Shown here one piece after another: positions 1 through 51,442 of a stretch of DNA of 51,442 nucleotides. The stretch comes from an uncultured SAR86 cluster bacterium (GTDB lineage: Bacteria; Pseudomonadota; Gammaproteobacteria; Magnimaribacterales; AG-339-G14), in assembly GCA_902561325.1 (NCBI GenBank), contig CACEOL010000001.1, forward strand, positions 220,209 through 271,650, given 5' to 3'. The notes beneath the pieces are model-generated. The model was not told the DNA's origin and did no database searches. It worked only from the letters and a program-made list of their open reading frames with translations. How positions within the stretch are numbered: the stretch's first letter is position 1; each line of letters begins with the position of its first letter. Position numbers and translations under genes: made by a program.

Positions 1-595
1 CATCAGGTGATACTACTATAGTATTTTTACATTTTTCTACTAAAGGCAAATCATGAATTGAGTCTGTATAGAAAGTTGCCTTCTCTAAATTTACTTTCTT
101 TTTTCTACACCATTCTGAAACATGAACTAATTTACCCTTATCAAAATTTGGCTCACCTGTTGTTTCCCCTGTTACTTTGTCTTCTACAAATTCTGTTTTT
201 GTACCTAAAAACTCTTCTACTCCAAAGAAATTAGCAAAACCCTTAACTATAAAATCCAAAGCCCCTGAAGCAATGAGCACATCATCTTTTTTATGCTTTT
301 CTAACAACTCGAAAGTTAAATCATCAATTAAAATATCCTGTGAAGAGCTTATAAAGCTTGTAACCAATAAATCTACTTCATTTTTACTCTTTCCAATTAA
401 AGGATATAAAAGGAATCTCATGTAATCCTTAAAATTTAAATTTCCCGAACGATAGTCTTTGTCGAAAGCTTTAATCTTCTTAAGGTAAAAATCTTTATCT
501 AACATTCCTTGTTTTACAATATATTTAGTAAAATGAAATTCACTATCAGCGCATAAGAGCGTATCGTCTAAGTCAAAAATTACCAGTTTATTCAT
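1..595 (-). CDS. HAD-superfamily hydrolase, subfamily IB (SerB-like phosphatase), 3' end outside window
   Basis: This gene begins with ATG at 595-593 and runs off the left edge, leaving about 198 codons visible. The HAD motifs are in order: DLDDTL near residues 8-13 (nucleophile Asp8 and Asp10), an IASG motif II, a lysine in FDKGK, and the metal-binding YTDSIHDLPL motif near the visible end. The region between motifs I and II is a helical cap of the SerB type, so a small phosphomonoester is the likely substrate, but the exact one cannot be read from sequence. Its start overlaps the rppH stop by four bases (ATGA type), so the two are probably translated together. From memory, a HAD hydrolase also neighbours rppH in Pseudomonas. 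The family assignment is firm and the substrate is unknown. Confidence 0.88.
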   Translation of the reverse strand, partial: MNKLVIFDLDDTLLCADSEFHFTKYIVKQGMLDKDFYLKKIKAFDKDYRSGNLNFKDYMRFLLYPLIGKSKNEVDLLVTSFISSSQDILIDDLTFELLEKHKKDDVLIASGALDFIVKGFANFFGVEEFLGTKTEFVEDKVTGETTGEPNFDKGKLVHVSEWCRKKKVNLEKATFYTDSIHDLPLVEKCKNTIVVSPD

Positions 596-1065
596 TTACT
601 TACTTGATTTCTAAAGTCTATTAAAGCACTTCTGTATGCTTCTTTTTTAAAATCTACAACTTGATTTAATGGGAACCAAAAAGGTACCCAGCTATATTGA
701 TCAAATTCAGGAGTATTCTCTTTATTTAAATCAATATCTCCTGAAATAAGTTTAAGTAAAAAATATTTTTGAGCCTGGCCTTTAAATTTTCCACCAAGAA
801 CTCTGGATCGAATATTTTTTGGAATATCGTAGTATATTAAGTTTTTACTTACTGCTGTTATCTCCACATTGTTCTTTTCTAGACCTACCTCTTCATTTAA
901 TTCTCTGAACATTGCAGTCTCTATGTTTTCGTCTTCATCCACACCTCCTTGCGGGAATTGCCAATTTTCAGTATTTCTTCTTTTGCAGAATAAAACCTTG
1001 TTATCTTTGTTAAAAACTATCATCGCAACGTTCAAGCGATAGCCCGACTTAATTTTTAAGGTCAT
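592..1065 (-). CDS. rppH: RNA pyrophosphohydrolase (Nudix)
   Basis: A 157-residue Nudix hydrolase of RppH type. Known members remove pyrophosphate from the 5' triphosphate end of mRNA and so trigger RNase E decay. The complete Nudix box lies at residues 40-62 (G40, E46, then REL-NEEVGL at 54-62). The N-terminal GYRLNVAMIVFN stretch and the QFPQGG sequence just before the box are typical of RppH rather than of MutT-type sanitising enzymes. The length is close to the family norm of about 160 residues. The gene is sandwiched between the NRDE gene and the HAD gene with four-base overlaps on both sides, which indicates a three-gene minus-strand operon. The assignment is confident. Confidence 0.95.
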   Translation of the reverse strand: MTLKIKSGYRLNVAMIVFNKDNKVLFCKRRNTENWQFPQGGVDEDENIETAMFRELNEEVGLEKNNVEITAVSKNLIYYDIPKNIRSRVLGGKFKGQAQKYFLLKLISGDIDLNKENTPEFDQYSWVPFWFPLNQVVDFKKEAYRSALIDFRNQVSK

Positions 1066-1832
1066 TTTATCTTGAGATTAAATTTTTTTGATTCAACTAT
1101 TTCTCTAACTTCATTGAAAGAAGTTTCCTCTATTTCAGCAAAATCATTATTATCAATTATTATGGATGTTGTTGACCTCGTTCCATAAATATCAGTAGCA
1201 ATAAATCTATAAGGAAACTCCCTGCCATGATTTTCTTTTGTGAAAGCTTCTGAAAATTCTAAAGGTTTGTTTACTGGAGATTGCATCATTGTAAAAAGAT
1301 TTTTTCCAGAGATTTCGGAAGATAAGATTTTTTTAAAATCTTCTTCTGCACTTTTTATTTTTTCTGATTTCTGTTCTATAGGTTTATTCCCTATTGCATA
1401 TATTTCTCCTTCAGTAAGTTTTTTCTCAAGGCCTCTGTTAGAACAAATCAATCCTTCAACTCCATCGAATAAAATTAAATTAAAGCCTTGGTAATTCAGG
1501 AAATCAATCTCATCTATATATTCTGAAGAAGAATGGTTTGACAGCACAAAATCTTTAACCAAATCTCCTCTGCTTGCTAAATCTTCTAAAGATTTTTTTT
1601 TAGTACTCAATAAAGTAAATTCTCTTACGTTTGTAACAGCTGCAAACTTTCCTTTTTCGCTTAAAGCCATCCATGTTCCGTCAAAGTTTTTGTCTTTACC
1701 AGCTAACACTCCCGGGCTTGAATCCCACCAATGCATACTTTCAGTTGGCCTTTCATAAAATTCATCTCTATTTGAGGTAAGAACTAACTTATAGTCGCTT
1801 TTTGGATTGAGGGCTAAAACAATTAGGCACAT
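1062..1832 (-). CDS. NRDE (TANGO2-like) family protein
   Basis: A 256-residue protein of the NRDE/TANGO2 family, named for the motif seen here as SNRDEFYERP near residues 20-29. It starts with MCLI, placing a cysteine at position 2 as is usual in this family. Further family features are a tryptophan-rich segment (MHWW), the AGKD...GTWMAL block, and a conserved asparagine in AAVTNVRE. Human TANGO2 is linked to heme or lipid handling, but the bacterial role is not established, so no function is assigned. It is the first gene of the minus-strand operon with rppH and the HAD hydrolase, and it is divergent from the TauE/SafE gene with 55 bases between the starts. Confidence 0.85.
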   Translation of the reverse strand: MCLIVLALNPKSDYKLVLTSNRDEFYERPTESMHWWDSSPGVLAGKDKNFDGTWMALSEKGKFAAVTNVREFTLLSTKKKSLEDLASRGDLVKDFVLSNHSSSEYIDEIDFLNYQGFNLILFDGVEGLICSNRGLEKKLTEGEIYAIGNKPIEQKSEKIKSAEEDFKKILSSEISGKNLFTMMQSPVNKPLEFSEAFTKENHGREFPYRFIATDIYGTRSTTSIIIDNNDFAEIEETSFNEVREIVESKKFNLKIK

Positions 1833-1887
1833 AAAAAAAGGAAAAAGTTTATCAGACTGTTTTAATAAGGGATAATCATACTTCTAC

Positions 1888-2688
1888 ATGTTTGAATTTT
1901 TTCTAGGCTTAGTTTTATTAGGCATTCTGGCTGGTCTCCTTTCTGGTTTTTTTGGAATAGGAAGTGGAGTCATCTTAGTTCCTGCCTATGTCTTTTTATT
2001 CAATTTATTAGATCTGCCTCCAGAAATAATTCCCATATTAGCTACAGGTACGTCTATGACCACTATGGCTATAACTATTCCGATGGCTGCTTACATTCAT
2101 TTTAAAAATAATAATGTAGAACTGGAAATTGTAAAAAAAATGTTTTGGATGGCATTTGCCATGACTTTACTAGGAAGATATGTAGCATTGTTTATAGAAA
2201 GCTCAACTCTCCAGATCATCATTGCAGTATCTTTAATTTTGGCAGCTCTTCAAATAGCTTTTGACTTTTCACCAAAATCAAAAAATCTTCACAAAAGTTC
2301 TCTGGAGTTAATTTTTGTTGCGGGATTGTTGGGATTAGTCACTTCTTTCGTTGGAATTGGCGGAGGAATTCTTATGGTTCCTTATTTTTTATATAAAGGA
2401 TTAGATCCTCATAAGGCAATTGGCACTTCTTCTCTCATGGGCTTTGCCCTTGCAGTATCTGGAGCCCTTGGAGCCTTGATGTTTGCTCCTATTGCCTCAA
2501 AAGAAATTGAGTTTTTTGTGGGATCAGCATTCATACCGGCTGTAATAATTACAGGGTTATCTAGTATTTACTTCGCTAGACTAGGGGCTAATCTTTCTGC
2601 TAAAACTGACAGTAGATATCTGAAGTTAGCGTTTTCTGTTCTCATAATAATTGCAGCTTTAAGAGTCTTTTATATTACTTTTGTATGA
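1888..2688 (+). CDS. TauE/SafE family membrane permease
   Basis: A 266-residue inner-membrane protein with about eight hydrophobic segments. It has the internal duplication typical of TauE/SafE exporters: the glycine-rich repeat GFFGIGSGVILVPAY near residues 21-35 recurs as FVGIGGGILMVPYF in the second half. Family members export sulfite, sulfoacetate or related anions, but the substrate here cannot be read from sequence. Its stop overlaps the lgt start by four bases (ATGA), so it is translationally linked to lgt. From memory, a TauE/SafE permease gene directly before lgt occurs in several gammaproteobacteria, so genomic linkage does not necessarily imply a functional link. No convincing Shine-Dalgarno sequence precedes the ATG. 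Confidence 0.9.
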   Translation: MFEFFLGLVLLGILAGLLSGFFGIGSGVILVPAYVFLFNLLDLPPEIIPILATGTSMTTMAITIPMAAYIHFKNNNVELEIVKKMFWMAFAMTLLGRYVALFIESSTLQIIIAVSLILAALQIAFDFSPKSKNLHKSSLELIFVAGLLGLVTSFVGIGGGILMVPYFLYKGLDPHKAIGTSSLMGFALAVSGALGALMFAPIASKEIEFFVGSAFIPAVIITGLSSIYFARLGANLSAKTDSRYLKLAFSVLIIIAALRVFYITFV

Positions 2689-3488
2689 TTGTTGAAATAG
2701 ATCCCATAGCATTTTATATACCTCTTCCTTTTTTTGGTTGGTGGCCAATCTATTGGTATGGGATTTCTTGGTTAGTAGCAATTTTATCAATAAATTACAT
2801 CGCTAGACTTTACGCACCATCTACTGGAGTTATTAATAAAAAGCTTATTGATGACTTTATTTTTTATGGTGTTTTGGGAGCAATAATTGGGGGAAGAATT
2901 GGCTATATGGTCTTTTATGGGCTTGATAACCTTGTTAGAGATCCCATGGCACTCTTTAAAATTTGGGAGGGAGGTTTGTCATTTCATGGAGGATTGCTCG
3001 GTGTACTGACAAGCTTTTTAATTTTTTCAGAAAGCAGGAAAATTTCTTTTTTTGATTTATCTGATCACATGGCAATTTATCTTCCATTAGGCCTAGGTTC
3101 TGTCAGGATTGGAAATTTTTTGGGAGGTGAGCTCCTTGGAAGACCTACTGAAATGCCATGGGGAATTATTTATTCCAACGATCCTTTGGGCTTAGTTAGA
3201 CATCCATCTCAACTTTACCAAGCATTTTGCGAGGGTTTCCTGATGTTTTTTATTCTATTTTTTTTAGCAAAAAAACAACCTCCAAAAATGTTTTTATCTG
3301 GAATGTTTTTACTTTTGTATGGATTGTTTAGGTCAATTACAGAAAATTTTAGAACGCCTGATTCTCACATAGGATTTGACGTATTTGATACTTTCACAAG
3401 GGGTCAGCTCTTATCATTACCAATGATAATTTTTGGTATAGTTTTAATATATTTAAGCTTAAAAAAAAATAATGAAACAGTATCTTGA
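2685..3488 (+). CDS. lgt: Prolipoprotein diacylglyceryl transferase
   Basis: A 267-residue polytopic membrane enzyme that transfers diacylglycerol from phosphatidylglycerol to the lipobox cysteine of prolipoproteins, the first step of lipoprotein maturation. The Lgt signature is clear: [10 protein letters not shown], then FHGGLLG, then [16 protein letters not shown] near the middle, and [10 protein letters not shown] toward the end, with the conserved Arg, Asn, Glu and Tyr residues present. Six to seven membrane segments and the length fit the family. It overlaps the upstream permease by 4 bases and downstream thyA by 17 bases, so this four-gene plus-strand run is very likely an operon. Confidence 0.97.
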
Positions 3489-4266
3489 GTTAATAGAAAA
3501 AATACTTGAAGAAGGTATAGAAAGATCAGACAGAACTGGAACGGGAAGGAAAAGTATCTTTGGACATCAAATGCATTTCGATCTAGAAGAAGGATTTCCT
3601 TTAGTAACTACTAAAAAAGTTCATTTGAAATCAATTATCCACGAATTGATATGGTTTTTAGCCGGTTCAACCAATATTAAATATCTAAAAGATAATGGTG
3701 TTTCAATTTGGGATGAATGGGCAGATGAAAATGGAGATTTAGGCCCAGTATATGGAGCACAATGGCGATCTTGGCCAGATTCTAATGGTGGAAAAGTTGA
3801 TCAGATAAAAAATCTTGTTGAAAGTATTAAAAATAATCCAAATTCAACAAGACACATTGTAAGCGCTTGGAATCCTGCTTTAGTTGACGAAATGGCCCTT
3901 CCTCCGTGTCATGCATTATTTCAATTTTTCGTAGCTAATAAAAAAATCTCATGTCAGCTTTATCAAAGAAGTGCGGATGTTTTTCTTGGAGTACCTTTCA
4001 ATATTGCATCTTATGCACTGCTAACAATGATGATTGCTCAAGTCTGTAATTTGAAGCCTGGTAAATTTGTTCATACCTTAGGAGATGCTCATTTGTATTT
4101 AAATCATCTTGATCAAGCAAAACTTCAAATTTCTAGAAAACCATTTAATTTACCTACTATAAAGATAAATTCTGAAATAAATAGATTAGAAGATTTCGCT
4201 TATGAGGATTTTGAAATTTTAAACTATGAAAGCCATCCAGGTATCTCCGCACCGATTTCAGTTTAA
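3472..4266 (+). CDS. thyA: Thymidylate synthase
   Basis: A 264-residue folate-dependent thymidylate synthase, the same length as E. coli ThyA. It methylates dUMP to dTMP using methylene-tetrahydrofolate. The catalytic cysteine is Cys146 in [10 protein letters not shown], and the phosphate-binding RSADVFLG loop and the GDAHLYLNH segment follow. The gene starts 17 bases inside lgt and ends in a TAATG junction with folA, which regenerates the tetrahydrofolate that ThyA oxidises. The lgt-thyA-folA order is common in gammaproteobacteria. The assignment is certain. Confidence 0.98.
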
Positions 4267-4757
4267 TGTCCATCAAATTAATTTGTGCTATTTCCAAAAA
4301 TAATGTGATTGGAAATGAGAATAAACTTCCTTGGAATATTTCCGAAGATTTAAAAAGATTTAAAGAACTTACTACAAATAATTGGATTGTGATGGGCAGA
4401 AAAACTTTTGACTCTATTGGAAGACCTCTTCCGAATAGAAAAAATATTGTTCTAAGCAAAAATAAAAATTTAAGAATTGATTCTGTAGAAGTATTTAACT
4501 CTCCTCAAGATGTAATTGAAGCTTATAAAAATAATAACTCTCAAAACGATCTATTCATAATAGGGGGAAACTATATTTATGAATTATTTTTAGAATATTG
4601 TGAATATCTTTTGATTACATACGTAGATAAAGATTATTTAGGAGACGCTTTCTTTCCAAAAGTAAAATGGGATGAATGGAAATTAATAAGTGAAGAAAGT
4701 AAGTATGACGAAAAAGAACAGGTTAACTATTTTTTTAGAGACTATAAAAAAATTTAG
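4266..4757 (+). CDS. folA: Dihydrofolate reductase
   Basis: A 163-residue dihydrofolate reductase that supplies tetrahydrofolate for the adjacent ThyA reaction. Visible motifs are the ISKNNVIGNENKLPW Met20-loop region, the catalytic acid Asp28 in NISEDLKRFK, the NADPH-binding MGRKTFDSIGRPLP segment and the IIGGNYIYELF block. The length matches the family. The start codon overlaps the thyA stop by one base (TAATG), implying coupled translation. The stop codon interlocks with the stop of the convergent TPR gene in the tetranucleotide TTAG at 4754-4757. Confidence 0.97.
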   Translation: MSIKLICAISKNNVIGNENKLPWNISEDLKRFKELTTNNWIVMGRKTFDSIGRPLPNRKNIVLSKNKNLRIDSVEVFNSPQDVIEAYKNNNSQNDLFIIGGNYIYELFLEYCEYLLITYVDKDYLGDAFFPKVKWDEWKLISEESKYDEKEQVNYFFRDYKKI

Positions 4758-6142
4758 CTTTCTTCTAAATCTTTAATTCTGAGTTGAAGCAGTTCAACTC
4801 TTCTCTTTTCTTTCTCAGTATAAGTAAGCCAGTTCAAAGCTTGAGTTCTTAATTTATCTTGTTTTTTCTCTCGAGCTTCTTTATCTTTGATTTTTATATC
4901 AGATAATCTATCGATTGCCGTTCTAAAGAATTTTGTGGCATCTTCGAAATCTTGGAGCTCGTAAGCAACTTGGCCTAAAAGAATATTTACAGTAACTGGG
5001 TCTTTTAATTTGCCCTTTTTAAGACCTAGTTGAAGAGATTGCTTAGCTTTTTTATATCTATCAGTAGCTAAGTAAATTTGTCCAAGAAAAACATATAACT
5101 CACCCTCTTCAGATTTCATTGCGGCTTTTTCATAGACCGGTTCGGCTTTATCTAGTTCTTGGGCCATATGCCATCCTTGAGCAAGGTATTTGAGATGCTT
5201 TTCATTTTCTTCAACAAATTCTTTTTCTATTCCATATTTCATAACCCTTGCGGCCTTGAGAGGTGCTTCTGCTCTCATCAATAATTGATAAAGTGATACA
5301 TACTCAGTTTCTTTATCCAAAAGCCTTTGATCATGAGCTGCTTCCAAAGAGGAGAGCTGATTTTTTTCTTGTTTAAGTTCTCCATAAACCCCAGAAAGCT
5401 GAGTCCAATATCTTTTCTTAGGATAAAACCTAACCAGTTCTTCAAACAAAGGAAGCATGTCTTTGATTCTTTCGTTTTCGTTGTAAAGTGCAATTAACAG
5501 GTTGTACGTGGATTCTTTAGGTTTTGACTTATTTGCTTTAGCAACGCACAAAGCTCGTTCAGAAAACTTAAGTGCTTTTTTCTTGTCTTTTAGTTGCCAA
5601 TAAGAAGCTGCAATAATGTCAAAGCCAAGTGAACTTGGGTTACTTTCCATTGAAATCCATTGTTCCATATAATCTATGGCAGTTTTATAGCTTCCCTCTG
5701 CATAAGAAAGCTGTCCAAGCATAGAGATGACATTGGATTTTAATCTTGGATCAGCATCTTCTATAGAGAGAAATTTTTTATAGTTTCTCTTGGCAGATTT
5801 AAGATCATCATTCACAGAATCAATATAAGCGAAGTAATAATACATCTGAGCCTTGTCAGGGTCTGTAAGAGTAGAATCAGCTTGCATTTTAGTTAGTACA
5901 TTTTTAGCCTTCACAAGGTCTTCATTTTCTGCTTGCAAAAAAGGGAAGAGTTCCTTCAGATATCTTTGAGCTTGTTTGCTAGGTAATTTAGCTACTTGTC
6001 TTTTAGGTTTTGACAATTCAGAGCCAAGACATTTCTTTAGAGTGTAACCAGGAAAATCAAATTTTGTTTGTTCTGGATTATCCTTGTTTTGCAAAAATGA
6101 AAAATTTGAAAATAAAAAAAGTAAAATAAATATTCTAAACAT
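4754..6142 (-). CDS. Tetratricopeptide-repeat protein of the TonB2-type operon
   Basis: A 462-residue protein with an N-terminal hydrophobic signal sequence (residues about 1-17) and helical repeats across most of its length. The repeats have TPR spacing, with signatures such as YYYFAYIDSVNDDLKSAKRNY, LYVFLGQIYLATDRYKKAKQ and LGQVAYELQDFEDATKFF. It is probably periplasmic. It is the last gene of the minus-strand operon DUF3450-TtpC-ExbB-ExbD-TonB and starts 3 bases after tonB. From memory, a TPR protein occupies the same place in Vibrio TonB2 clusters, where it may assist assembly or substrate transport. That role is inferred from position only. The C-terminus is basic and coiled. Confidence 0.85.
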   Translation of the reverse strand: MFRIFILLFLFSNFSFLQNKDNPEQTKFDFPGYTLKKCLGSELSKPKRQVAKLPSKQAQRYLKELFPFLQAENEDLVKAKNVLTKMQADSTLTDPDKAQMYYYFAYIDSVNDDLKSAKRNYKKFLSIEDADPRLKSNVISMLGQLSYAEGSYKTAIDYMEQWISMESNPSSLGFDIIAASYWQLKDKKKALKFSERALCVAKANKSKPKESTYNLLIALYNENERIKDMLPLFEELVRFYPKKRYWTQLSGVYGELKQEKNQLSSLEAAHDQRLLDKETEYVSLYQLLMRAEAPLKAARVMKYGIEKEFVEENEKHLKYLAQGWHMAQELDKAEPVYEKAAMKSEEGELYVFLGQIYLATDRYKKAKQSLQLGLKKGKLKDPVTVNILLGQVAYELQDFEDATKFFRTAIDRLSDIKIKDKEAREKKQDKLRTQALNWLTYTEKEKRRVELLQLRIKDLEES

Positions 6143-6145
6143 AAT

Positions 6146-6892
6146 TTAACCTTGTATACCTCTGCAGTTTTCTGGAATGTAGCCCGGACCCTTGCCTTCT
6201 CCTTCAAGAACAAAAGTTATTCTTTGTGTTACGCCTTCGACTTCCACAGCATTTCCATCTCTTATAAGAGGCTTATATTTATATCTTAACGCAGCTCTAA
6301 TTGCAGCTCTATCAAAAATTCCTTGCGGAATAGATTGAATAACTTCTGGATCTCTAACTGATCCTACTTCAGTTACAACATACTTTAGAACTACACAGCC
6401 TTCTATACCTCTTTCTGCAGCTCTTCTTGGATATTGTGGTGGCACTTGAAATATTGGAACGTATGATCCATCCATAAAGACTCCAGACCTTCTTCTCTTG
6501 AAGTTCAAATTTGGATTTACAGATTGATCAAGTAATTCTTCAATATTTTCAATATCAACCTCAGGTGGAAGTTGATCAGGCTCTGGCTCAGCCTCTTCTG
6601 GTCTCTCAACAGAATCAATAAGCTCTGGATCACGAACAGGCATGACAACGTCAACTATTTTTCTCAATTTCACATCATCCAAAGAAACCTCTCCGGTAGC
6701 GATTAACAATGCCATCAATAAAATTGACGCAAAAGAAACAACAGTTCCACCGGCAGCTGCTAAACCATATTTCTGATAAGGATTATCATCAACAATAAAT
6801 TTTTTTAAGGAAAAAGAATCATCATCTTTTAAATAATGAGTTGAAAATTTACTAAAAAACCTCGATAAAAATTTTTTAATTATTATTTGCAT
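6146..6892 (-). CDS. tonB: Energy transducer TonB (TonB2 type)
   Basis: A 248-residue TonB protein. A cytoplasmic N-terminus of about 45 residues precedes one membrane segment (residues about 45-66, AAAGGTVVSFASILLMALL). An acidic proline-containing linker follows (EEAEPEPDQLPPEVD), then a complete TonB C-terminal domain beginning PPQYPRRAAERGIEG with the usual later block IFDRAAIRAALRYKYKP. It passes proton-motive energy from ExbB/ExbD to outer-membrane TonB-dependent receptors. The long cytoplasmic N-terminus is unusual for classical TonB, but no better internal start is visible. The gene starts one base inside the exbD stop region. The linker is short, which fits TonB2-like rather than TonB1-like proteins. 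Confidence 0.95.
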   Translation of the reverse strand: MQIIIKKFLSRFFSKFSTHYLKDDDSFSLKKFIVDDNPYQKYGLAAAGGTVVSFASILLMALLIATGEVSLDDVKLRKIVDVVMPVRDPELIDSVERPEEAEPEPDQLPPEVDIENIEELLDQSVNPNLNFKRRRSGVFMDGSYVPIFQVPPQYPRRAAERGIEGCVVLKYVVTEVGSVRDPEVIQSIPQGIFDRAAIRAALRYKYKPLIRDGNAVEVEGVTQRITFVLEGEGKGPGYIPENCRGIQG

Positions 6893-7302
6893 TAAAAATT
6901 TGGTTCTGAAGCAATAGAGATATCAATAACTCCGGCTTCTCTAACTTCATCCATTACATCAATAATAGTATCTGCAGTAGATTTTTCATCTGCCTGTATG
7001 ACAACAGTGCCCTGTGGATTTTCAGCAATCATCCTAATTACGTTTGCTTTGACTTGTCTTACGTCTATTCTTCTACCGTCCATATATATTTCTCCAGCAG
7101 ACCCGATAGCAATGAGGATAGCAGCATTTTCTGTCACCTCAGCTGTTTCTGAATCAGGTCTATTTATTTCAAGACCAGGTTCTTTTATAAAGTTTGCTGT
7201 AACAATAAAAAAGATTAAAAGAATAAATACTACATCCAACATAGGAGTAATATTCGGTTCGTCTTTTTCTTCTACTGCTTGACTGATTAGTGATCTTCTC
7301 AT
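6892..7302 (-). CDS. exbD: ExbD/TolR-family proton-channel subunit
   Basis: A 136-residue biopolymer-transport protein with a single membrane helix near residues 20-42 (NITPMLDVVFILLIFFIVTA). The essential channel aspartate is in PMLDVVFI (Asp23), and a compact periplasmic domain with VVIQADEKS follows. It pairs with ExbB to convert the proton gradient into motion of TonB. Its position between exbB and tonB in the operon supports ExbD rather than TolR of a Tol-Pal system, because no tolA, tolB or pal gene is nearby. Confidence 0.95.
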   Translation of the reverse strand: MRRSLISQAVEEKDEPNITPMLDVVFILLIFFIVTANFIKEPGLEINRPDSETAEVTENAAILIAIGSAGEIYMDGRRIDVRQVKANVIRMIAENPQGTVVIQADEKSTADTIIDVMDEVREAGVIDISIASEPNF

Positions 7303-7308
7303 TTTTCT

Positions 7309-7833
7309 TTACTCAAAGGTTAAGTGTTCTTGTAATAAATCTGATTGCTTTTTCGCTTTTTCTTCAAGAATTCTTGAAGCAAAAGTAGCTGGTATAGCTG
7401 CCATTAAGCCCGCCATCGCTGGAATAGTAGATTTAGCAACACCGCCGGCCATTGCTTTAGCATCTCCTCCGCCAGTTACAGCCAAAATATGAAAAACTTC
7501 TATCATCCCCAAAATAGTTCCAAGTAACCCTAATAAAGGAGCTAAAACTATCGCCACTCTTATATATTCTAAATTACTACTTATTTTTACATTAGCTTTT
7601 GAAATCAACATAGATCTTATTTGATGTCCAGACCAAGATTTATGGTCAGGAGTTTCTCGCCAAGCATTCTGAATGTCTTTTTCTACATCACTATGAATAT
7701 ATTTAAAATACCAAAATCGTTCTAATATGAAGCTCCACATTAAGATTATTAAGAAGCCTATAAAGACTACAACTCCGCCTCCTTTTTCAAAAAAATCTAG
7801 AAGAGTGTCTTGTAGTCCAAATAGAAAAGCCAT
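7309..7833 (-). CDS. exbB: MotA/TolQ/ExbB proton-channel protein (ExbB2 type)
   Basis: A 174-residue three-helix proton-channel protein. The first helix lies at residues about 17-38 (GGGVVVFIGFLIILMWSF). The conserved second and third helices carry the family motifs LAPLLGLLGTILGMIEVF and the GGVAKSTIPAMAGLMAAIPA block. It lies 5 bases after the TtpC gene and 6 bases before exbD. It is short, like the Vibrio ExbB2 proteins that work together with TtpC, whereas E. coli ExbB has about 244 residues. Confidence 0.93.
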   Translation of the reverse strand: MAFLFGLQDTLLDFFEKGGGVVVFIGFLIILMWSFILERFWYFKYIHSDVEKDIQNAWRETPDHKSWSGHQIRSMLISKANVKISSNLEYIRVAIVLAPLLGLLGTILGMIEVFHILAVTGGGDAKAMAGGVAKSTIPAMAGLMAAIPATFASRILEEKAKKQSDLLQEHLTFE

Positions 7834-7838
7834 ATTTA

Positions 7839-9212
7839 CTAAGCTCTATTTTCTTCAGATGCCGCAGCAATCATTCCTGTACTTTGTTCCTCAAGAACGG
7901 TAAGAATGTTCTTAGCATAATTGGCCATGATAGCAGCCATAAAAGTTGCTGGAATAGCTGTCATTAAGCCAAGCATGGTTGTGACAAGAGCTTCGGAAAT
8001 ACCATTTGCCATTGTTTTTGGATCGCCAGTACCAAATAAGGTAATAGCTTGGAAGGTATTAATCATACCGGTAATAGTTCCAAACAATCCTAATAAAGGT
8101 GCTACAACTGAAATTAATCTAACTAACCAAATTCCAGTATCTATAGATGCTCTCTCCACTAAAATTTGTTCTGCTAGTTTTAATTCTAACGTTTCAACAT
8201 CTGCGCCTTTATTTTCTTCAGCAACATTGAATATTCTTGATAAAGGATTATTCCCTTGTTTGGAGCCAGAAGCTTCTTTCTTAACGTTTTTATCAAGATT
8301 GAACAAGATATAAGTTCTCCAACCAAAAATTCCTGTAGCTAATAAAAATAGAAGAATGATGGTGTAACCTGTGATTCTTCCATATTGAATTTGCTCAAAA
8401 AAACTTGGCAGAGATATTAGATTTGTAAGCAAAGCTCCGCCTTGAGGTCCTGTAGGATCGATGGCAAATTCAACAAATCCTGTTGAAGTATCATGAACAT
8501 CATATGTTCCTCCGAGATATCTTCCAGGTTGTCTTGGAAGAGTTTCATAAGCTCCTCGAGCAGGAAGATAAGTTAAATACTGTCCTTCTGTAACTGCATT
8601 AAAGTTTCCAACTCTAACTACATTTTCTTGAGATGTTTGCCCTTCATTATCCACTACAGTAGCTTGGAATTTTTGAACATTTCCTGAGGCAATTAATTCT
8701 CTTTGTAATTCATACCAAAGTCTTTCAAGTTCTTCTATTGAAGCCAAACTTATGCCTTCGCCCATTCTTTTTGAAAGGTCTTTCAAGAAAATTTCCCTAT
8801 CCTGACCAAATTGTCCAGAAGTTACTGCAGACTCAAATTGCTGTTGAGTATCTGAAGCAACGCCTTGCAGATGACCAAAAGTCTCATACAAAGATCCAAG
8901 TCTAGTTTTAAGTTGTTCTTCTAAAACAACAAGTTTTGCATCATTAGCTTCGAATCTTGATTCAAGTTCTGTGGCGATTGCCTCAAGCCTGGATCTTTCT
9001 GCCTTTGCGTTTGCAAGCAAAGTTGCCTGACGACTTCTTTCCCTGGCAAATTTTTGTTCTCTTTTAGTTGCTTCTTCAGATTCTGCAAATTTCCCTTGTT
9101 GAACAAGTTCTAAAAGCTGTTCTAAAGACAATGCAGTATCAGGCTTTTCTTCCTGCGCATATGAAAAGGGTAGGAATAAAGTAAAAAGTATTATAAGTAG
9201 TTTGAATTTCAT
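7839..9212 (-). CDS. ttpC: TtpC-like MotA/TolQ/ExbB protein with periplasmic coiled-coil domain
   Basis: A 457-residue fusion-type ExbB homologue. It begins with a signal sequence (residues 1-19, cleavage near SYA-QEE), followed by a periplasmic coiled coil (about 25-115) and a beta-rich region with the PARGAYETLPRQPGRYLGG segment. The C-terminal ExbB channel domain has three membrane segments and the motifs APLLGLFGTITGMINTF and ALVTTMLGLMTAIPATF. This architecture matches Vibrio TtpC, an extra component required by TonB2 systems. The gene overlaps the DUF3450 gene by four bases. The operon order DUF3450-ttpC-exbB-exbD-tonB-TPR makes the assignment strong, although the receptors it serves are not in the window. 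Confidence 0.92.
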   Translation of the reverse strand: MKFKLLIILFTLFLPFSYAQEEKPDTALSLEQLLELVQQGKFAESEEATKREQKFARERSRQATLLANAKAERSRLEAIATELESRFEANDAKLVVLEEQLKTRLGSLYETFGHLQGVASDTQQQFESAVTSGQFGQDREIFLKDLSKRMGEGISLASIEELERLWYELQRELIASGNVQKFQATVVDNEGQTSQENVVRVGNFNAVTEGQYLTYLPARGAYETLPRQPGRYLGGTYDVHDTSTGFVEFAIDPTGPQGGALLTNLISLPSFFEQIQYGRITGYTIILLFLLATGIFGWRTYILFNLDKNVKKEASGSKQGNNPLSRIFNVAEENKGADVETLELKLAEQILVERASIDTGIWLVRLISVVAPLLGLFGTITGMINTFQAITLFGTGDPKTMANGISEALVTTMLGLMTAIPATFMAAIMANYAKNILTVLEEQSTGMIAAASEENRA

Positions 9213-9976
9213 TGGGCCACCTCCGCAGCAGGAACAGGTAACTCAAGAATATCTACGGTTTTAACTTTTTTAGCCATTGCAATTCCGTCTCTAATCGAGT
9301 TTCTATATCTACTTGGTAAAGATTCCCATGACTGAGTTTCTTTATTATAGATACCTGTTTCAGATAGATCTGATGTTTGGTAAGCGAGAACTAATCTGCC
9401 AATCCTTAAAATATTAACATCTCTCTCTTGATCATCTATAAGAATAGTATCTTTGTAAGTGTCTATTTTTCTTCCATATTCAGATTCAACAGCATATCCG
9501 TCTAGAACCTGTCTAAGCTTTTCAGCAGGAGATACAACCGGATTATCTAAAGCTGCTTGAATAAAAGATAATCTTTCAGTTCTTTCGCCAGCTCTAAAGG
9601 GGATATCAAGAGCTATAAATTGCTTCAAACCTTCAAACATCCTTCTTGCTAATGGAGGAATTTGACGCTGCAGAACAGTTGAGTCTTTCATAGTTTTTTC
9701 AATCTCTTTCATTCTTTCAACTTGGCGTTTAATTTGTTTTCTTTTTTGAGCGTTATAGACCTTCAAACCTTCGATTTGCTTGCTGACACTTTTATATTCA
9801 GCAGAATCTTTATCGGTTTTATCTTGAAAAGAATCTATTTTTTGTTGAGAAGCTTGAGCAATAAGCGCTCTTTCACTATTAACTTCTAATACAGGCTCAA
9901 GTTGAGCGCTTAAATATAATGATGCAGTTAATAAAAAAAACGTTAAAATTGCCCTATTTAACTTAGTTATAAACAT
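9209..9976 (-). CDS. DUF3450 family periplasmic protein, first gene of TonB2-type operon
   Basis: A 255-residue protein with a signal peptide (MFITKLNRAILTFFLLTA, cleavage near LSA-QLE). A long charged coiled coil follows at about residues 30-105 of the mature form. The second half has the DUF3450 look (PPLARRMFEGLKQF, PFRAGERTERLSF, LPSRYRNSIRDGIAMA). An upstream in-frame start at 10045 exists, but it would put 23 residues in front of the signal peptide. The start at 9976 has a good AGGGGA ribosome site at 9983-9988, so it is preferred. DUF3450 proteins accompany TtpC-type TonB systems, but their function is not known to me. The gene is divergent from efp across 151 bases. Confidence 0.88.
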   Translation of the reverse strand: MFITKLNRAILTFFLLTASLYLSAQLEPVLEVNSERALIAQASQQKIDSFQDKTDKDSAEYKSVSKQIEGLKVYNAQKRKQIKRQVERMKEIEKTMKDSTVLQRQIPPLARRMFEGLKQFIALDIPFRAGERTERLSFIQAALDNPVVSPAEKLRQVLDGYAVESEYGRKIDTYKDTILIDDQERDVNILRIGRLVLAYQTSDLSETGIYNKETQSWESLPSRYRNSIRDGIAMAKKVKTVDILELPVPAAEVAQ

Positions 9977-9982
9977 TATTAA

Positions 9983-9988
9983 TCCCCT
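9983..9988 (-). promoter_or_regulatory. Ribosome binding site that fixes the DUF3450 start
   Basis: AGGGGA on the minus strand lies six bases before the ATG at 9976-9974. It supports this start over the in-frame one at 10045, and the protein then begins directly with a signal peptide. Confidence 0.7.
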
Positions 9989-10127
9989 GATTATTTTAAG
10001 ATTAAAGCAAAAAAAATGGTCTAAAACTAGCTGTGTTTTGACCACAAGACAGAAACTTTATGGTTAAAACAAGATATTTGCAACTTGTATTATTCTTTTT
10101 AAAAAGGTATGACTTAAAAGCAACGAA

Positions 10128-10697
10128 ATGACTCAAATCAGTACAAATGAATTTAAACAAGGATTAAAAATAATTCTAGATAAATCGCCCTGTGAAATCA
10201 TTGAGCACGAATTTCATAAACCAGGAAAAGGTCAAGCGGTGATGAGAATTAAATACAGAGACCTATTGTCTAATCGAGTGCTTGAAAAAACTTTCAAGAC
10301 TGGAGAATCGGTTGAAAAAGCTGAAATTTCAAGTAAGGAAATGCAATTCCTTTATCAACAAGATAATAAAGTTATTCTCATGGACACAACAAATTATGAA
10401 CAATTCGAATGCGATCAATCAAAAATTGAAAAGCAGGTAGTCTGGATGAAAGAAGGAGCTAACTATGAAATTATTTTCTGGGAAGATACTTTAGTTTCAG
10501 TTGAAATAGATAATTTTGTAGATATTTCTATTAAAAATACGGATCCGGGTTTAAAAGGAGATACAGCAACAAATACATTTAAGCCGGCTATTTTAGAAAA
10601 TGGAATTGAAATAAAAGTTCCTTTATTCATTTCCCCAGGAGATACCATTACAGTTGATACTAGAAATATGGAATATCAAGGAAGAGTTAATAAATGA
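10128..10697 (+). CDS. efp: Elongation factor P
   Basis: A 189-residue EF-P, which rescues ribosomes stalled at polyproline. The three-domain fold is recognisable from GLKIILDKSPCEII at the start, the modification loop KPGKGQAV with Lys34 at its tip, and the C-terminal TDPGLKGDTA and VPLFISPGDTITVDTR signatures. Lys34 is the residue that EpmA-type enzymes modify in gammaproteobacteria. No epmA or epmB gene lies in this window. Its stop overlaps the argS start by four bases (ATGA), and it heads the long plus-strand run ending with rdgB. Confidence 0.97.
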   Translation: MTQISTNEFKQGLKIILDKSPCEIIEHEFHKPGKGQAVMRIKYRDLLSNRVLEKTFKTGESVEKAEISSKEMQFLYQQDNKVILMDTTNYEQFECDQSKIEKQVVWMKEGANYEIIFWEDTLVSVEIDNFVDISIKNTDPGLKGDTATNTFKPAILENGIEIKVPLFISPGDTITVDTRNMEYQGRVNK

Positions 10698-12386
10698 AGG
10701 ATGAAATTTTTAGTTCTTTAAAAAAAGTCTCTTTAAAAATTTTTCCAGAGTTTTCTGGTAACTTTCAAGTTTCTAAGCCTCAAGATTCACTTCATGGAGA
10801 TTGGTCTTCAAATATTGCTTTGATTATGGCCAAACAAATGAAAAGAAATCCTCATGAAGTTGCAATTGAAATTATTAATACTCTAGAAAAATTAGATTAT
10901 TTAGAAAAAATAGAAGTTGCTGGAGCTGGATTTATAAATATTTATCTGAAGGAAAATATATTTTTTAGTCAAATAAAAAATTATGCTTTGGGAAATTTTA
11001 AGGAGTTATTAGTAGAAAAAGAACCTAAAAAAATTCTTTTGGAATACGTTTCCAGTAATCCAACAGGTCCTATCCATGTTGGACATGGAAGATCTGCTGC
11101 CTTTGGTTCAGCTTTGGCAAACCTATTGAAAGTAGCAGGAAATAAAGTAACTCAGGAGTATTATGTAAATGATAGAGGTCTTCAGGCAAAAACTTTGGGA
11201 TTAAGCGTCTTTATAAGAATGCAAGAATTGGATAAAAAGAAGATTGTTTTACCTGAAGGTTGTTATGCAGGAGAGTACATAAAAGATCTTGCTGTAAAAA
11301 CAAAAAAACATTTTAAAGGGAAATATATTATCAAAGAAGATGACAATCTTTCCTTTGAAACACTAAACGAATGGTTTGAGTATATAGATACGTCATATGA
11401 AGATTTTTTAGAGTTATCAAACTATGTGATTAAGCTACAAACAGAAGAAATAAAAAAGGATTTAGAGGTATTTCAAGTTAAATATGATAACTGGTTCAAT
11501 GAATCGAGCTTATATGAAAAAGACCTGATTCAAAAAAAGCATAAAAAATTTAAAAAATAATGAAGTAGAAAGAAAAGATGGCGCATTATGGTTCAAATCT
11601 TCAAATTATGGCGATGAAAAGGATAGAGTCCTAATAAGAGACAATGAAGAACCCACATATTTTGCATCGGATATTGCTTATCACAAGGATAAATATGAAA
11701 GGGATTTTGATGAAATCATAAATATATGGGGGGCAGACCATCATGGTTATATTCCTAGAGTAAAGGCATCCATTGAATCATTAGGTTTAGACTCTAAAAA
11801 GCTTAAAACCCTTCTCATACAGTTTGTTTCTCTCAAAGAAAAAGGGCAAAAAGTCCAAATGTCTACAAGATCAGGTGAATTTGTTGAGTTATCTAATCTG
11901 GTAAATGAAGTTGGTATTGATTCGGCTAGATATTATTTCTTAGCGAGAAAGCCCGAACAAGCTCTAGAATTTGATATCGACTTAGCAAAAAAAACAAACA
12001 AAGATAATCATGTTTACTATATCCAATATGCTCATGCGAGGATTTGCAGCATAAAAAAAGAACTTAAAAAAAGAAAAATAGATTTCAATTTAAAAGAATC
12101 TTTAGAAAAGTTGAGTTTATTAAAAGAGACTGAGAAAGAAATCATATCACTGGTAAACGGCTATCCTGAAATTCTTGAGCAATGTTATAAAAACAATGAG
12201 CTTCATCCATTATGTTTTTACCTAAGGGATTTAAGTTCTAAATTTCATAGCTTTTACAATTCTGAAAAGATTATTTCTGATGATAGAGATTATTCAGATG
12301 CCAAGATTGCTCTTTCTATTGCAATAAAAGAAATAATAAATAATGGTCTTAACATTTTGGGAATTAACTGTCCGGAAGCAATGTAA
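10694..12386 (+). CDS. argS: Arginyl-tRNA synthetase, interrupted by a +1 frameshift in an A7 run
   Basis: The two halves together make a full-length ArgS of about 563 residues. The first frame (10694-11560) covers the N-terminal domain and the class I signature PTGPIHVGHGRSA (HVGH at residues 128-131). It then stops at 11558-11560. The second half is in another frame: it reads continuously from about 11532 through NNEVERKDGALWF, IWGADHHGYIPRVKA, KEKGQKVQMSTRSG (degenerate KMSK-type loop) and the anticodon-binding domain. Removing one A from the run at 11532-11538 restores one open frame. An essential enzyme should not be broken, so a homopolymer base-call error is most likely. Real slippage or a pseudogene with a second copy elsewhere are alternatives. 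It overlaps efp by 4 bases and yggS by 1 base (TAATG). Confidence 0.93.
11532..11538 (+). other. A7 homopolymer at the argS frameshift
   Basis: Seven A residues, flanked by C and G, lie where the argS reading frame changes from the 10694 frame to the frame used after 11540. With six A residues the codons read CAA AAA AGC ATA and join the two frames without a stop, giving LIQKSIKNLKNNEV. The junction lies between the Rossmann-fold signature and the GADHHGY region. Confidence 0.8.
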
Positions 12387-13051
12387 TGGAAAGTATCAAA
12401 AATAAGATAAAAATAGTCCAGTCCAAGATAGATGCGTCGAAAATAGATAAGGATGTAAAACTTGTTGCAGTTAGTAAAAAAAAGTCATGGCAAGAAATTT
12501 TAGAGGCTTATGAAAACGGAATTTCTGATTTTGGAGAAAATTATTTACAAGAGTCTTTGGAGAAGATTTCTAAACTAAAAGATTTAAAAATAAGTTGGCA
12601 TTTTATCGGGAATATTCAATCAAATAAATGCGAAGAAATTGCTAAAAATTTCGACTGGGTTCACACGGTTGATAGATTAAAAATTGCTAGATTAATTGAT
12701 AAGTATTCCCCAGATGATAAGTGTATAAAGTGCCTGATACAGATAAATATAGACAACGAAGAGTCAAAATCTGGAATTAAAGTGGAAGAAGTAGAAACTT
12801 TTTTGAATCAGTTATCTGGCTTAAAAAAAATCAAAATTTGTGGATTAATGATTATTCCAAACCCAAATGTAGAATTGTCTGATCTACAAAAAACCTTTAA
12901 GAAAATTAAGATGCTATCAGATAGGCTAATTGAAAATTATGAGAATCTAACTGAGATCTCTATGGGGATGTCTAGAGATTTCGAATTAGCAATCAAAGAG
13001 GGTTCTACTATAGTAAGATTGGGAGAGACTATATTTGGAGCAAGAAATTAA
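12386..13051 (+). CDS. yggS: YggS/PLPBP family pyridoxal phosphate homeostasis protein
   Basis: A 221-residue PLP-binding protein of the YggS/PROSC family, a TIM-barrel protein with no known enzyme reaction that buffers pyridoxal phosphate and affects amino-acid balance. The PLP lysine is in LVAVSKKKS near residue 31. The family blocks FGENYLQESLEKI, WHFIGNIQSNK, LIQINIDNEESKSGI and the phosphate-binding SMGMSRDFELAI with the final GSTIVRLGETIFGAR are all present. It starts one base inside argS and ends immediately before proC, a neighbour pairing found in very many bacteria. Confidence 0.96.
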   Translation: MESIKNKIKIVQSKIDASKIDKDVKLVAVSKKKSWQEILEAYENGISDFGENYLQESLEKISKLKDLKISWHFIGNIQSNKCEEIAKNFDWVHTVDRLKIARLIDKYSPDDKCIKCLIQINIDNEESKSGIKVEEVETFLNQLSGLKKIKICGLMIIPNPNVELSDLQKTFKKIKMLSDRLIENYENLTEISMGMSRDFELAIKEGSTIVRLGETIFGARN

Positions 13052-13807
13052 ATGAAAATAGGTTTTATCGGTGTTGGAAATCTTGGAGAAAAAGCAGTTA
13101 CAAAGCTTTCTAAAAATTATGATTTATTTTTGTCAGATCCAATTGAAAAAGACGAACTCACAAAAGTTACGAATGGCTATTTTTCTTTAGAGGAGACAAT
13201 AAATTCTTCTGATGTAATCTTTTTCACTATAAAGCCTAATATGATTGGAGAATTATTTTCTAAAAATGATTTAAACCTACAAGACAAAACCTTTATATCT
13301 TTTATGGCGGGACTAAGTCTTGATAAAATTCATGATCTAATAGGAAAAACAACAAACCTCATTAGAGGTATGCCAACTGTTGGTATTGGAACAGGAGACA
13401 GTGCCATTGCCATTACATCAAACTTTTCCATATCTGAAGAGGTTAAGAATATGCTTTCTAAGCTTGGATCAGTCATTGAAATGAAAGAAGAGCATTTTGA
13501 TGCTTTTACTGCCATAGTCGGAGCTGGGCCAGCATACTTTGCCCTTTTAGCAGAAACTTTAGTTGAAATTGCATATAAGGAAGGCTTTGAAAAACCTGAA
13601 TCCTGGGTAAATACTCTCATGTTGGGAACATCAAAAATATATGATGAAGAAAAAGAGATTGGTTTTGAGAAAATCATGTCCATGGTGGCTTCAAAAGGTG
13701 GGGTTACTGAAAAGGCGCTTGAAACAATGAAAGAAAATGGCTTCAAGACAATAGTTTCTGATGCTATAAAAATGGCAATAGAAAGATCAAAAGAATTAGG
13801 TAAATAA
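13052..13807 (+). CDS. proC: Pyrroline-5-carboxylate reductase
   Basis: A 251-residue NAD(P)H-dependent reductase that makes proline from pyrroline-5-carboxylate. The N-terminal Rossmann motif is GFIGVGNLGEKAV. The middle has FMAGLSLDKI and LIRGMPTVG, and the C-terminal dimerisation domain has the P5CR signature around ASKGGVTEKALETM with GAGPAYFALLAE before it. It is slightly shorter than E. coli ProC (269 residues), mainly through tighter loops. There is no gap to yggS and two bases to yggT, in the conserved yggS-proC-yggT order. Confidence 0.96.
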   Translation: MKIGFIGVGNLGEKAVTKLSKNYDLFLSDPIEKDELTKVTNGYFSLEETINSSDVIFFTIKPNMIGELFSKNDLNLQDKTFISFMAGLSLDKIHDLIGKTTNLIRGMPTVGIGTGDSAIAITSNFSISEEVKNMLSKLGSVIEMKEEHFDAFTAIVGAGPAYFALLAETLVEIAYKEGFEKPESWVNTLMLGTSKIYDEEKEIGFEKIMSMVASKGGVTEKALETMKENGFKTIVSDAIKMAIERSKELGK

Positions 13808-13809
13808 AT

Positions 13810-14364
13810 ATGAATCCAAACTATGTGATATTCACATTCATTAATTTAATATCGATTGTTCTTTCCATTTACTTTTTTTTTAGGATTTTTGAAGTAAATT
13901 TCAACAACATTATTGTTAGTCGTTCTTACTCATTTATCGAGCCTTTTTTAAGGCCCTTTCGTATGATTCTTCCAGTAATATATCGAATCGATTTATCTTG
14001 TTTGGCTCTAATCTTTTTCTTTAAAGCTTTAGGTTTTTATATTTTTCTTTCAGGGAGTGAGATAAATTTTAACTTGAATGAGGCTTTAGCTTGGACTGCA
14101 ATCAGTGTGTTATTGATGTTTAGTCAAATCCTAAGATATGGATTATTCATATCCATTATCGGTAGTTGGGCTTTTCCTGCATCACATAACCAGTTTCTAT
14201 CACTATGTAACTCCATCACAAATGTCTTATTAAAGCCGTTTCAAAAATTTACTATTTTTGGGGGAATGGACTTCTCGCCCATAATTGTTTTTTTTCTTTT
14301 GATACAAATTGATAGAATATTGTACAACGCAAAATTTTCTTTAGGTTTAACCAGTCTAATATAA
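13810..14364 (+). CDS. yggT: YggT family integral membrane protein
   Basis: A 184-residue protein with two YggT repeats, each of two hydrophobic helices. The family signature appears as SYSFIEPFLRPFRMILP in the first repeat and in degenerate form as SITNVLLKPFQKFTIFGGMDFSPIIVFFL near the end. YggT proteins have been connected with osmotic tolerance and cell shape in some bacteria, but the mechanism is unknown. It follows proC by two bases and abuts metX with no gap. I place it by family and position, and no biochemical function is assigned. Confidence 0.9.
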   Translation: MNPNYVIFTFINLISIVLSIYFFFRIFEVNFNNIIVSRSYSFIEPFLRPFRMILPVIYRIDLSCLALIFFFKALGFYIFLSGSEINFNLNEALAWTAISVLLMFSQILRYGLFISIIGSWAFPASHNQFLSLCNSITNVLLKPFQKFTIFGGMDFSPIIVFFLLIQIDRILYNAKFSLGLTSLI

Positions 14365-15471
14365 ATGTCAGAAGATAATCGCCTTATTGTTGAGCCACAA
14401 AAGTTTAAACACAACCAAAGTTTTCGCCTTGAATCTGGAGAGAGTTTGAATGGTTTTGAACTTATTTATGAAACTTACGGAGAGCTAAATAAAGAAAAAT
14501 CTAATGCGATTTTGATATGTCATGCCCTAAGTGGTAATCACCATGCCGCTGGTGTTTATTCAAAGGAGGACAAGAAACCTGGATGGTGGGATGAGCTTAT
14601 TGGGCCAGAAAAAGCCTTTGATACGAACAAATACTTTATTGTTTCTTTGAATAATCTAGGCGGATGTCACGGCTCTACTGGACCAGGTTCAATTGACAAT
14701 CAAACCGAAAAGGAATTTGGGGCTAATTTTCCAATCGTTACAGTTTCCGATTGGGTTAATAGCCAAAATCTTTTAAGAGAAGAACTCAATATTGAAAAAT
14801 GGCTAAGTGTTGCTGGAGGGAGTCTTGGAGGGATGCAAGCTTTGCAATGGGCGATTGAATTTCCTGACAAATTATCTAAGGCTATCATCATTGCAGCTGC
14901 TCCAAAGCTTAGTACTCAAAATATCGCTTTCAATGAAGTTGCAAGACAATCAATTATTTCTGATCCTGATTTTACAAAAGGAGATGCTCACCCTGAAAAG
15001 GGATTGGGACTCGCAAGAATGTTAGGGCACATTACATATCTTTCTGAAGAATCAATGAAAAATAAATTTGGCAGAGAGTTGAAGAAGGAAAAAATTGAAT
15101 ATGGTTATGATGTTGAGTTTGAAATAGAAAGTTATTTAAGATACCAAGGAGCAAATTTTTCAAAAAGCTTTAATGCGCATACATATTTACTGATGACGAA
15201 AGCTTTAGATTATTTCGATCCTGCAAAAAAGAACGACGGGAATCTATCTGAAACCCTTTCAAAGGCAACATGTCAGTTCTTGGTTGTGTCATTTAAATCT
15301 GATTGGAGATTTCCCTCGGAAAGATCCAAAGAAATCGTAGATGCCTTAATTCATGCAGAAAAAAAAGTAAGTTACTTGGATATTGATTCCATTCAAGGCC
15401 ACGATAGTTTTTTGATGAAAAATGATAGATATGAAAATGCTATTAATAGTTTCTTAGAGGCAGATGTTTAA
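14365..15471 (+). CDS. metX: Homoserine O-acyltransferase (MetX family)
   Basis: A 368-residue alpha/beta-hydrolase-fold enzyme that acylates homoserine for methionine synthesis. The conserved blocks are ICHALSGNHHAAG, LNNLGGCHGSTGP and the nucleophile elbow GGSLGGMQALQW (Ser near residue 152). The C-terminal QGHDSFLM carries the catalytic histidine. Whether the acyl donor is acetyl- or succinyl-CoA is not decided here. Family studies show that gammaproteobacterial MetX enzymes paired with MetW are often succinyltransferases. Its last 8 bases overlap metW, its usual partner. Confidence 0.94.
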   Translation: MSEDNRLIVEPQKFKHNQSFRLESGESLNGFELIYETYGELNKEKSNAILICHALSGNHHAAGVYSKEDKKPGWWDELIGPEKAFDTNKYFIVSLNNLGGCHGSTGPGSIDNQTEKEFGANFPIVTVSDWVNSQNLLREELNIEKWLSVAGGSLGGMQALQWAIEFPDKLSKAIIIAAAPKLSTQNIAFNEVARQSIISDPDFTKGDAHPEKGLGLARMLGHITYLSEESMKNKFGRELKKEKIEYGYDVEFEIESYLRYQGANFSKSFNAHTYLLMTKALDYFDPAKKNDGNLSETLSKATCQFLVVSFKSDWRFPSERSKEIVDALIHAEKKVSYLDIDSIQGHDSFLMKNDRYENAINSFLEADV

Positions 15472-16048
15472 GATAAATGATTGGATTTCTCAAGACTCCA
15501 AAGTTCTAGATCTTGGTTGTGGAGATGGGTCTCTTCTTAATGATTTAAGGAAAGAAAAATCTGTTTCCGGTCTGGGAATTGAAATAGATTCCGAAAAAAT
15601 AAAAAGCTGTTTGGAAAAAGGAATCTCAGTTATCGAACAAGATATCGATAGTGGTTTGGAAAATTTTGGCAACCAGTCTTTTGATTATGTTGTGATGAGT
15701 CAATCTATCCAGGCTCTTAAAAAACCGGAAGTAGCGTTAGAAGAGATTGTTCGAATTGGAAAAGAATGTATTGTTTCTATTCCAAATTTTGCAAATATCA
15801 AATGCAGGCTTCAACTTTTTTTTAAGGGACAAATGCCAGTTTCGAGTGCTTTGCCTCACGATTGGTACTCAACGCCAAATTTACATCTTTGCTCTTTAGA
15901 GGATTTCGAGGAACTTTGTAAGAAATCTAATATCAAAATTGTTGAGAGAAAACTTTCAAAAATAAATGGCGAAGAAAGTATTCTAATGAAACTTTTACCA
16001 AATCTATTTTCAGAAGTGGCCCTATATAAGCTTGTCAAAGAAAATTGA
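15464..16048 (+). CDS. metW: Methionine biosynthesis protein MetW
   Basis: A 194-residue class I methyltransferase-fold protein with the SAM-binding motif KVLDLGCGDGSLLNDL near the start. The MetW blocks VVMSQSIQALKKPEVAL and FPN-like SIPNFANIKCRLQLFF, and the DWYSTPNLHLCSLEDFE segment, follow. MetW is required together with MetX for homoserine acylation in many proteobacteria. It overlaps metX by 8 bases and its TGA stop overlaps the TTG start of rdgB, so expression of the three is coupled. Confidence 0.94.
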   Translation: MFKINDWISQDSKVLDLGCGDGSLLNDLRKEKSVSGLGIEIDSEKIKSCLEKGISVIEQDIDSGLENFGNQSFDYVVMSQSIQALKKPEVALEEIVRIGKECIVSIPNFANIKCRLQLFFKGQMPVSSALPHDWYSTPNLHLCSLEDFEELCKKSNIKIVERKLSKINGEESILMKLLPNLFSEVALYKLVKEN

Positions 16049-16632
16049 AGATAGTTATTGCAACTTTTAACAAAGGTAAATTTAAAGAATTCAAAGACTT
16101 ATTTAGTAACTCCAGTTTTGAGATTCTATCTTTAAAAGACTTCACAACTGAAGACATTGATGAGACAGGAAGGTCTTATGAAGAAAATGCGATGCTAAAA
16201 GCTAAAAAAGCAAGTGAGTTAAGTAATTATCCCTCGCTTGGAGATGACTCAGGCCTTGAAGTTAAATTACTAAATAATAATCCTGGACTTTTTTCTGCTA
16301 GATATTCAGGAAAAAATGCAACTGATGAAACAAATATAAAAAAATTACTTAAAGAAACTAAAAATTTAGAAAATACTAAAGCAAAATTTGTTTCCACATT
16401 AGCGTTCTACGATCCACAAAAAGATCTGGAGCTATTTTCTTTTGGTGAATTAGAAGGAGAAATCATTAAAGAAAAAAAAGGTGATAAAGGATTTGGTTAT
16501 GACCCAATCTTTAAAATTAAAAATTCTTGTCAAACTTTGGCAGAAGTCTCATTTAAAGAAAGGATGAAAATTAGCCACAGAGCAAAATCTACTCAAGAAT
16601 TGCTTAAGCATTTAAATCACTTATATAAGTAA
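16045..16632 (+). CDS. rdgB: XTP/dITP pyrophosphatase (RdgB/HAM1)
   Basis: A 195-residue non-canonical purine NTP pyrophosphatase that keeps dITP and XTP out of nucleic acids. Motifs are ATFNKGKFKEFKDLF at the start, SLGDDSGLEV in the middle, and GDKGFGYDPIF followed by ISHRAKS near the end. The start codon is TTG at 16045-16047, overlapping the metW stop (TTGA). The 3' end overlaps the convergent trmB gene by 29 bases, so the two messages are complementary at their ends. It closes the plus-strand run. Confidence 0.96.
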   Translation: MKIVIATFNKGKFKEFKDLFSNSSFEILSLKDFTTEDIDETGRSYEENAMLKAKKASELSNYPSLGDDSGLEVKLLNNNPGLFSARYSGKNATDETNIKKLLKETKNLENTKAKFVSTLAFYDPQKDLELFSFGELEGEIIKEKKGDKGFGYDPIFKIKNSCQTLAEVSFKERMKISHRAKSTQELLKHLNHLYK

Positions 16633-17257
16633 AAACTTCTCTACCCTCTTCTATCGCTTTCCCCTCATATTTTGTCTGTATGGGTTTTAGTGACTTTAAA
16701 ATATTTGAATCATGAAATACTTCGAATTCCGCAAAATCTTTTTTTAAATCATCAGCATAATCTAGCCAGTCTGTCTTGACGATTAAGCGTCCTTTTTCTT
16801 TTAGATTTTTTTTTATAAGATTTAGGAAATTTTGGTCTATCAACCTTCTTTTCCAATGTTTTTTTTTCGGCCAAGGATCAGGAAATAAAATAAAAATAAA
16901 ATCAAAGAAAGGTTTGTCAATTTTTACTAAAAAATCTTTTGCATCGCCATAAAACAAACATATATTGTCTAGGCTATGAATTTGCACCTTTTTCAAAACA
17001 GAGGCAATACCAGACTTAAAAACTTCAATCCCATAAAAGTTCATATTAGAGTTGGCCATTGCCTTTTGAATTAAGTTATTACCATCTCCAAAACCTATTT
17101 CTAAAATATTAATTTTTTTTTCTGGAAGTAATTTTGATAAATTACTAATTTCTTTTGAATCAAAAAAATTCTTATTTTTAAATTTCTCGAAAATTTCTAA
17201 ATCTTTTTTGGATGTTCTACTGCGAACATGCACAAAAGATTTAACCTCTCTTTTCAA
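16604..17257 (-). CDS. trmB: tRNA (guanine-N7)-methyltransferase
   Basis: A 217-residue SAM-dependent methyltransferase that makes m7G46 in tRNA. The N-terminus has the basic VRSRTSKKDLEIFEKF segment. The SAM motif is ILEIGFGDGNNLIQ, and the TrmB signature FILFPDPWPKKKHWKRRLI contains the substrate-binding residues. It is the last gene of the minus-strand run rpoH-thiS-thiG-trmB, starting four bases inside thiG. The 29-base tail overlap with rdgB is in coding sequence of both genes. From memory, the thiG-trmB linkage is also seen in Pseudomonas. Confidence 0.95.
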   Translation of the reverse strand: MKREVKSFVHVRSRTSKKDLEIFEKFKNKNFFDSKEISNLSKLLPEKKINILEIGFGDGNNLIQKAMANSNMNFYGIEVFKSGIASVLKKVQIHSLDNICLFYGDAKDFLVKIDKPFFDFIFILFPDPWPKKKHWKRRLIDQNFLNLIKKNLKEKGRLIVKTDWLDYADDLKKDFAEFEVFHDSNILKSLKPIQTKYEGKAIEEGREVFTYISDLNA

Positions 17258-18033
17258 GACTTTATGATGCCTTTTTCTGGAGAGCTGGGACTAGGTTGAG
17301 ATTTAGGAATTCTGCCTGATTTGTGGGCTAGCCTTCCTGATTCAACTGCTAATTTCATTGCTAATGCCATCTGAGAAGGATTTTCAGATTTTGCAATAGC
17401 AGTGTTCAATAAAACTGCATCGGCCCCCATTTCCATCGCTATAGAAGCATCTGACGCAGTACCAATACCAGCATCAATAATGACTGGCACAGAAACTGAA
17501 TCAATAATTTTTTGAATTTTTTGAGGCTCTGCAATACCTTGGCCAGAGCCAATGGGAGCAGCTAATGGCATTATGGAAACACATCCGATATCCTCTAGTT
17601 TCATACAACTTTCATAATTAGCAGTGCAATAAACCATTACCTCAAAGCCGTCTCTTACTAAAATTTCTGCTGCCTCTATAGTTGAATCCATATTTGGTAG
17701 TAATGTTTTTGAATCATCCAGTACTTCTAATTTTAGTAAATTTTTACCGCCCAAAATCTCTCTACCTAATTTTGCCATCCTAACTGCATCTTTTGTCGTA
17801 TAGGCACCAGCAGTATTAGGAAGAATTGTGTATTTATCTGGAGATATGTAATCGAGAATTGAAGAATCTTTATCATTTTGAAGATCTATTCTTCTAACAG
17901 CAACGGTAACAATTTCTGCTCCTGAAGCTTCAATGGATGAAATTGCTTCATCTTCATCTTTATATTTACCTGTCCCTACTAGAAGCCTTGATGAGTAGTT
18001 TTTTCCCGCTATGACTAAGCTGTCCTGAGTCAA
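17254..18033 (-). CDS. thiG: Thiazole synthase
   Basis: A 259-residue (beta/alpha)8 enzyme that forms the thiazole phosphate carboxylate of thiamine from deoxyxylulose phosphate, ThiS thiocarboxylate and dehydroglycine. Visible are SRLLVGTGKYKD at the start, the active-site lysine in NLLKLEVLDDSKTLLPN, the phosphate-binding PLAAPIGSGQGI and the C-terminal VIIDAGIGTASDA and ADAVLLNTAIA segments. It follows thiS with no gap. No thiC, thiE, thiO/thiH or thiF is nearby in this window, so the rest of the pathway must be elsewhere or absent. Confidence 0.97.
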   Translation of the reverse strand: MTQDSLVIAGKNYSSRLLVGTGKYKDEDEAISSIEASGAEIVTVAVRRIDLQNDKDSSILDYISPDKYTILPNTAGAYTTKDAVRMAKLGREILGGKNLLKLEVLDDSKTLLPNMDSTIEAAEILVRDGFEVMVYCTANYESCMKLEDIGCVSIMPLAAPIGSGQGIAEPQKIQKIIDSVSVPVIIDAGIGTASDASIAMEMGADAVLLNTAIAKSENPSQMALAMKLAVESGRLAHKSGRIPKSQPSPSSPEKGIIKS

Positions 18034-18249
18034 TTAACCACCGCCTATCGCCTTTACAATTTCTACTTTATCTCCATCTTTTAGATTTGTTTCCTGCCAA
18101 TCTGATCTAAAAACCAAATTTTCATTTATTTCAATTGCAATGTGTTTGGAAGATATATTTAAGGACTCTAAAACAGAGACAATATTTATTTCTTGAGGAA
18201 ATTTTTTTAAATCGCCGTTAATGAAGATTTTTATTGGAGAGCTTCCCAA
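18034..18249 (-). CDS. thiS: Sulfur carrier protein ThiS
   Basis: A 71-residue ubiquitin-fold carrier ending in the diagnostic Gly-Gly tail (AIGGG). The tail is adenylated and thiocarboxylated to deliver sulfur to ThiG. The body shows IKIFINGDLKKFP, VSVLESLNIS and LKDGDKVEIVKAIGG. The start is TTG at 18249-18247, three bases after the rpoH stop. No ATG is available, and the protein is only a few residues longer than typical ThiS. The adjacent thiG confirms it. A slightly later non-ATG start cannot be ruled out. Confidence 0.93.
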   Translation of the reverse strand: MGSSPIKIFINGDLKKFPQEINIVSVLESLNISSKHIAIEINENLVFRSDWQETNLKDGDKVEIVKAIGGG

Positions 18250-18252
18250 AAT

Positions 18253-19104
18253 TTAGCTCAATTTTTCCTTTATGACGTCCATGGCAGATTTTTCAATTTG
18301 CCTTATACGTTCTGCGCTAACTCCGTATTTATCAGATAGTTCATGAAGAGTGGGTTTCATGTCGCTCAGCCAACGATCCATTAAAATTTCTTTGCTTCTT
18401 TGATCTAATTCAGAGATAGCTGAAAGAAGTTCGCTATTGTTATGTTTTTCTAAATCATTTTTTTCAATGAGTTCTGCTGGATCCATGCTTGAATCCGAAA
18501 TGTAATTAGCAGGACTGTAAGATGCCTGATCATCATTGGCTTCAGCAGGTGGGTCAAAAGAAACATCTGATGAATTCATTCTGGACTCCATTTCTTTTAC
18601 GGATTTTTCGTCTACGCCTAATTCGGAGGAAATCATTTTTACTTCATCGGACGAAAGCCAGTTTAAATCTTTTCTTTTACTCCTAAGATTAAAGAAAAGC
18701 TTTCTTTGAGCTTTAGTAGTTGCTACTTTGACGATTTTCCAGTTTTTCAAAATGTATTCATGAATTTCAGATTTTATCCAATGAATCGCAAAGGATATTA
18801 GTCTAACGCCAACTTCTGGATTAAATTTCCTTACAGCTTTCATAAGGCCAACGTTTCCTTCTTGAATAAGATCGGCTTGTGGAAGACCATATCCGGAATA
18901 CCCTCTGGCTACATGAGCGACAAACCTCAAATGTGCCATTACAAGCTTTCTAGCTGCTTCCAAGTCGTTATTGTAGTAAAGCTCCTCTGCAAGTTTTTTC
19001 TCCTCTTCAGGAGTCAAAATAGAAATGTTTTGTATGGAATTAAGATAAGACTCCAGGTTTTGACCTGGAGAAGAAATGTCCATAGGTTGTAATTCTTTAC
19101 CCAT
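18253..19104 (-). CDS. rpoH: RNA polymerase sigma-32 factor (heat shock)
   Basis: A 283-residue sigma-70-family factor of the RpoH group. Region 1.2 and 2 are clear (LTPEEEKKLAEEL, VMAHLRFVAHVARGYSGYG, LIQEGNVGLMKAVRKFNPE). The RpoH box QRKLFFNLR, a hallmark of sigma-32 proteins, is present. Region 4 has a helix-turn-helix (PTLHELSDKYGVSAERIRQI). It directs transcription of chaperones and proteases under heat or misfolding stress. It heads a run in which thiS follows by three bases, so thiamine genes may share its transcript. The usual ftsY-ftsE-ftsX neighbours are missing upstream, where cysQ lies. Confidence 0.97.
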   Translation of the reverse strand: MGKELQPMDISSPGQNLESYLNSIQNISILTPEEEKKLAEELYYNNDLEAARKLVMAHLRFVAHVARGYSGYGLPQADLIQEGNVGLMKAVRKFNPEVGVRLISFAIHWIKSEIHEYILKNWKIVKVATTKAQRKLFFNLRSKRKDLNWLSSDEVKMISSELGVDEKSVKEMESRMNSSDVSFDPPAEANDDQASYSPANYISDSSMDPAELIEKNDLEKHNNSELLSAISELDQRSKEILMDRWLSDMKPTLHELSDKYGVSAERIRQIEKSAMDVIKEKLS

Positions 19105-19172
19105 AATCGCGGATTTTATACCTTTTTTTCATCTTTTTATAAATAATTTACTAAAAAAGTTATAAAAATAGT

Positions 19173-19976
19173 TTAAGAATCTATTTGTCTTAAAAAATCT
19201 AACCTTTTCTTATTGGAAAAAGCAAAAAATCCCTTAATTAACTGTTTTTCTCTCATATTATAAGATATCTCTTGAAGGTTTGAATCCAATACATCTCCTC
19301 CAAAAGCTTTTAAAATAGCGTGGCCAGCTGCGATATCCCAAGAATAAATATCTCCAAATCTAGGATAAAGGTCTGCTATTCCCTCACAGATCCTACAAAA
19401 CTTTATTGAACTTCCCATTTTAATAACTTTAGATCCTTTAAATTTAGACATTACTTTTTCGCAAAAATCTATTTCTTCTTCACTGCTGTGAGATTTACTA
19501 ATTAAAACATTACAGATTTGATTGTTTTTATTAGAGAGAAACTCCGTTTTTTCATCAATAATTTTTTTTGGTGATAAATCAGTACCTCCTAAAAAGATGC
19601 TATCTTTCATAGGTTGATAGATAGCTCCAAGTATTGGTTTTTGCTTATTAATTAAGGCAATGTTTAAAGTAAATTCATCGCTACCATTGATTAATTCTTT
19701 TGTACCATCAATAGGATCTATAATCCAAGCGTATTCAGAATTTGCTTGTTGTTGGCTAATCTCTTCAGAGATAAGCGCAAAATCTTGATTAATTTTTTTT
19801 AGCTCTTTTCTTATGAATTGATCTACTTCAGTGTCTAAGATTGTCAGTGGAGTGGTGTCGTCTTTATAACTTACCTTTAGATCTATCGAGCCAAAATTAA
19901 CAAAAAACTTTTTCGCATTTTTAAATATTTTAATTAACTCTTCTGAGATATAAGTTTGGTTCACTTTATTAATCAT
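19173..19976 (-). CDS. cysQ: 3'(2'),5'-bisphosphate nucleotidase CysQ
   Basis: A 267-residue inositol-monophosphatase-fold enzyme that removes the 3' phosphate from PAP, a by-product of sulfate assimilation. Metal-site motifs are in order: ISEEIS near residues 71-76, then WIIDPIDGTKELINGSDEF, and the C-terminal SWDIAAGHAIL. The spacing and the TKELI form in motif A fit CysQ rather than SuhB. It lies 68 bases upstream of rpoH on the same strand, far enough for a separate promoter. No other sulfate-assimilation gene is visible nearby. Confidence 0.92.
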   Translation of the reverse strand: MINKVNQTYISEELIKIFKNAKKFFVNFGSIDLKVSYKDDTTPLTILDTEVDQFIRKELKKINQDFALISEEISQQQANSEYAWIIDPIDGTKELINGSDEFTLNIALINKQKPILGAIYQPMKDSIFLGGTDLSPKKIIDEKTEFLSNKNNQICNVLISKSHSSEEEIDFCEKVMSKFKGSKVIKMGSSIKFCRICEGIADLYPRFGDIYSWDIAAGHAILKAFGGDVLDSNLQEISYNMREKQLIKGFFAFSNKKRLDFLRQIDS

Positions 19977-20032
19977 TATTTTTATAAATACTGTTTATAA
20001 ATTACAATAACATTCTTATTAAAGAACATATT

Positions 20033-20200
20033 ATGGTTGATAAAGAAGATTTATTGAAACAAGCAGAAGACATTCATTCTGGTTTGAAGAGACTTAGTCT
20101 AAAAAATAGAAAAGTCGTAATGCCTCATCACAAAGAGTTTGAATTGATTGAGGAACTTGAAGAACTTTCAATAGATTTGATTGAAAAACTTAAAAAGTAA
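20033..20200 (+). CDS. Small helical protein of unknown function, 55 residues
   Basis: An open frame ATG 20033 to TAA 20198-20200 encodes MVDKEDLLKQAEDIHSGLKR and continues to a lysine-rich end. The whole protein is predicted helical, highly charged and without cysteine, with heptad-like leucines (LIEELEELSIDLIEKLKK). The stop is followed directly by the ribosome site of the crotonase gene, with 12 bases between the two genes, so they are probably co-transcribed. I do not recognise a family. The short size makes chance an alternative, but composition and placement match a real gene. Confidence 0.6.
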   Translation: MVDKEDLLKQAEDIHSGLKRLSLKNRKVVMPHHKEFELIEELEELSIDLIEKLKK

Positions 20201-20201
20201 A

Positions 20202-20207
20202 AAGGAG
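20202..20207 (+). promoter_or_regulatory. Strong Shine-Dalgarno sequence before the crotonase gene
   Basis: AAGGAG lies five bases before the ATG at 20213. It is one of the few near-consensus ribosome sites in the window and suggests efficient, independent translation of the crotonase gene. Confidence 0.75.
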
Positions 20208-20212
20208 TTGAA

Positions 20213-21091
20213 ATGACAAATAAATATTCTTGTTTTGATTTAGAAATAAAAAACAAAGTCGCGTATGTAACCATGTGTCGACCAGATGAATACAATACAA
20301 TGAACAAAGCGTTTTGGTCAGAATTGCCTCATCTTGTTGAAAAAATATCTGATGATGCCAGTGCGAGAGTAATTGTATTGTCCTCTACAGGAAAACATTT
20401 TTGTGCTGGAATGGATTTAGCAAACTTTTCTTTGAGCGATAATCCCACTGAGCCAAAATCTTCGAATACCCATAATGGTATGAAAAAGGAGGCTGGCTTT
20501 AGAATCACTCTCGACCTTCAACATACAATCACATCGCTTGAAAAAGCAAGAATTCCAGTTATTTCAGCTATTCAGGGAGGTTGTATAGGTGGTGGTTTAG
20601 ACCTAGCAACAGCAACAGATATGAGATTTTGTACTAAAGAGGCTTTCTTTTGTATCCAAGAAATTAATATTGGGATGGCAGCAGATGTTGGAACTTTGCA
20701 AAGAATTCCAAGATTAATTCCTGAAGGAGTAGTAAGAGAATTAGCCTATACAGGAAGAAGATTTTTTGCTGACGAAGCAAAAGCTCATGGCTTGGTAAAC
20801 AAAGTTTTTGATTCCCATGAAGAAATGATGTCAGCGGTGAAAATTATTGCTGAAGAAATTGCCTCCAAAGGTCCTTTGGCTGTTGCGGGAACGAAAGAAA
20901 TTCTAAATTATGGACGAGATCACACAATTGAAGAATCTCTAAATCATGTTGCTTTGTGGAATGCTGCAATGGGAATTAGCGATGAGATGTCTGTTGCCTT
21001 TGAAGCAAAGGCAAATAAGAAAGATCCAGAATTTGATGATTTAATTCCAAGAACTGGAAAAAAATATCTTGATGGTGGATATCAAGGATAA
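20213..21091 (+). CDS. Enoyl-CoA hydratase/isomerase family protein, dienoyl-CoA isomerase-like
   Basis: A 292-residue crotonase-fold protein. The oxyanion-hole regions are KHFCAGMDLANFS and QGGCIGGGLDLATATD. The block FFCIQEINIGMAADVGTLQR resembles the peroxisomal delta3,5-delta2,4-dienoyl-CoA isomerase (ECH1), with the equivalent Glu and Asp active-site residues retained. The following ELAYTGRRFFADEAKAHGLV also resembles ECH1. It may act in oxidation of unsaturated fatty acids with odd-position double bonds, but general crotonase activity on another acyl-CoA is possible. It is preceded by the 55-residue small gene and is convergent with yaaA with one base between them. Confidence 0.88.
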   Translation: MTNKYSCFDLEIKNKVAYVTMCRPDEYNTMNKAFWSELPHLVEKISDDASARVIVLSSTGKHFCAGMDLANFSLSDNPTEPKSSNTHNGMKKEAGFRITLDLQHTITSLEKARIPVISAIQGGCIGGGLDLATATDMRFCTKEAFFCIQEINIGMAADVGTLQRIPRLIPEGVVRELAYTGRRFFADEAKAHGLVNKVFDSHEEMMSAVKIIAEEIASKGPLAVAGTKEILNYGRDHTIEESLNHVALWNAAMGISDEMSVAFEAKANKKDPEFDDLIPRTGKKYLDGGYQG

Positions 21092-21092
21092 A

Positions 21093-21860
21093 TTATTTTC
21101 TTAGAAAAACTGGGGTATCTTCAGTAGAATCTTTTTTGGAAAATTTATAACCATCAAGATTGAATTTATAAAGATCTTCAGGAGTTTTAGCTCGATTTTC
21201 AATTAAATACTTGGCCATTAATCCTCTAGCCTTTTTTGCATAAAAGCTAATTATCTTAAATTGGCCGTTCTTAAAGTCTTTAAAAACAGGGCTGATGATT
21301 CTGCTTTTCAATTTTTCAGCGTCAACAGAAGAAAAATATTCGATAGAAGCGAGATTAACCAAAATGGAAGTTGCTTTAAGATCTTTGTTTAAATGATTGG
21401 TAATTTCTTCTTTCCAAAACTCATATAAGTCCTTGCTTTTTGCAACAGATATTTTAGTGCCCATCTCAAGACGGTAAGGCGAAATAATATCTAATGGTTT
21501 TAAAACTCCATAAAGCCCGGAAAGAATCCTGAGGTGTTTTTGTGCAAAATTTATGTCTTGTTTTGAAAGTTTTTCAAACTCCAGTCCTTGATAAACGTCT
21601 CCTTTAAAAACAAATCCAGCTTGTTTCGCATGAGCTGAAGGTTTAGTTGCTTGAGACCAATTCTGGAATCTATCATGATTTAAAGCAGAAATTTTATCAC
21701 TAACCCCCATTAAAGAAGACAGCTCAGATTTATTGAGTTTCTTCATAGTAGACACTAAATTTTTAGATTTAGGCAAAAAAGGAGGAACTGAGAAATCCAG
21801 TCCCTTTTCAGAAAAAGAATAATCTAACGTCTTAGCTGGAGATAGAACTATAATCATCAC
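21093..21860 (-). CDS. yaaA: Peroxide stress protein YaaA (DUF328)
   Basis: A 255-residue YaaA family protein. The family start LSPAKTLDYS is at residues 6-15. It is followed by LSSLMGVSDKISALNHDR, the central block LRILSGLYGVLKPLD, and YRLEMGTKISV. The late YAKKARGLMAKYLIENR segment contains DNA-binding-type basic residues. In E. coli, YaaA is OxyR-induced and lowers intracellular iron damage under peroxide. Either of the two initial Met codons could be used. The gene is divergent from dctQ with 22 bases between starts, leaving little room for separate promoters. Confidence 0.93.
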   Translation of the reverse strand: MMIIVLSPAKTLDYSFSEKGLDFSVPPFLPKSKNLVSTMKKLNKSELSSLMGVSDKISALNHDRFQNWSQATKPSAHAKQAGFVFKGDVYQGLEFEKLSKQDINFAQKHLRILSGLYGVLKPLDIISPYRLEMGTKISVAKSKDLYEFWKEEITNHLNKDLKATSILVNLASIEYFSSVDAEKLKSRIISPVFKDFKNGQFKIISFYAKKARGLMAKYLIENRAKTPEDLYKFNLDGYKFSKKDSTEDTPVFLRK

Positions 21861-21882
21861 AGTATTATTAAATCATATTTCA

Positions 21883-22389
21883 ATGCTCAAAAAAATTACC
21901 AAAACTACAGAGAATATACTTAATTTATTTCCTTTTTTTCTCGGAAATATTACTTCTTGGTTGATTTTATTAATGATTTTTCTAAGCTCGATGATTGTCA
22001 TCTTGAGATATGTTTTTGAAATTGGAGTAGTTGCAATGCAAGAATTACTCGTTTATTCACACGGAATGCTTTTTCTATTTTATGCCGCATTAGCTTTCAA
22101 AGATGATGCGCATGTCAGAGTAGACATTTTCTATAGAGAATTGTCGGATAACAGAAAAAGAATGATAAATATTTTTGGCAATCTGTTTTTTTTACAACCC
22201 TTTGCATGGGTAATTTTAATATTTTCATTTGAATATGTTTACTTCGCTTGGTCCATTAATGAAATTTCTCCAGAACCAGGTGGACTTCCTTTTGTATATC
22301 TTTTCAAAACGAGCTTAATTATTTTTCCTATCCTTTTAATCCTTCAGAGCTTTTCAGAGCTGATTAAATTGGTTTTCAAACATGATTGA
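21883..22389 (+). CDS. dctQ: TRAP transporter small permease (DctQ type)
   Basis: A 168-residue membrane protein with four hydrophobic segments (about 15-45, 55-75, 92-115 and 137-160). The DctQ-type features are the VVAMQELLVYSHGMLFLFYAA region with a conserved Glu, and DDAHVRVDIFYRELS after helix 2. It forms the membrane complex with the large permease of a sodium-coupled TRAP transporter. It overlaps dctM by 8 bases. The binding-protein gene is not upstream as usual but lies on the opposite strand after the 95-residue gene. Confidence 0.9.
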   Translation: MLKKITKTTENILNLFPFFLGNITSWLILLMIFLSSMIVILRYVFEIGVVAMQELLVYSHGMLFLFYAALAFKDDAHVRVDIFYRELSDNRKRMINIFGNLFFLQPFAWVILIFSFEYVYFAWSINEISPEPGGLPFVYLFKTSLIIFPILLILQSFSELIKLVFKHD

Positions 22390-23740
22390 TTTTCTACCAC
22401 TAATTCTTTTTGCCTTGGTTTGTATTTTTTTACTTTTTGGTTTCCCTGTTGCTTTTACTTTGGCTGGGGTTTCAATAATTTTTGCATTGATAACAAGTTT
22501 TTTTGGTGTTTTTGATTTGTTTCTTTTAGAAACTCTGCCAAATCGGATTTTTGGGGTGATGACAAACTCTACTTTAATAGCAGTTCCTCTGTTTATTTTT
22601 ATGGGTGTATTGTTGGAAAAATCAAAAGTTGCAGAAGAACTCTTACTTAAAATGTCAGACTTTTTTTCTGGTTTTAGAGGTGGGCTGGGCCTTTCGGTAA
22701 TTTTTGTTGGAGCCTTGCTTGCAGCCAGTACAGGAATTGTAGGAGCGACAGTTATTGCGATGGGTTTGATTTCTTTACCTGCATTTTTAAAACAAGGATA
22801 TCCTCATGATCTTTCTACAGGCTTAATTTCTGCTACTGGTACTTTGGGACAAATCATACCGCCTTCTATAGCCTTGGTTATTTTAGGAGATGTACTGTCT
22901 TCAGCTTATCAGCAATCGCAACTTAGTCAGGGTATTTTTACTGCTAAAACAATTTCTGTTGGAGATCTGTTTTTAGCAGCTATAGTTCCTGGATTAATGC
23001 TGCTTTGTTTGTATGCAATTTATTTTCTTTTCAAATCGAGAAACTTGGAAATTATCTCAAATGATAGCCAAAGCTCTATAGGAGTTATTGATTTAATAAA
23101 GGTCATTGCTCCACCTTTTATTTTAATCATAACTGTTTTGGGCAGCATTATTTTTGGAGTTGCCTCTCCTACAGAGGCTTCTGGTTTAGGAGCTTTGGGA
23201 GCAATTCTGATTGCAATGATAAATAATAAATTAAATTTTCAAACTTTAGCTGAGACCGTAAAACAATCAGCTGCCATCACCTCGATGGTTTTTGTTATTT
23301 TAATTGGAGCATCAGTTTTCTCTCTGGTTTTTAGGGGTTTGGGAGGAGAAGAACTCATCGAGCAAATATTTAACTCAATTCCAGGCGGCCTTTTCGGTTC
23401 TATGGTTTTAGTAATGGTTTTAATTTTTTTGTTGGGCTTTATCTTGGACTTCATCGAAATAAGTTTTGTCATAGTACCAATTGTAGGGCCAGTATTGATG
23501 GCAATGGGAGCAGATCCAATTTGGCTTGGCATTATGATTGCAATCAATTTACAAACTTCTTTTTTAACTCCTCCTTTTGGTTTTGCTTTGTTTTATTTAA
23601 GAGGCGTCGCCCCAGAAAACATCAAGACAATTTCTTTGTATAAGGGTGTGATTCCATTTATAGTAATCCAGCTTGGTCTTTTGGTTTTATTAGCAATCTT
23701 TCCTAAAATCGTAACTTTTTTACCGGGTTATTTGTATTAA
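22382..23740 (+). CDS. dctM: TRAP transporter large permease (DctM type)
   Basis: A 452-residue permease with about 12 hydrophobic segments and the DctM-family hallmarks: FGFPVAFTLAGVS at the start, the GGLGLSVIFVGALLAASTG segment, and TGTLGQIIPPSIALVILGD in the scoop region. The C-terminal half has FGVASPTEASGLGALGA and FLTPPFGFALFYLRG. It moves an organic anion with sodium ions, using DctQ and a periplasmic binding protein. With a TakP-like binding protein encoded nearby, the cargo may be a 2-oxo acid or lactate. That is inference. Confidence 0.95.
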   Translation: MIDFLPLILFALVCIFLLFGFPVAFTLAGVSIIFALITSFFGVFDLFLLETLPNRIFGVMTNSTLIAVPLFIFMGVLLEKSKVAEELLLKMSDFFSGFRGGLGLSVIFVGALLAASTGIVGATVIAMGLISLPAFLKQGYPHDLSTGLISATGTLGQIIPPSIALVILGDVLSSAYQQSQLSQGIFTAKTISVGDLFLAAIVPGLMLLCLYAIYFLFKSRNLEIISNDSQSSIGVIDLIKVIAPPFILIITVLGSIIFGVASPTEASGLGALGAILIAMINNKLNFQTLAETVKQSAAITSMVFVILIGASVFSLVFRGLGGEELIEQIFNSIPGGLFGSMVLVMVLIFLLGFILDFIEISFVIVPIVGPVLMAMGADPIWLGIMIAINLQTSFLTPPFGFALFYLRGVAPENIKTISLYKGVIPFIVIQLGLLVLLAIFPKIVTFLPGYLY

Positions 23741-24028
23741 ATGAAGAATAAACATCTGGTTAACTTGGGATTTTTCTTCATATGGGGAGATTTTTTGTTA
23801 GTTATATTTTTTATTCATTCTTTGTTTGTTAGCCCAATTACTGTTGAGATATATTTTTCTGAGTATCTGCAAATAGCTTTATATTTATTTAATTGGATTA
23901 AAACTTGGGGTGGATTTTTTGATTGGTGGGTGGGAGTAATTTATACCTGGCCAGCAGCACTACTTTTCCTTATTAGATATTTTATTTCAACCTCGATAGG
24001 TATTTGGTTAGTAAGAAAATATAGTTAG
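23741..24028 (+). CDS. Small membrane protein of unknown function linked to TRAP genes
   Basis: A 95-residue protein with three hydrophobic stretches (about residues 7-29, 41-53 and 63-88) and many tryptophans (WIKTWGGFFDWWVGVIYTW). Its ATG follows the dctM stop with no gap (TAAATG), so it is co-translated with the permease. Its stop interlocks with that of the convergent dctP in TTAG at 24025-24028. I do not recognise the family. Position suggests an accessory subunit of the TRAP transporter, but nothing in the sequence proves this. Confidence 0.75.
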   Translation: MKNKHLVNLGFFFIWGDFLLVIFFIHSLFVSPITVEIYFSEYLQIALYLFNWIKTWGGFFDWWVGVIYTWPAALLFLIRYFISTSIGIWLVRKYS

Positions 24029-25134
24029 TTTAACTCCCTCATTTCATAAACTGCTTTTTCTGAAATTTTGTGATATTTGGAAACATTCTTTTTGAAATTT
24101 TCTTGAGACTCGAATATCCTTTTCGATAACGAATCTTCAGCAATCAACTCTTCCAAAAGTTTAGAAGTAATCTCTTTAAATTTTTTCAAAACATCGTCAG
24201 GGAGTCTTTTTAGTGTCACTCCATGAGTATTTACCAATGTTTCTAAAGCTTGATTATTCCTTGCAGTGTATTCATCCAACATATCCTGATTCACTGCCCT
24301 GCTCGCGGTTCTTAATATTTCTTGGAGATCAGCGGGCAAAGAAGCAAAAGCTTCTTTGTTGATAATTACTTCTAAAGTAGGACCTGGTTCATGCCAACCT
24401 GGATAGTAATAATATTTTGCTGCTTGGTGTAATCCAAAGGTCTGATCGTTATATGGCCCAATCCATTCAGCAGCATCTATAACTCCTGTTTGAAGGTTAG
24501 TAAAGATTTCGCTACCAGGCATTAAGACTGCTTCTCCACCTGCCTCTGTCCAAACTTTTCCAGCCAAGCCTGGAATCCTCATTCTGGTTCCTTTGATATC
24601 CTCTAGAGAATTTATTTCTTTATTAAACCAACCTGCCATTTGCACGCCAGTATTACCTCCTGCTAGAGGAATCAAATTGAATTTATCATAAGCTTCCTCC
24701 CAAAGTTCTAACCCGCCTCCGTAATGGAGCCAAGCATTCATCTCTTGAGCGTTTAAGCCAAAGGGCAAAGCAGTAAAAAATTGTGCCGATGGAGCTTTTC
24801 CAATCCAGTAATAAGATGCTCCATGACCAATCTCGACTGTGCCTCGAGAAACCGCATCAAAAACCTCTAAAGCAGGGACGAGCTCTCCACTACCATAAAC
24901 TTTTATTTGCAGTCTGCCTGCTGACATTTTATTAACTAATTTTGAAATATTTTCAGCTGCCAAGCCGACTCCAGGATAATTCTTTGGCCAAGTGGTTACC
25001 ATGCGCCAAGTGAATTTCTTTTCAGATTCTTTGAATGCAGGATTTACTTCTTCTCGCTCACATGCGATGAAGAAAGTTAATACAAAAATTAAAACTAAAC
25101 CTTTTTTAAATTTGCGAAACTTAAAACCAGCCAT
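24025..25134 (-). CDS. TRAP transporter substrate-binding lipoprotein (DctP/TakP-like)
   Basis: A 369-residue binding protein. The N-terminus is a lipoprotein signal (residues 1-25, LIFVLTFFIAC lipobox, Cys25 the first mature residue). The mature part follows the TakP pattern: MVTTWPKNYPGVGLAAENIS, YGSGELVPALEVFDAVSRG and EIGHGASYYWIGKAP. The ligand-region blocks MRIPGLAGKVWTEAGG, EWIGPYND and PGWHEPGP also fit. TakP-like proteins bind 2-oxo acids as dimers, so pyruvate-like acids or lactate are plausible. The start codon lies 40 bases inside the 3' end of uvrD. The gene converges on the permease genes it presumably serves instead of sitting in their operon. Confidence 0.93.
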   Translation of the reverse strand: MAGFKFRKFKKGLVLIFVLTFFIACEREEVNPAFKESEKKFTWRMVTTWPKNYPGVGLAAENISKLVNKMSAGRLQIKVYGSGELVPALEVFDAVSRGTVEIGHGASYYWIGKAPSAQFFTALPFGLNAQEMNAWLHYGGGLELWEEAYDKFNLIPLAGGNTGVQMAGWFNKEINSLEDIKGTRMRIPGLAGKVWTEAGGEAVLMPGSEIFTNLQTGVIDAAEWIGPYNDQTFGLHQAAKYYYYPGWHEPGPTLEVIINKEAFASLPADLQEILRTASRAVNQDMLDEYTARNNQALETLVNTHGVTLKRLPDDVLKKFKEITSKLLEELIAEDSLSKRIFESQENFKKNVSKYHKISEKAVYEMRELN

Positions 25135-27260
25135 TTTATTCCTTCTTTCGTGAAATTAACTTCAACTCTAGCATTGGCACCCTCTCCTTCATAGTTAAGA
25201 ATAGTTCCTTCGCCAAATACATCGTGAGTTACCAAATCACCTAAAGAAAACTCTTCGCCTTTAAACTCAGTACCGCCGACAATTTTGGGCACGAACCCTT
25301 TTGAACTTTGTGTTTCTGATGACATTCTAATCTCATACTTCAATTCATCAGGAATTTCTTTTAAAAATCTAGATATCGGGCTGAAACTTTCCATTCCATA
25401 CATATTTCTTACTTCTGCATATGTTAAATAGAGTCTTTCCATTGCTCTGGTAATACCGACATAACAGAGTCTTCGTTCTTCTGCCAACTGCCTTGGATCT
25501 TCTAAAGATCTTTTGTGAGGGAATAAACCTTCTTCGCATCCAGCCATAAAAACTAGGGGGAATTCTAAACCCTTCGCAGAATGTAAAGTCATCATTTGTA
25601 TTGCATCTTCATCAATATCTGCCTGATTTTCGCCTGCATCTAAAGAAGCTTGATCGAGAAATATCTCTAATTCATTTCTATCATCATCAGCGTCTTCGCC
25701 TATAGGATTGAAACCAGAAGCAGCAGAAATAAGTTCTTCTAAATTCTCTTTTCTTGATCTGCCTTTCTCCCCGGGCTCTTTTGCATGAAAATCTTTCAAA
25801 CCGGTTGTATTAATTATTTCATCAAAAATTTCTCCTAGACCCATGTTTTCAACATTAATTTTTAGCTGAGAAACTGTTTCGATAAAATAAGATAAAGCTC
25901 TAGAAGATTTCTTTAAATTGTCTTTAGAAATAGATTCTGCTGCTTTCCATAAGGATATATTTTCAGCTCTCGCATGCTCGCGTACGCTATCTAAGGTTTT
26001 AGCACCAATGCCTCTTGTGGGTACATTTACTATGCGTTCAAAAGCTGCGTCATTATCAAAATCTACGAGTAATTTTGCGTAACCCAGAGCATTTTTAATC
26101 TCCATTCTTTCATAGAATCTTACTCCGCCATATATCCTATAAGGCAACTCAGCCCTTAAAATACTATCTTCCAAAACACGGGATTGGGCATTAGATCTAT
26201 ACAAAATTGCTACATCATTAAGAGACCTTCCCTCGTCAATCCAATTTTTTACAATATCAACAATAAAACTTGCCTCATCTCTTTCGTTGAATGCGCGATA
26301 AATTTTTAAAGGCTCGCCTTCTTTATTCTCAGACCAAAGTTTTTTGCCTAATCTTTCGGGATTATTCGAAATAACTGCGTTAGCAGAAGAAAGAATGTTT
26401 TTTGTGGATCTATAGTTTTGCTCAAGCTTAATGGTTTTCACTTTCTTAAAATCTTTTTGAAACCTTTTTATGTTTGCACTTTTTGCCCCTCTCCAGCTAT
26501 AGATTGATTGATCATCATCTCCAACAACTGTCATGAAGCTTTTTTTGCCTAAGAGTTTTTTTAATAAAAGATATTGAATTTCATTAGTGTCTTGAAATTC
26601 GTCGACCAAAATATGTTCAAACCTATTCTGATAGTGCTCTAAAATTGCCTTGTTGTTGGAAAGCAGTTCATAAGACCGCAAGAGAATTTCAGCGAAATCA
26701 ACCAATCCTTCTTGATCACAAACTTTTTGGTATTCGTTCATAATGTCGACCATTTTTTCTTCTACAAAAGAAGCACTGGACTTTATTTTTGCTTTTCTTC
26801 TGCCTTCTTCTTTCTGGTTGTTGATAAACCATTGTGCTTGTGAGGGCTGCCAGGTCGCATCGTCTAATTCTAGAGATTTTATTACTCTCTTTATCACCCT
26901 ATTTTGATCTTCTGAATCTAAAATAGAAAAACTTCTAGGCAATCCAGCTTCTTCCCAATGTCTTCTTAACATCCTATGAAATAGAGAGTGAAAAGTTCCA
27001 CACCACATCTGATTGAGTTGTTCACCAAGAATGTTTTCAATTCGGCCTCTCATTTCTTTAGCTGCCTTGTTGGTGAAAGTGACTGTCAATAAAGACATGG
27101 GATTTAGGTTATGAACCTTACACAGCCAGGCGACCTTATGAGTTATAACTCTGGTTTTGCCAGAGCCAGCTCCTGCAAGAATCAAAGAGAATTGAGATTC
27201 ATCTGATACGGCTTCTCTCTGAGGAGAATTTAGATCATCCAATATATAAGATACATCCAT
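25095..27260 (-). CDS. uvrD: DNA helicase II (UvrD)
   Basis: A 721-residue superfamily 1A 3'-5' helicase used in mismatch and nucleotide-excision repair. The motifs are complete: Q-motif LNSPQREAV, Walker A GAGSGKT at residues 30-36, Walker B LVDEFQDTN, motif III GDDDQSIYSWRGA and motif IV LEQNYRST. Motif V is TLHSAKGLEFPLVFM and motif VI is LCYVGITRAMERLYL. The C-terminal tail has the Tudor-like region GDLVTHDVFGEGTILNYEG typical of UvrD. Rep and PcrA are alternatives, but the length and tail favour UvrD. The last 40 bases are shared with the start of dctP. Confidence 0.95.
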   Translation of the reverse strand: MDVSYILDDLNSPQREAVSDESQFSLILAGAGSGKTRVITHKVAWLCKVHNLNPMSLLTVTFTNKAAKEMRGRIENILGEQLNQMWCGTFHSLFHRMLRRHWEEAGLPRSFSILDSEDQNRVIKRVIKSLELDDATWQPSQAQWFINNQKEEGRRKAKIKSSASFVEEKMVDIMNEYQKVCDQEGLVDFAEILLRSYELLSNNKAILEHYQNRFEHILVDEFQDTNEIQYLLLKKLLGKKSFMTVVGDDDQSIYSWRGAKSANIKRFQKDFKKVKTIKLEQNYRSTKNILSSANAVISNNPERLGKKLWSENKEGEPLKIYRAFNERDEASFIVDIVKNWIDEGRSLNDVAILYRSNAQSRVLEDSILRAELPYRIYGGVRFYERMEIKNALGYAKLLVDFDNDAAFERIVNVPTRGIGAKTLDSVREHARAENISLWKAAESISKDNLKKSSRALSYFIETVSQLKINVENMGLGEIFDEIINTTGLKDFHAKEPGEKGRSRKENLEELISAASGFNPIGEDADDDRNELEIFLDQASLDAGENQADIDEDAIQMMTLHSAKGLEFPLVFMAGCEEGLFPHKRSLEDPRQLAEERRLCYVGITRAMERLYLTYAEVRNMYGMESFSPISRFLKEIPDELKYEIRMSSETQSSKGFVPKIVGGTEFKGEEFSLGDLVTHDVFGEGTILNYEGEGANARVEVNFTKEGIKWLVLSFANLKKV

Positions 27261-27307
27261 ATATTTTTATTTTAAGCTAAAGTAGATTCTTTATATAAAT
27301 AACATTT

Positions 27308-27892
27308 ATGAAAGATTTTGAAAATTCTTTGGATACGATGCTTGAAAAAGCTTTTTTGACTATTTCTAACGGAGTTGATGATTCTAAAAGTTACTTTCAT
27401 ACTCCAACAGTATGTACTTTTGAAGGACAAGATATTTCAGCAAGAACTGTTGTTCTTAGAGATTTTAATGAAGAAGATAGAGTTTTAAGGTTTCATACCG
27501 ATCAAAGGTCGCCAAAAATTTATCAAATTAAAGAAAATAATAGTGCTTCGGTGCATGCTTATGATCAACAAGAAAAAATTCAGATTAGATTAAAAGGAAG
27601 TATAGAAATTCACCATCAAGATTCAGTAACCGAAAAGGCATGGGAAAATACTAGAGAAATGTCTAAAGAATGTTATTCAGTGAAAGACTCTCCTAGTAAA
27701 AAGATAGATAGTCCTGTTGAATTTGATATTGATAAAAACCAAATTGATAGGGAAATGGGTTATAAAAATTTTGCAGTAAATCTTTTTACCTTTCAATCTC
27801 TAGAGATTTTATATTTAAAAAGATCAGGTCACAGAAGAGCAATCTTTGAATGGAATAATAATGATATAAAAAAGAATTGGTTGATACCCTAA
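27308..27892 (+). CDS. Pyridoxamine 5'-phosphate oxidase-like FMN-binding protein
   Basis: A 194-residue flavin-binding split-barrel protein. The N-terminal part shows the PNPOx-type pattern YFHTPTVCTFEGQDISARTVVLRD, then FHTDQRSPKIYQI with the FMN-phosphate contacts, and QIRLKGSIEIHHQDS. The C-terminal LEILYLKRSGHRRAIFEW resembles the end of the Alr4036-type group rather than true PdxH. It may be a flavin reductase or oxidase of unknown substrate. The true PdxH C-terminal signature was not found. Its stop interlocks with the convergent SMR gene in CTAA at 27889-27892. Confidence 0.82.
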   Translation: MKDFENSLDTMLEKAFLTISNGVDDSKSYFHTPTVCTFEGQDISARTVVLRDFNEEDRVLRFHTDQRSPKIYQIKENNSASVHAYDQQEKIQIRLKGSIEIHHQDSVTEKAWENTREMSKECYSVKDSPSKKIDSPVEFDIDKNQIDREMGYKNFAVNLFTFQSLEILYLKRSGHRRAIFEWNNNDIKKNWLIP

Positions 27893-28215
27893 TTTACGGT
27901 ATTAGCTAAAACTAAAATTACGCCAGTTACGATCAAAAGAATTCCAACAGAAACAAGTATAGATGGAAACTCTTGATATTTGATTGCCCCCAAAATTGCA
28001 ATTAAGACAATTCCTACTCCCGACCAAATTGCATAAGCAACTGCAACCGATATATGTTGAAAAGTTAAGGACAAAAAATAGAAGCTTGCAGCATAGCTAA
28101 AAACAACAACAAGATTGGGAATCATTTTTGTGAAGCCATCTGTATCTCTTAAAAAAAGAGTCCCAACAACTTCTAAAATGATTGCTAAAAAGAGAAAGGT
28201 ATAAGGTAAAACCAT
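27889..28215 (-). CDS. Small multidrug resistance (EmrE-like) transporter
   Basis: A 108-residue four-helix SMR protein. The essential membrane-embedded glutamate is in helix 1 (LEVVGTLFL, Glu15). The characteristic AYAIWSGVGIVLIAILGA stretch of helix 3 is almost identical to EmrE. Helix 4 ends with LLIVTGVILVLANTV. SMR proteins exchange protons for quaternary ammonium compounds or related cations as dimers. Whether it is a drug exporter or a SugE/Gdx guanidinium type is undecided, though the residues look EmrE-like. It is a single gene, divergent from the Bax inhibitor-1 gene. Confidence 0.93.
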   Translation of the reverse strand: MVLPYTFLFLAIILEVVGTLFLRDTDGFTKMIPNLVVVFSYAASFYFLSLTFQHISVAVAYAIWSGVGIVLIAILGAIKYQEFPSILVSVGILLIVTGVILVLANTVN

Positions 28216-28303
28216 AATTCTTTTGATAATTGTACAATAAATTGAAAAATATCTTGAGAAGTTAAGCTATTCAATTTTTTATATTTCAAGTTAAAATTAA
28301 CTC

Positions 28304-29062
28304 ATGAGTAAACATAAAGCTTTGGACATGTTCGGTAGATCTGGGAACCCCACATTGAGTGATGCCACTTTTGCTGATTTCGAAAATGTAAATCAAAAAA
28401 CTATGACTTTACAGGGAACTGTAAACAAGGTCGGTATTCTTTTAGCTCTGGTTGTTTTAAGTGCGGCTTACACTTGGAACGTTTATTTTGTTACTGGCAG
28501 TCCTGGAGCGTTAATGCCAATTGGCCTTTTTGGTGGCATGATTTTTGCTCTCATTACCATCTTCAAAAAAAACTGGGCAATGTACACAGCGCCAATTTAT
28601 GCCGTATTAGAAGGTTTCTTTTTAGGTGGAATTTCTGCCATTTTTGAAAGTCAGTATCCGGGAATTGTGATTCAGGCAACAGGATTAACTTTTGGTACTT
28701 TGGCTTCTTTGTTAGTACTTTACAAAACTGGAGTCATAAAGCCTACAGAGAATTTTAGACTTATGGTGGTATCAGCTACTATGGGGATTGCATTGCTGTA
28801 TGTGGTTAGCTTCATCATGAGTATGTTTGGTACGGGTATCGGTTTTATTCATGATAATGGAATTTTTGGTATTGGATTTAGCCTTTTTGTTGTGGGTATT
28901 GCGGCTTTAAATTTAGTTCTAGATTTTGATTTCATAGAAGAAGGGTCTGAAAAAAATGCTCCCAAATATATGGAGTGGTTTGGCGCCTTTGCCTTAATGG
29001 TTACTTTGATTTGGCTTTACTTGGAAATGCTAAGACTGCTTGCAAAGCTCAGAAGCAGATAG
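28304..29062 (+). CDS. Bax inhibitor-1/YccA family membrane protein
   Basis: A 252-residue protein with a hydrophilic N-terminus of about 40 residues followed by seven hydrophobic segments. The family features are LFGRSGNPTLS-like FGRSGNPTLSD at residues 11-21, AVLEGFFLGGISAIFE in the middle, and the acidic C-terminal part LVLDFDFIEEGSEKNAPKYMEW with the conserved aspartates. This matches the bacterial BaxI_1 group. The molecular role (calcium leak or interaction with FtsH) is known only for relatives. It lies 88 bases from the divergent SMR gene and is followed by a 69-residue membrane protein. Confidence 0.9.
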   Translation: MSKHKALDMFGRSGNPTLSDATFADFENVNQKTMTLQGTVNKVGILLALVVLSAAYTWNVYFVTGSPGALMPIGLFGGMIFALITIFKKNWAMYTAPIYAVLEGFFLGGISAIFESQYPGIVIQATGLTFGTLASLLVLYKTGVIKPTENFRLMVVSATMGIALLYVVSFIMSMFGTGIGFIHDNGIFGIGFSLFVVGIAALNLVLDFDFIEEGSEKNAPKYMEWFGAFALMVTLIWLYLEMLRLLAKLRSR

Positions 29063-29063
29063 C

Positions 29064-29273
29064 GTGTCTCTGACAAATATCTTTTTTTTACTCCTTACGA
29101 TTGTCTCACTCGCAGTATTCTTTTTTTTTGGTCGCTTTAGAGCATCAGAAAAACAACTAAATAGAGAAGATCGAATCGATTGGTCTAATAGAAGGTATGA
29201 TTTTCTAAAGTACTTTTTACTTATTCTTTTTTTGGCGATAGGTATAGCGTTTTTGATCAAAACTTTCGCCTAG
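29064..29273 (+). CDS. Small membrane protein of unknown function (69 residues)
   Basis: I chose the GTG at 29064, just after the Bax inhibitor-1 stop, which gives MSLTNIFFLLLTIVSLAVFF as the N-terminus. A TTG at 29040 would add eight polar residues and overlap the upstream gene. Two hydrophobic helices (about 5-22 and 46-65) flank a charged loop rich in Arg and Asp (NREDRIDWSNRRYDFLKY). The gene ends 10 bases before nadB. No family was recognised and the start is uncertain. Confidence 0.6.
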   Translation: MSLTNIFFLLLTIVSLAVFFFFGRFRASEKQLNREDRIDWSNRRYDFLKYFLLILFLAIGIAFLIKTFA

Positions 29274-29283
29274 AATAATTTTA

Positions 29284-30852
29284 ATGATTGATACCGAAGT
29301 TTTAATAATTGGCGGCGGTGCTGCTGGATTAACTGCAGCAATTGAACTAAGTCAGAATTACAAAGTATCTGTAATTTCAAAAGAAACTATTGTTGATAGC
29401 TCTACTTGGTATGCACAAGGAGGAATAGCAGCAGTAATGGGAGAAAAAGATACGGTCGAAGAGCATATTGCTGATACCTTGGAGGTTGGAGATGGAATTT
29501 GTAATGAAGATGCTGTTGCCCACTGCGTAAAAAATAGTAAATCAGCTATAGATTGGCTTATTGAGATGGGAGTTAACTTTACAATGACGCAAAATGGAGA
29601 AAAATTGCATCTTACTCAAGAAGGCGGTCATTCAAAAAGACGTGTTGCGCATTCTGAAGATACCACTGGCAAAGAGGTTTCAAATTCTTTAATAGCTAGA
29701 GCAAGAAAAATAAAAAACATAACAATTTATGAAAATCATCTTGCGGTTGATTTGATAACAAGTAATAGGTCTTGCCTGGGAGCATACGTATTCGATAAGA
29801 AAAAAGAACAAGTAGTAACTTTTAAGTCAAATGCAACAATTCTGGCATCTGGAGGAGCAAGTAAGGTTTATTTATATACTAGCAATCCAGATGGAACGAG
29901 TGGCGATGGTATGGCACTGGCTTGGCGGGCTGGATGCGAATTATCTAATATGGAATTTAACCAGTTTCACCCAACTTGTCTTTATCATCCAGAAGCAAAA
30001 TCTTTTTTAATTAGTGAAGCTTTAAGAGGTGAAGGAGCTTATTTACTAAATCATGAAGACGAAAGATTCATGAAAAAGTATCACAAAAAAAATGAGTTAG
30101 CTCCAAGAGATATAGTGGCTAGATCAATTGACGAAGAAATGAAAAAAACAGGTAAAGACTATATGTTTCTTGATATTAGCCATAAGCCAAAAAATATGAT
30201 TTTAAAATCATTTCCTGCAATTCATAAAAAATGTTTGAGTTATGGATTTGATATCACAAAAGACAAAATACCCATTGTTCCCGCAGCTCACTACTCATGT
30301 GGCGGTGTTAAGACAGGCTTATCAGGTGAAACAAACATCAAGAATCTCTATGCTATTGGAGAAACAGCATGCACTGGGCTGCATGGTGCCAACAGAATGG
30401 CAAGCAACTCCTTACTAGAATGTGTTGTTTTTGCAAAGTCTGCAGCTTTGAATATCGAAAAGAATTTTGATGTAAACAAGAAAAAACTTAAGGAATGGGA
30501 TTCTTCAAAGGTTATAAGATCAGGGGAGAATGTTCTTATCTCTCATAATTGGGATGAAACCAGGCGATTGATGTGGGACTACGTTGGCGTTGTTAGATCA
30601 AATGATCGGTTGTTAAAAGCAAAAGAAAAGATAAAAATCATTCAAAATGAAGTAGAGAGTTTTTACAAAAACTTTGAGTTAAATTCAGATTTTATTGAGT
30701 TGAGAAATTTGGTTTTAGTTGCGAGGCTAATCATAGAAAGTGCTATTTTGAGAAAAGAAAGCAGAGGTCTTCACTACAACATAGATTTCCCAAATAAAAT
30801 TAGAAGAGGATCTTCTTCAGTAATTTCAAAGAAAGAACTTAAAGTTGCTTAA
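29284..30852 (+). CDS. nadB: L-aspartate oxidase
   Basis: A 522-residue FAD enzyme that oxidises aspartate to iminoaspartate, the first step of de novo NAD synthesis. The dinucleotide motif VLIIGGGAAGLTAAIEL is at the N-terminus. It is followed by STWYAQGGIAAVM, the flavin-binding EEHIADTLEVGDGIC region and the catalytic EGGHSKRRVAHSEDTTG. FNQFHPTCLYHPE and the late IGETACTGLHGANRMASNSL distinguish NadB from succinate dehydrogenase. nadA and nadC are not in the window. Its 3' end overlaps the convergent CBS gene by 14 bases. Confidence 0.97.
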   Translation: MIDTEVLIIGGGAAGLTAAIELSQNYKVSVISKETIVDSSTWYAQGGIAAVMGEKDTVEEHIADTLEVGDGICNEDAVAHCVKNSKSAIDWLIEMGVNFTMTQNGEKLHLTQEGGHSKRRVAHSEDTTGKEVSNSLIARARKIKNITIYENHLAVDLITSNRSCLGAYVFDKKKEQVVTFKSNATILASGGASKVYLYTSNPDGTSGDGMALAWRAGCELSNMEFNQFHPTCLYHPEAKSFLISEALRGEGAYLLNHEDERFMKKYHKKNELAPRDIVARSIDEEMKKTGKDYMFLDISHKPKNMILKSFPAIHKKCLSYGFDITKDKIPIVPAAHYSCGGVKTGLSGETNIKNLYAIGETACTGLHGANRMASNSLLECVVFAKSAALNIEKNFDVNKKKLKEWDSSKVIRSGENVLISHNWDETRRLMWDYVGVVRSNDRLLKAKEKIKIIQNEVESFYKNFELNSDFIELRNLVLVARLIIESAILRKESRGLHYNIDFPNKIRRGSSSVISKKELKVA

Positions 30853-31237
30853 TTAAATCTCGCATGGAAAGAACCCCAACAAGCTTTTCTTTATCCATTA
30901 CTGCAAGGTGACGAATCTGATTTTCCATCATTAAATCCAGAGCTTCCAGTTTTGTACATTGAGGCGTAACGCTAATAATATTTTTAGACATTATTTCTTT
31001 GACTTCATTATTTAAGGCTTCTTTTCCTTTTCTTGCAATAAGCTCAATTACATCTCTTTCTGTAAGAATACCTTCAAGATCTTGAGGATCATTTGTATCG
31101 GAACAATATACTAGTAGAGCTCCGATTCTATTTTTATCCATTATTCTGCATGCATCTTCAATAGAAGAGTTTCTTGCAACAGCAAATATGTCCCAATATC
31201 TTTGGTTTAAAAGCAATGATTCTATGTTTTCGGACAT
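30839..31237 (-). CDS. CBS-domain protein
   Basis: A 132-residue protein consisting of two CBS motifs (about residues 13-70 and 78-132) that form one Bateman module. Recognisable pieces are IEDACRIMDKNRIGALLVY with GILTERDVIELIARKG, and ISVTPQCTKLEALDLMMENQIRHLAVM with GVLSMRDLIKQL. Such modules bind adenine nucleotides and act as energy sensors, but no partner enzyme is attached here. It is a single gene facing nadB, sharing 14 bases at the 3' ends. Confidence 0.9.
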   Translation of the reverse strand: MSENIESLLLNQRYWDIFAVARNSSIEDACRIMDKNRIGALLVYCSDTNDPQDLEGILTERDVIELIARKGKEALNNEVKEIMSKNIISVTPQCTKLEALDLMMENQIRHLAVMDKEKLVGVLSMRDLIKQL

Positions 31238-31267
31238 ATAGTGAGATGATTTATGGAGTTTTTTGTT

Positions 31268-31273
31268 TATAAT
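31268..31273 (+). promoter_or_regulatory. Candidate -10 element upstream of the TonB-CTD/histidine kinase genes
   Basis: A perfect TATAAT is centred 28 bases before the ATG at 31299, in the 61-base gap after the divergent CBS gene. No good -35 sequence is present at 16-18 bases, so the promoter may be weak or activator-dependent. It would drive the small periplasmic protein and probably the kinase behind it. Confidence 0.45.
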
Positions 31274-31284
31274 ACTTCAATTCT

Positions 31285-31290
31285 AAGGAG
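31285..31290 (+). promoter_or_regulatory. Ribosome binding site of the TonB-CTD gene
   Basis: AAGGAG is placed eight bases before the ATG at 31299. This near-consensus site supports the chosen start and suggests strong translation. Confidence 0.7.
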
Positions 31291-31298
31291 AATTAAAA

Positions 31299-31682
31299 AT
31301 GATATTTAAAAAAGGAATTAAATTATTGTCTCTATCTATTCTTTTCTTGGGAGTAAGTTCCCTACTGCATGCAGATAAGGGCTTTATTACTGTCGACGGA
31401 AAAAACATTGAAATGGATGTTGAAAGACAATATCAAGCACCTGCAAGCTATCCTAGAAAAGCTTTGAGACTTGCTAAAGAAGGTTATGTAATTGTTGAAT
31501 TTGACGTCAGCGCGGATGGTGATGTGATAGATCCCTTCGTTTTAGAAAGCGAACCTGCAGGACTTTTTGATAGAGCTGCAATGAAATCTATTAGAAAATG
31601 GATTTACCAGCCACCAATCTATGAAGGTGTGCCTGTCCAAGTAAATGATGTGCAAGTTAAATTATCTTTTCGAGTTCAATAA
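31299..31682 (+). CDS. Free periplasmic TonB C-terminal-domain protein
   Basis: A 127-residue protein with an N-terminal signal sequence (residues 1-25, cleavage probably after LHA) and a single TonB C-terminal domain. The domain starts at PASYPRKALRLAKEGYV (residues 48-64) and contains GLFDRAAMKSIRKWIYQP, closely parallel to the same block of the TonB at 6146-6892. There is no proline linker and no other membrane anchor. If the signal is cleaved the protein is free in the periplasm, and otherwise it is tethered without ExbB contact. It lies 22 bases before the hybrid kinase gene and is probably co-transcribed with it. Its role is unknown. Confidence 0.85.
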   Translation: MIFKKGIKLLSLSILFLGVSSLLHADKGFITVDGKNIEMDVERQYQAPASYPRKALRLAKEGYVIVEFDVSADGDVIDPFVLESEPAGLFDRAAMKSIRKWIYQPPIYEGVPVQVNDVQVKLSFRVQ

Positions 31683-31704
31683 GATTTTCAATTTTTGCGC
31701 GTAA

Positions 31705-34698
31705 ATGCGTATCAGAACAGTATTAATTGGGATTGGTCTAGCAGGAAACTTACTGCTAGCCCTCTCCTTATTTTTTCTGTTCAACTACAGAGATACAACT
31801 CAAAAAAGCTTTGCTAATGAATCTTTAGTTTCTACCTATGAAGCTGCATGGTTTCAAACTCTCGAAACTTCAATTGATGCGATTTCTGCTTGGCTTCCGG
31901 TAACTGGAGAAAGAGGTAATTTTTGGGATCCTGAAAACCCCATTTACCCTGAAGAAGAGCTTTCCTCGCCTGATGACTCATATGCCAACCCATTAATACA
32001 ATTCATCACAGATAAAAACATTGGAGAAGCAGGATATCTTCTAGATTTAATGTTTGAATTTGATTTGGATGAGGGAAATTTAAGTTTTATCAAAGCTTAT
32101 TATCCAGATGGACAAAGATTTTATTGTGCCAGTGCCCTAGATTTATCTGGTATTGACGCATGCAACCCTCAAGCAAAAAACGAATACGATGAAAATCTTG
32201 AAAAATTTCTTGTTGATGCAGGAAAAAGGCCAAGAAGATTTCTTCAAAAGATCATAGACTCGTCTGGAGAAAAAATCTCTACCTTAAACCAAATGATGGC
32301 CTTCCCTATAAAGGCTTTTAGCAGAAATGCTGAAGCAATTATTGTAATGGGAATTGATGTAAGAAAGTCTATGGAATCCTTTGGAGATGAATTTGAACTC
32401 GTTAGTGCAGTTCAAACAGAAGAAGGAATCATTTCGTTAGGTGATGATTATGCAAGATACGAATCAGGCTTGGAATCGGATGAAACTTCTAATTTTGGAA
32501 TTTCTAATATTAAAGGCCATGTCGATAAGGCAAATTTAAACTTAGAAGAATTTGGAAATAGGACTTCTTCGAGAGATTCAGATTTAGGTTCCCTTATAAC
32601 ACTGCTTCCATTAAGTTCATATCTTTCATCAGATAAAGCACAATTATTTATTTTTAGAGATGAAAGAGAAAGTATCGCTCAAGAAAAAGCAATCTTAAAT
32701 ACAATTTACATAATAATTACTATAGTTATTTTCTTAGTGATTGCTTTAACTTCAGTAATCTTGGCCAATGTTTTTGGATCGGTAAATAAAGCAATTGAAG
32801 TTTTACAGGCTCTTACAAGCGGAGACTTATCCAAAACCATGCCGCAGAGAAGAGGTCTTTTAAGATCTGAAAATGATGAGGTCGGTGAGCTTGCTAAAGC
32901 TCTAGAAATATATAGAGGTCATCTCAATGAGATGGAAAATATAAGAACTGAGCAGGCGCGCAGAAGAAAAGAAAGAGACACTGCAATCATAGAAAAAATG
33001 AGTATTCTTGCTGATGAGCTTGAAGGAGATTCAAGAACTTTAATTCTTAACGATATTAATAAAATGCAAAATCTCGCTCAAGAAAGCTCGCAGGATAAAG
33101 GAGAAGAAGCTTCAGTTGAATTAATGACAGTTGCATTCACAAGGATGGCAGATGAAGTACAAGTTCTCATAGATACAAGAACTAAAGAGATGGAAGAGTC
33201 TCGTGATGAAGCGCTAGAGGCTAATGAACAAAGAAGTAAATTTTTTGCCAATATGAGTCACGAACTCAGAACGCCATTGAATGCAATTTTAGGTTACGGC
33301 GAAATGCTTTACGAGGAATGTGAAGATTTAGGTTATGAAGATTTAATGCCTGATCTTAAGAAGATTACTACTTCTGGAACACATCTCTTGTCCCTGATTA
33401 ATAATATTTTAGACCTTTCGAAAATAGAATCAGGGAAAATGGAGCTTTTCATAACCAGCTTTGAAATTGAAAAAGTGGTAGAAACTCTAAGAGACATCAA
33501 TGCGCCGCTGGCAGCCAAAAATGACAATGGTTTCAAAATAAATATTCAAGAAGCTATAGGATCAATGTCCCAGGACGAAACAAAACTCAGACAGTGTGTT
33601 ACAAATTTCTTAAGCAATGCCTTCAAATTTACTAGCAATGGCCTAATTACCTTAGATGTTACTTCTTTCATGAAGGATGAAATTGAGATGATTGAATTCA
33701 AGGTAACTGATGATGGAGAAGGTATGAGCGAAGAGGGAGTAGCAAAAGTCTTTGAAGAATATGAGCAAGCTGAAAGATCTACCTCTGCAACTCATGGCGG
33801 AACTGGTCTGGGTCTGCCGATAAGTAAAAGATTTGCAGAATTAATGGGAGGTGGCGTAACAGTATCAAGTGAGAAAGGGGTTGGGTCAGTATTTTCGATT
33901 TTTATTCCTAGAATTTGTGATGAATCTGAAGAACTTGAAAATGATGAAATATCCTCCTTAGACGGCGAAAACTTATGCGTGCTTATTGATGATGATATAG
34001 CAATGCATGACTTAATAAAAAGAACAGTAAAAAAAGCAGGCATGACATTAATTGGAGCAACTAATGGCGAACAAGGCTTAAGTATGATTAGAGAATCAAA
34101 GCCAAAGCTTATTTTATTAGATGTGTTAATGCCCGGTAGAGATGGCTGGTCAATTTTAAAAGAATGCAAATCTGACGAATCAATAAAAGATATTCCAGTG
34201 ATAATGGTTTCCCAAATGTCACAAGAGTCTTTGGCATTTTCTCTAGGAGCAGATGATTACCTTACCAAGCCAATTGATCGTGACAAATTCCTTAAAACGG
34301 TAACCAACTTGCTTGGAAACTCAACAAACAAAAAAATCTTAATTGTTGATGATGATTCAAACACAAGAGATATTTTAGGTAGAGCTTTAAGTGATGCGGG
34401 ATACGAAGCCTTTTTAGCTAAAGATGGAAGAGAAGGACTAGATAATTTGGATAAAAATCCAGCGCTTATTGTCTTAGATCTAGAAATGCCTCGCATGGAT
34501 GGTTTTGAATTTTTAGAAAACTTTGTTGAGATGGATTTTGAAGATAAACCTAATATTCTTGTTTATTCAGGAAAAGATCTATCAGAAGTACAAGAAGAAC
34601 TTCTTAGAAAAAATGTTTCTGGTCTGGTTAAAAAGGATGAAGTTTCTATTAATCAACTTCCAGGAATGGTTACTAAAATATTAGGTTCTAAGAGCTAA
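31705..34698 (+). CDS. Membrane hybrid histidine kinase with two receiver domains
   Basis: A 997-residue sensor kinase. Order of parts: membrane helix 1 (about 5-27), periplasmic sensor region (about 28-330) with two cysteines near residues 145-155 (FYCASALDLSGIDACN), helix 2 (about 332-356), and HAMP (about 357-412). A coiled coil then leads to the HisKA domain with FFANMSHELRTPLNAILGYG (His519). The ATPase domain has its N box (FLSNAFKF), DDGEGMS and GGTGLGLPIS. Two receivers have phospho-acceptors Asp806 (ILLDVLMPG) and Asp925 (IVLDLEMPR). Catalytic parts look intact. The stop interlocks in CTAA at 34695-34698 with the single-receiver gene on the other strand. The signal sensed is unknown. 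Confidence 0.95.
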   Translation: MRIRTVLIGIGLAGNLLLALSLFFLFNYRDTTQKSFANESLVSTYEAAWFQTLETSIDAISAWLPVTGERGNFWDPENPIYPEEELSSPDDSYANPLIQFITDKNIGEAGYLLDLMFEFDLDEGNLSFIKAYYPDGQRFYCASALDLSGIDACNPQAKNEYDENLEKFLVDAGKRPRRFLQKIIDSSGEKISTLNQMMAFPIKAFSRNAEAIIVMGIDVRKSMESFGDEFELVSAVQTEEGIISLGDDYARYESGLESDETSNFGISNIKGHVDKANLNLEEFGNRTSSRDSDLGSLITLLPLSSYLSSDKAQLFIFRDERESIAQEKAILNTIYIIITIVIFLVIALTSVILANVFGSVNKAIEVLQALTSGDLSKTMPQRRGLLRSENDEVGELAKALEIYRGHLNEMENIRTEQARRRKERDTAIIEKMSILADELEGDSRTLILNDINKMQNLAQESSQDKGEEASVELMTVAFTRMADEVQVLIDTRTKEMEESRDEALEANEQRSKFFANMSHELRTPLNAILGYGEMLYEECEDLGYEDLMPDLKKITTSGTHLLSLINNILDLSKIESGKMELFITSFEIEKVVETLRDINAPLAAKNDNGFKINIQEAIGSMSQDETKLRQCVTNFLSNAFKFTSNGLITLDVTSFMKDEIEMIEFKVTDDGEGMSEEGVAKVFEEYEQAERSTSATHGGTGLGLPISKRFAELMGGGVTVSSEKGVGSVFSIFIPRICDESEELENDEISSLDGENLCVLIDDDIAMHDLIKRTVKKAGMTLIGATNGEQGLSMIRESKPKLILLDVLMPGRDGWSILKECKSDESIKDIPVIMVSQMSQESLAFSLGADDYLTKPIDRDKFLKTVTNLLGNSTNKKILIVDDDSNTRDILGRALSDAGYEAFLAKDGREGLDNLDKNPALIVLDLEMPRMDGFEFLENFVEMDFEDKPNILVYSGKDLSEVQEELLRKNVSGLVKKDEVSINQLPGMVTKILGSKS

Positions 34699-35060
34699 GC
34701 TCCTAAATTTGACTCAATCTTTTCCAAAAGCCTCTTAAAATCAACTGGCTTTGTATCAAAATCATCTGCCCCGCATTCCAAAGCTTTTTGTCTATCGTGC
34801 TCCATTGCGTGAGCAGTTAAGGCAATAATCGGAATATTTGAAATTTCTGGATCCGCTTTTGCCTGAGTGGTAGCCTCCCAACCATCTAGGACAGGAAGAC
34901 CCATATCCATTAAAACTAAGTCTGGGCTTTCCGATTTCATCTTATCAAGCCCTTCCTGACCATCAAAAGCAAAAATAACATCGTATTCTCTTCTAGTTAG
35001 TCTTCTGCCTAACATATCACGATTCATTTCATTATCTTCAACGTAAAGAATCTTTTTCAT
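34695..35060 (-). CDS. Single-domain response regulator (receiver only)
   Basis: A 121-residue CheY/DivK-like receiver. The acidic pocket is in YVEDNEM, the phospho-acceptor is Asp52 (LVLMDMGLPVLDG), the conserved Thr is in IIALTAHAM and the Lys in FDTKPVD. It has no output domain, so it probably shuttles phosphate or binds a partner. It is the last gene of the minus-strand group and faces the hybrid kinase, which is its most likely partner. It lies 11 bases after the DHp-REC-GGDEF gene. Confidence 0.93.
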   Translation of the reverse strand: MKKILYVEDNEMNRDMLGRRLTRREYDVIFAFDGQEGLDKMKSESPDLVLMDMGLPVLDGWEATTQAKADPEISNIPIIALTAHAMEHDRQKALECGADDFDTKPVDFKRLLEKIESNLGA

Positions 35061-35071
35061 AACACTCTCCC

Positions 35072-36526
35072 TCAGTTATAAATAAACTGATTTCTTCCCC
35101 CTTCTTTTGCTTTGTAGAGCCTTTCATCTGCAAGATTAACAAGTTCTTCTTGATCCTTAACCTCAGATGAATTAATTACTCCTCCACTTATAGTAATATT
35201 TATTTCAACATCTTGAAAGGGTATTGATAATTCAACTACAGCTTTTCTAATATTCTCACAGTAATCGTTTAAGCTCATTCCTTCTTTATTTTCTAAAACT
35301 GCAATAAATTCTTCCCCGCCTACTCTGCCAATAACATTTTCACCGCATGCATCTCTTAAACCACTAGCAACAGCTTTCAGAACTTCATCGCCTCCTGGAT
35401 GCCCGTATGTATCATTTATGGACTTAAAAAAATCTATATCCATTGAAAGTAAAGAAAATTCATAATCTTTTTCTTTATTCAATTTCTCAAAACATTCCTC
35501 GATTTTATCAAAAACAACCTGCCTATTATAAATTCCAGTTAAAGGGCAAGTTGTTGCTTTAAGATTTAATTCTTTTAATAATTCTTGTTCTCTTGCTCTG
35601 AAATATTTTGCCTCTAAGCTGGCAATTGATTTCGCCATTAAAATTGTTCCATTCAATGGTTTAGGGAGATAATCTGAGGCACCTAATTTTATACATTTAG
35701 CTGTGCTATCAACATCATTGAATGCCGAAACCATGATGATTGGTAGCTCATCTCTATCGTGATTCTTTCTAAATCTTTTGAGGAGCTCTAATCCATTAAT
35801 ATCCGGTAACATTACATCTAATAATATTAAATCAGGAGTTTTAGTTTCTACTTCAGCAATTGCTGAAGTGCCATCTATAGCCACTCTGCATGAAAGTCCA
35901 TTTTGAGAAAGCCTTCTCTCTAAAACCTCGCAATTCGTTTTATTATCATCAACAATTAACACATCGGACCCTTTCAGGTAATCATCTATATCCAAGCTAT
36001 AGTCAATATCGCCTAAAGATCTGAATAGCGACTCAGCATTTTGAATTTGGCCTTGTTCGGAATCTTCAGCTGCCTTTTCATTAAGATCACCTTTAATAAA
36101 ATCTACAAACCTTTCTATAGCAGTTTCTGTTTCTCTTGATAAGGAAAGAATTGTATTTAAATCTTTAATGCATTCTTCCGATAAATCGTCCTCAAAATCT
36201 TCCATGAGTATCTCGCTATAACCAATAATTGCATTTAAAGGTGTTCGCAGGTTGTGCCTTAATTCTGAGTATTCTTGCGATGTTTTAGCTTGCTTATCTA
36301 CAGCTGTGTTTTCTCTAAAGGCTTCTTCGTACTGACTTAAAAGCTTATCTTCAGCCTCTTTGATTTGGTTAATCTCTGAACTGATATCAAGATTATTTTT
36401 AACTCCAAACTCTTCAACCAAATCAATGTACTGTTCGATAGCTTCAGCTGGAGCAGCGAACTCTTGTTTTATTTGTGCTAATAATATTTTTTCTGCACCT
36501 TTTGAAGGCTTTTCCAGACCAGTCAT
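35072..36526 (-). CDS. DHp-REC-GGDEF diguanylate cyclase without a kinase ATPase domain
   Basis: A 484-residue protein. An N-terminal helical region (1-80) leads to a histidine-kinase dimerisation domain with LRHNLRTPLNAIIGYSEIL (His91). No ATP-binding domain follows. The next part is a receiver (about 187-305, DDN at 195-197, phospho-acceptor Asp238 in ILLDVMLPD, Lys290 in YLPKPLN). The last part is a GGDEF domain (about 325-485) with metal Asp364 in SMDIDFF, GHPGGDEVL and the signature GGEEF at 404-408. The RxxD inhibitory site is absent at the expected place. It should make cyclic di-GMP, possibly gated by phosphate on Asp238. It starts in a TAATG junction with the EAL gene and has an excellent ribosome site. 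Confidence 0.93.
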   Translation of the reverse strand: MTGLEKPSKGAEKILLAQIKQEFAAPAEAIEQYIDLVEEFGVKNNLDISSEINQIKEAEDKLLSQYEEAFRENTAVDKQAKTSQEYSELRHNLRTPLNAIIGYSEILMEDFEDDLSEECIKDLNTILSLSRETETAIERFVDFIKGDLNEKAAEDSEQGQIQNAESLFRSLGDIDYSLDIDDYLKGSDVLIVDDNKTNCEVLERRLSQNGLSCRVAIDGTSAIAEVETKTPDLILLDVMLPDINGLELLKRFRKNHDRDELPIIMVSAFNDVDSTAKCIKLGASDYLPKPLNGTILMAKSIASLEAKYFRAREQELLKELNLKATTCPLTGIYNRQVVFDKIEECFEKLNKEKDYEFSLLSMDIDFFKSINDTYGHPGGDEVLKAVASGLRDACGENVIGRVGGEEFIAVLENKEGMSLNDYCENIRKAVVELSIPFQDVEINITISGGVINSSEVKDQEELVNLADERLYKAKEGGRNQFIYN

Positions 36527-37620
36527 TAAAATCCCTCCTTAAAATCTTTCAAAAACTGGGGTCTATGATGAAAATATCCTTGTCCTTTATGACACCCAAG
36601 CTCTAAAAATGTTTTTTCTTGTTCCTCAGTTTCAATTCCTTCGGCCAACATCCCTAGCTCCATGTTGTTACAAATTGTCACAACAAATCTAACAAGCTCT
36701 TGAGTATCTTGTTCGGAAACTGTTCTAGAAAAATCCTTGTCAAGCTTTACAAGAGTAATCGGCAAGTCTCTTAAATAACTCAATGAAGAGTAACCGGCTC
36801 CAAAATCATCCAGCGCAAGAGGTATCCCATGTTTTTTTAGTTTTTCAAAATACTCTGATGCTCTTGATCTGTCTTCAAGCTCTGCAGTTTCGGTTATTTC
36901 TAAGCCTAAGTCACCTGGATTAAGATCATTTTCTTTTACAAAATCTAAAATCAAGTTACAAAAGTTTTCTTGCATAACAGTATAAGCAGAGACGTTTAAA
37001 TAAACTGTAAAATCTAATTTTTTGTCTTTCTTGAATACAAAGATTTCCTTTAATTTCTGCATTGATGCAAGAACTACCAGAGAGAATAAGCTTTCTCCCT
37101 CAACTAAAGGAATTAATTGATCGTTTGGAATGATGTCTCCGTTTTCGTCTTTTAGTCTTAGAAGGGTTTCTACGCTAACCAAATCTCCCGTAGCAAGGTC
37201 ATATTGTTTTTGGTAAGCCATATCTATTCGATTATTTTCTAGACAAGAAATAGTATTTTTTAAAGCGTTTAAAGCCGCCTCAGACTGTGCTAATACCTCT
37301 ATTAAAAAGAAAGATTCTTCTTTGTCTAAAGGGATTTCATGGATTCTTGATCTTAATAAAAATTTTATTTCTCTTAAGGAAAGTTCTAGGTCCGATTGAA
37401 AAGACGAGCCAATGGCTTCTATTTTCTTAGACGTACCGTGAGACAATATTGGAGCGATGCCGATATCATTTATTTCAGACGTATCAAAAACATATTGAGC
37501 GGATTTATTCATCCATTCTACTCCAACATCTTTACAAAAAATTAGATATGGACTGGGATGATGTTCCAGGGATTTAATTAAATATTTAGCTTGTTGGTCT
37601 TCAATTATTGTCATCTTCAA
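36526..37620 (-). CDS. EAL-domain cyclic-di-GMP phosphodiesterase
   Basis: A 364-residue protein. Residues 1-115 look like a divergent PAS-type sensory region (SPYLIFCKDVGVEWMNKS), and residues about 120-360 form an EAL domain. The name motif is ETL (Glu151, in VETLLRL). The other catalytic positions are kept: Asn209 (YLNVSA), Glu241/Glu244 (LEITET), Asp271-Asp272 (LDDFGAGYSS), Lys292 (LVKLDKDF), Glu327 and Glu330 (AEGIET) and Gln347 (KGQGY). It should therefore be active in hydrolysing cyclic di-GMP. The gene starts 20 bases inside the upstream membrane-protein gene and ends in the start codon of the cyclase gene. This gives an opposed enzyme pair in one transcript. Confidence 0.92.
   Translation of the reverse strand: MKMTIIEDQQAKYLIKSLEHHPSPYLIFCKDVGVEWMNKSAQYVFDTSEINDIGIAPILSHGTSKKIEAIGSSFQSDLELSLREIKFLLRSRIHEIPLDKEESFFLIEVLAQSEAALNALKNTISCLENNRIDMAYQKQYDLATGDLVSVETLLRLKDENGDIIPNDQLIPLVEGESLFSLVVLASMQKLKEIFVFKKDKKLDFTVYLNVSAYTVMQENFCNLILDFVKENDLNPGDLGLEITETAELEDRSRASEYFEKLKKHGIPLALDDFGAGYSSLSYLRDLPITLVKLDKDFSRTVSEQDTQELVRFVVTICNNMELGMLAEGIETEEQEKTFLELGCHKGQGYFHHRPQFLKDFKEGF
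36533..36540 (-). promoter_or_regulatory. Consensus Shine-Dalgarno sequence for the GGDEF gene, inside the EAL gene
   Basis: AAGGAGGG on the minus strand lies six bases before the ATG at 36526. It is within the last codons of the EAL phosphodiesterase gene and is the strongest ribosome site I noticed in the window, which suggests that the cyclase is translated at a high rate relative to the phosphodiesterase. Confidence 0.75.
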
Positions 37621-38068
37621 TTAGTTCCTCTACAACTTCAACGAAGCTATCATTAAATGTATTTTTCATAAAAGACCATAGCTTCAAATGATATTCTGAT
37701 TTGAAAAGCGTTTTAAAAGATCTTTTGTAATTATCCCATTCCCCCTTATCAATCATGCCTATTGTGTATTGATAATGTTGGTTTTCTCTAGACCTTAACA
37801 TTATGCTGAAATACGACGTATATTTAGCATCTTCTTCCGGAGTCAAATCCTCATCATTTCGAAGCTTAAGCTTAATTTTAACCATGCTTTTCTTCATCCC
37901 TTCTAATGCAATTTCTTGATGACTATCAGCAACATTCTGCCTAGCATTTGCTCTTGCGACTCTATTCTGCTCTCTCATTTCTTGAATTAAATAATAAATT
38001 GAAGCTATAGCACCAATTGCTGCCAACGCTGTAACAATGCTATTAAAGTACTCAATTAAAAATTCCAT
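37601..38068 (-). CDS. Small N-terminally anchored protein heading the EAL/GGDEF operon
   Basis: A 155-residue protein with a hydrophobic N-terminal helix (about 9-28, IVTALAAIGAIASIYYLIQ). A basic, mostly helical cytoplasmic part follows (REQNRVARANARQNVADSHQ) and an acidic tail (FVEVVEELIEDDNN). It is the first gene of the minus operon and overlaps the EAL gene by 20 bases. I do not recognise a named family, though short proteins with this layout occur widely in marine proteobacteria. It may be a membrane anchor or adaptor for the cyclic-di-GMP enzymes, which is inference from position alone. Upstream are 144 non-coding bases shared with the sugar-gene promoter region. Confidence 0.75.
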   Translation of the reverse strand: MEFLIEYFNSIVTALAAIGAIASIYYLIQEMREQNRVARANARQNVADSHQEIALEGMKKSMVKIKLKLRNDEDLTPEEDAKYTSYFSIMLRSRENQHYQYTIGMIDKGEWDNYKRSFKTLFKSEYHLKLWSFMKNTFNDSFVEVVEELIEDDNN

Positions 38069-38212
38069 ATTTCGTTCTAAAAATTTGAGAGTGATAAGCT
38101 TAATTGTTTTGCCAAATAATTTAAATAATTTTATTAACTTTTCTTAAATTTAAACTTTATAGTAAGTTACATAGTTGAAATATTGTAAAATTTAAAAAAA
38201 CCCGTATCTAAA

Positions 38213-39418
38213 ATGTCTGAAACTGAAAAAAAAGTATTTTATGCAGAAGCAAATTATTCTGAAGAAGAAATAAATGCAGTTTTAAAAGTTCTAAATGAAA
38301 ATAGATTAGCCTTGATGGCGGGTCCTAATGTAAAAGAACTTGAGAAAAAAGTAGCTAAACTTTTTAATAAAGAATTTGGGCTGATGGTAAATAGCGGATC
38401 GTCTGCAAATCTTTTAGCAGTCCAATCATTAGAATTAAAAGAGGGCTCAAAAGTTATTACGCCCGCGCTAACCTTTTCAACCACCATCTCTCCCTTAGTA
38501 CAAAGTAATTTAATTCCCTTTTTTGTAGACGTAGAAAAAGAAACTCTTCAAATTGACACGAAAAAAATGAAGGAAATGCCTTTGGAGGATGTATCTGCTA
38601 TATGTGTGCCAAACTTGATTGGCAATATTGCAAATTGGAATGAAATATACAATTTTGCCTCTGAAAATAATCTAAAAGTAATAGAAGATTCAGCAGACAC
38701 AATTGGCTATGAATACAAAAGTGACTTTGAGAATTGGGCTGATGTAACAACCACAAGCTTTTATGCCTCGCATGTTGTAACCGGAGCTGGATTTGGCGGA
38801 ATGGTTTGTTTTAATGAGAAAAAAAATTATGAACTTGGATTATCTCTGAGAGGATGGGGAAGAAGATCTTCTTTGTACGGAGAATCTGAAGACTATGAAA
38901 GAAGATTCAGTGCAAAGATTGATGGGTTAGATTACGATGACAAATATATTTTTGATGATATCGCTTACAATTTTTTACCTTCAGAAATCTCAGCTGCTTT
39001 TGCACTAATTCAAATAAATAAACTTGATCAAAATGTCAAAAACCGATTAGATAATTATAATTATCTCAAAAAGGGTCTTGAAAAATCATCAGATTTTTAT
39101 GTGCCCTCTTCTTATGAGAATGCTAAAACAGGATGGCTAGCGTTCCCAGTAATTTTTCAAAATGAACTTGCAGACAAAAGAAAAGACATTCAAATATTTT
39201 TAGAAAAAGCTGGGATACAAACCAGAACTATATTTACTGGAAATATTTTGAGACAGCCTGTTGCTAAGAAATTCAAATGGGAAAGTTTTGATGACTTTCA
39301 TGTAAGTGACGAAATCATGAAATCTGGAATTCTTTTAGGTTGTCACAATAGACAAACAAAAGAAAAACTTGATTACACTTTAGAAAAGCTATTTGAAGCA
39401 GAAAGTTGTCTGAAATAA
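38213..39418 (+). CDS. DegT/DnrJ/EryC1/StrS-fold protein, RfbH-like sugar 3-dehydrase candidate
   Basis: A 401-residue fold-type I PLP protein. VNSGSSANLLAV (59-70) and VIEDSADTIG (157-165, Asp159 for the PLP ring) are standard. At the Schiff-base position the sequence reads TTSFYASHVVTGAG, with His187 (codon 38771-38773) replacing lysine. That substitution marks sugar 3-dehydrases of the RfbH/E1 and ColD type rather than aminotransferases. The following LRGWGRRSS...ERRF stretch aligns by memory with the E1 region carrying the iron-sulfur cysteines, but has none of them. It may remove the 3-hydroxyl of a nucleotide sugar. It leads a plus-strand trio with an SDR and a cupin. Confidence 0.85.
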   Translation: MSETEKKVFYAEANYSEEEINAVLKVLNENRLALMAGPNVKELEKKVAKLFNKEFGLMVNSGSSANLLAVQSLELKEGSKVITPALTFSTTISPLVQSNLIPFFVDVEKETLQIDTKKMKEMPLEDVSAICVPNLIGNIANWNEIYNFASENNLKVIEDSADTIGYEYKSDFENWADVTTTSFYASHVVTGAGFGGMVCFNEKKNYELGLSLRGWGRRSSLYGESEDYERRFSAKIDGLDYDDKYIFDDIAYNFLPSEISAAFALIQINKLDQNVKNRLDNYNYLKKGLEKSSDFYVPSSYENAKTGWLAFPVIFQNELADKRKDIQIFLEKAGIQTRTIFTGNILRQPVAKKFKWESFDDFHVSDEIMKSGILLGCHNRQTKEKLDYTLEKLFEAESCLK

Positions 39419-40224
39419 TTCATACCACCGGAATTACTGGCTTTATCGGAAGAAACCTTCTTCCGCTCTTATTAAAAAAATACAGAAAGGTCATAAACCA
39501 TAATAGGAAATCTAAAAAAACTACATATACTCTTTATACTTCAGATGGAATAGAAGAAATTAATTTTTGTGATCCTTCGCCTATTCTTCTTCATTTAGCA
39601 ACGAACTATAATCCAAATCCTAAAAGTATTGAGGAAGAAAAAGAAATAAGAGAGGCAAACTATTTTTTTCCAAAAAATATTGCTGCTAATTTCAGCAAAG
39701 TCATTTCTATATGTAGTTATCAACAGCTTTTAGGTGAAAAGTATCAAAATTTGTACTCAGAAACTAAAACGGAATTTAATGAATGGTGTCAATCAAAGGT
39801 TGATCAATTTATAAAAATTTATCTTTTTGATTCTTTTGGTTATGGGGATACAAGAAATAAAGTCGTAGATGTTTTTATTAAAAATTCTATTGAATCAAAA
39901 GATTTATTTATACCTGAAACTAATGTAGAAATTAATCTTACTGAAGTTTCTGAGATTGCAAATGGAATTATGAAATCTATAGATCTTCCCAGCGGAAGTT
40001 ATTCTTTAAAATCGGAAAATAATATAGCTCTTGTAGACCTTGCCAGAAAATTAATTGAATTTACTAACTCGAACTCTAAAATTATTGAGAAAGGGAAAAT
40101 AATCAATTTAATAAGTAAAATAAACAACGAACCTGAAAATATTTATGAAAGTATTAATAATCTTTCTTTTGATGACCAACTGAGAAATAGGATAGATGAA
40201 ATTAAAAAAACCGAAGGTCTTTAA
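39406..40224 (+). CDS. NAD-dependent sugar epimerase/dehydratase (extended SDR)
   Basis: A 272-residue SDR. It starts with TTG at 39406, overlapping the upstream gene by 13 bases. The nucleotide-binding motif TGITGFIGRNL is at residues 8-18. The catalytic Ser is in ISICSYQQ and the YxxxK pair is in LYSETKTEF. The protein is short for an epimerase (usually about 310-340) and the C-terminal substrate domain is reduced, as in reductases of 4-keto sugars. It could be the reductase finishing the dideoxysugar. No exact substrate can be given. It overlaps the cupin gene by 29 bases. Confidence 0.85.
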   Translation: MSEIIHTTGITGFIGRNLLPLLLKKYRKVINHNRKSKKTTYTLYTSDGIEEINFCDPSPILLHLATNYNPNPKSIEEEKEIREANYFFPKNIAANFSKVISICSYQQLLGEKYQNLYSETKTEFNEWCQSKVDQFIKIYLFDSFGYGDTRNKVVDVFIKNSIESKDLFIPETNVEINLTEVSEIANGIMKSIDLPSGSYSLKSENNIALVDLARKLIEFTNSNSKIIEKGKIINLISKINNEPENIYESINNLSFDDQLRNRIDEIKKTEGL

Positions 40225-40705
40225 AAAATACTTCAATTCCTTTCTTGACCCAAGAGGATTTCTTTCAGCTATAGATCTTGAGAATTTAGAAAAAAAACTT
40301 CAAATTAAATTTAAATATCAATTGGTTTCCTTAAGTGAAAAAAAACATACCTTCAGGGGATTTCACTTTCAAAAGAAACCTAAAGCCCAAAATAAAATAG
40401 TAATCGTGCATAGCGGTAAAATCCTAGATTTTGTTGTTCAAATTGACTCGCCTTTAAGTTCTCAGGTTAAAAGTTTTGAATTAACTGCCGGAGACGTCAT
40501 AGCCATCCCACATGATTATGCTCATGGATTTTTGTCTTTAACGAATAATGTAATTATTCAATATTTATTGGACAATAAATTTTCTGCCAAAAACTATAGC
40601 GGTTTTAACGCTAATTCTTTTATTAAGGAGAAGTTCCCTAACAGAAAAATAACTATATCCAAGAAAGATAAAAGCTTGAAAGACAAAATTTTAATAGAAA
40701 ATTAA
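40196..40705 (+). CDS. dTDP-4-dehydrorhamnose 3,5-epimerase-like cupin (RmlC family)
   Basis: A 169-residue RmlC-type cupin. Conserved pieces are [10 protein letters not shown], the HTFRGFHFQ block with the catalytic-type histidine, [18 protein letters not shown], and [12 protein letters not shown]. The tyrosine that follows in [12 protein letters not shown] corresponds to the acid residue of RmlC. It is somewhat shorter than RmlC (about 180) and divergent, so it may be a 3-epimerase, a 3,5-epimerase or a ketoisomerase. It ends the plus-strand trio, and its stop interlocks with the rfbA stop in TTAA at 40702-40705. Confidence 0.85.
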
Positions 40706-41580
40706 TCATTCAATAAATTGAGTAAATATTGTCCGTAATAATTCTTTAATAAAGGCTGAGCTAAATCTTCTAAATCTTTTTTGCTTATCAACTTTCCTTT
40801 AAAAGCTATTTCTTCAGGACAACAAATCATTTGTCCCTGCCTTTTCTGAATAGTTTCTATAAAAGAACTTGCCTCAAGAAGGCTCTCATGTGTTCCAGTG
40901 TCAAGCCAAGCAAATCCTCTATCTAAAACTTCAACTTTTAAATTTCCTTGATCAAGATAATGCTTATTAACATCAGTAATTTCTAATTCTCCTCGTTTTG
41001 AAGGCTTTAATGATTTTGCTATATCAACTACTGTACTGTCATAAAAATAAAGCCCGGTTATGACAAAGTTGCTTTTGGGTTTTTTGGGTTTCTCTTCAAT
41101 GCTTAGTGCTTTTTTTTGACTGTCTATCTCTACTACTCCATATCTTTCCGGATCATTTACATGGTATGCAAATACCGTAGGCTCTGATTGAGAAGAAACA
41201 GACAAAAGTTTATGTTCAAGTTCAGAGCCAAAAAATAAATTATCTCCCAAAATAAGGGCACAGTTCTCACCAGAAATAAACTTTTCTGAAATTATGAAAG
41301 CTTGTGCTATTCCTTCAGGTTTTTTTTGAATTTCGTAGGAAATGTCTATGCCCCATTGGTTCCCATTTCCCAATAATTCTACAAACTTATCGTTATCTTC
41401 AGGCGTTGTAATTATTAGGATGTCTCTTATTCCTGCAAGCATTAAAGTACTTATTGGATAGTAGATCATGGGCTTATCATAGACAGGTAATAATTGCTTA
41501 GAGATGCTTTTCGTAATCGGATATAAACGAGTACCCGATCCTCCGGCTAAGATAATTCCTTTTCTATTCTCTTTGCTCAT
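40702..41580 (-). CDS. rfbA: Glucose-1-phosphate thymidylyltransferase
   Basis: A 292-residue RmlA enzyme that makes dTDP-glucose. The nucleotide-binding signature [20 protein letters not shown] and the [13 protein letters not shown] segment are near the N-terminus. [12 protein letters not shown] and the product-site VIEEKP-type sequence [13 protein letters not shown] follow, and [18 protein letters not shown] is near the end. All are standard for this enzyme and the length is exact. It is downstream of rfbB with a six-base gap, and together they supply dTDP-4-keto-6-deoxyglucose. Confidence 0.97.
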
Positions 41581-41586
41581 AGGTTT

Positions 41587-42585
41587 CTACTCTAGAATAT
41601 TTAGATACCACTCTACTGTTTTTTTCAATCCTGATTCAAAGTTTTCTTTTGGAGTCCAATTAAGTTCTTTTTCAATTTTTGAAATATTTAGCCCATATCT
41701 ATAATCATGTCCTAATCTATCATCAACAAAAGTGATTAATTCGTGATAAGAATCACCATCTTTTTTAGGACTTAACTCATCCATCAAATCACATACTTTT
41801 TTGACAACTTCGATATTTTTTATTTCGTTTTTTCCTCCAATGTTGTAAGTTTCTCCATTAATTCCTTTTTCGAGAACAACTGTTAGAGCATCGCAATGGT
41901 CTTCAACAAATAGCCAATCTCTTATATTTAATCCATCACCATAAATAGGTAATTGTTTATTTTCTAAACAATTATGGATTAATAATGGAATTAATTTTTC
42001 CTTGTGTTGGAAAGGACCATAGTTATTTGTGCAGTTTGTAGTGATGGTAGGCAAACCATATGTCTCATGCCAAGCTCGCACTAAATGATCTCCTGATGCT
42101 TTTGATGCTGAATAAGGACTATTTGGGAAATAGGCACTGTCTTCAGAAGATTGTGGATCAGAATCCAAGAGCGAACCGTAAACTTCATCAGTTGATATTT
42201 GAATATATTTAAAATTATCTTTTTTAGATTGTTCTAGTTTATTAAAAAAATCATAAGATGCTTTAAGCAAGATGTGGGTTCCAATTATATTCGTTGATAT
42301 AAATTCATTAGAATCAACTATAGACCTGTCAACGTGGGATTCAGCAGCAAAGTTAATTACAGTTTGAGGCTGGTATTTTTGTAAAAGGGAAGAAACTAGG
42401 GAAAAGTCTTCTATAGAGCCTTTCTCGAAAAAGTAATTTTTGTTATCTCTAATTGAATCTAAATTTTTTTGATTTGCAGCATAGGTAAGATTGTCTAAAT
42501 TTACTATAGGCAAGTCATTTTTTTGAAGCCATTTGATAATAAAGTTAGCTCCTATAAAACCACATCCACCTGTAACTAAAATCAT
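41587..42585 (-). CDS. rfbB: dTDP-glucose 4,6-dehydratase
   Basis: A 332-residue extended SDR of RmlB type. The Rossmann motif MILVTGGCGFIGANF is at the start. AAESHVDRSI is followed by the characteristic STDEVYGSL with the acid pair and by YSASKASGDHLVRAW with the YxxxK. TNCTNNYGPFQHKEKLIP and LFVEDHCDAL complete the family pattern. It turns dTDP-glucose into the 4-keto-6-deoxy intermediate that is the branch point for many deoxysugars. It starts two bases after the glycosyltransferase gene and is followed by rfbA. Confidence 0.97.
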   Translation of the reverse strand: MILVTGGCGFIGANFIIKWLQKNDLPIVNLDNLTYAANQKNLDSIRDNKNYFFEKGSIEDFSLVSSLLQKYQPQTVINFAAESHVDRSIVDSNEFISTNIIGTHILLKASYDFFNKLEQSKKDNFKYIQISTDEVYGSLLDSDPQSSEDSAYFPNSPYSASKASGDHLVRAWHETYGLPTITTNCTNNYGPFQHKEKLIPLLIHNCLENKQLPIYGDGLNIRDWLFVEDHCDALTVVLEKGINGETYNIGGKNEIKNIEVVKKVCDLMDELSPKKDGDSYHELITFVDDRLGHDYRYGLNISKIEKELNWTPKENFESGLKKTVEWYLNILE

Positions 42586-42587
42586 CT

Positions 42588-43421
42588 TTAATTCTCGTTA
42601 AGGCCGCTCAAGACTCCTTGATAGAAGGCAAAATACTTAAATCTTTTTCTTTTAGAAAATAACATTTGCAATGAAAATAATTGAATTAATGCTAGAAATA
42701 AGCACTTAAAACGATAGTTTTTAATCATATGTTTTTTCATAGCATAAACCCTTGATCTGCCCATGTGAAATCCTTTTAGTTTTGCAATCTCTGGACTCCT
42801 TAAGGAAGAATTACCTCCAACATGAATGATAGATGTATCAGGACAATAAATTAAAGGTCCAATTTCATTTTTAAGCCTTAAAGATAAGTCATCATCTTCG
42901 TGATAAAGAAAAATTCTTTCATCAAAGCCTCCAACTCTAATAAAAACCTCTTTCTTAATAAAAATAGCGGCGCCTCCCATTACTGGAATTTCGCTTATCT
43001 TACTTGGAGGAGTTTTTAACCATTTATTTTTGTCTAACAGTATTGAACGTCTTTTAAAGCTCTCTGTTTTTTTTTGATTTAATATTTTTGGAGTAAAAGC
43101 TGAGGCTTCAGGCATCTTTTCTGATAATTCTAAAAGCTTAATAACAGTATTATTTTCAAAAACAGTATCTGGATTAACAATAAAAACATAATCTTTTCTG
43201 GCTGCTTTTACCCCAATATTGCATGCTGAACCAAAACCTTTATTTTCAGAATTCAAAATTTCAGAAAAATTTCTTATCTCTTTTATTTTTTCAGGCAAAG
43301 GAGAATCATTATTTACAATAATTGTTTCGCACTCTAGGGGAATTGATGGCAGTAAATTTGAAAGTGCTTCTTCGCTTTTAAAACTTACAATTACTATTGA
43401 TACATTTGAACAATCAAGCAC
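42588..43421 (-). CDS. Family 2 glycosyltransferase, rhamnosyltransferase-like
   Basis: A 277-residue GT-A fold transferase. VSIVIVSFKSEEAL starts the domain. ENKGFGSACNIGVKAA and VFIVNPDTVFEN (DxD-type Asp-Thr metal site) follow, then MGGAAIFIKKEVF and FLYHEDDDLSLRL with the catalytic base region. This is the pattern of WbbL-like rhamnosyltransferases that use dTDP-sugars. The C-terminus is basic with a hydrophobic stretch (KCLFLALIQLFSLQML), probably membrane-associated. Placed directly before rfbB and rfbA, it likely uses the sugar they and the plus-strand trio make. Confidence 0.9.
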   Translation of the reverse strand: MLDCSNVSIVIVSFKSEEALSNLLPSIPLECETIIVNNDSPLPEKIKEIRNFSEILNSENKGFGSACNIGVKAARKDYVFIVNPDTVFENNTVIKLLELSEKMPEASAFTPKILNQKKTESFKRRSILLDKNKWLKTPPSKISEIPVMGGAAIFIKKEVFIRVGGFDERIFLYHEDDDLSLRLKNEIGPLIYCPDTSIIHVGGNSSLRSPEIAKLKGFHMGRSRVYAMKKHMIKNYRFKCLFLALIQLFSLQMLFSKRKRFKYFAFYQGVLSGLNEN

Positions 43422-43429
43422 AAGTAAGC

Positions 43430-44113
43430 TTAAAATAAATATGGAATGAGTCTAGCTTTAACTTTTTTACAATAATCTTCATATCCTTCTAAATCATTTA
43501 GAAGAGTTTTTTCTTCGATGCTAATTCTTAATTTTAGTGCTACAGCTAAAAATATCAGACTTAATGTTAAAGATAGGAAAGTTCCTAACCAAATATTTAC
43601 TCCGATTATTAAAAAAATAAATCCTGTATACATAGGATGTCGAACTAAAGAATAAATGCCAGTATCTATTACCCTTTGGCCTCTGTCTTCTTGAATACTA
43701 ACTGTAGTTTCCGCAAATTCATTTGCAATCATGGAGGCCATAGCCAAAAGGATGCCAAAAACATAAACAGCAAGCCCAATATTTTTTAGGATGCCATCAA
43801 ATGATGAAGACAAATTTAAGTGAAAAATATCTATTGGCGCCAAACAAAAACCCAAGGTTAATGCAGAAAACATAAAAGCGGTTGCCAGCTTATCTTCTTG
43901 AGGCTGAGCCTCCGAATCATAATTCATTCTAGCTTCTATGCTTGCCGGCTTGTATATAACGAGGTAAATAGAAGCGATGAAAGCTATAGAGAAATGAACG
44001 CATAGAAGCAAAAATGCGTCATTCCAATTCAAAGTAAATGCTGGCAAATATAAAAAAATACCTATTAATAAAGTTTGAAAAAGAATTCCGAAGAAAGTTT
44101 TTAGCAACAACAT
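43430..44113 (-). CDS. Isoprenylcysteine carboxyl methyltransferase/PEMT-like membrane methyltransferase
   Basis: A 227-residue integral membrane protein with about five to six hydrophobic segments and the C-terminal methyltransferase signature (SLVRHPMYTGFIFL, then a Glu-rich end EEKTLLNDLEGYEDYCKKV). This RHPxYxG plus late-Glu pattern is shared by ICMT, PEMT and NnrU-like proteins, so lipid or small-molecule methylation is possible. I moved the start from 44140 to 44113 because the latter has GGAG at the right distance and gives a hydrophobic N-terminus (MLLLKTFFGILFQTLLIG). Thirty bases separate it from the hydrolase gene. The acceptor is unknown. Confidence 0.82.
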   Translation of the reverse strand: MLLLKTFFGILFQTLLIGIFLYLPAFTLNWNDAFLLLCVHFSIAFIASIYLVIYKPASIEARMNYDSEAQPQEDKLATAFMFSALTLGFCLAPIDIFHLNLSSSFDGILKNIGLAVYVFGILLAMASMIANEFAETTVSIQEDRGQRVIDTGIYSLVRHPMYTGFIFLIIGVNIWLGTFLSLTLSLIFLAVALKLRISIEEKTLLNDLEGYEDYCKKVKARLIPYLF

Positions 44114-44119
44114 ATTTAA

Positions 44120-44123
44120 CTCC
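44120..44123 (-). promoter_or_regulatory. Ribosome site deciding the start of the membrane methyltransferase
   Basis: GGAG on the minus strand lies six bases before the ATG at 44113-44111. The longer in-frame start at 44140 has no such site. Confidence 0.65.
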
Positions 44124-44143
44124 AAAAAATATGTTAACAAAAG

Positions 44144-44980
44144 TTAGTTATTTTTTACTAAAAAATTTTCAACCGCCTCAGAAAAAATGTCATTTTTGTC
44201 ACCTGCAACCATATGGGCAGCATTATTGATTTCCTCAAATTCTGCATGAGAAACAATATTCAAAAAATAATTTTTATCTTCTTCTGTCAAAACATCACTT
44301 AGGCCGCCCCTAATGAGCAAAGTCGGTTTATCTAAAGATTTGGCAGCATCTTCTAGATGGCCAAAATATTCTTTTATATCTTGATCTTGCCTTCCTTTTA
44401 GGAATTTTGGATCCCAGTGCCAATAAAATTTATCGTCCTTTTTTCTTAAGTTTTTATTGAGCCCAGACAAGTCTTTTGGTTTTTCTCTATGAGGTAAAAA
44501 ATCAGATATGTAATTTGCAGCCTCTTCCAGTGAAGAGAATCCATCTGCTGCTGAGCGCATAAATTCTACAATTTTGTCCGATCCTTCTTGATTCGGATAA
44601 ATGCCTATATCAACCATGATTAAGGTTTTACATAAATTAGAATAGTTTGGATCTCCAGCTAATGATAGAGAAGTCATTCCTCCTAAAGAAGCCCCAACCA
44701 AATTAGCAGGTTGATCAAAGTTTTTTATGATTGATACTAAATCTTCTTTATGATGATGAATTCTATAATTTCCTTCATCTGACCAAAAACTATCACCGTG
44801 CCCTCTTAAATCGTAAGTGATAACGAAAAATCCTTTTTGAGAGATACTTTCAGCAGCTTTGTCCCAAGCAAATCTTGTTTGCCCTCCGCCATGCAAAAAA
44901 ACTACTAACGGATTCGACTTTAGGCCAAATACAGAAGCGGCAATATCTTTTCCTTCAAGATTTTTAAAAGTTTTAAACAT
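44144..44980 (-). CDS. Alpha/beta-hydrolase
   Basis: A 278-residue hydrolase of the epoxide-hydrolase/esterase-like branch. The oxyanion motif is VVFLHGGGQTRFAWD (near residue 30). It is followed by YDLRGHGDSFW, the nucleophile elbow NLVGASLGGMT (Ser98) and the late histidine in NNAAHMVAG. Because the nucleophile is Ser, it is an esterase, lipase, thioesterase or C-C hydrolase, not an Asp-type epoxide hydrolase. It could cleave esters produced by the Baeyer-Villiger monooxygenase in the same run, but that is inference. It lies 7 bases after the nitroreductase gene. Confidence 0.87.
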   Translation of the reverse strand: MFKTFKNLEGKDIAASVFGLKSNPLVVFLHGGGQTRFAWDKAAESISQKGFFVITYDLRGHGDSFWSDEGNYRIHHHKEDLVSIIKNFDQPANLVGASLGGMTSLSLAGDPNYSNLCKTLIMVDIGIYPNQEGSDKIVEFMRSAADGFSSLEEAANYISDFLPHREKPKDLSGLNKNLRKKDDKFYWHWDPKFLKGRQDQDIKEYFGHLEDAAKSLDKPTLLIRGGLSDVLTEEDKNYFLNIVSHAEFEEINNAAHMVAGDKNDIFSEAVENFLVKNN

Positions 44981-44987
44981 CTAAGTT

Positions 44988-45548
44988 TTATATCCACTCG
45001 GTAACAAATTCAGAAGTATCCATTTCAGGAATTTTTTTTTGTTTTCCTATAGCCGTGCCAACATAAAGATAGCCAATCACTTTTTGGTTATGATCCAGTT
45101 CAAGATATTTTGAAATTTTTTCATTTAATGCAAATACTCCGGTTCTCCACATACCTGCATAGTTAAGAGCATTTAAAGCAAGTAATATATTTTCCGCAGC
45201 TGCAGCAGTTGAAAGCATTTGTTCTATTTCAGGAACCTTGGGATGAATTTTTATTTCAGAGACTAAGATAATAATCATTGGTGCACGAAAAGGTGCATCC
45301 TTGTATTTTTGTAAAGTCTCATCTGTAACGCCTTCAATGTTATCTTTTGCGAAATCTACAAAGACAGATGATAACTTCTCTAAACCTTTTCCAGTTATTT
45401 GAATAAACCTTGAAGGTCTTTGCCAAGCATGATCAGGAGCTCTTAATGCTGCCTGATAAATTATTTCCATTTCCTCTTCAGAAGGATAAGGCTTGGAAAG
45501 TTCTCTTGGAGAATTTCTGGTAAGAATGTTTTTTAGGGCTTCGTTCAT
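44988..45548 (-). CDS. Nitroreductase family protein (YdjA-like)
   Basis: A 186-residue FMN flavoprotein. The N-terminal FMN site is ILTRNSPRELSKPYPSEE and AALRAPDHAWQRPSRFIQI. A mid-region is RAPMIIILVSEIKIHPKVP, and a C-terminal FMN-binding region is NYAGMWRTGVFALN with YVGTAIGKQKK. This pattern is that of the YdjA minimal nitroreductases. The natural substrate is unknown. It sits between the hydrolase (7 bases) and a membrane protein of unknown function (6 bases), so it is part of the long minus operon. Confidence 0.92.
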   Translation of the reverse strand: MNEALKNILTRNSPRELSKPYPSEEEMEIIYQAALRAPDHAWQRPSRFIQITGKGLEKLSSVFVDFAKDNIEGVTDETLQKYKDAPFRAPMIIILVSEIKIHPKVPEIEQMLSTAAAAENILLALNALNYAGMWRTGVFALNEKISKYLELDHNQKVIGYLYVGTAIGKQKKIPEMDTSEFVTEWI

Positions 45549-45554
45549 TTAGCG

Positions 45555-46154
45555 TTACTTTTCCTTATAGCCGGTCATTTTGTCCCATGCTTGAATTCTA
45601 TATTCTGGAATTCCAGCCTCAATTACATCATCACGAAATCTTTTATATGTGTATGGATTCATCAGTTTTCTAGTATTAAAAATAAATACTGCCATCCCCC
45701 AAATGTTAAATAAAATACAAACAGCGAAAATTTCTATTCTTATGAGATTAGAAAATAGTAAAAACATAATCACTGAAAGATAAGTCTCCGGTTTAGTTAA
45801 CAACATTGCTATTGCCATTTTCCCAGGGGGTAAAATCATCCATAACAACATCATGACTAATGCTAGACCAATAAATAGTAATTCAATTTCAAATCTAGTT
45901 ACTGCGCCTTCCAAGATGCCATTTAAAGCAATAAAACCCAGAAAAAAACATACTATGGCATGGAACTTATGCTGCATTTTGTCTTCCATGAATAAGTATG
46001 CATTCAATTTTCCATTCAGATTTGTCCATGAAGGAAGTTTTCGAAAAAAATCATCAAAAATTTCAAATATGCCTAAACCCAAATAAACTATCGCTTCTAC
46101 CCAAAGGACTATCTTAAGGGCAAGTGTTAATTCAAAAAGTTCTGTGGAATTCAT
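45555..46154 (-). CDS. Membrane protein of unknown function
   Basis: A 199-residue protein with about five hydrophobic segments (near 10-32, 60-82, 86-110, 118-137 and 140-158). It has a charged loop (FDDFFRKLPSWTNLNGKLNAY) and a hydrophilic C-terminal tail rich in Tyr and Arg (NPYTYKRFRDDVIEAG). I do not recognise a named family. Close spacing to the MAPEG gene upstream (9 bases) and the nitroreductase gene downstream suggests a role in the same lipid or xenobiotic pathway, but nothing in the sequence shows it. Confidence 0.75.
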   Translation of the reverse strand: MNSTELFELTLALKIVLWVEAIVYLGLGIFEIFDDFFRKLPSWTNLNGKLNAYLFMEDKMQHKFHAIVCFFLGFIALNGILEGAVTRFEIELLFIGLALVMMLLWMILPPGKMAIAMLLTKPETYLSVIMFLLFSNLIRIEIFAVCILFNIWGMAVFIFNTRKLMNPYTYKRFRDDVIEAGIPEYRIQAWDKMTGYKEK

Positions 46155-46163
46155 AAAAGGAGG

Positions 46164-46577
46164 CTAAATATTTAAACCAAAATTATTGGAAATTAACCAA
46201 TTACCAGAAATAAACATAGCCCAAATTGCCTGAGCTAAAATCACTAGCCAAGAAAGTAAAATTCCCATTTGTCTAAAAATAATATTTCCTCCTCCAATCA
46301 AGGTATAGGCATGCGAAATTCTAGCCAAGATAAATACATCTCCAAATATTACAACTGCTAAATCAGGTATCTGGCCAATAATTTCTAGTGCAAATGATAA
46401 GGCTAGAAAGAGAAGAGCATACTCAATAAAGTTTCCATGCGCTCTTTGAGTAGAAAGTAATTCTTCGCTATCTCCAGAGCCTAAACTAATTTGAGTTTTG
46501 AATCTCTGCCTGACAGTGAGAAAAGATAACACAATTCCAAAGAAGCCTAGCGCTCCTGCATAAAATAAACTTATCAT
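46164..46577 (-). CDS. MAPEG-family membrane protein
   Basis: A 137-residue protein with four hydrophobic helices. The MAPEG signature is RAHGNFIEYALLFLALSFAL near residues 45-64, with the conserved Arg, Asn and Glu residues, and ARISHAYTLIGG follows. Eukaryotic members are membrane glutathione transferases or leukotriene synthases. In bacteria the activity is often unproven, but detoxification of electrophilic lipids is the usual guess. It follows the Baeyer-Villiger monooxygenase gene by 6 bases. Confidence 0.9.
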   Translation of the reverse strand: MISLFYAGALGFFGIVLSFLTVRQRFKTQISLGSGDSEELLSTQRAHGNFIEYALLFLALSFALEIIGQIPDLAVVIFGDVFILARISHAYTLIGGGNIIFRQMGILLSWLVILAQAIWAMFISGNWLISNNFGLNI

Positions 46578-46583
46578 TTAAAT

Positions 46584-48491
46584 TTAATTATAGTTGTTGC
46601 TGCTAAGCTCAAGACCTTTGAGATCTCCTTTTTCTCGCCACTTTTTCATTAGCTTGAAAAAATTCAGAGCTCCTCCGCCGTAAGGATTATTTTGTGGAGC
46701 CTGCATAGGCTTACCTTCATTATTGTAATAACCAGGGGTGCAACTTTCTTGAAAACTCAACATGTCTCTTGAGTTATCTATGATAGTTTTTACCCAATTT
46801 TCCTCACCTTCTTTTGAAGCCTCAACTAGAGACATATTCTTTTCTCTCATGGATTTTAAAATATATGCAAGGTGGATACTCTGTTCATCAAGAGAGTGAG
46901 TATAGTTTGCTGTGAAGCCAGCTTGCTGTGGTCCAAAGAAAAAACTATTTGGGAATCCGCGACTATGCATACCGTGCATAGTAGAAAGACCATCTTTCCA
47001 TTTATCCATTATTGAAAGACCTTTTCTGCCATAAATTTCATAACCACTTCTTCTGGTGTAGTCGGTTCCCACCTCAAAGCCTGTAGCAAATATGATGCAA
47101 TCAACTTCATATTCTTTGCCGTCAAAGAAAATGCCTTTTTCGGTGATTTTTTCTAGGCCCTTACCTTCAGTATCAACCAAAGTCACATTTGTACGATTGT
47201 AAGTATCTAAGTATTCATCGTGGAAACATGGGCGTTTACAAAATTGTCGGTAATAGGGCTTTAAAGATTCTGCTACGTTTGGATCTTTTACAATCTCTTC
47301 AGCTCTAGCTCTGATTTGCTCCATTTTTGCAAAATCTACCATTTCAACTTTATTCGAGATATTTTCTTTCCCAACAAAGTTCATGAATTTATCAGCCATA
47401 TATGGCTTAAGGCCTTTTTTATAAAAATCTTTATTGAATGGCGCAAGTAATGCCCACGAAGCCATTCTGAGTTTAGATGGTCCTGATGCCCTAAATGCTG
47501 ACAATATGGTTCTAAAAATTTCAGTCCAACCGTCGTTTACTAAATCTTCTCCGCTGAATTCTCCTGCTAAAAATCCTTCAAAGTTAGCTCTTCTTTTTTC
47601 ATGCCATCCTGGCTTCATAGAAGTAAACCAGTCTTCGTCGGTTTCTTTATTTGCCCTCACATCTATTGATGAAGGAGTTCTTTGAAAAACATAAAGCTCT
47701 TTTGCAGATGCTCCCAAATGCGGAATACACTGCACTGCAGTTGCTCCTGTACCAATGATGGCTACTTTTTTGTCGGAAAGATTTTTCAAGTCTCCGTGAG
47801 AAGATCCTCCGGTGTATTCATAGTCCCAACGACTTGTATGAAAAGTATGTCCTTTGTAGTCGTTAATTCCATCTATTGCAGGCAGCTTTGGTCTGTTCAA
47901 AGGCCCATTTGAATGAACCACAAAATTTGCAGTTATTTCATCGCCTTTGTTAGTTCTTATTGTCCACAATCCAGAATCATCAGACCATTTTGTTTCGGTG
48001 ACTTCTGTTTGCAAAATAGAGTTTTCATAAAGATTAAACTTTTCTGCGATAACTCCACAGTACTCTAGAGTCTCAGGAGCATTCGTATATTTTCTTTTTG
48101 GGACAAATCCAGTTTCTTCAAGTAAGGGAAAGTAAATATAAGATTCGATATCACAGGAAGCTCCAGGATATCTGTTCCAATACCAAGTCCCACCAAAATC
48201 TCCCCCTTTTTCAATTATTTTAAAATCATCAAAACCTGCTTCTCTGATTCTTGCAGCAGCCAGCATTCCGCCAAAACCACCGCCGATAATTGCAATTTCA
48301 GTATGAAGTTTCAAAGATTCCCTTTCTTTTTTTTCTTCAACATATGGATCTTCTACAAAATAGGAGAACTCTCCTTTTACTTCTTTATATTGGTCGTTAC
48401 CATCAGAACGAACACGTTTATCTCTTTCCTCTTTGTACTTTTGACGAAGTTTTTCCGGATTAAAATCAAATTTTTCTAGATTTGCTGCCAT
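46584..48491 (-). CDS. Type I Baeyer-Villiger monooxygenase (flavin-containing)
   Basis: A 635-residue flavoprotein. The FAD Rossmann motif AIIGGGFGGMLAAAR is at about residues 67-81, after a 60-residue N-terminal extension. GGTWYWNRYPGASCDIES is typical of cyclohexanone and steroid-type monooxygenases. The Baeyer-Villiger fingerprint (F/Y)xGxxxHxxxW is YKGHTFHTSRW at residues 212-222. The NADPH motif KVAIIGTGATAVQCIP and the late FATGFEVGTDYTRRSGYEI follow. It should insert oxygen next to a ketone to give an ester or lactone, using NADPH and FAD. The substrate is unknown. It lies 36 bases after the fatty-acid-hydroxylase-like gene. Confidence 0.93.
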   Translation of the reverse strand: MAANLEKFDFNPEKLRQKYKEERDKRVRSDGNDQYKEVKGEFSYFVEDPYVEEKKERESLKLHTEIAIIGGGFGGMLAAARIREAGFDDFKIIEKGGDFGGTWYWNRYPGASCDIESYIYFPLLEETGFVPKRKYTNAPETLEYCGVIAEKFNLYENSILQTEVTETKWSDDSGLWTIRTNKGDEITANFVVHSNGPLNRPKLPAIDGINDYKGHTFHTSRWDYEYTGGSSHGDLKNLSDKKVAIIGTGATAVQCIPHLGASAKELYVFQRTPSSIDVRANKETDEDWFTSMKPGWHEKRRANFEGFLAGEFSGEDLVNDGWTEIFRTILSAFRASGPSKLRMASWALLAPFNKDFYKKGLKPYMADKFMNFVGKENISNKVEMVDFAKMEQIRARAEEIVKDPNVAESLKPYYRQFCKRPCFHDEYLDTYNRTNVTLVDTEGKGLEKITEKGIFFDGKEYEVDCIIFATGFEVGTDYTRRSGYEIYGRKGLSIMDKWKDGLSTMHGMHSRGFPNSFFFGPQQAGFTANYTHSLDEQSIHLAYILKSMREKNMSLVEASKEGEENWVKTIIDNSRDMLSFQESCTPGYYNNEGKPMQAPQNNPYGGGALNFFKLMKKWREKGDLKGLELSSNNYN

Positions 48492-48527
48492 ATTTAATTA
48501 CCTTAATAAATTTAAAAAAAATATAAC

Positions 48528-49766
48528 TTATGACATTTGTCGTGTCAAAAGATGTTTTTTCTGCAATGAAGTATGCAAGAAAAATAAAAATAATAAGTTT
48601 ATCGATAAGTATCCTGCCAAAGGAAGAATGTATTTGTTCGCTTCAGGAAAGAAAAAAGAAGTTAAGAAAACTCCTATTAAAAAAACTATTCTGAAAGCGT
48701 CTACCAGTAAAGCCTTCTTACTGTCCAGCCACAAAGAAACACAATATGCTGTTGAAACCATTGCTATAGCAACAACAATACCTTGTAGGAGGTTCATTTC
48801 ACCCAATTCAATAAATACTGTGCTGATAATAGATACGAATATCAGTTGAAAAAAAGCATAACTTTTGGACGCAAAAGAGGAATTAGGATTGTATTTTTCA
48901 AAATTGTGAACATCAAAATCTGTTTTTGGGGATAAATGACCTGAATCAGTTGGAATCCATCTGGTAGGTGCAACCAAGACATATAGCTTATCTTTAAGAT
49001 TTTTTGTATGGAATATTTCTCTTAGCATCTTCACATAAATATGAAGATTTGCCCAAATAGGATTAAAGGTTTTTAAAGGACCTCTAATGCCATAGATAGG
49101 AGAAACATTGTCATCCTCCTCCTTGAAAGTTCCGAACAATCTATCCCAAATAATAAATACCCCGCCATAATTCTTATCTATGTATTCCTCATTTTGAGCA
49201 TGATGAACTCTGTGATTAGAGGGAGAGACGAAAAATAACTCGAACCATCCTAATTTAGGAACATGTTCTGTGTGAACCCAAAATTGATAAATCAAATTAA
49301 TGGAAGCTACCGAAACAAAAACATATGAAGGCACGCCGATAATGAAAAGCGGAATATAAAATACCCAAGTCAAAAAGAAACCTGTGCCGGTCTGTCTTAA
49401 TGCCGTAGATAAATTGTAATCCTCGCTTTGGTGATGAGCCACATGCGACGCCCAAAAAATTTGTCTCTCGTGACTAATTCTATGAAACCAATAATAAAAG
49501 AAGTCATAGGCAATAAACGCAACAATCCAAGTAAGAATTGAACTTGAATCCCATCTTGGCAATGAGAAATGTGTTTCCACCAAGTAGAAAACTGCTCCTC
49601 CTAAACCTATTTTTAATGCCGAACTAGTAGAGCGAAGAGCTCCCATAAACATACTAGACAAAGCATCATTGGCTCGGTAAGTATTATTATTTTTTAACCA
49701 ACCATAAGAAAGTTCTATTAGGATGGCTAATAAGAAAAACGGAACTGCATAAGGAACATAATCCAT
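48528..49766 (-). CDS. Fatty acid hydroxylase superfamily, alkylglycerol-monooxygenase-like
   Basis: A 412-residue membrane di-iron enzyme. The histidine clusters are HRISH (His95, His99), HVAHH (His108, 111, 112), HTEH (165, 168) and HRVHH (185, 188, 189). The long C-terminal extension with extra helices (about residues 300-400), and segments such as NYGGVFIIWDRLFGTF and YGIRGPLKTFNP, are like AGMO/TMEM195, which cleaves ether lipids. Sterol desaturase-type hydroxylases are shorter (about 250-300). Ether-lipid or alkyl-chain hydroxylation is the likely chemistry. The exact substrate is undecided. It neighbours the Baeyer-Villiger enzyme and the VOC protein. Confidence 0.88.
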   Translation of the reverse strand: MDYVPYAVPFFLLAILIELSYGWLKNNNTYRANDALSSMFMGALRSTSSALKIGLGGAVFYLVETHFSLPRWDSSSILTWIVAFIAYDFFYYWFHRISHERQIFWASHVAHHQSEDYNLSTALRQTGTGFFLTWVFYIPLFIIGVPSYVFVSVASINLIYQFWVHTEHVPKLGWFELFFVSPSNHRVHHAQNEEYIDKNYGGVFIIWDRLFGTFKEEDDNVSPIYGIRGPLKTFNPIWANLHIYVKMLREIFHTKNLKDKLYVLVAPTRWIPTDSGHLSPKTDFDVHNFEKYNPNSSFASKSYAFFQLIFVSIISTVFIELGEMNLLQGIVVAIAMVSTAYCVSLWLDSKKALLVDAFRIVFLIGVFLTSFFFPEANKYILPLAGYLSINLLFLFFLHTSLQKKHLLTRQMS

Positions 49767-49771
49767 TAATT

Positions 49772-50161
49772 CTATAGTTGTTTAATTGCACAAAGCTTGT
49801 TGCCAGATGGATCTCTCAAATAAGCCAAATACATTTTCATGCCTTCAAATTCTCTAATACCAGGCGCATCTTCAATGGAGACTCCACCAACTTCAAGGCC
49901 TGCTGCATGCCATTTATCTCCCTGAGCTTCATCTTCTATATTGAATCCAATAGTTGAGCCATTTCCTGCAGAAGCTGGCTCTCCGTCAATAGGCTCTGAA
50001 ATACAAAAAGTCATTCCCTCTAAAAAATAAAAGTAACGAGTTTGACCAGTAAGATTTGGAACCATGAGTCCTGGTTTTGCACCTAAAACTCCTAAGACAT
50101 GGTCGTAAAAAGTTTTAGATTCCTCAATATCATTTGCTCCAACCATAATGTGACTAAACAT
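49772..50161 (-). CDS. VOC (glyoxalase/dioxygenase-fold) protein
   Basis: A 129-residue single-domain VOC protein. It starts FSHIMVGANDIEESKTFYDH with the usual first metal-type histidine, and ends with YLAYLRDPSGNKLCAI, the typical last strand and DPxGN turn. The fold supports glyoxalase, bleomycin-resistance or dioxygenase functions. The residues do not settle which. It lies between the TauD-type gene (28 bases) and the AGMO-like gene (5 bases) in the same transcript direction. Confidence 0.88.
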   Translation of the reverse strand: MFSHIMVGANDIEESKTFYDHVLGVLGAKPGLMVPNLTGQTRYFYFLEGMTFCISEPIDGEPASAGNGSTIGFNIEDEAQGDKWHAAGLEVGGVSIEDAPGIREFEGMKMYLAYLRDPSGNKLCAIKQL

Positions 50162-50189
50162 AATTTCCCCTGTAATTTATTTTCAATTT

Positions 50190-51056
50190 TTAGTAGGGTC
50201 TGTCGCCTACGACTGTAACCCTTTCAACTTTTCTTACTTGCGGCCAATAATCTGATACAGCGTAGTGTTGGCACGCTCTATTATCCCAAAAAGCAATCGA
50301 ATCCTTTTCCCAGATAAATCGACATTGATACTCAGGTATTGCTGCTTGAGCATATAAAAAATCTAGCATAATGGAAGATTCTGTAGCATCCCAGTCTTTT
50401 ATATATTGCGTAAAAGCTTTGTTTACGTATATAACTTTTTGTTTTGTATCCGGATGCGTGCGAATCACAGGATGTTCAGGGCTTGGATACTTTTGATTAA
50501 AAGCTTCTATTTCTGCTTCACTTTTGCCTTGTTTGATTAATCTTTGTCTAAAACCAGCAAAATCATGAACAGCAATTGCTCCTTCTAACTTTTTCTTCAC
50601 TTCCTCAGACAGCCCATCATAGGCCATACACATATCAGAAAATAAAGTATCGCCTCCAACTTGAGGGCCCTCAATCATGCGCAAAATAGATCCTAGGGAA
50701 GGTTCCTCCCTCCAAGTAACATCAGAGTGCCAAGTGTTTTCTCTACCTTTGCTCTTTTCGTTGTGAGTTATGCTGAGAACCTCTGGGTATCCTTCTTTGT
50801 GCGGCGCAAAAGGATGAACTTCCAGTTCGCCAAATTTTTTTGCAAATCTCAAATGATCATCGGTACTGAGATTCTGCTTGCGGAAAAAAATTACTTTATA
50901 AGTGAGAAGAGCTTGGTAAATAAATTCATAAGTTTCCTTATTAAAATCTTCTCTTAGATCAATTTCTAGAAGCTCTGCTCCAATATTTGGGGACAATCGA
51001 TTAACTTTGAAAGGTAAATCCAATTTTTCAAAATTTTCAAAATTCAAATTTTTCAT
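50190..51056 (-). CDS. TauD/TfdA family Fe(II)/2-oxoglutarate dioxygenase
   Basis: A 288-residue oxygenase of the TauD group. The iron facial triad is His110 and Asp112 (NTWHSDVTW) and His264 (NRACQHYAVSDY). Arg275 and Arg279 lie at the spacing seen in E. coli TauD for 2-oxoglutarate binding. GGDTLFSDMCMAYDGL and the VIYVNKAFTQ segment are further family features. TauD releases sulfite from taurine, while relatives act on alkylsulfates or aromatic ethers. No taurine transporter is present, so the substrate is open. It heads the long minus-strand run, with a 47-base gap to the truncated ribokinase-like frame. Confidence 0.93.
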   Translation of the reverse strand: MKNLNFENFEKLDLPFKVNRLSPNIGAELLEIDLREDFNKETYEFIYQALLTYKVIFFRKQNLSTDDHLRFAKKFGELEVHPFAPHKEGYPEVLSITHNEKSKGRENTWHSDVTWREEPSLGSILRMIEGPQVGGDTLFSDMCMAYDGLSEEVKKKLEGAIAVHDFAGFRQRLIKQGKSEAEIEAFNQKYPSPEHPVIRTHPDTKQKVIYVNKAFTQYIKDWDATESSIMLDFLYAQAAIPEYQCRFIWEKDSIAFWDNRACQHYAVSDYWPQVRKVERVTVVGDRPY

Positions 51057-51103
51057 TAAATATAGATTAAAAAATTTAAAGTTTATTTACAACCTCATCG
51101 TAG

Positions 51104-51442
51104 GATGGCAGAAATGAAGTCGTGGCTTTTCCAGGCATAAATAAGAATTCCAAAAGCGAACAAGTAAGCAATAAGGAATTACAAGCTTGCTCAATTGTTA
51201 TTGGTACGATGGAGCTGGAAGGAGTTGAGACTTCAGATTTATTCAAGCGCGCGAAACAAAACAATTGTTTAACAATACTCAATTTAGCTCCATATAAAGA
51301 ACCATCAAAATTATTACTGGAGCAAACAGATATTTTAGTAGTTAATGAGACTGAATTTTTAGGACTTCTTAATAAGGTATCCAACTCAGTTGATATAGAT
51401 TTCATCGATAAGAATTTTTCCTCTTTAAATATTCCCTCGCAT
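51104..51442 (+). pseudogene. Ribokinase/PfkB-family C-terminal part, N-terminal half missing, runs off window
   Basis: An open plus-strand frame of 113 codons follows an in-frame TAG at 51101-51103. It encodes DGRNEVVAFPGINKNS, SIVIGTMELEGV, TILNLAPYKEPSKLLL and DILVVNETEFLGLL. These match the middle of ribokinase, from about residue 130 of the usual 300. The first half (substrate-binding GGKGANQA region) would need about 380 bases upstream, but those bases are the intact TauD-type gene on the other strand. An in-frame GTG at 51122 or ATG later could start a short protein, but a 5'-truncated remnant is more likely. The 3' end is outside the window. Confidence 0.65.

Follow-up and report, generated by a model that had tools for sequence, protein, structure and literature searches.

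The locus described here has its closest described counterparts in two phosphotransfer systems. In the DivJ/PleC-DivK-PleD system of alphaproteobacteria, a DivK-like lone receiver is encoded beside a receiver-diguanylate cyclase, and a membrane kinase belongs to the same circuit; divK and pleD share one operon, and both of their products are targets of the kinases, in C. crescentus as in A. tumefaciens (PMC7003649, in the part that treats these proteins). In the Spo0F-Spo0B-Spo0A relay, the components are a kinase, a lone receiver, a DHp-type phosphotransferase without an active ATP-binding (CA) domain, and an output receiver (PMC6136694, in the part on the relay). Here we compare both with a six-gene cassette in a 51,442-nucleotide stretch of DNA (“the window”) from an uncultured SAR86 cluster bacterium (assembly GCA_902561325.1). 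The reading that we put slightly above even is that the cassette serves this SAR86 lineage as its cyclic-di-GMP system, with a multistep phosphorelay as the switch.

The original prediction, made without database searches, placed six adjacent open reading frames at 31299-38068, with four receiver domains, one cyclase, one phosphodiesterase and two kinase-type histidines. The cassette is real: each reading frame was found at its coordinates, and Pfam identifies Response_reg twice in the kinase, once in a lone protein and once in the cyclase, together with a single GGDEF and a single EAL domain. The genes form two convergent sets. On the plus strand, a 127-aa TonB_C-domain protein with a signal-like N-terminus (31299-31682; Pfam TonB_C, E = 1.7e-18) precedes a membrane hybrid histidine kinase (31705-34698), in which Pfam (HisKA, HATPase_c, two Response_reg) and our alignment delimit a sensor, a DHp with His519, a CA domain, and two receivers, REC1 with Asp806 and REC2 with Asp925. 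On the minus strand lie a 155-aa protein with a hydrophobic N-terminus (37601-38068), an EAL cyclic-di-GMP phosphodiesterase whose N-terminal ~ 125 aa carry no assignment (36526-37620; Pfam EAL, E = 2.8e-51), a diguanylate cyclase (35072-36526), and the lone receiver with Asp52 (34695-35060; Pfam Response_reg). The cyclase has the order DHp-REC-GGDEF, with His91, Asp237 and the signature GGEEF; Pfam finds HisKA, Response_reg and GGDEF, and no HATPase_c. The EAL gene begins with TTG and has 20 bases in common with the 155-aa gene, and the predicted overlap of the EAL and GGDEF genes amounts to one base (36526).

On the left, a CBS-pair protein (30839-31237, minus strand; Pfam) is encoded divergently from the TonB-domain gene. 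Directly on the right (38213-43421) are sugar-nucleotide and glycosyltransferase genes for a DegT aminotransferase, an epimerase, RmlC-, RmlA- and RmlB-like proteins and a GT2 enzyme (RmlA and RmlB named by eye), so the statement that the window lacks biofilm structural genes was only partly right. We rejected the idea that the cassette serves these sugar genes, because RmlA/RmlB-like neighbours occur at only 6 of 36 related loci, every one in family f1. An Rfam search of the window returned no match, and the promoter and terminator scan found 18, where shuffled sequence averaged 26.1, and 6, where it averaged 4.7.

The same gene order (TonB-domain and kinase genes facing the lone receiver, cyclase, EAL and 155-aa genes) recurs in relatives, rather than the scattered homologues that the original prediction had named as evidence against itself. 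Of the 36 loci selected by position, all six genes are present in 32 (with the kinase split into three pieces in one, L078), and the other 4 run into a contig end. A second count covered 77 named loci (L103-L179); in 75 of them, nothing interrupts the order over the contig available: 60 have six intact genes, the kinase of one (L140) is in three pieces, and 14 stop at contig ends with the order kept. The remaining two (L138 and L165, titled SAR92) have room for the 155-aa gene, the sole one missing, which went undetected. Many contigs are common to both counts, which are thus not independent, and a single assembly supplied L136 and L176 as its two ends. Wherever the contig reaches, the TonB-domain gene stands directly before the kinase gene. 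When named genomes were scanned with the alignment of the cyclase, 78 loci came up, labelled by title as SAR86 (66), Gammaproteobacteria (7), Proteobacteria (2), SAR92 (2) and Thermodesulfovibrionales (1, a weak match to the receiver only), among them SAR86A, SAR86B and the closed TMED112-A1 chromosome; as the scan relied on two peptide patterns derived from SAR86, failure to find the cassette elsewhere counts for little.

The flanks, on the other hand, vary: for the 61 cassettes that have both end genes, the largest flanking ORFs within 2.5 kb sort into 13 left-hand and 19 right-hand clusters. As the CBS-pair gene nevertheless lies beside 49 of these 61, its product could belong to the cassette as an optional seventh component. 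For the window against seven relatives, dN/dS could be computed for 30 of 42 gene pairs and was 0.01-0.13, the other 12 being saturated, and these values together with the recurring order argue that the cassette is more than a chance arrangement. In an unrooted tree of four joined proteins (36 rows, with one long row in family f3), each of four families is set apart by one branch with support of 99-100, and on this pattern we rejected transfer between SAR86 families. The tree, which does not fix a root, is consistent with an old cassette that would have been lost repeatedly as a whole.

The genome that holds the window (1.17 Mb in 25 contigs, 86.7% complete) contains one EAL and one GGDEF domain in total, both inside the cassette. 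Four of its five receivers are also there; the fifth belongs to an NtrC-like protein (scoring 553 bits for the piece scanned, against a model cut-off of 558.6), whose gene adjoins an NtrB-like kinase gene (by eye). Besides the cassette kinase, this NtrB is the only partner seen for the four cassette receivers. The cassette appears to be the entire machinery by which this genome makes, breaks and switches cyclic di-GMP. Across 203 genomes of the order, many of them incomplete, EAL is present in 79 and GGDEF in 78, always as one copy (in 20 and 19, respectively, of the 40 best genomes); both domains occur in 77 genomes and neither in 123; EAL is alone in two (G028 and G055), and GGDEF in one (G056). 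The two domains share a contig in 76 of the 77, at 1.2-1.7 kb start to start, and fall on two contigs in G024. A true separation was rejected for these exceptions: G028 stops at a contig end, G055 has by its coordinates too little contig left of EAL, and G056 probably parallels L139, a named locus in the same state that is cut at a contig end.

The conserved neighbourhood and the sole-copy EAL and GGDEF genes lend strong genomic support to the earlier claim of one dedicated unit. They also bear on the alternative that two independent circuits happen to be neighbours, with the kinase acting through its own receivers on some other target and the cyclase-EAL pair outside its control. The placement of the two operons on opposite strands would suit such an arrangement, but the linkage is unbroken at 32 of 36 and 60 of 77 loci (the rest being cut or one gene short) while the flanks change, only the three draft genomes above have EAL or GGDEF without the other, and NtrB apart, the four receivers have no second kinase in sight. 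We regard this alternative as very improbable.

Judged by conservation, the cassette enzymes look active, on what we take to be their catalytic residues in the cyclase, kinase, receivers and EAL domain. In the kinase, His519 and the Glu that follows it are present in 36/36 aligned sequences and Asp806 and Asp925 in 35/36 each, with one gap; Asp52 of the lone receiver is invariant (36/36), as are His91, the LRTP that follows it, and Asp237 of the cyclase. GGEEF is intact in all 36 cyclases save for one unread residue. The Arg and Asp of the inhibitory site are found in 1/36 each, so the cyclase is without that site. In the EAL enzyme, Glu151 is kept in 36/36 and seven further active-site positions in 35/36, with one gap; this gap fits the single-contig genome G006, where the EAL frame ends at 203 aa after a frame change and the cyclase is intact.

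Of the two kinase-type histidines that had been proposed, both DHp domains stand, but the one in the cyclase is probably a phosphotransfer site and not a kinase site. This protein has no ATP-binding domain, and the residue after His91 is N in 30/36 and D in 6/36, where the kinase has E throughout (36/36). Hpt (PF01627) was found in 0/203 genomes (control positive in 8/14; the cassette's own genome is 87% complete), and a multistep relay would then need the cyclase DHp as its middle histidine.

Gene content, order, catalytic residues and sole-copy status are read from the sequence, and on that basis we infer a chain of phosphotransfer steps with its cue and receptor. A periplasmic cue, perhaps by way of the TonB-domain protein, would act on the sensor of the hybrid kinase, which would autophosphorylate on His519, its own two receivers serving as intermediate or brake. 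Phosphate would pass to Asp52 of the lone receiver, acting as a shuttle, and on to His91, where the CA-less DHp of the cyclase would stand in for the histidine phosphotransferase that seems to be missing from the genome. From His91, it would move to Asp237 in the same protein, whose receiver would then activate the GGEEF dimer; the EAL enzyme, translated together with the cyclase, would remove the product, and a receptor, perhaps the 155-aa protein, would give the response.

Conservation between SAR86 families is uneven in a way that could reflect this chain. The lone receiver is the best-conserved whole protein of the cassette (73-80% identity) and, together with the kinase DHp (75-89%), ranks highest among all parts; the cyclase DHp reaches 56-73%, and from the His on, the two DHp domains are alike at 17-21 of 30 residues (five loci). 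A receiver obliged to dock on both would impose such a pattern. For comparison, the other receivers are at 53-69% (REC1), 47-63% (REC2) and 56-82% (cyclase REC), the output domains at 42-56% (GGDEF) and 45-66% (EAL), and the rest at 60-73% (kinase CA), 27-56% (sensor), 41-51% (TonB-domain protein) and 35-66% (155-aa protein). Several points count against the relay here: the kinase CA and cyclase REC are also well conserved, the H-box is conserved in many kinases and the likeness of the DHp domains is partly generic, the conservation of the lone receiver would fit a DivK-like adaptor equally well, 6/36 cyclases have Asp after His91, and the EAL of G006 is truncated.

The strongest competitor is a circuit of the DivJ/PleC-DivK-PleD type, in which the kinase would phosphorylate the lone and cyclase receivers directly, with no relay through His91; the lone receiver would modulate the kinase allosterically, in the manner of DivK, and the cyclase DHp would serve only for dimerisation and docking. 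Among solved structures, the SAR86 proteins are indeed nearest to PleD and DivK: in PDB sequence searches, the lone receiver matches REC1 of PleD (2e-24) ahead of DivK (5e-20), and the cyclase matches PleD over REC-GGDEF at 9e-47. The common operon and common kinases of divK and pleD speak in the same direction. An aromatic residue on strand 5 has been tied to receivers with allosteric output (PMC9981736, in the part on this position). By this guide, the output-type Tyr of the cyclase receiver (36/36) and the Gly of kinase REC2 (35/36), which suits an intermediate, would favour the relay, while the Tyr of REC1 (34/36) and the Phe of the lone receiver (35/36) do not mark mere intermediates and count against it; the aromatic residues of the lone and cyclase receivers are what a DivK-like circuit would have. 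Strand 5 thus fails to sort the lone receiver and REC1, which leaves the DivK-like circuit with substantial odds, though we think it doubtful. His91 and LRTP, invariant in 36/36, go beyond the needs of a dimerisation helix, and RHDLRTP is also kept in cyclase-type relatives from another gammaproteobacterial family (f35). That three genomes of this family combine the same lone receiver with the DHp-REC part likewise argues for the phosphorelay.

On the input side, Pfam on 26 members of the kinase found no sensor family and a weak HAMP in 7. The predicted kinase model (mean pLDDT 71), compared by VIA-align, drew matches to kinase and receiver chains, which say little about the sensor, and we claim no sensor fold. 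The TonB-domain protein scores 67.2 bits for TonB_C and 59.3 for TIGR01352 (cut-off 27.1); at 127 aa it is not a full-length TonB, the best TonB equivalog model giving 44.2 bits against a cut-off of 265. Its relatives have signal-like N-termini (by eye). We propose that it is the periplasmic partner of the kinase sensor. TonB-dependent transporters are abundant in all SAR86 families (PMC11582366, in the part on transport), and the small protein may report on them.

At the other end of the pathway, the usual receptors are scarce. PilZ (PF07238) was found in 0/203 genomes (control positive in 5/14), and MshEN (PF05157) is absent from this genome and weak in 9/203 at E <= 0.001, with 5 above the cut-off and two of the nine (G064 and G079) carrying an EAL gene. 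The c-di-GMP-I riboswitch (RF01051) had no match in the genome, but the control genomes were silent too. The 155-aa protein is a candidate receptor or membrane partner. Its hydrophobic N-terminal helix makes it a candidate membrane protein, as the original prediction had it; its predicted model is all helix (pLDDT 87), a fold search gave nothing usable (best E of 2.5), and no Pfam or NCBIfam family matches it, nor was any Pfam match consistent over 27 alignment members. A search of our class sample (369 genomes, at most four candidates scored in each) found it in five: three SAR86 and two weak (5e-10 and 9e-6).

The dearth of receptors raises another possibility, namely that none exists as a separate protein, cyclic di-GMP feeding back on the kinase as in CckA and the true output being the phosphorylated lone receiver acting on some target. 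CckA does respond to cyclic di-GMP (PMC7003649, in part), structures of its CA domain with cyclic di-GMP are among the matches listed for the kinase, and both the lack of PilZ and MshEN here and the strong conservation of the lone receiver would fit. To keep a cyclase and a phosphodiesterase for feedback alone would nevertheless be costly in a small genome, and our receptor search covered only a few families; we judge this reading unlikely.

The fullest version of our proposal combines a single cyclic-di-GMP cassette kept or lost whole, a Spo0-like relay closed by the cyclase DHp, a receptor of a new type (with the 155-aa protein as the first candidate), and a TonB-domain protein through which the activity of outer-membrane transporters would be sensed. 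As a conjunction, we offer it tentatively and consider it rather improbable as a whole. If the TonB-domain part is true, an abundant heterotroph of the ocean would couple its nutrient uptake to cyclic di-GMP. Cyclases and phosphodiesterases are numerous in many of the bacteria that have been studied, which makes the roles of individual enzymes hard to see. In this free-living organism, the whole system seems to comprise a single cyclase, a single phosphodiesterase, a single kinase and a single lone receiver, and throughout the order EAL is retained or lost along with GGDEF. This makes testable what purpose minimal cyclic-di-GMP signalling serves, what reads the molecule when PilZ is absent, and which cue a small-genome ocean bacterium senses through almost its only two-component system.

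Our literature searches, judged from titles and the starts of abstracts, agree with the earlier statement that no system with this exact set has been described: full-text literature on SAR86 with cyclic di-GMP or kinase signalling gave no description of the cassette, and a search by named domain architectures gave nothing but Firmicutes work. The main text of an isolate-anchored study of SAR86 contains none of the terms two-component, kinase, signal, regulat, GGDEF or motility (PMC11582366). The statement needs tempering all the same, as the plan resembles both DivK-PleD and Spo0.

Parts of the chassis are also found in the class sample. At 1e-60, the cyclase profile has matches in ten genomes outside SAR86, in three of them (family f35) over the DHp-REC part and in seven over REC-GGDEF only. 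In the f35 loci (L184/L196, L186/L198 and L187/L197), a lone receiver 59-63% identical to that of SAR86 adjoins a DHp-REC protein with one or two DHp domains, but the output is a class III nucleotide cyclase (by Pfam in two, by eye in the third). A kinase with two receivers then follows in one of the three stretches (L197); no TonB-domain, EAL or 155-aa neighbour was found in the stretches examined. The f35 pairing suggests that the chassis is of a wider kind and stays while evolution can swap the second messenger. At L185, in gammaproteobacterium G384, which is one of the seven, a DivK-like lone receiver likewise adjoins a cyclase-receiver protein, but this cyclase reads as REC-REC-GGDEF, PleD-like by eye, with no DHp match.

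Set against DivK-PleD itself, the SAR86 cyclase is DHp-REC-GGDEF where PleD is REC-REC-GGDEF (NCBIfam PleD 207.5 bits, cut-off 474), the kinase carries two C-terminal receivers and falls far below the NCBIfam DivJ cut-off (125 bits against 1000), and EAL, TonB-domain and 155-aa genes are added in what is seemingly the only such system of the genome. Spo0 shares the proposed order of steps; in SAR86, a system known here from its genes, the phosphotransferase and output receiver are fused, the output is GGDEF rather than DNA binding, and the genes are clustered. By these comparisons, the cassette is a variant of the DivK-PleD and Spo0 kind, parts of whose chassis are known outside SAR86.

Synonymous divergence is unevenly distributed across the cassette when the window is compared with L070, a cassette locus of a relative. 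dS is low in the TonB-domain gene (0.36) and the kinase gene (0.84), the two genes on the plus strand, and is saturated in all four cassette genes on the minus strand. This difference between the two sets of genes suggests a recombination break within the cassette.

Individual genes of the cassette appear to be missing or broken in several relatives. In two records titled SAR92 (L138 and L165), the cassette is present and the 155-aa gene is not detectable, its expected place being occupied by other ORFs. Three fragments stand in place of the single kinase ORF at both L078 and L140, which belong to one genome (G079), and the remaining cassette genes there are intact. At L088 (8691-9302), in the single-contig genome G006, the EAL ORF is just 203 aa long, with a frame shift near residue 195, and the cyclase of the same cassette is intact; either the phosphodiesterase has truly been lost in this genome or the short ORF is an artefact of the assembly.

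Among the flanking genes, a CBS-pair gene (window 30839-31237) adjoins the cassette in 49 of the 61 complete cases, i.e., those with both end genes, and the other flanks vary. Sugar-nucleotide and glycosyltransferase genes adjoin the cassette in the window (38213-43421), an association observed only among certain genomes of the SAR86 family f1.

Related arrangements occur in gammaproteobacteria outside SAR86. At L197 (12710-17210), a two-receiver kinase, a lone receiver and a protein with two histidine domains, a receiver and a class III cyclase domain (DHp-DHp-REC-cyclase) are encoded by adjacent genes, and at L185 (1459-3609), from another gammaproteobacterium, a DivK-like lone receiver has a PleD-like cyclase and a further receiver ORF as neighbours.
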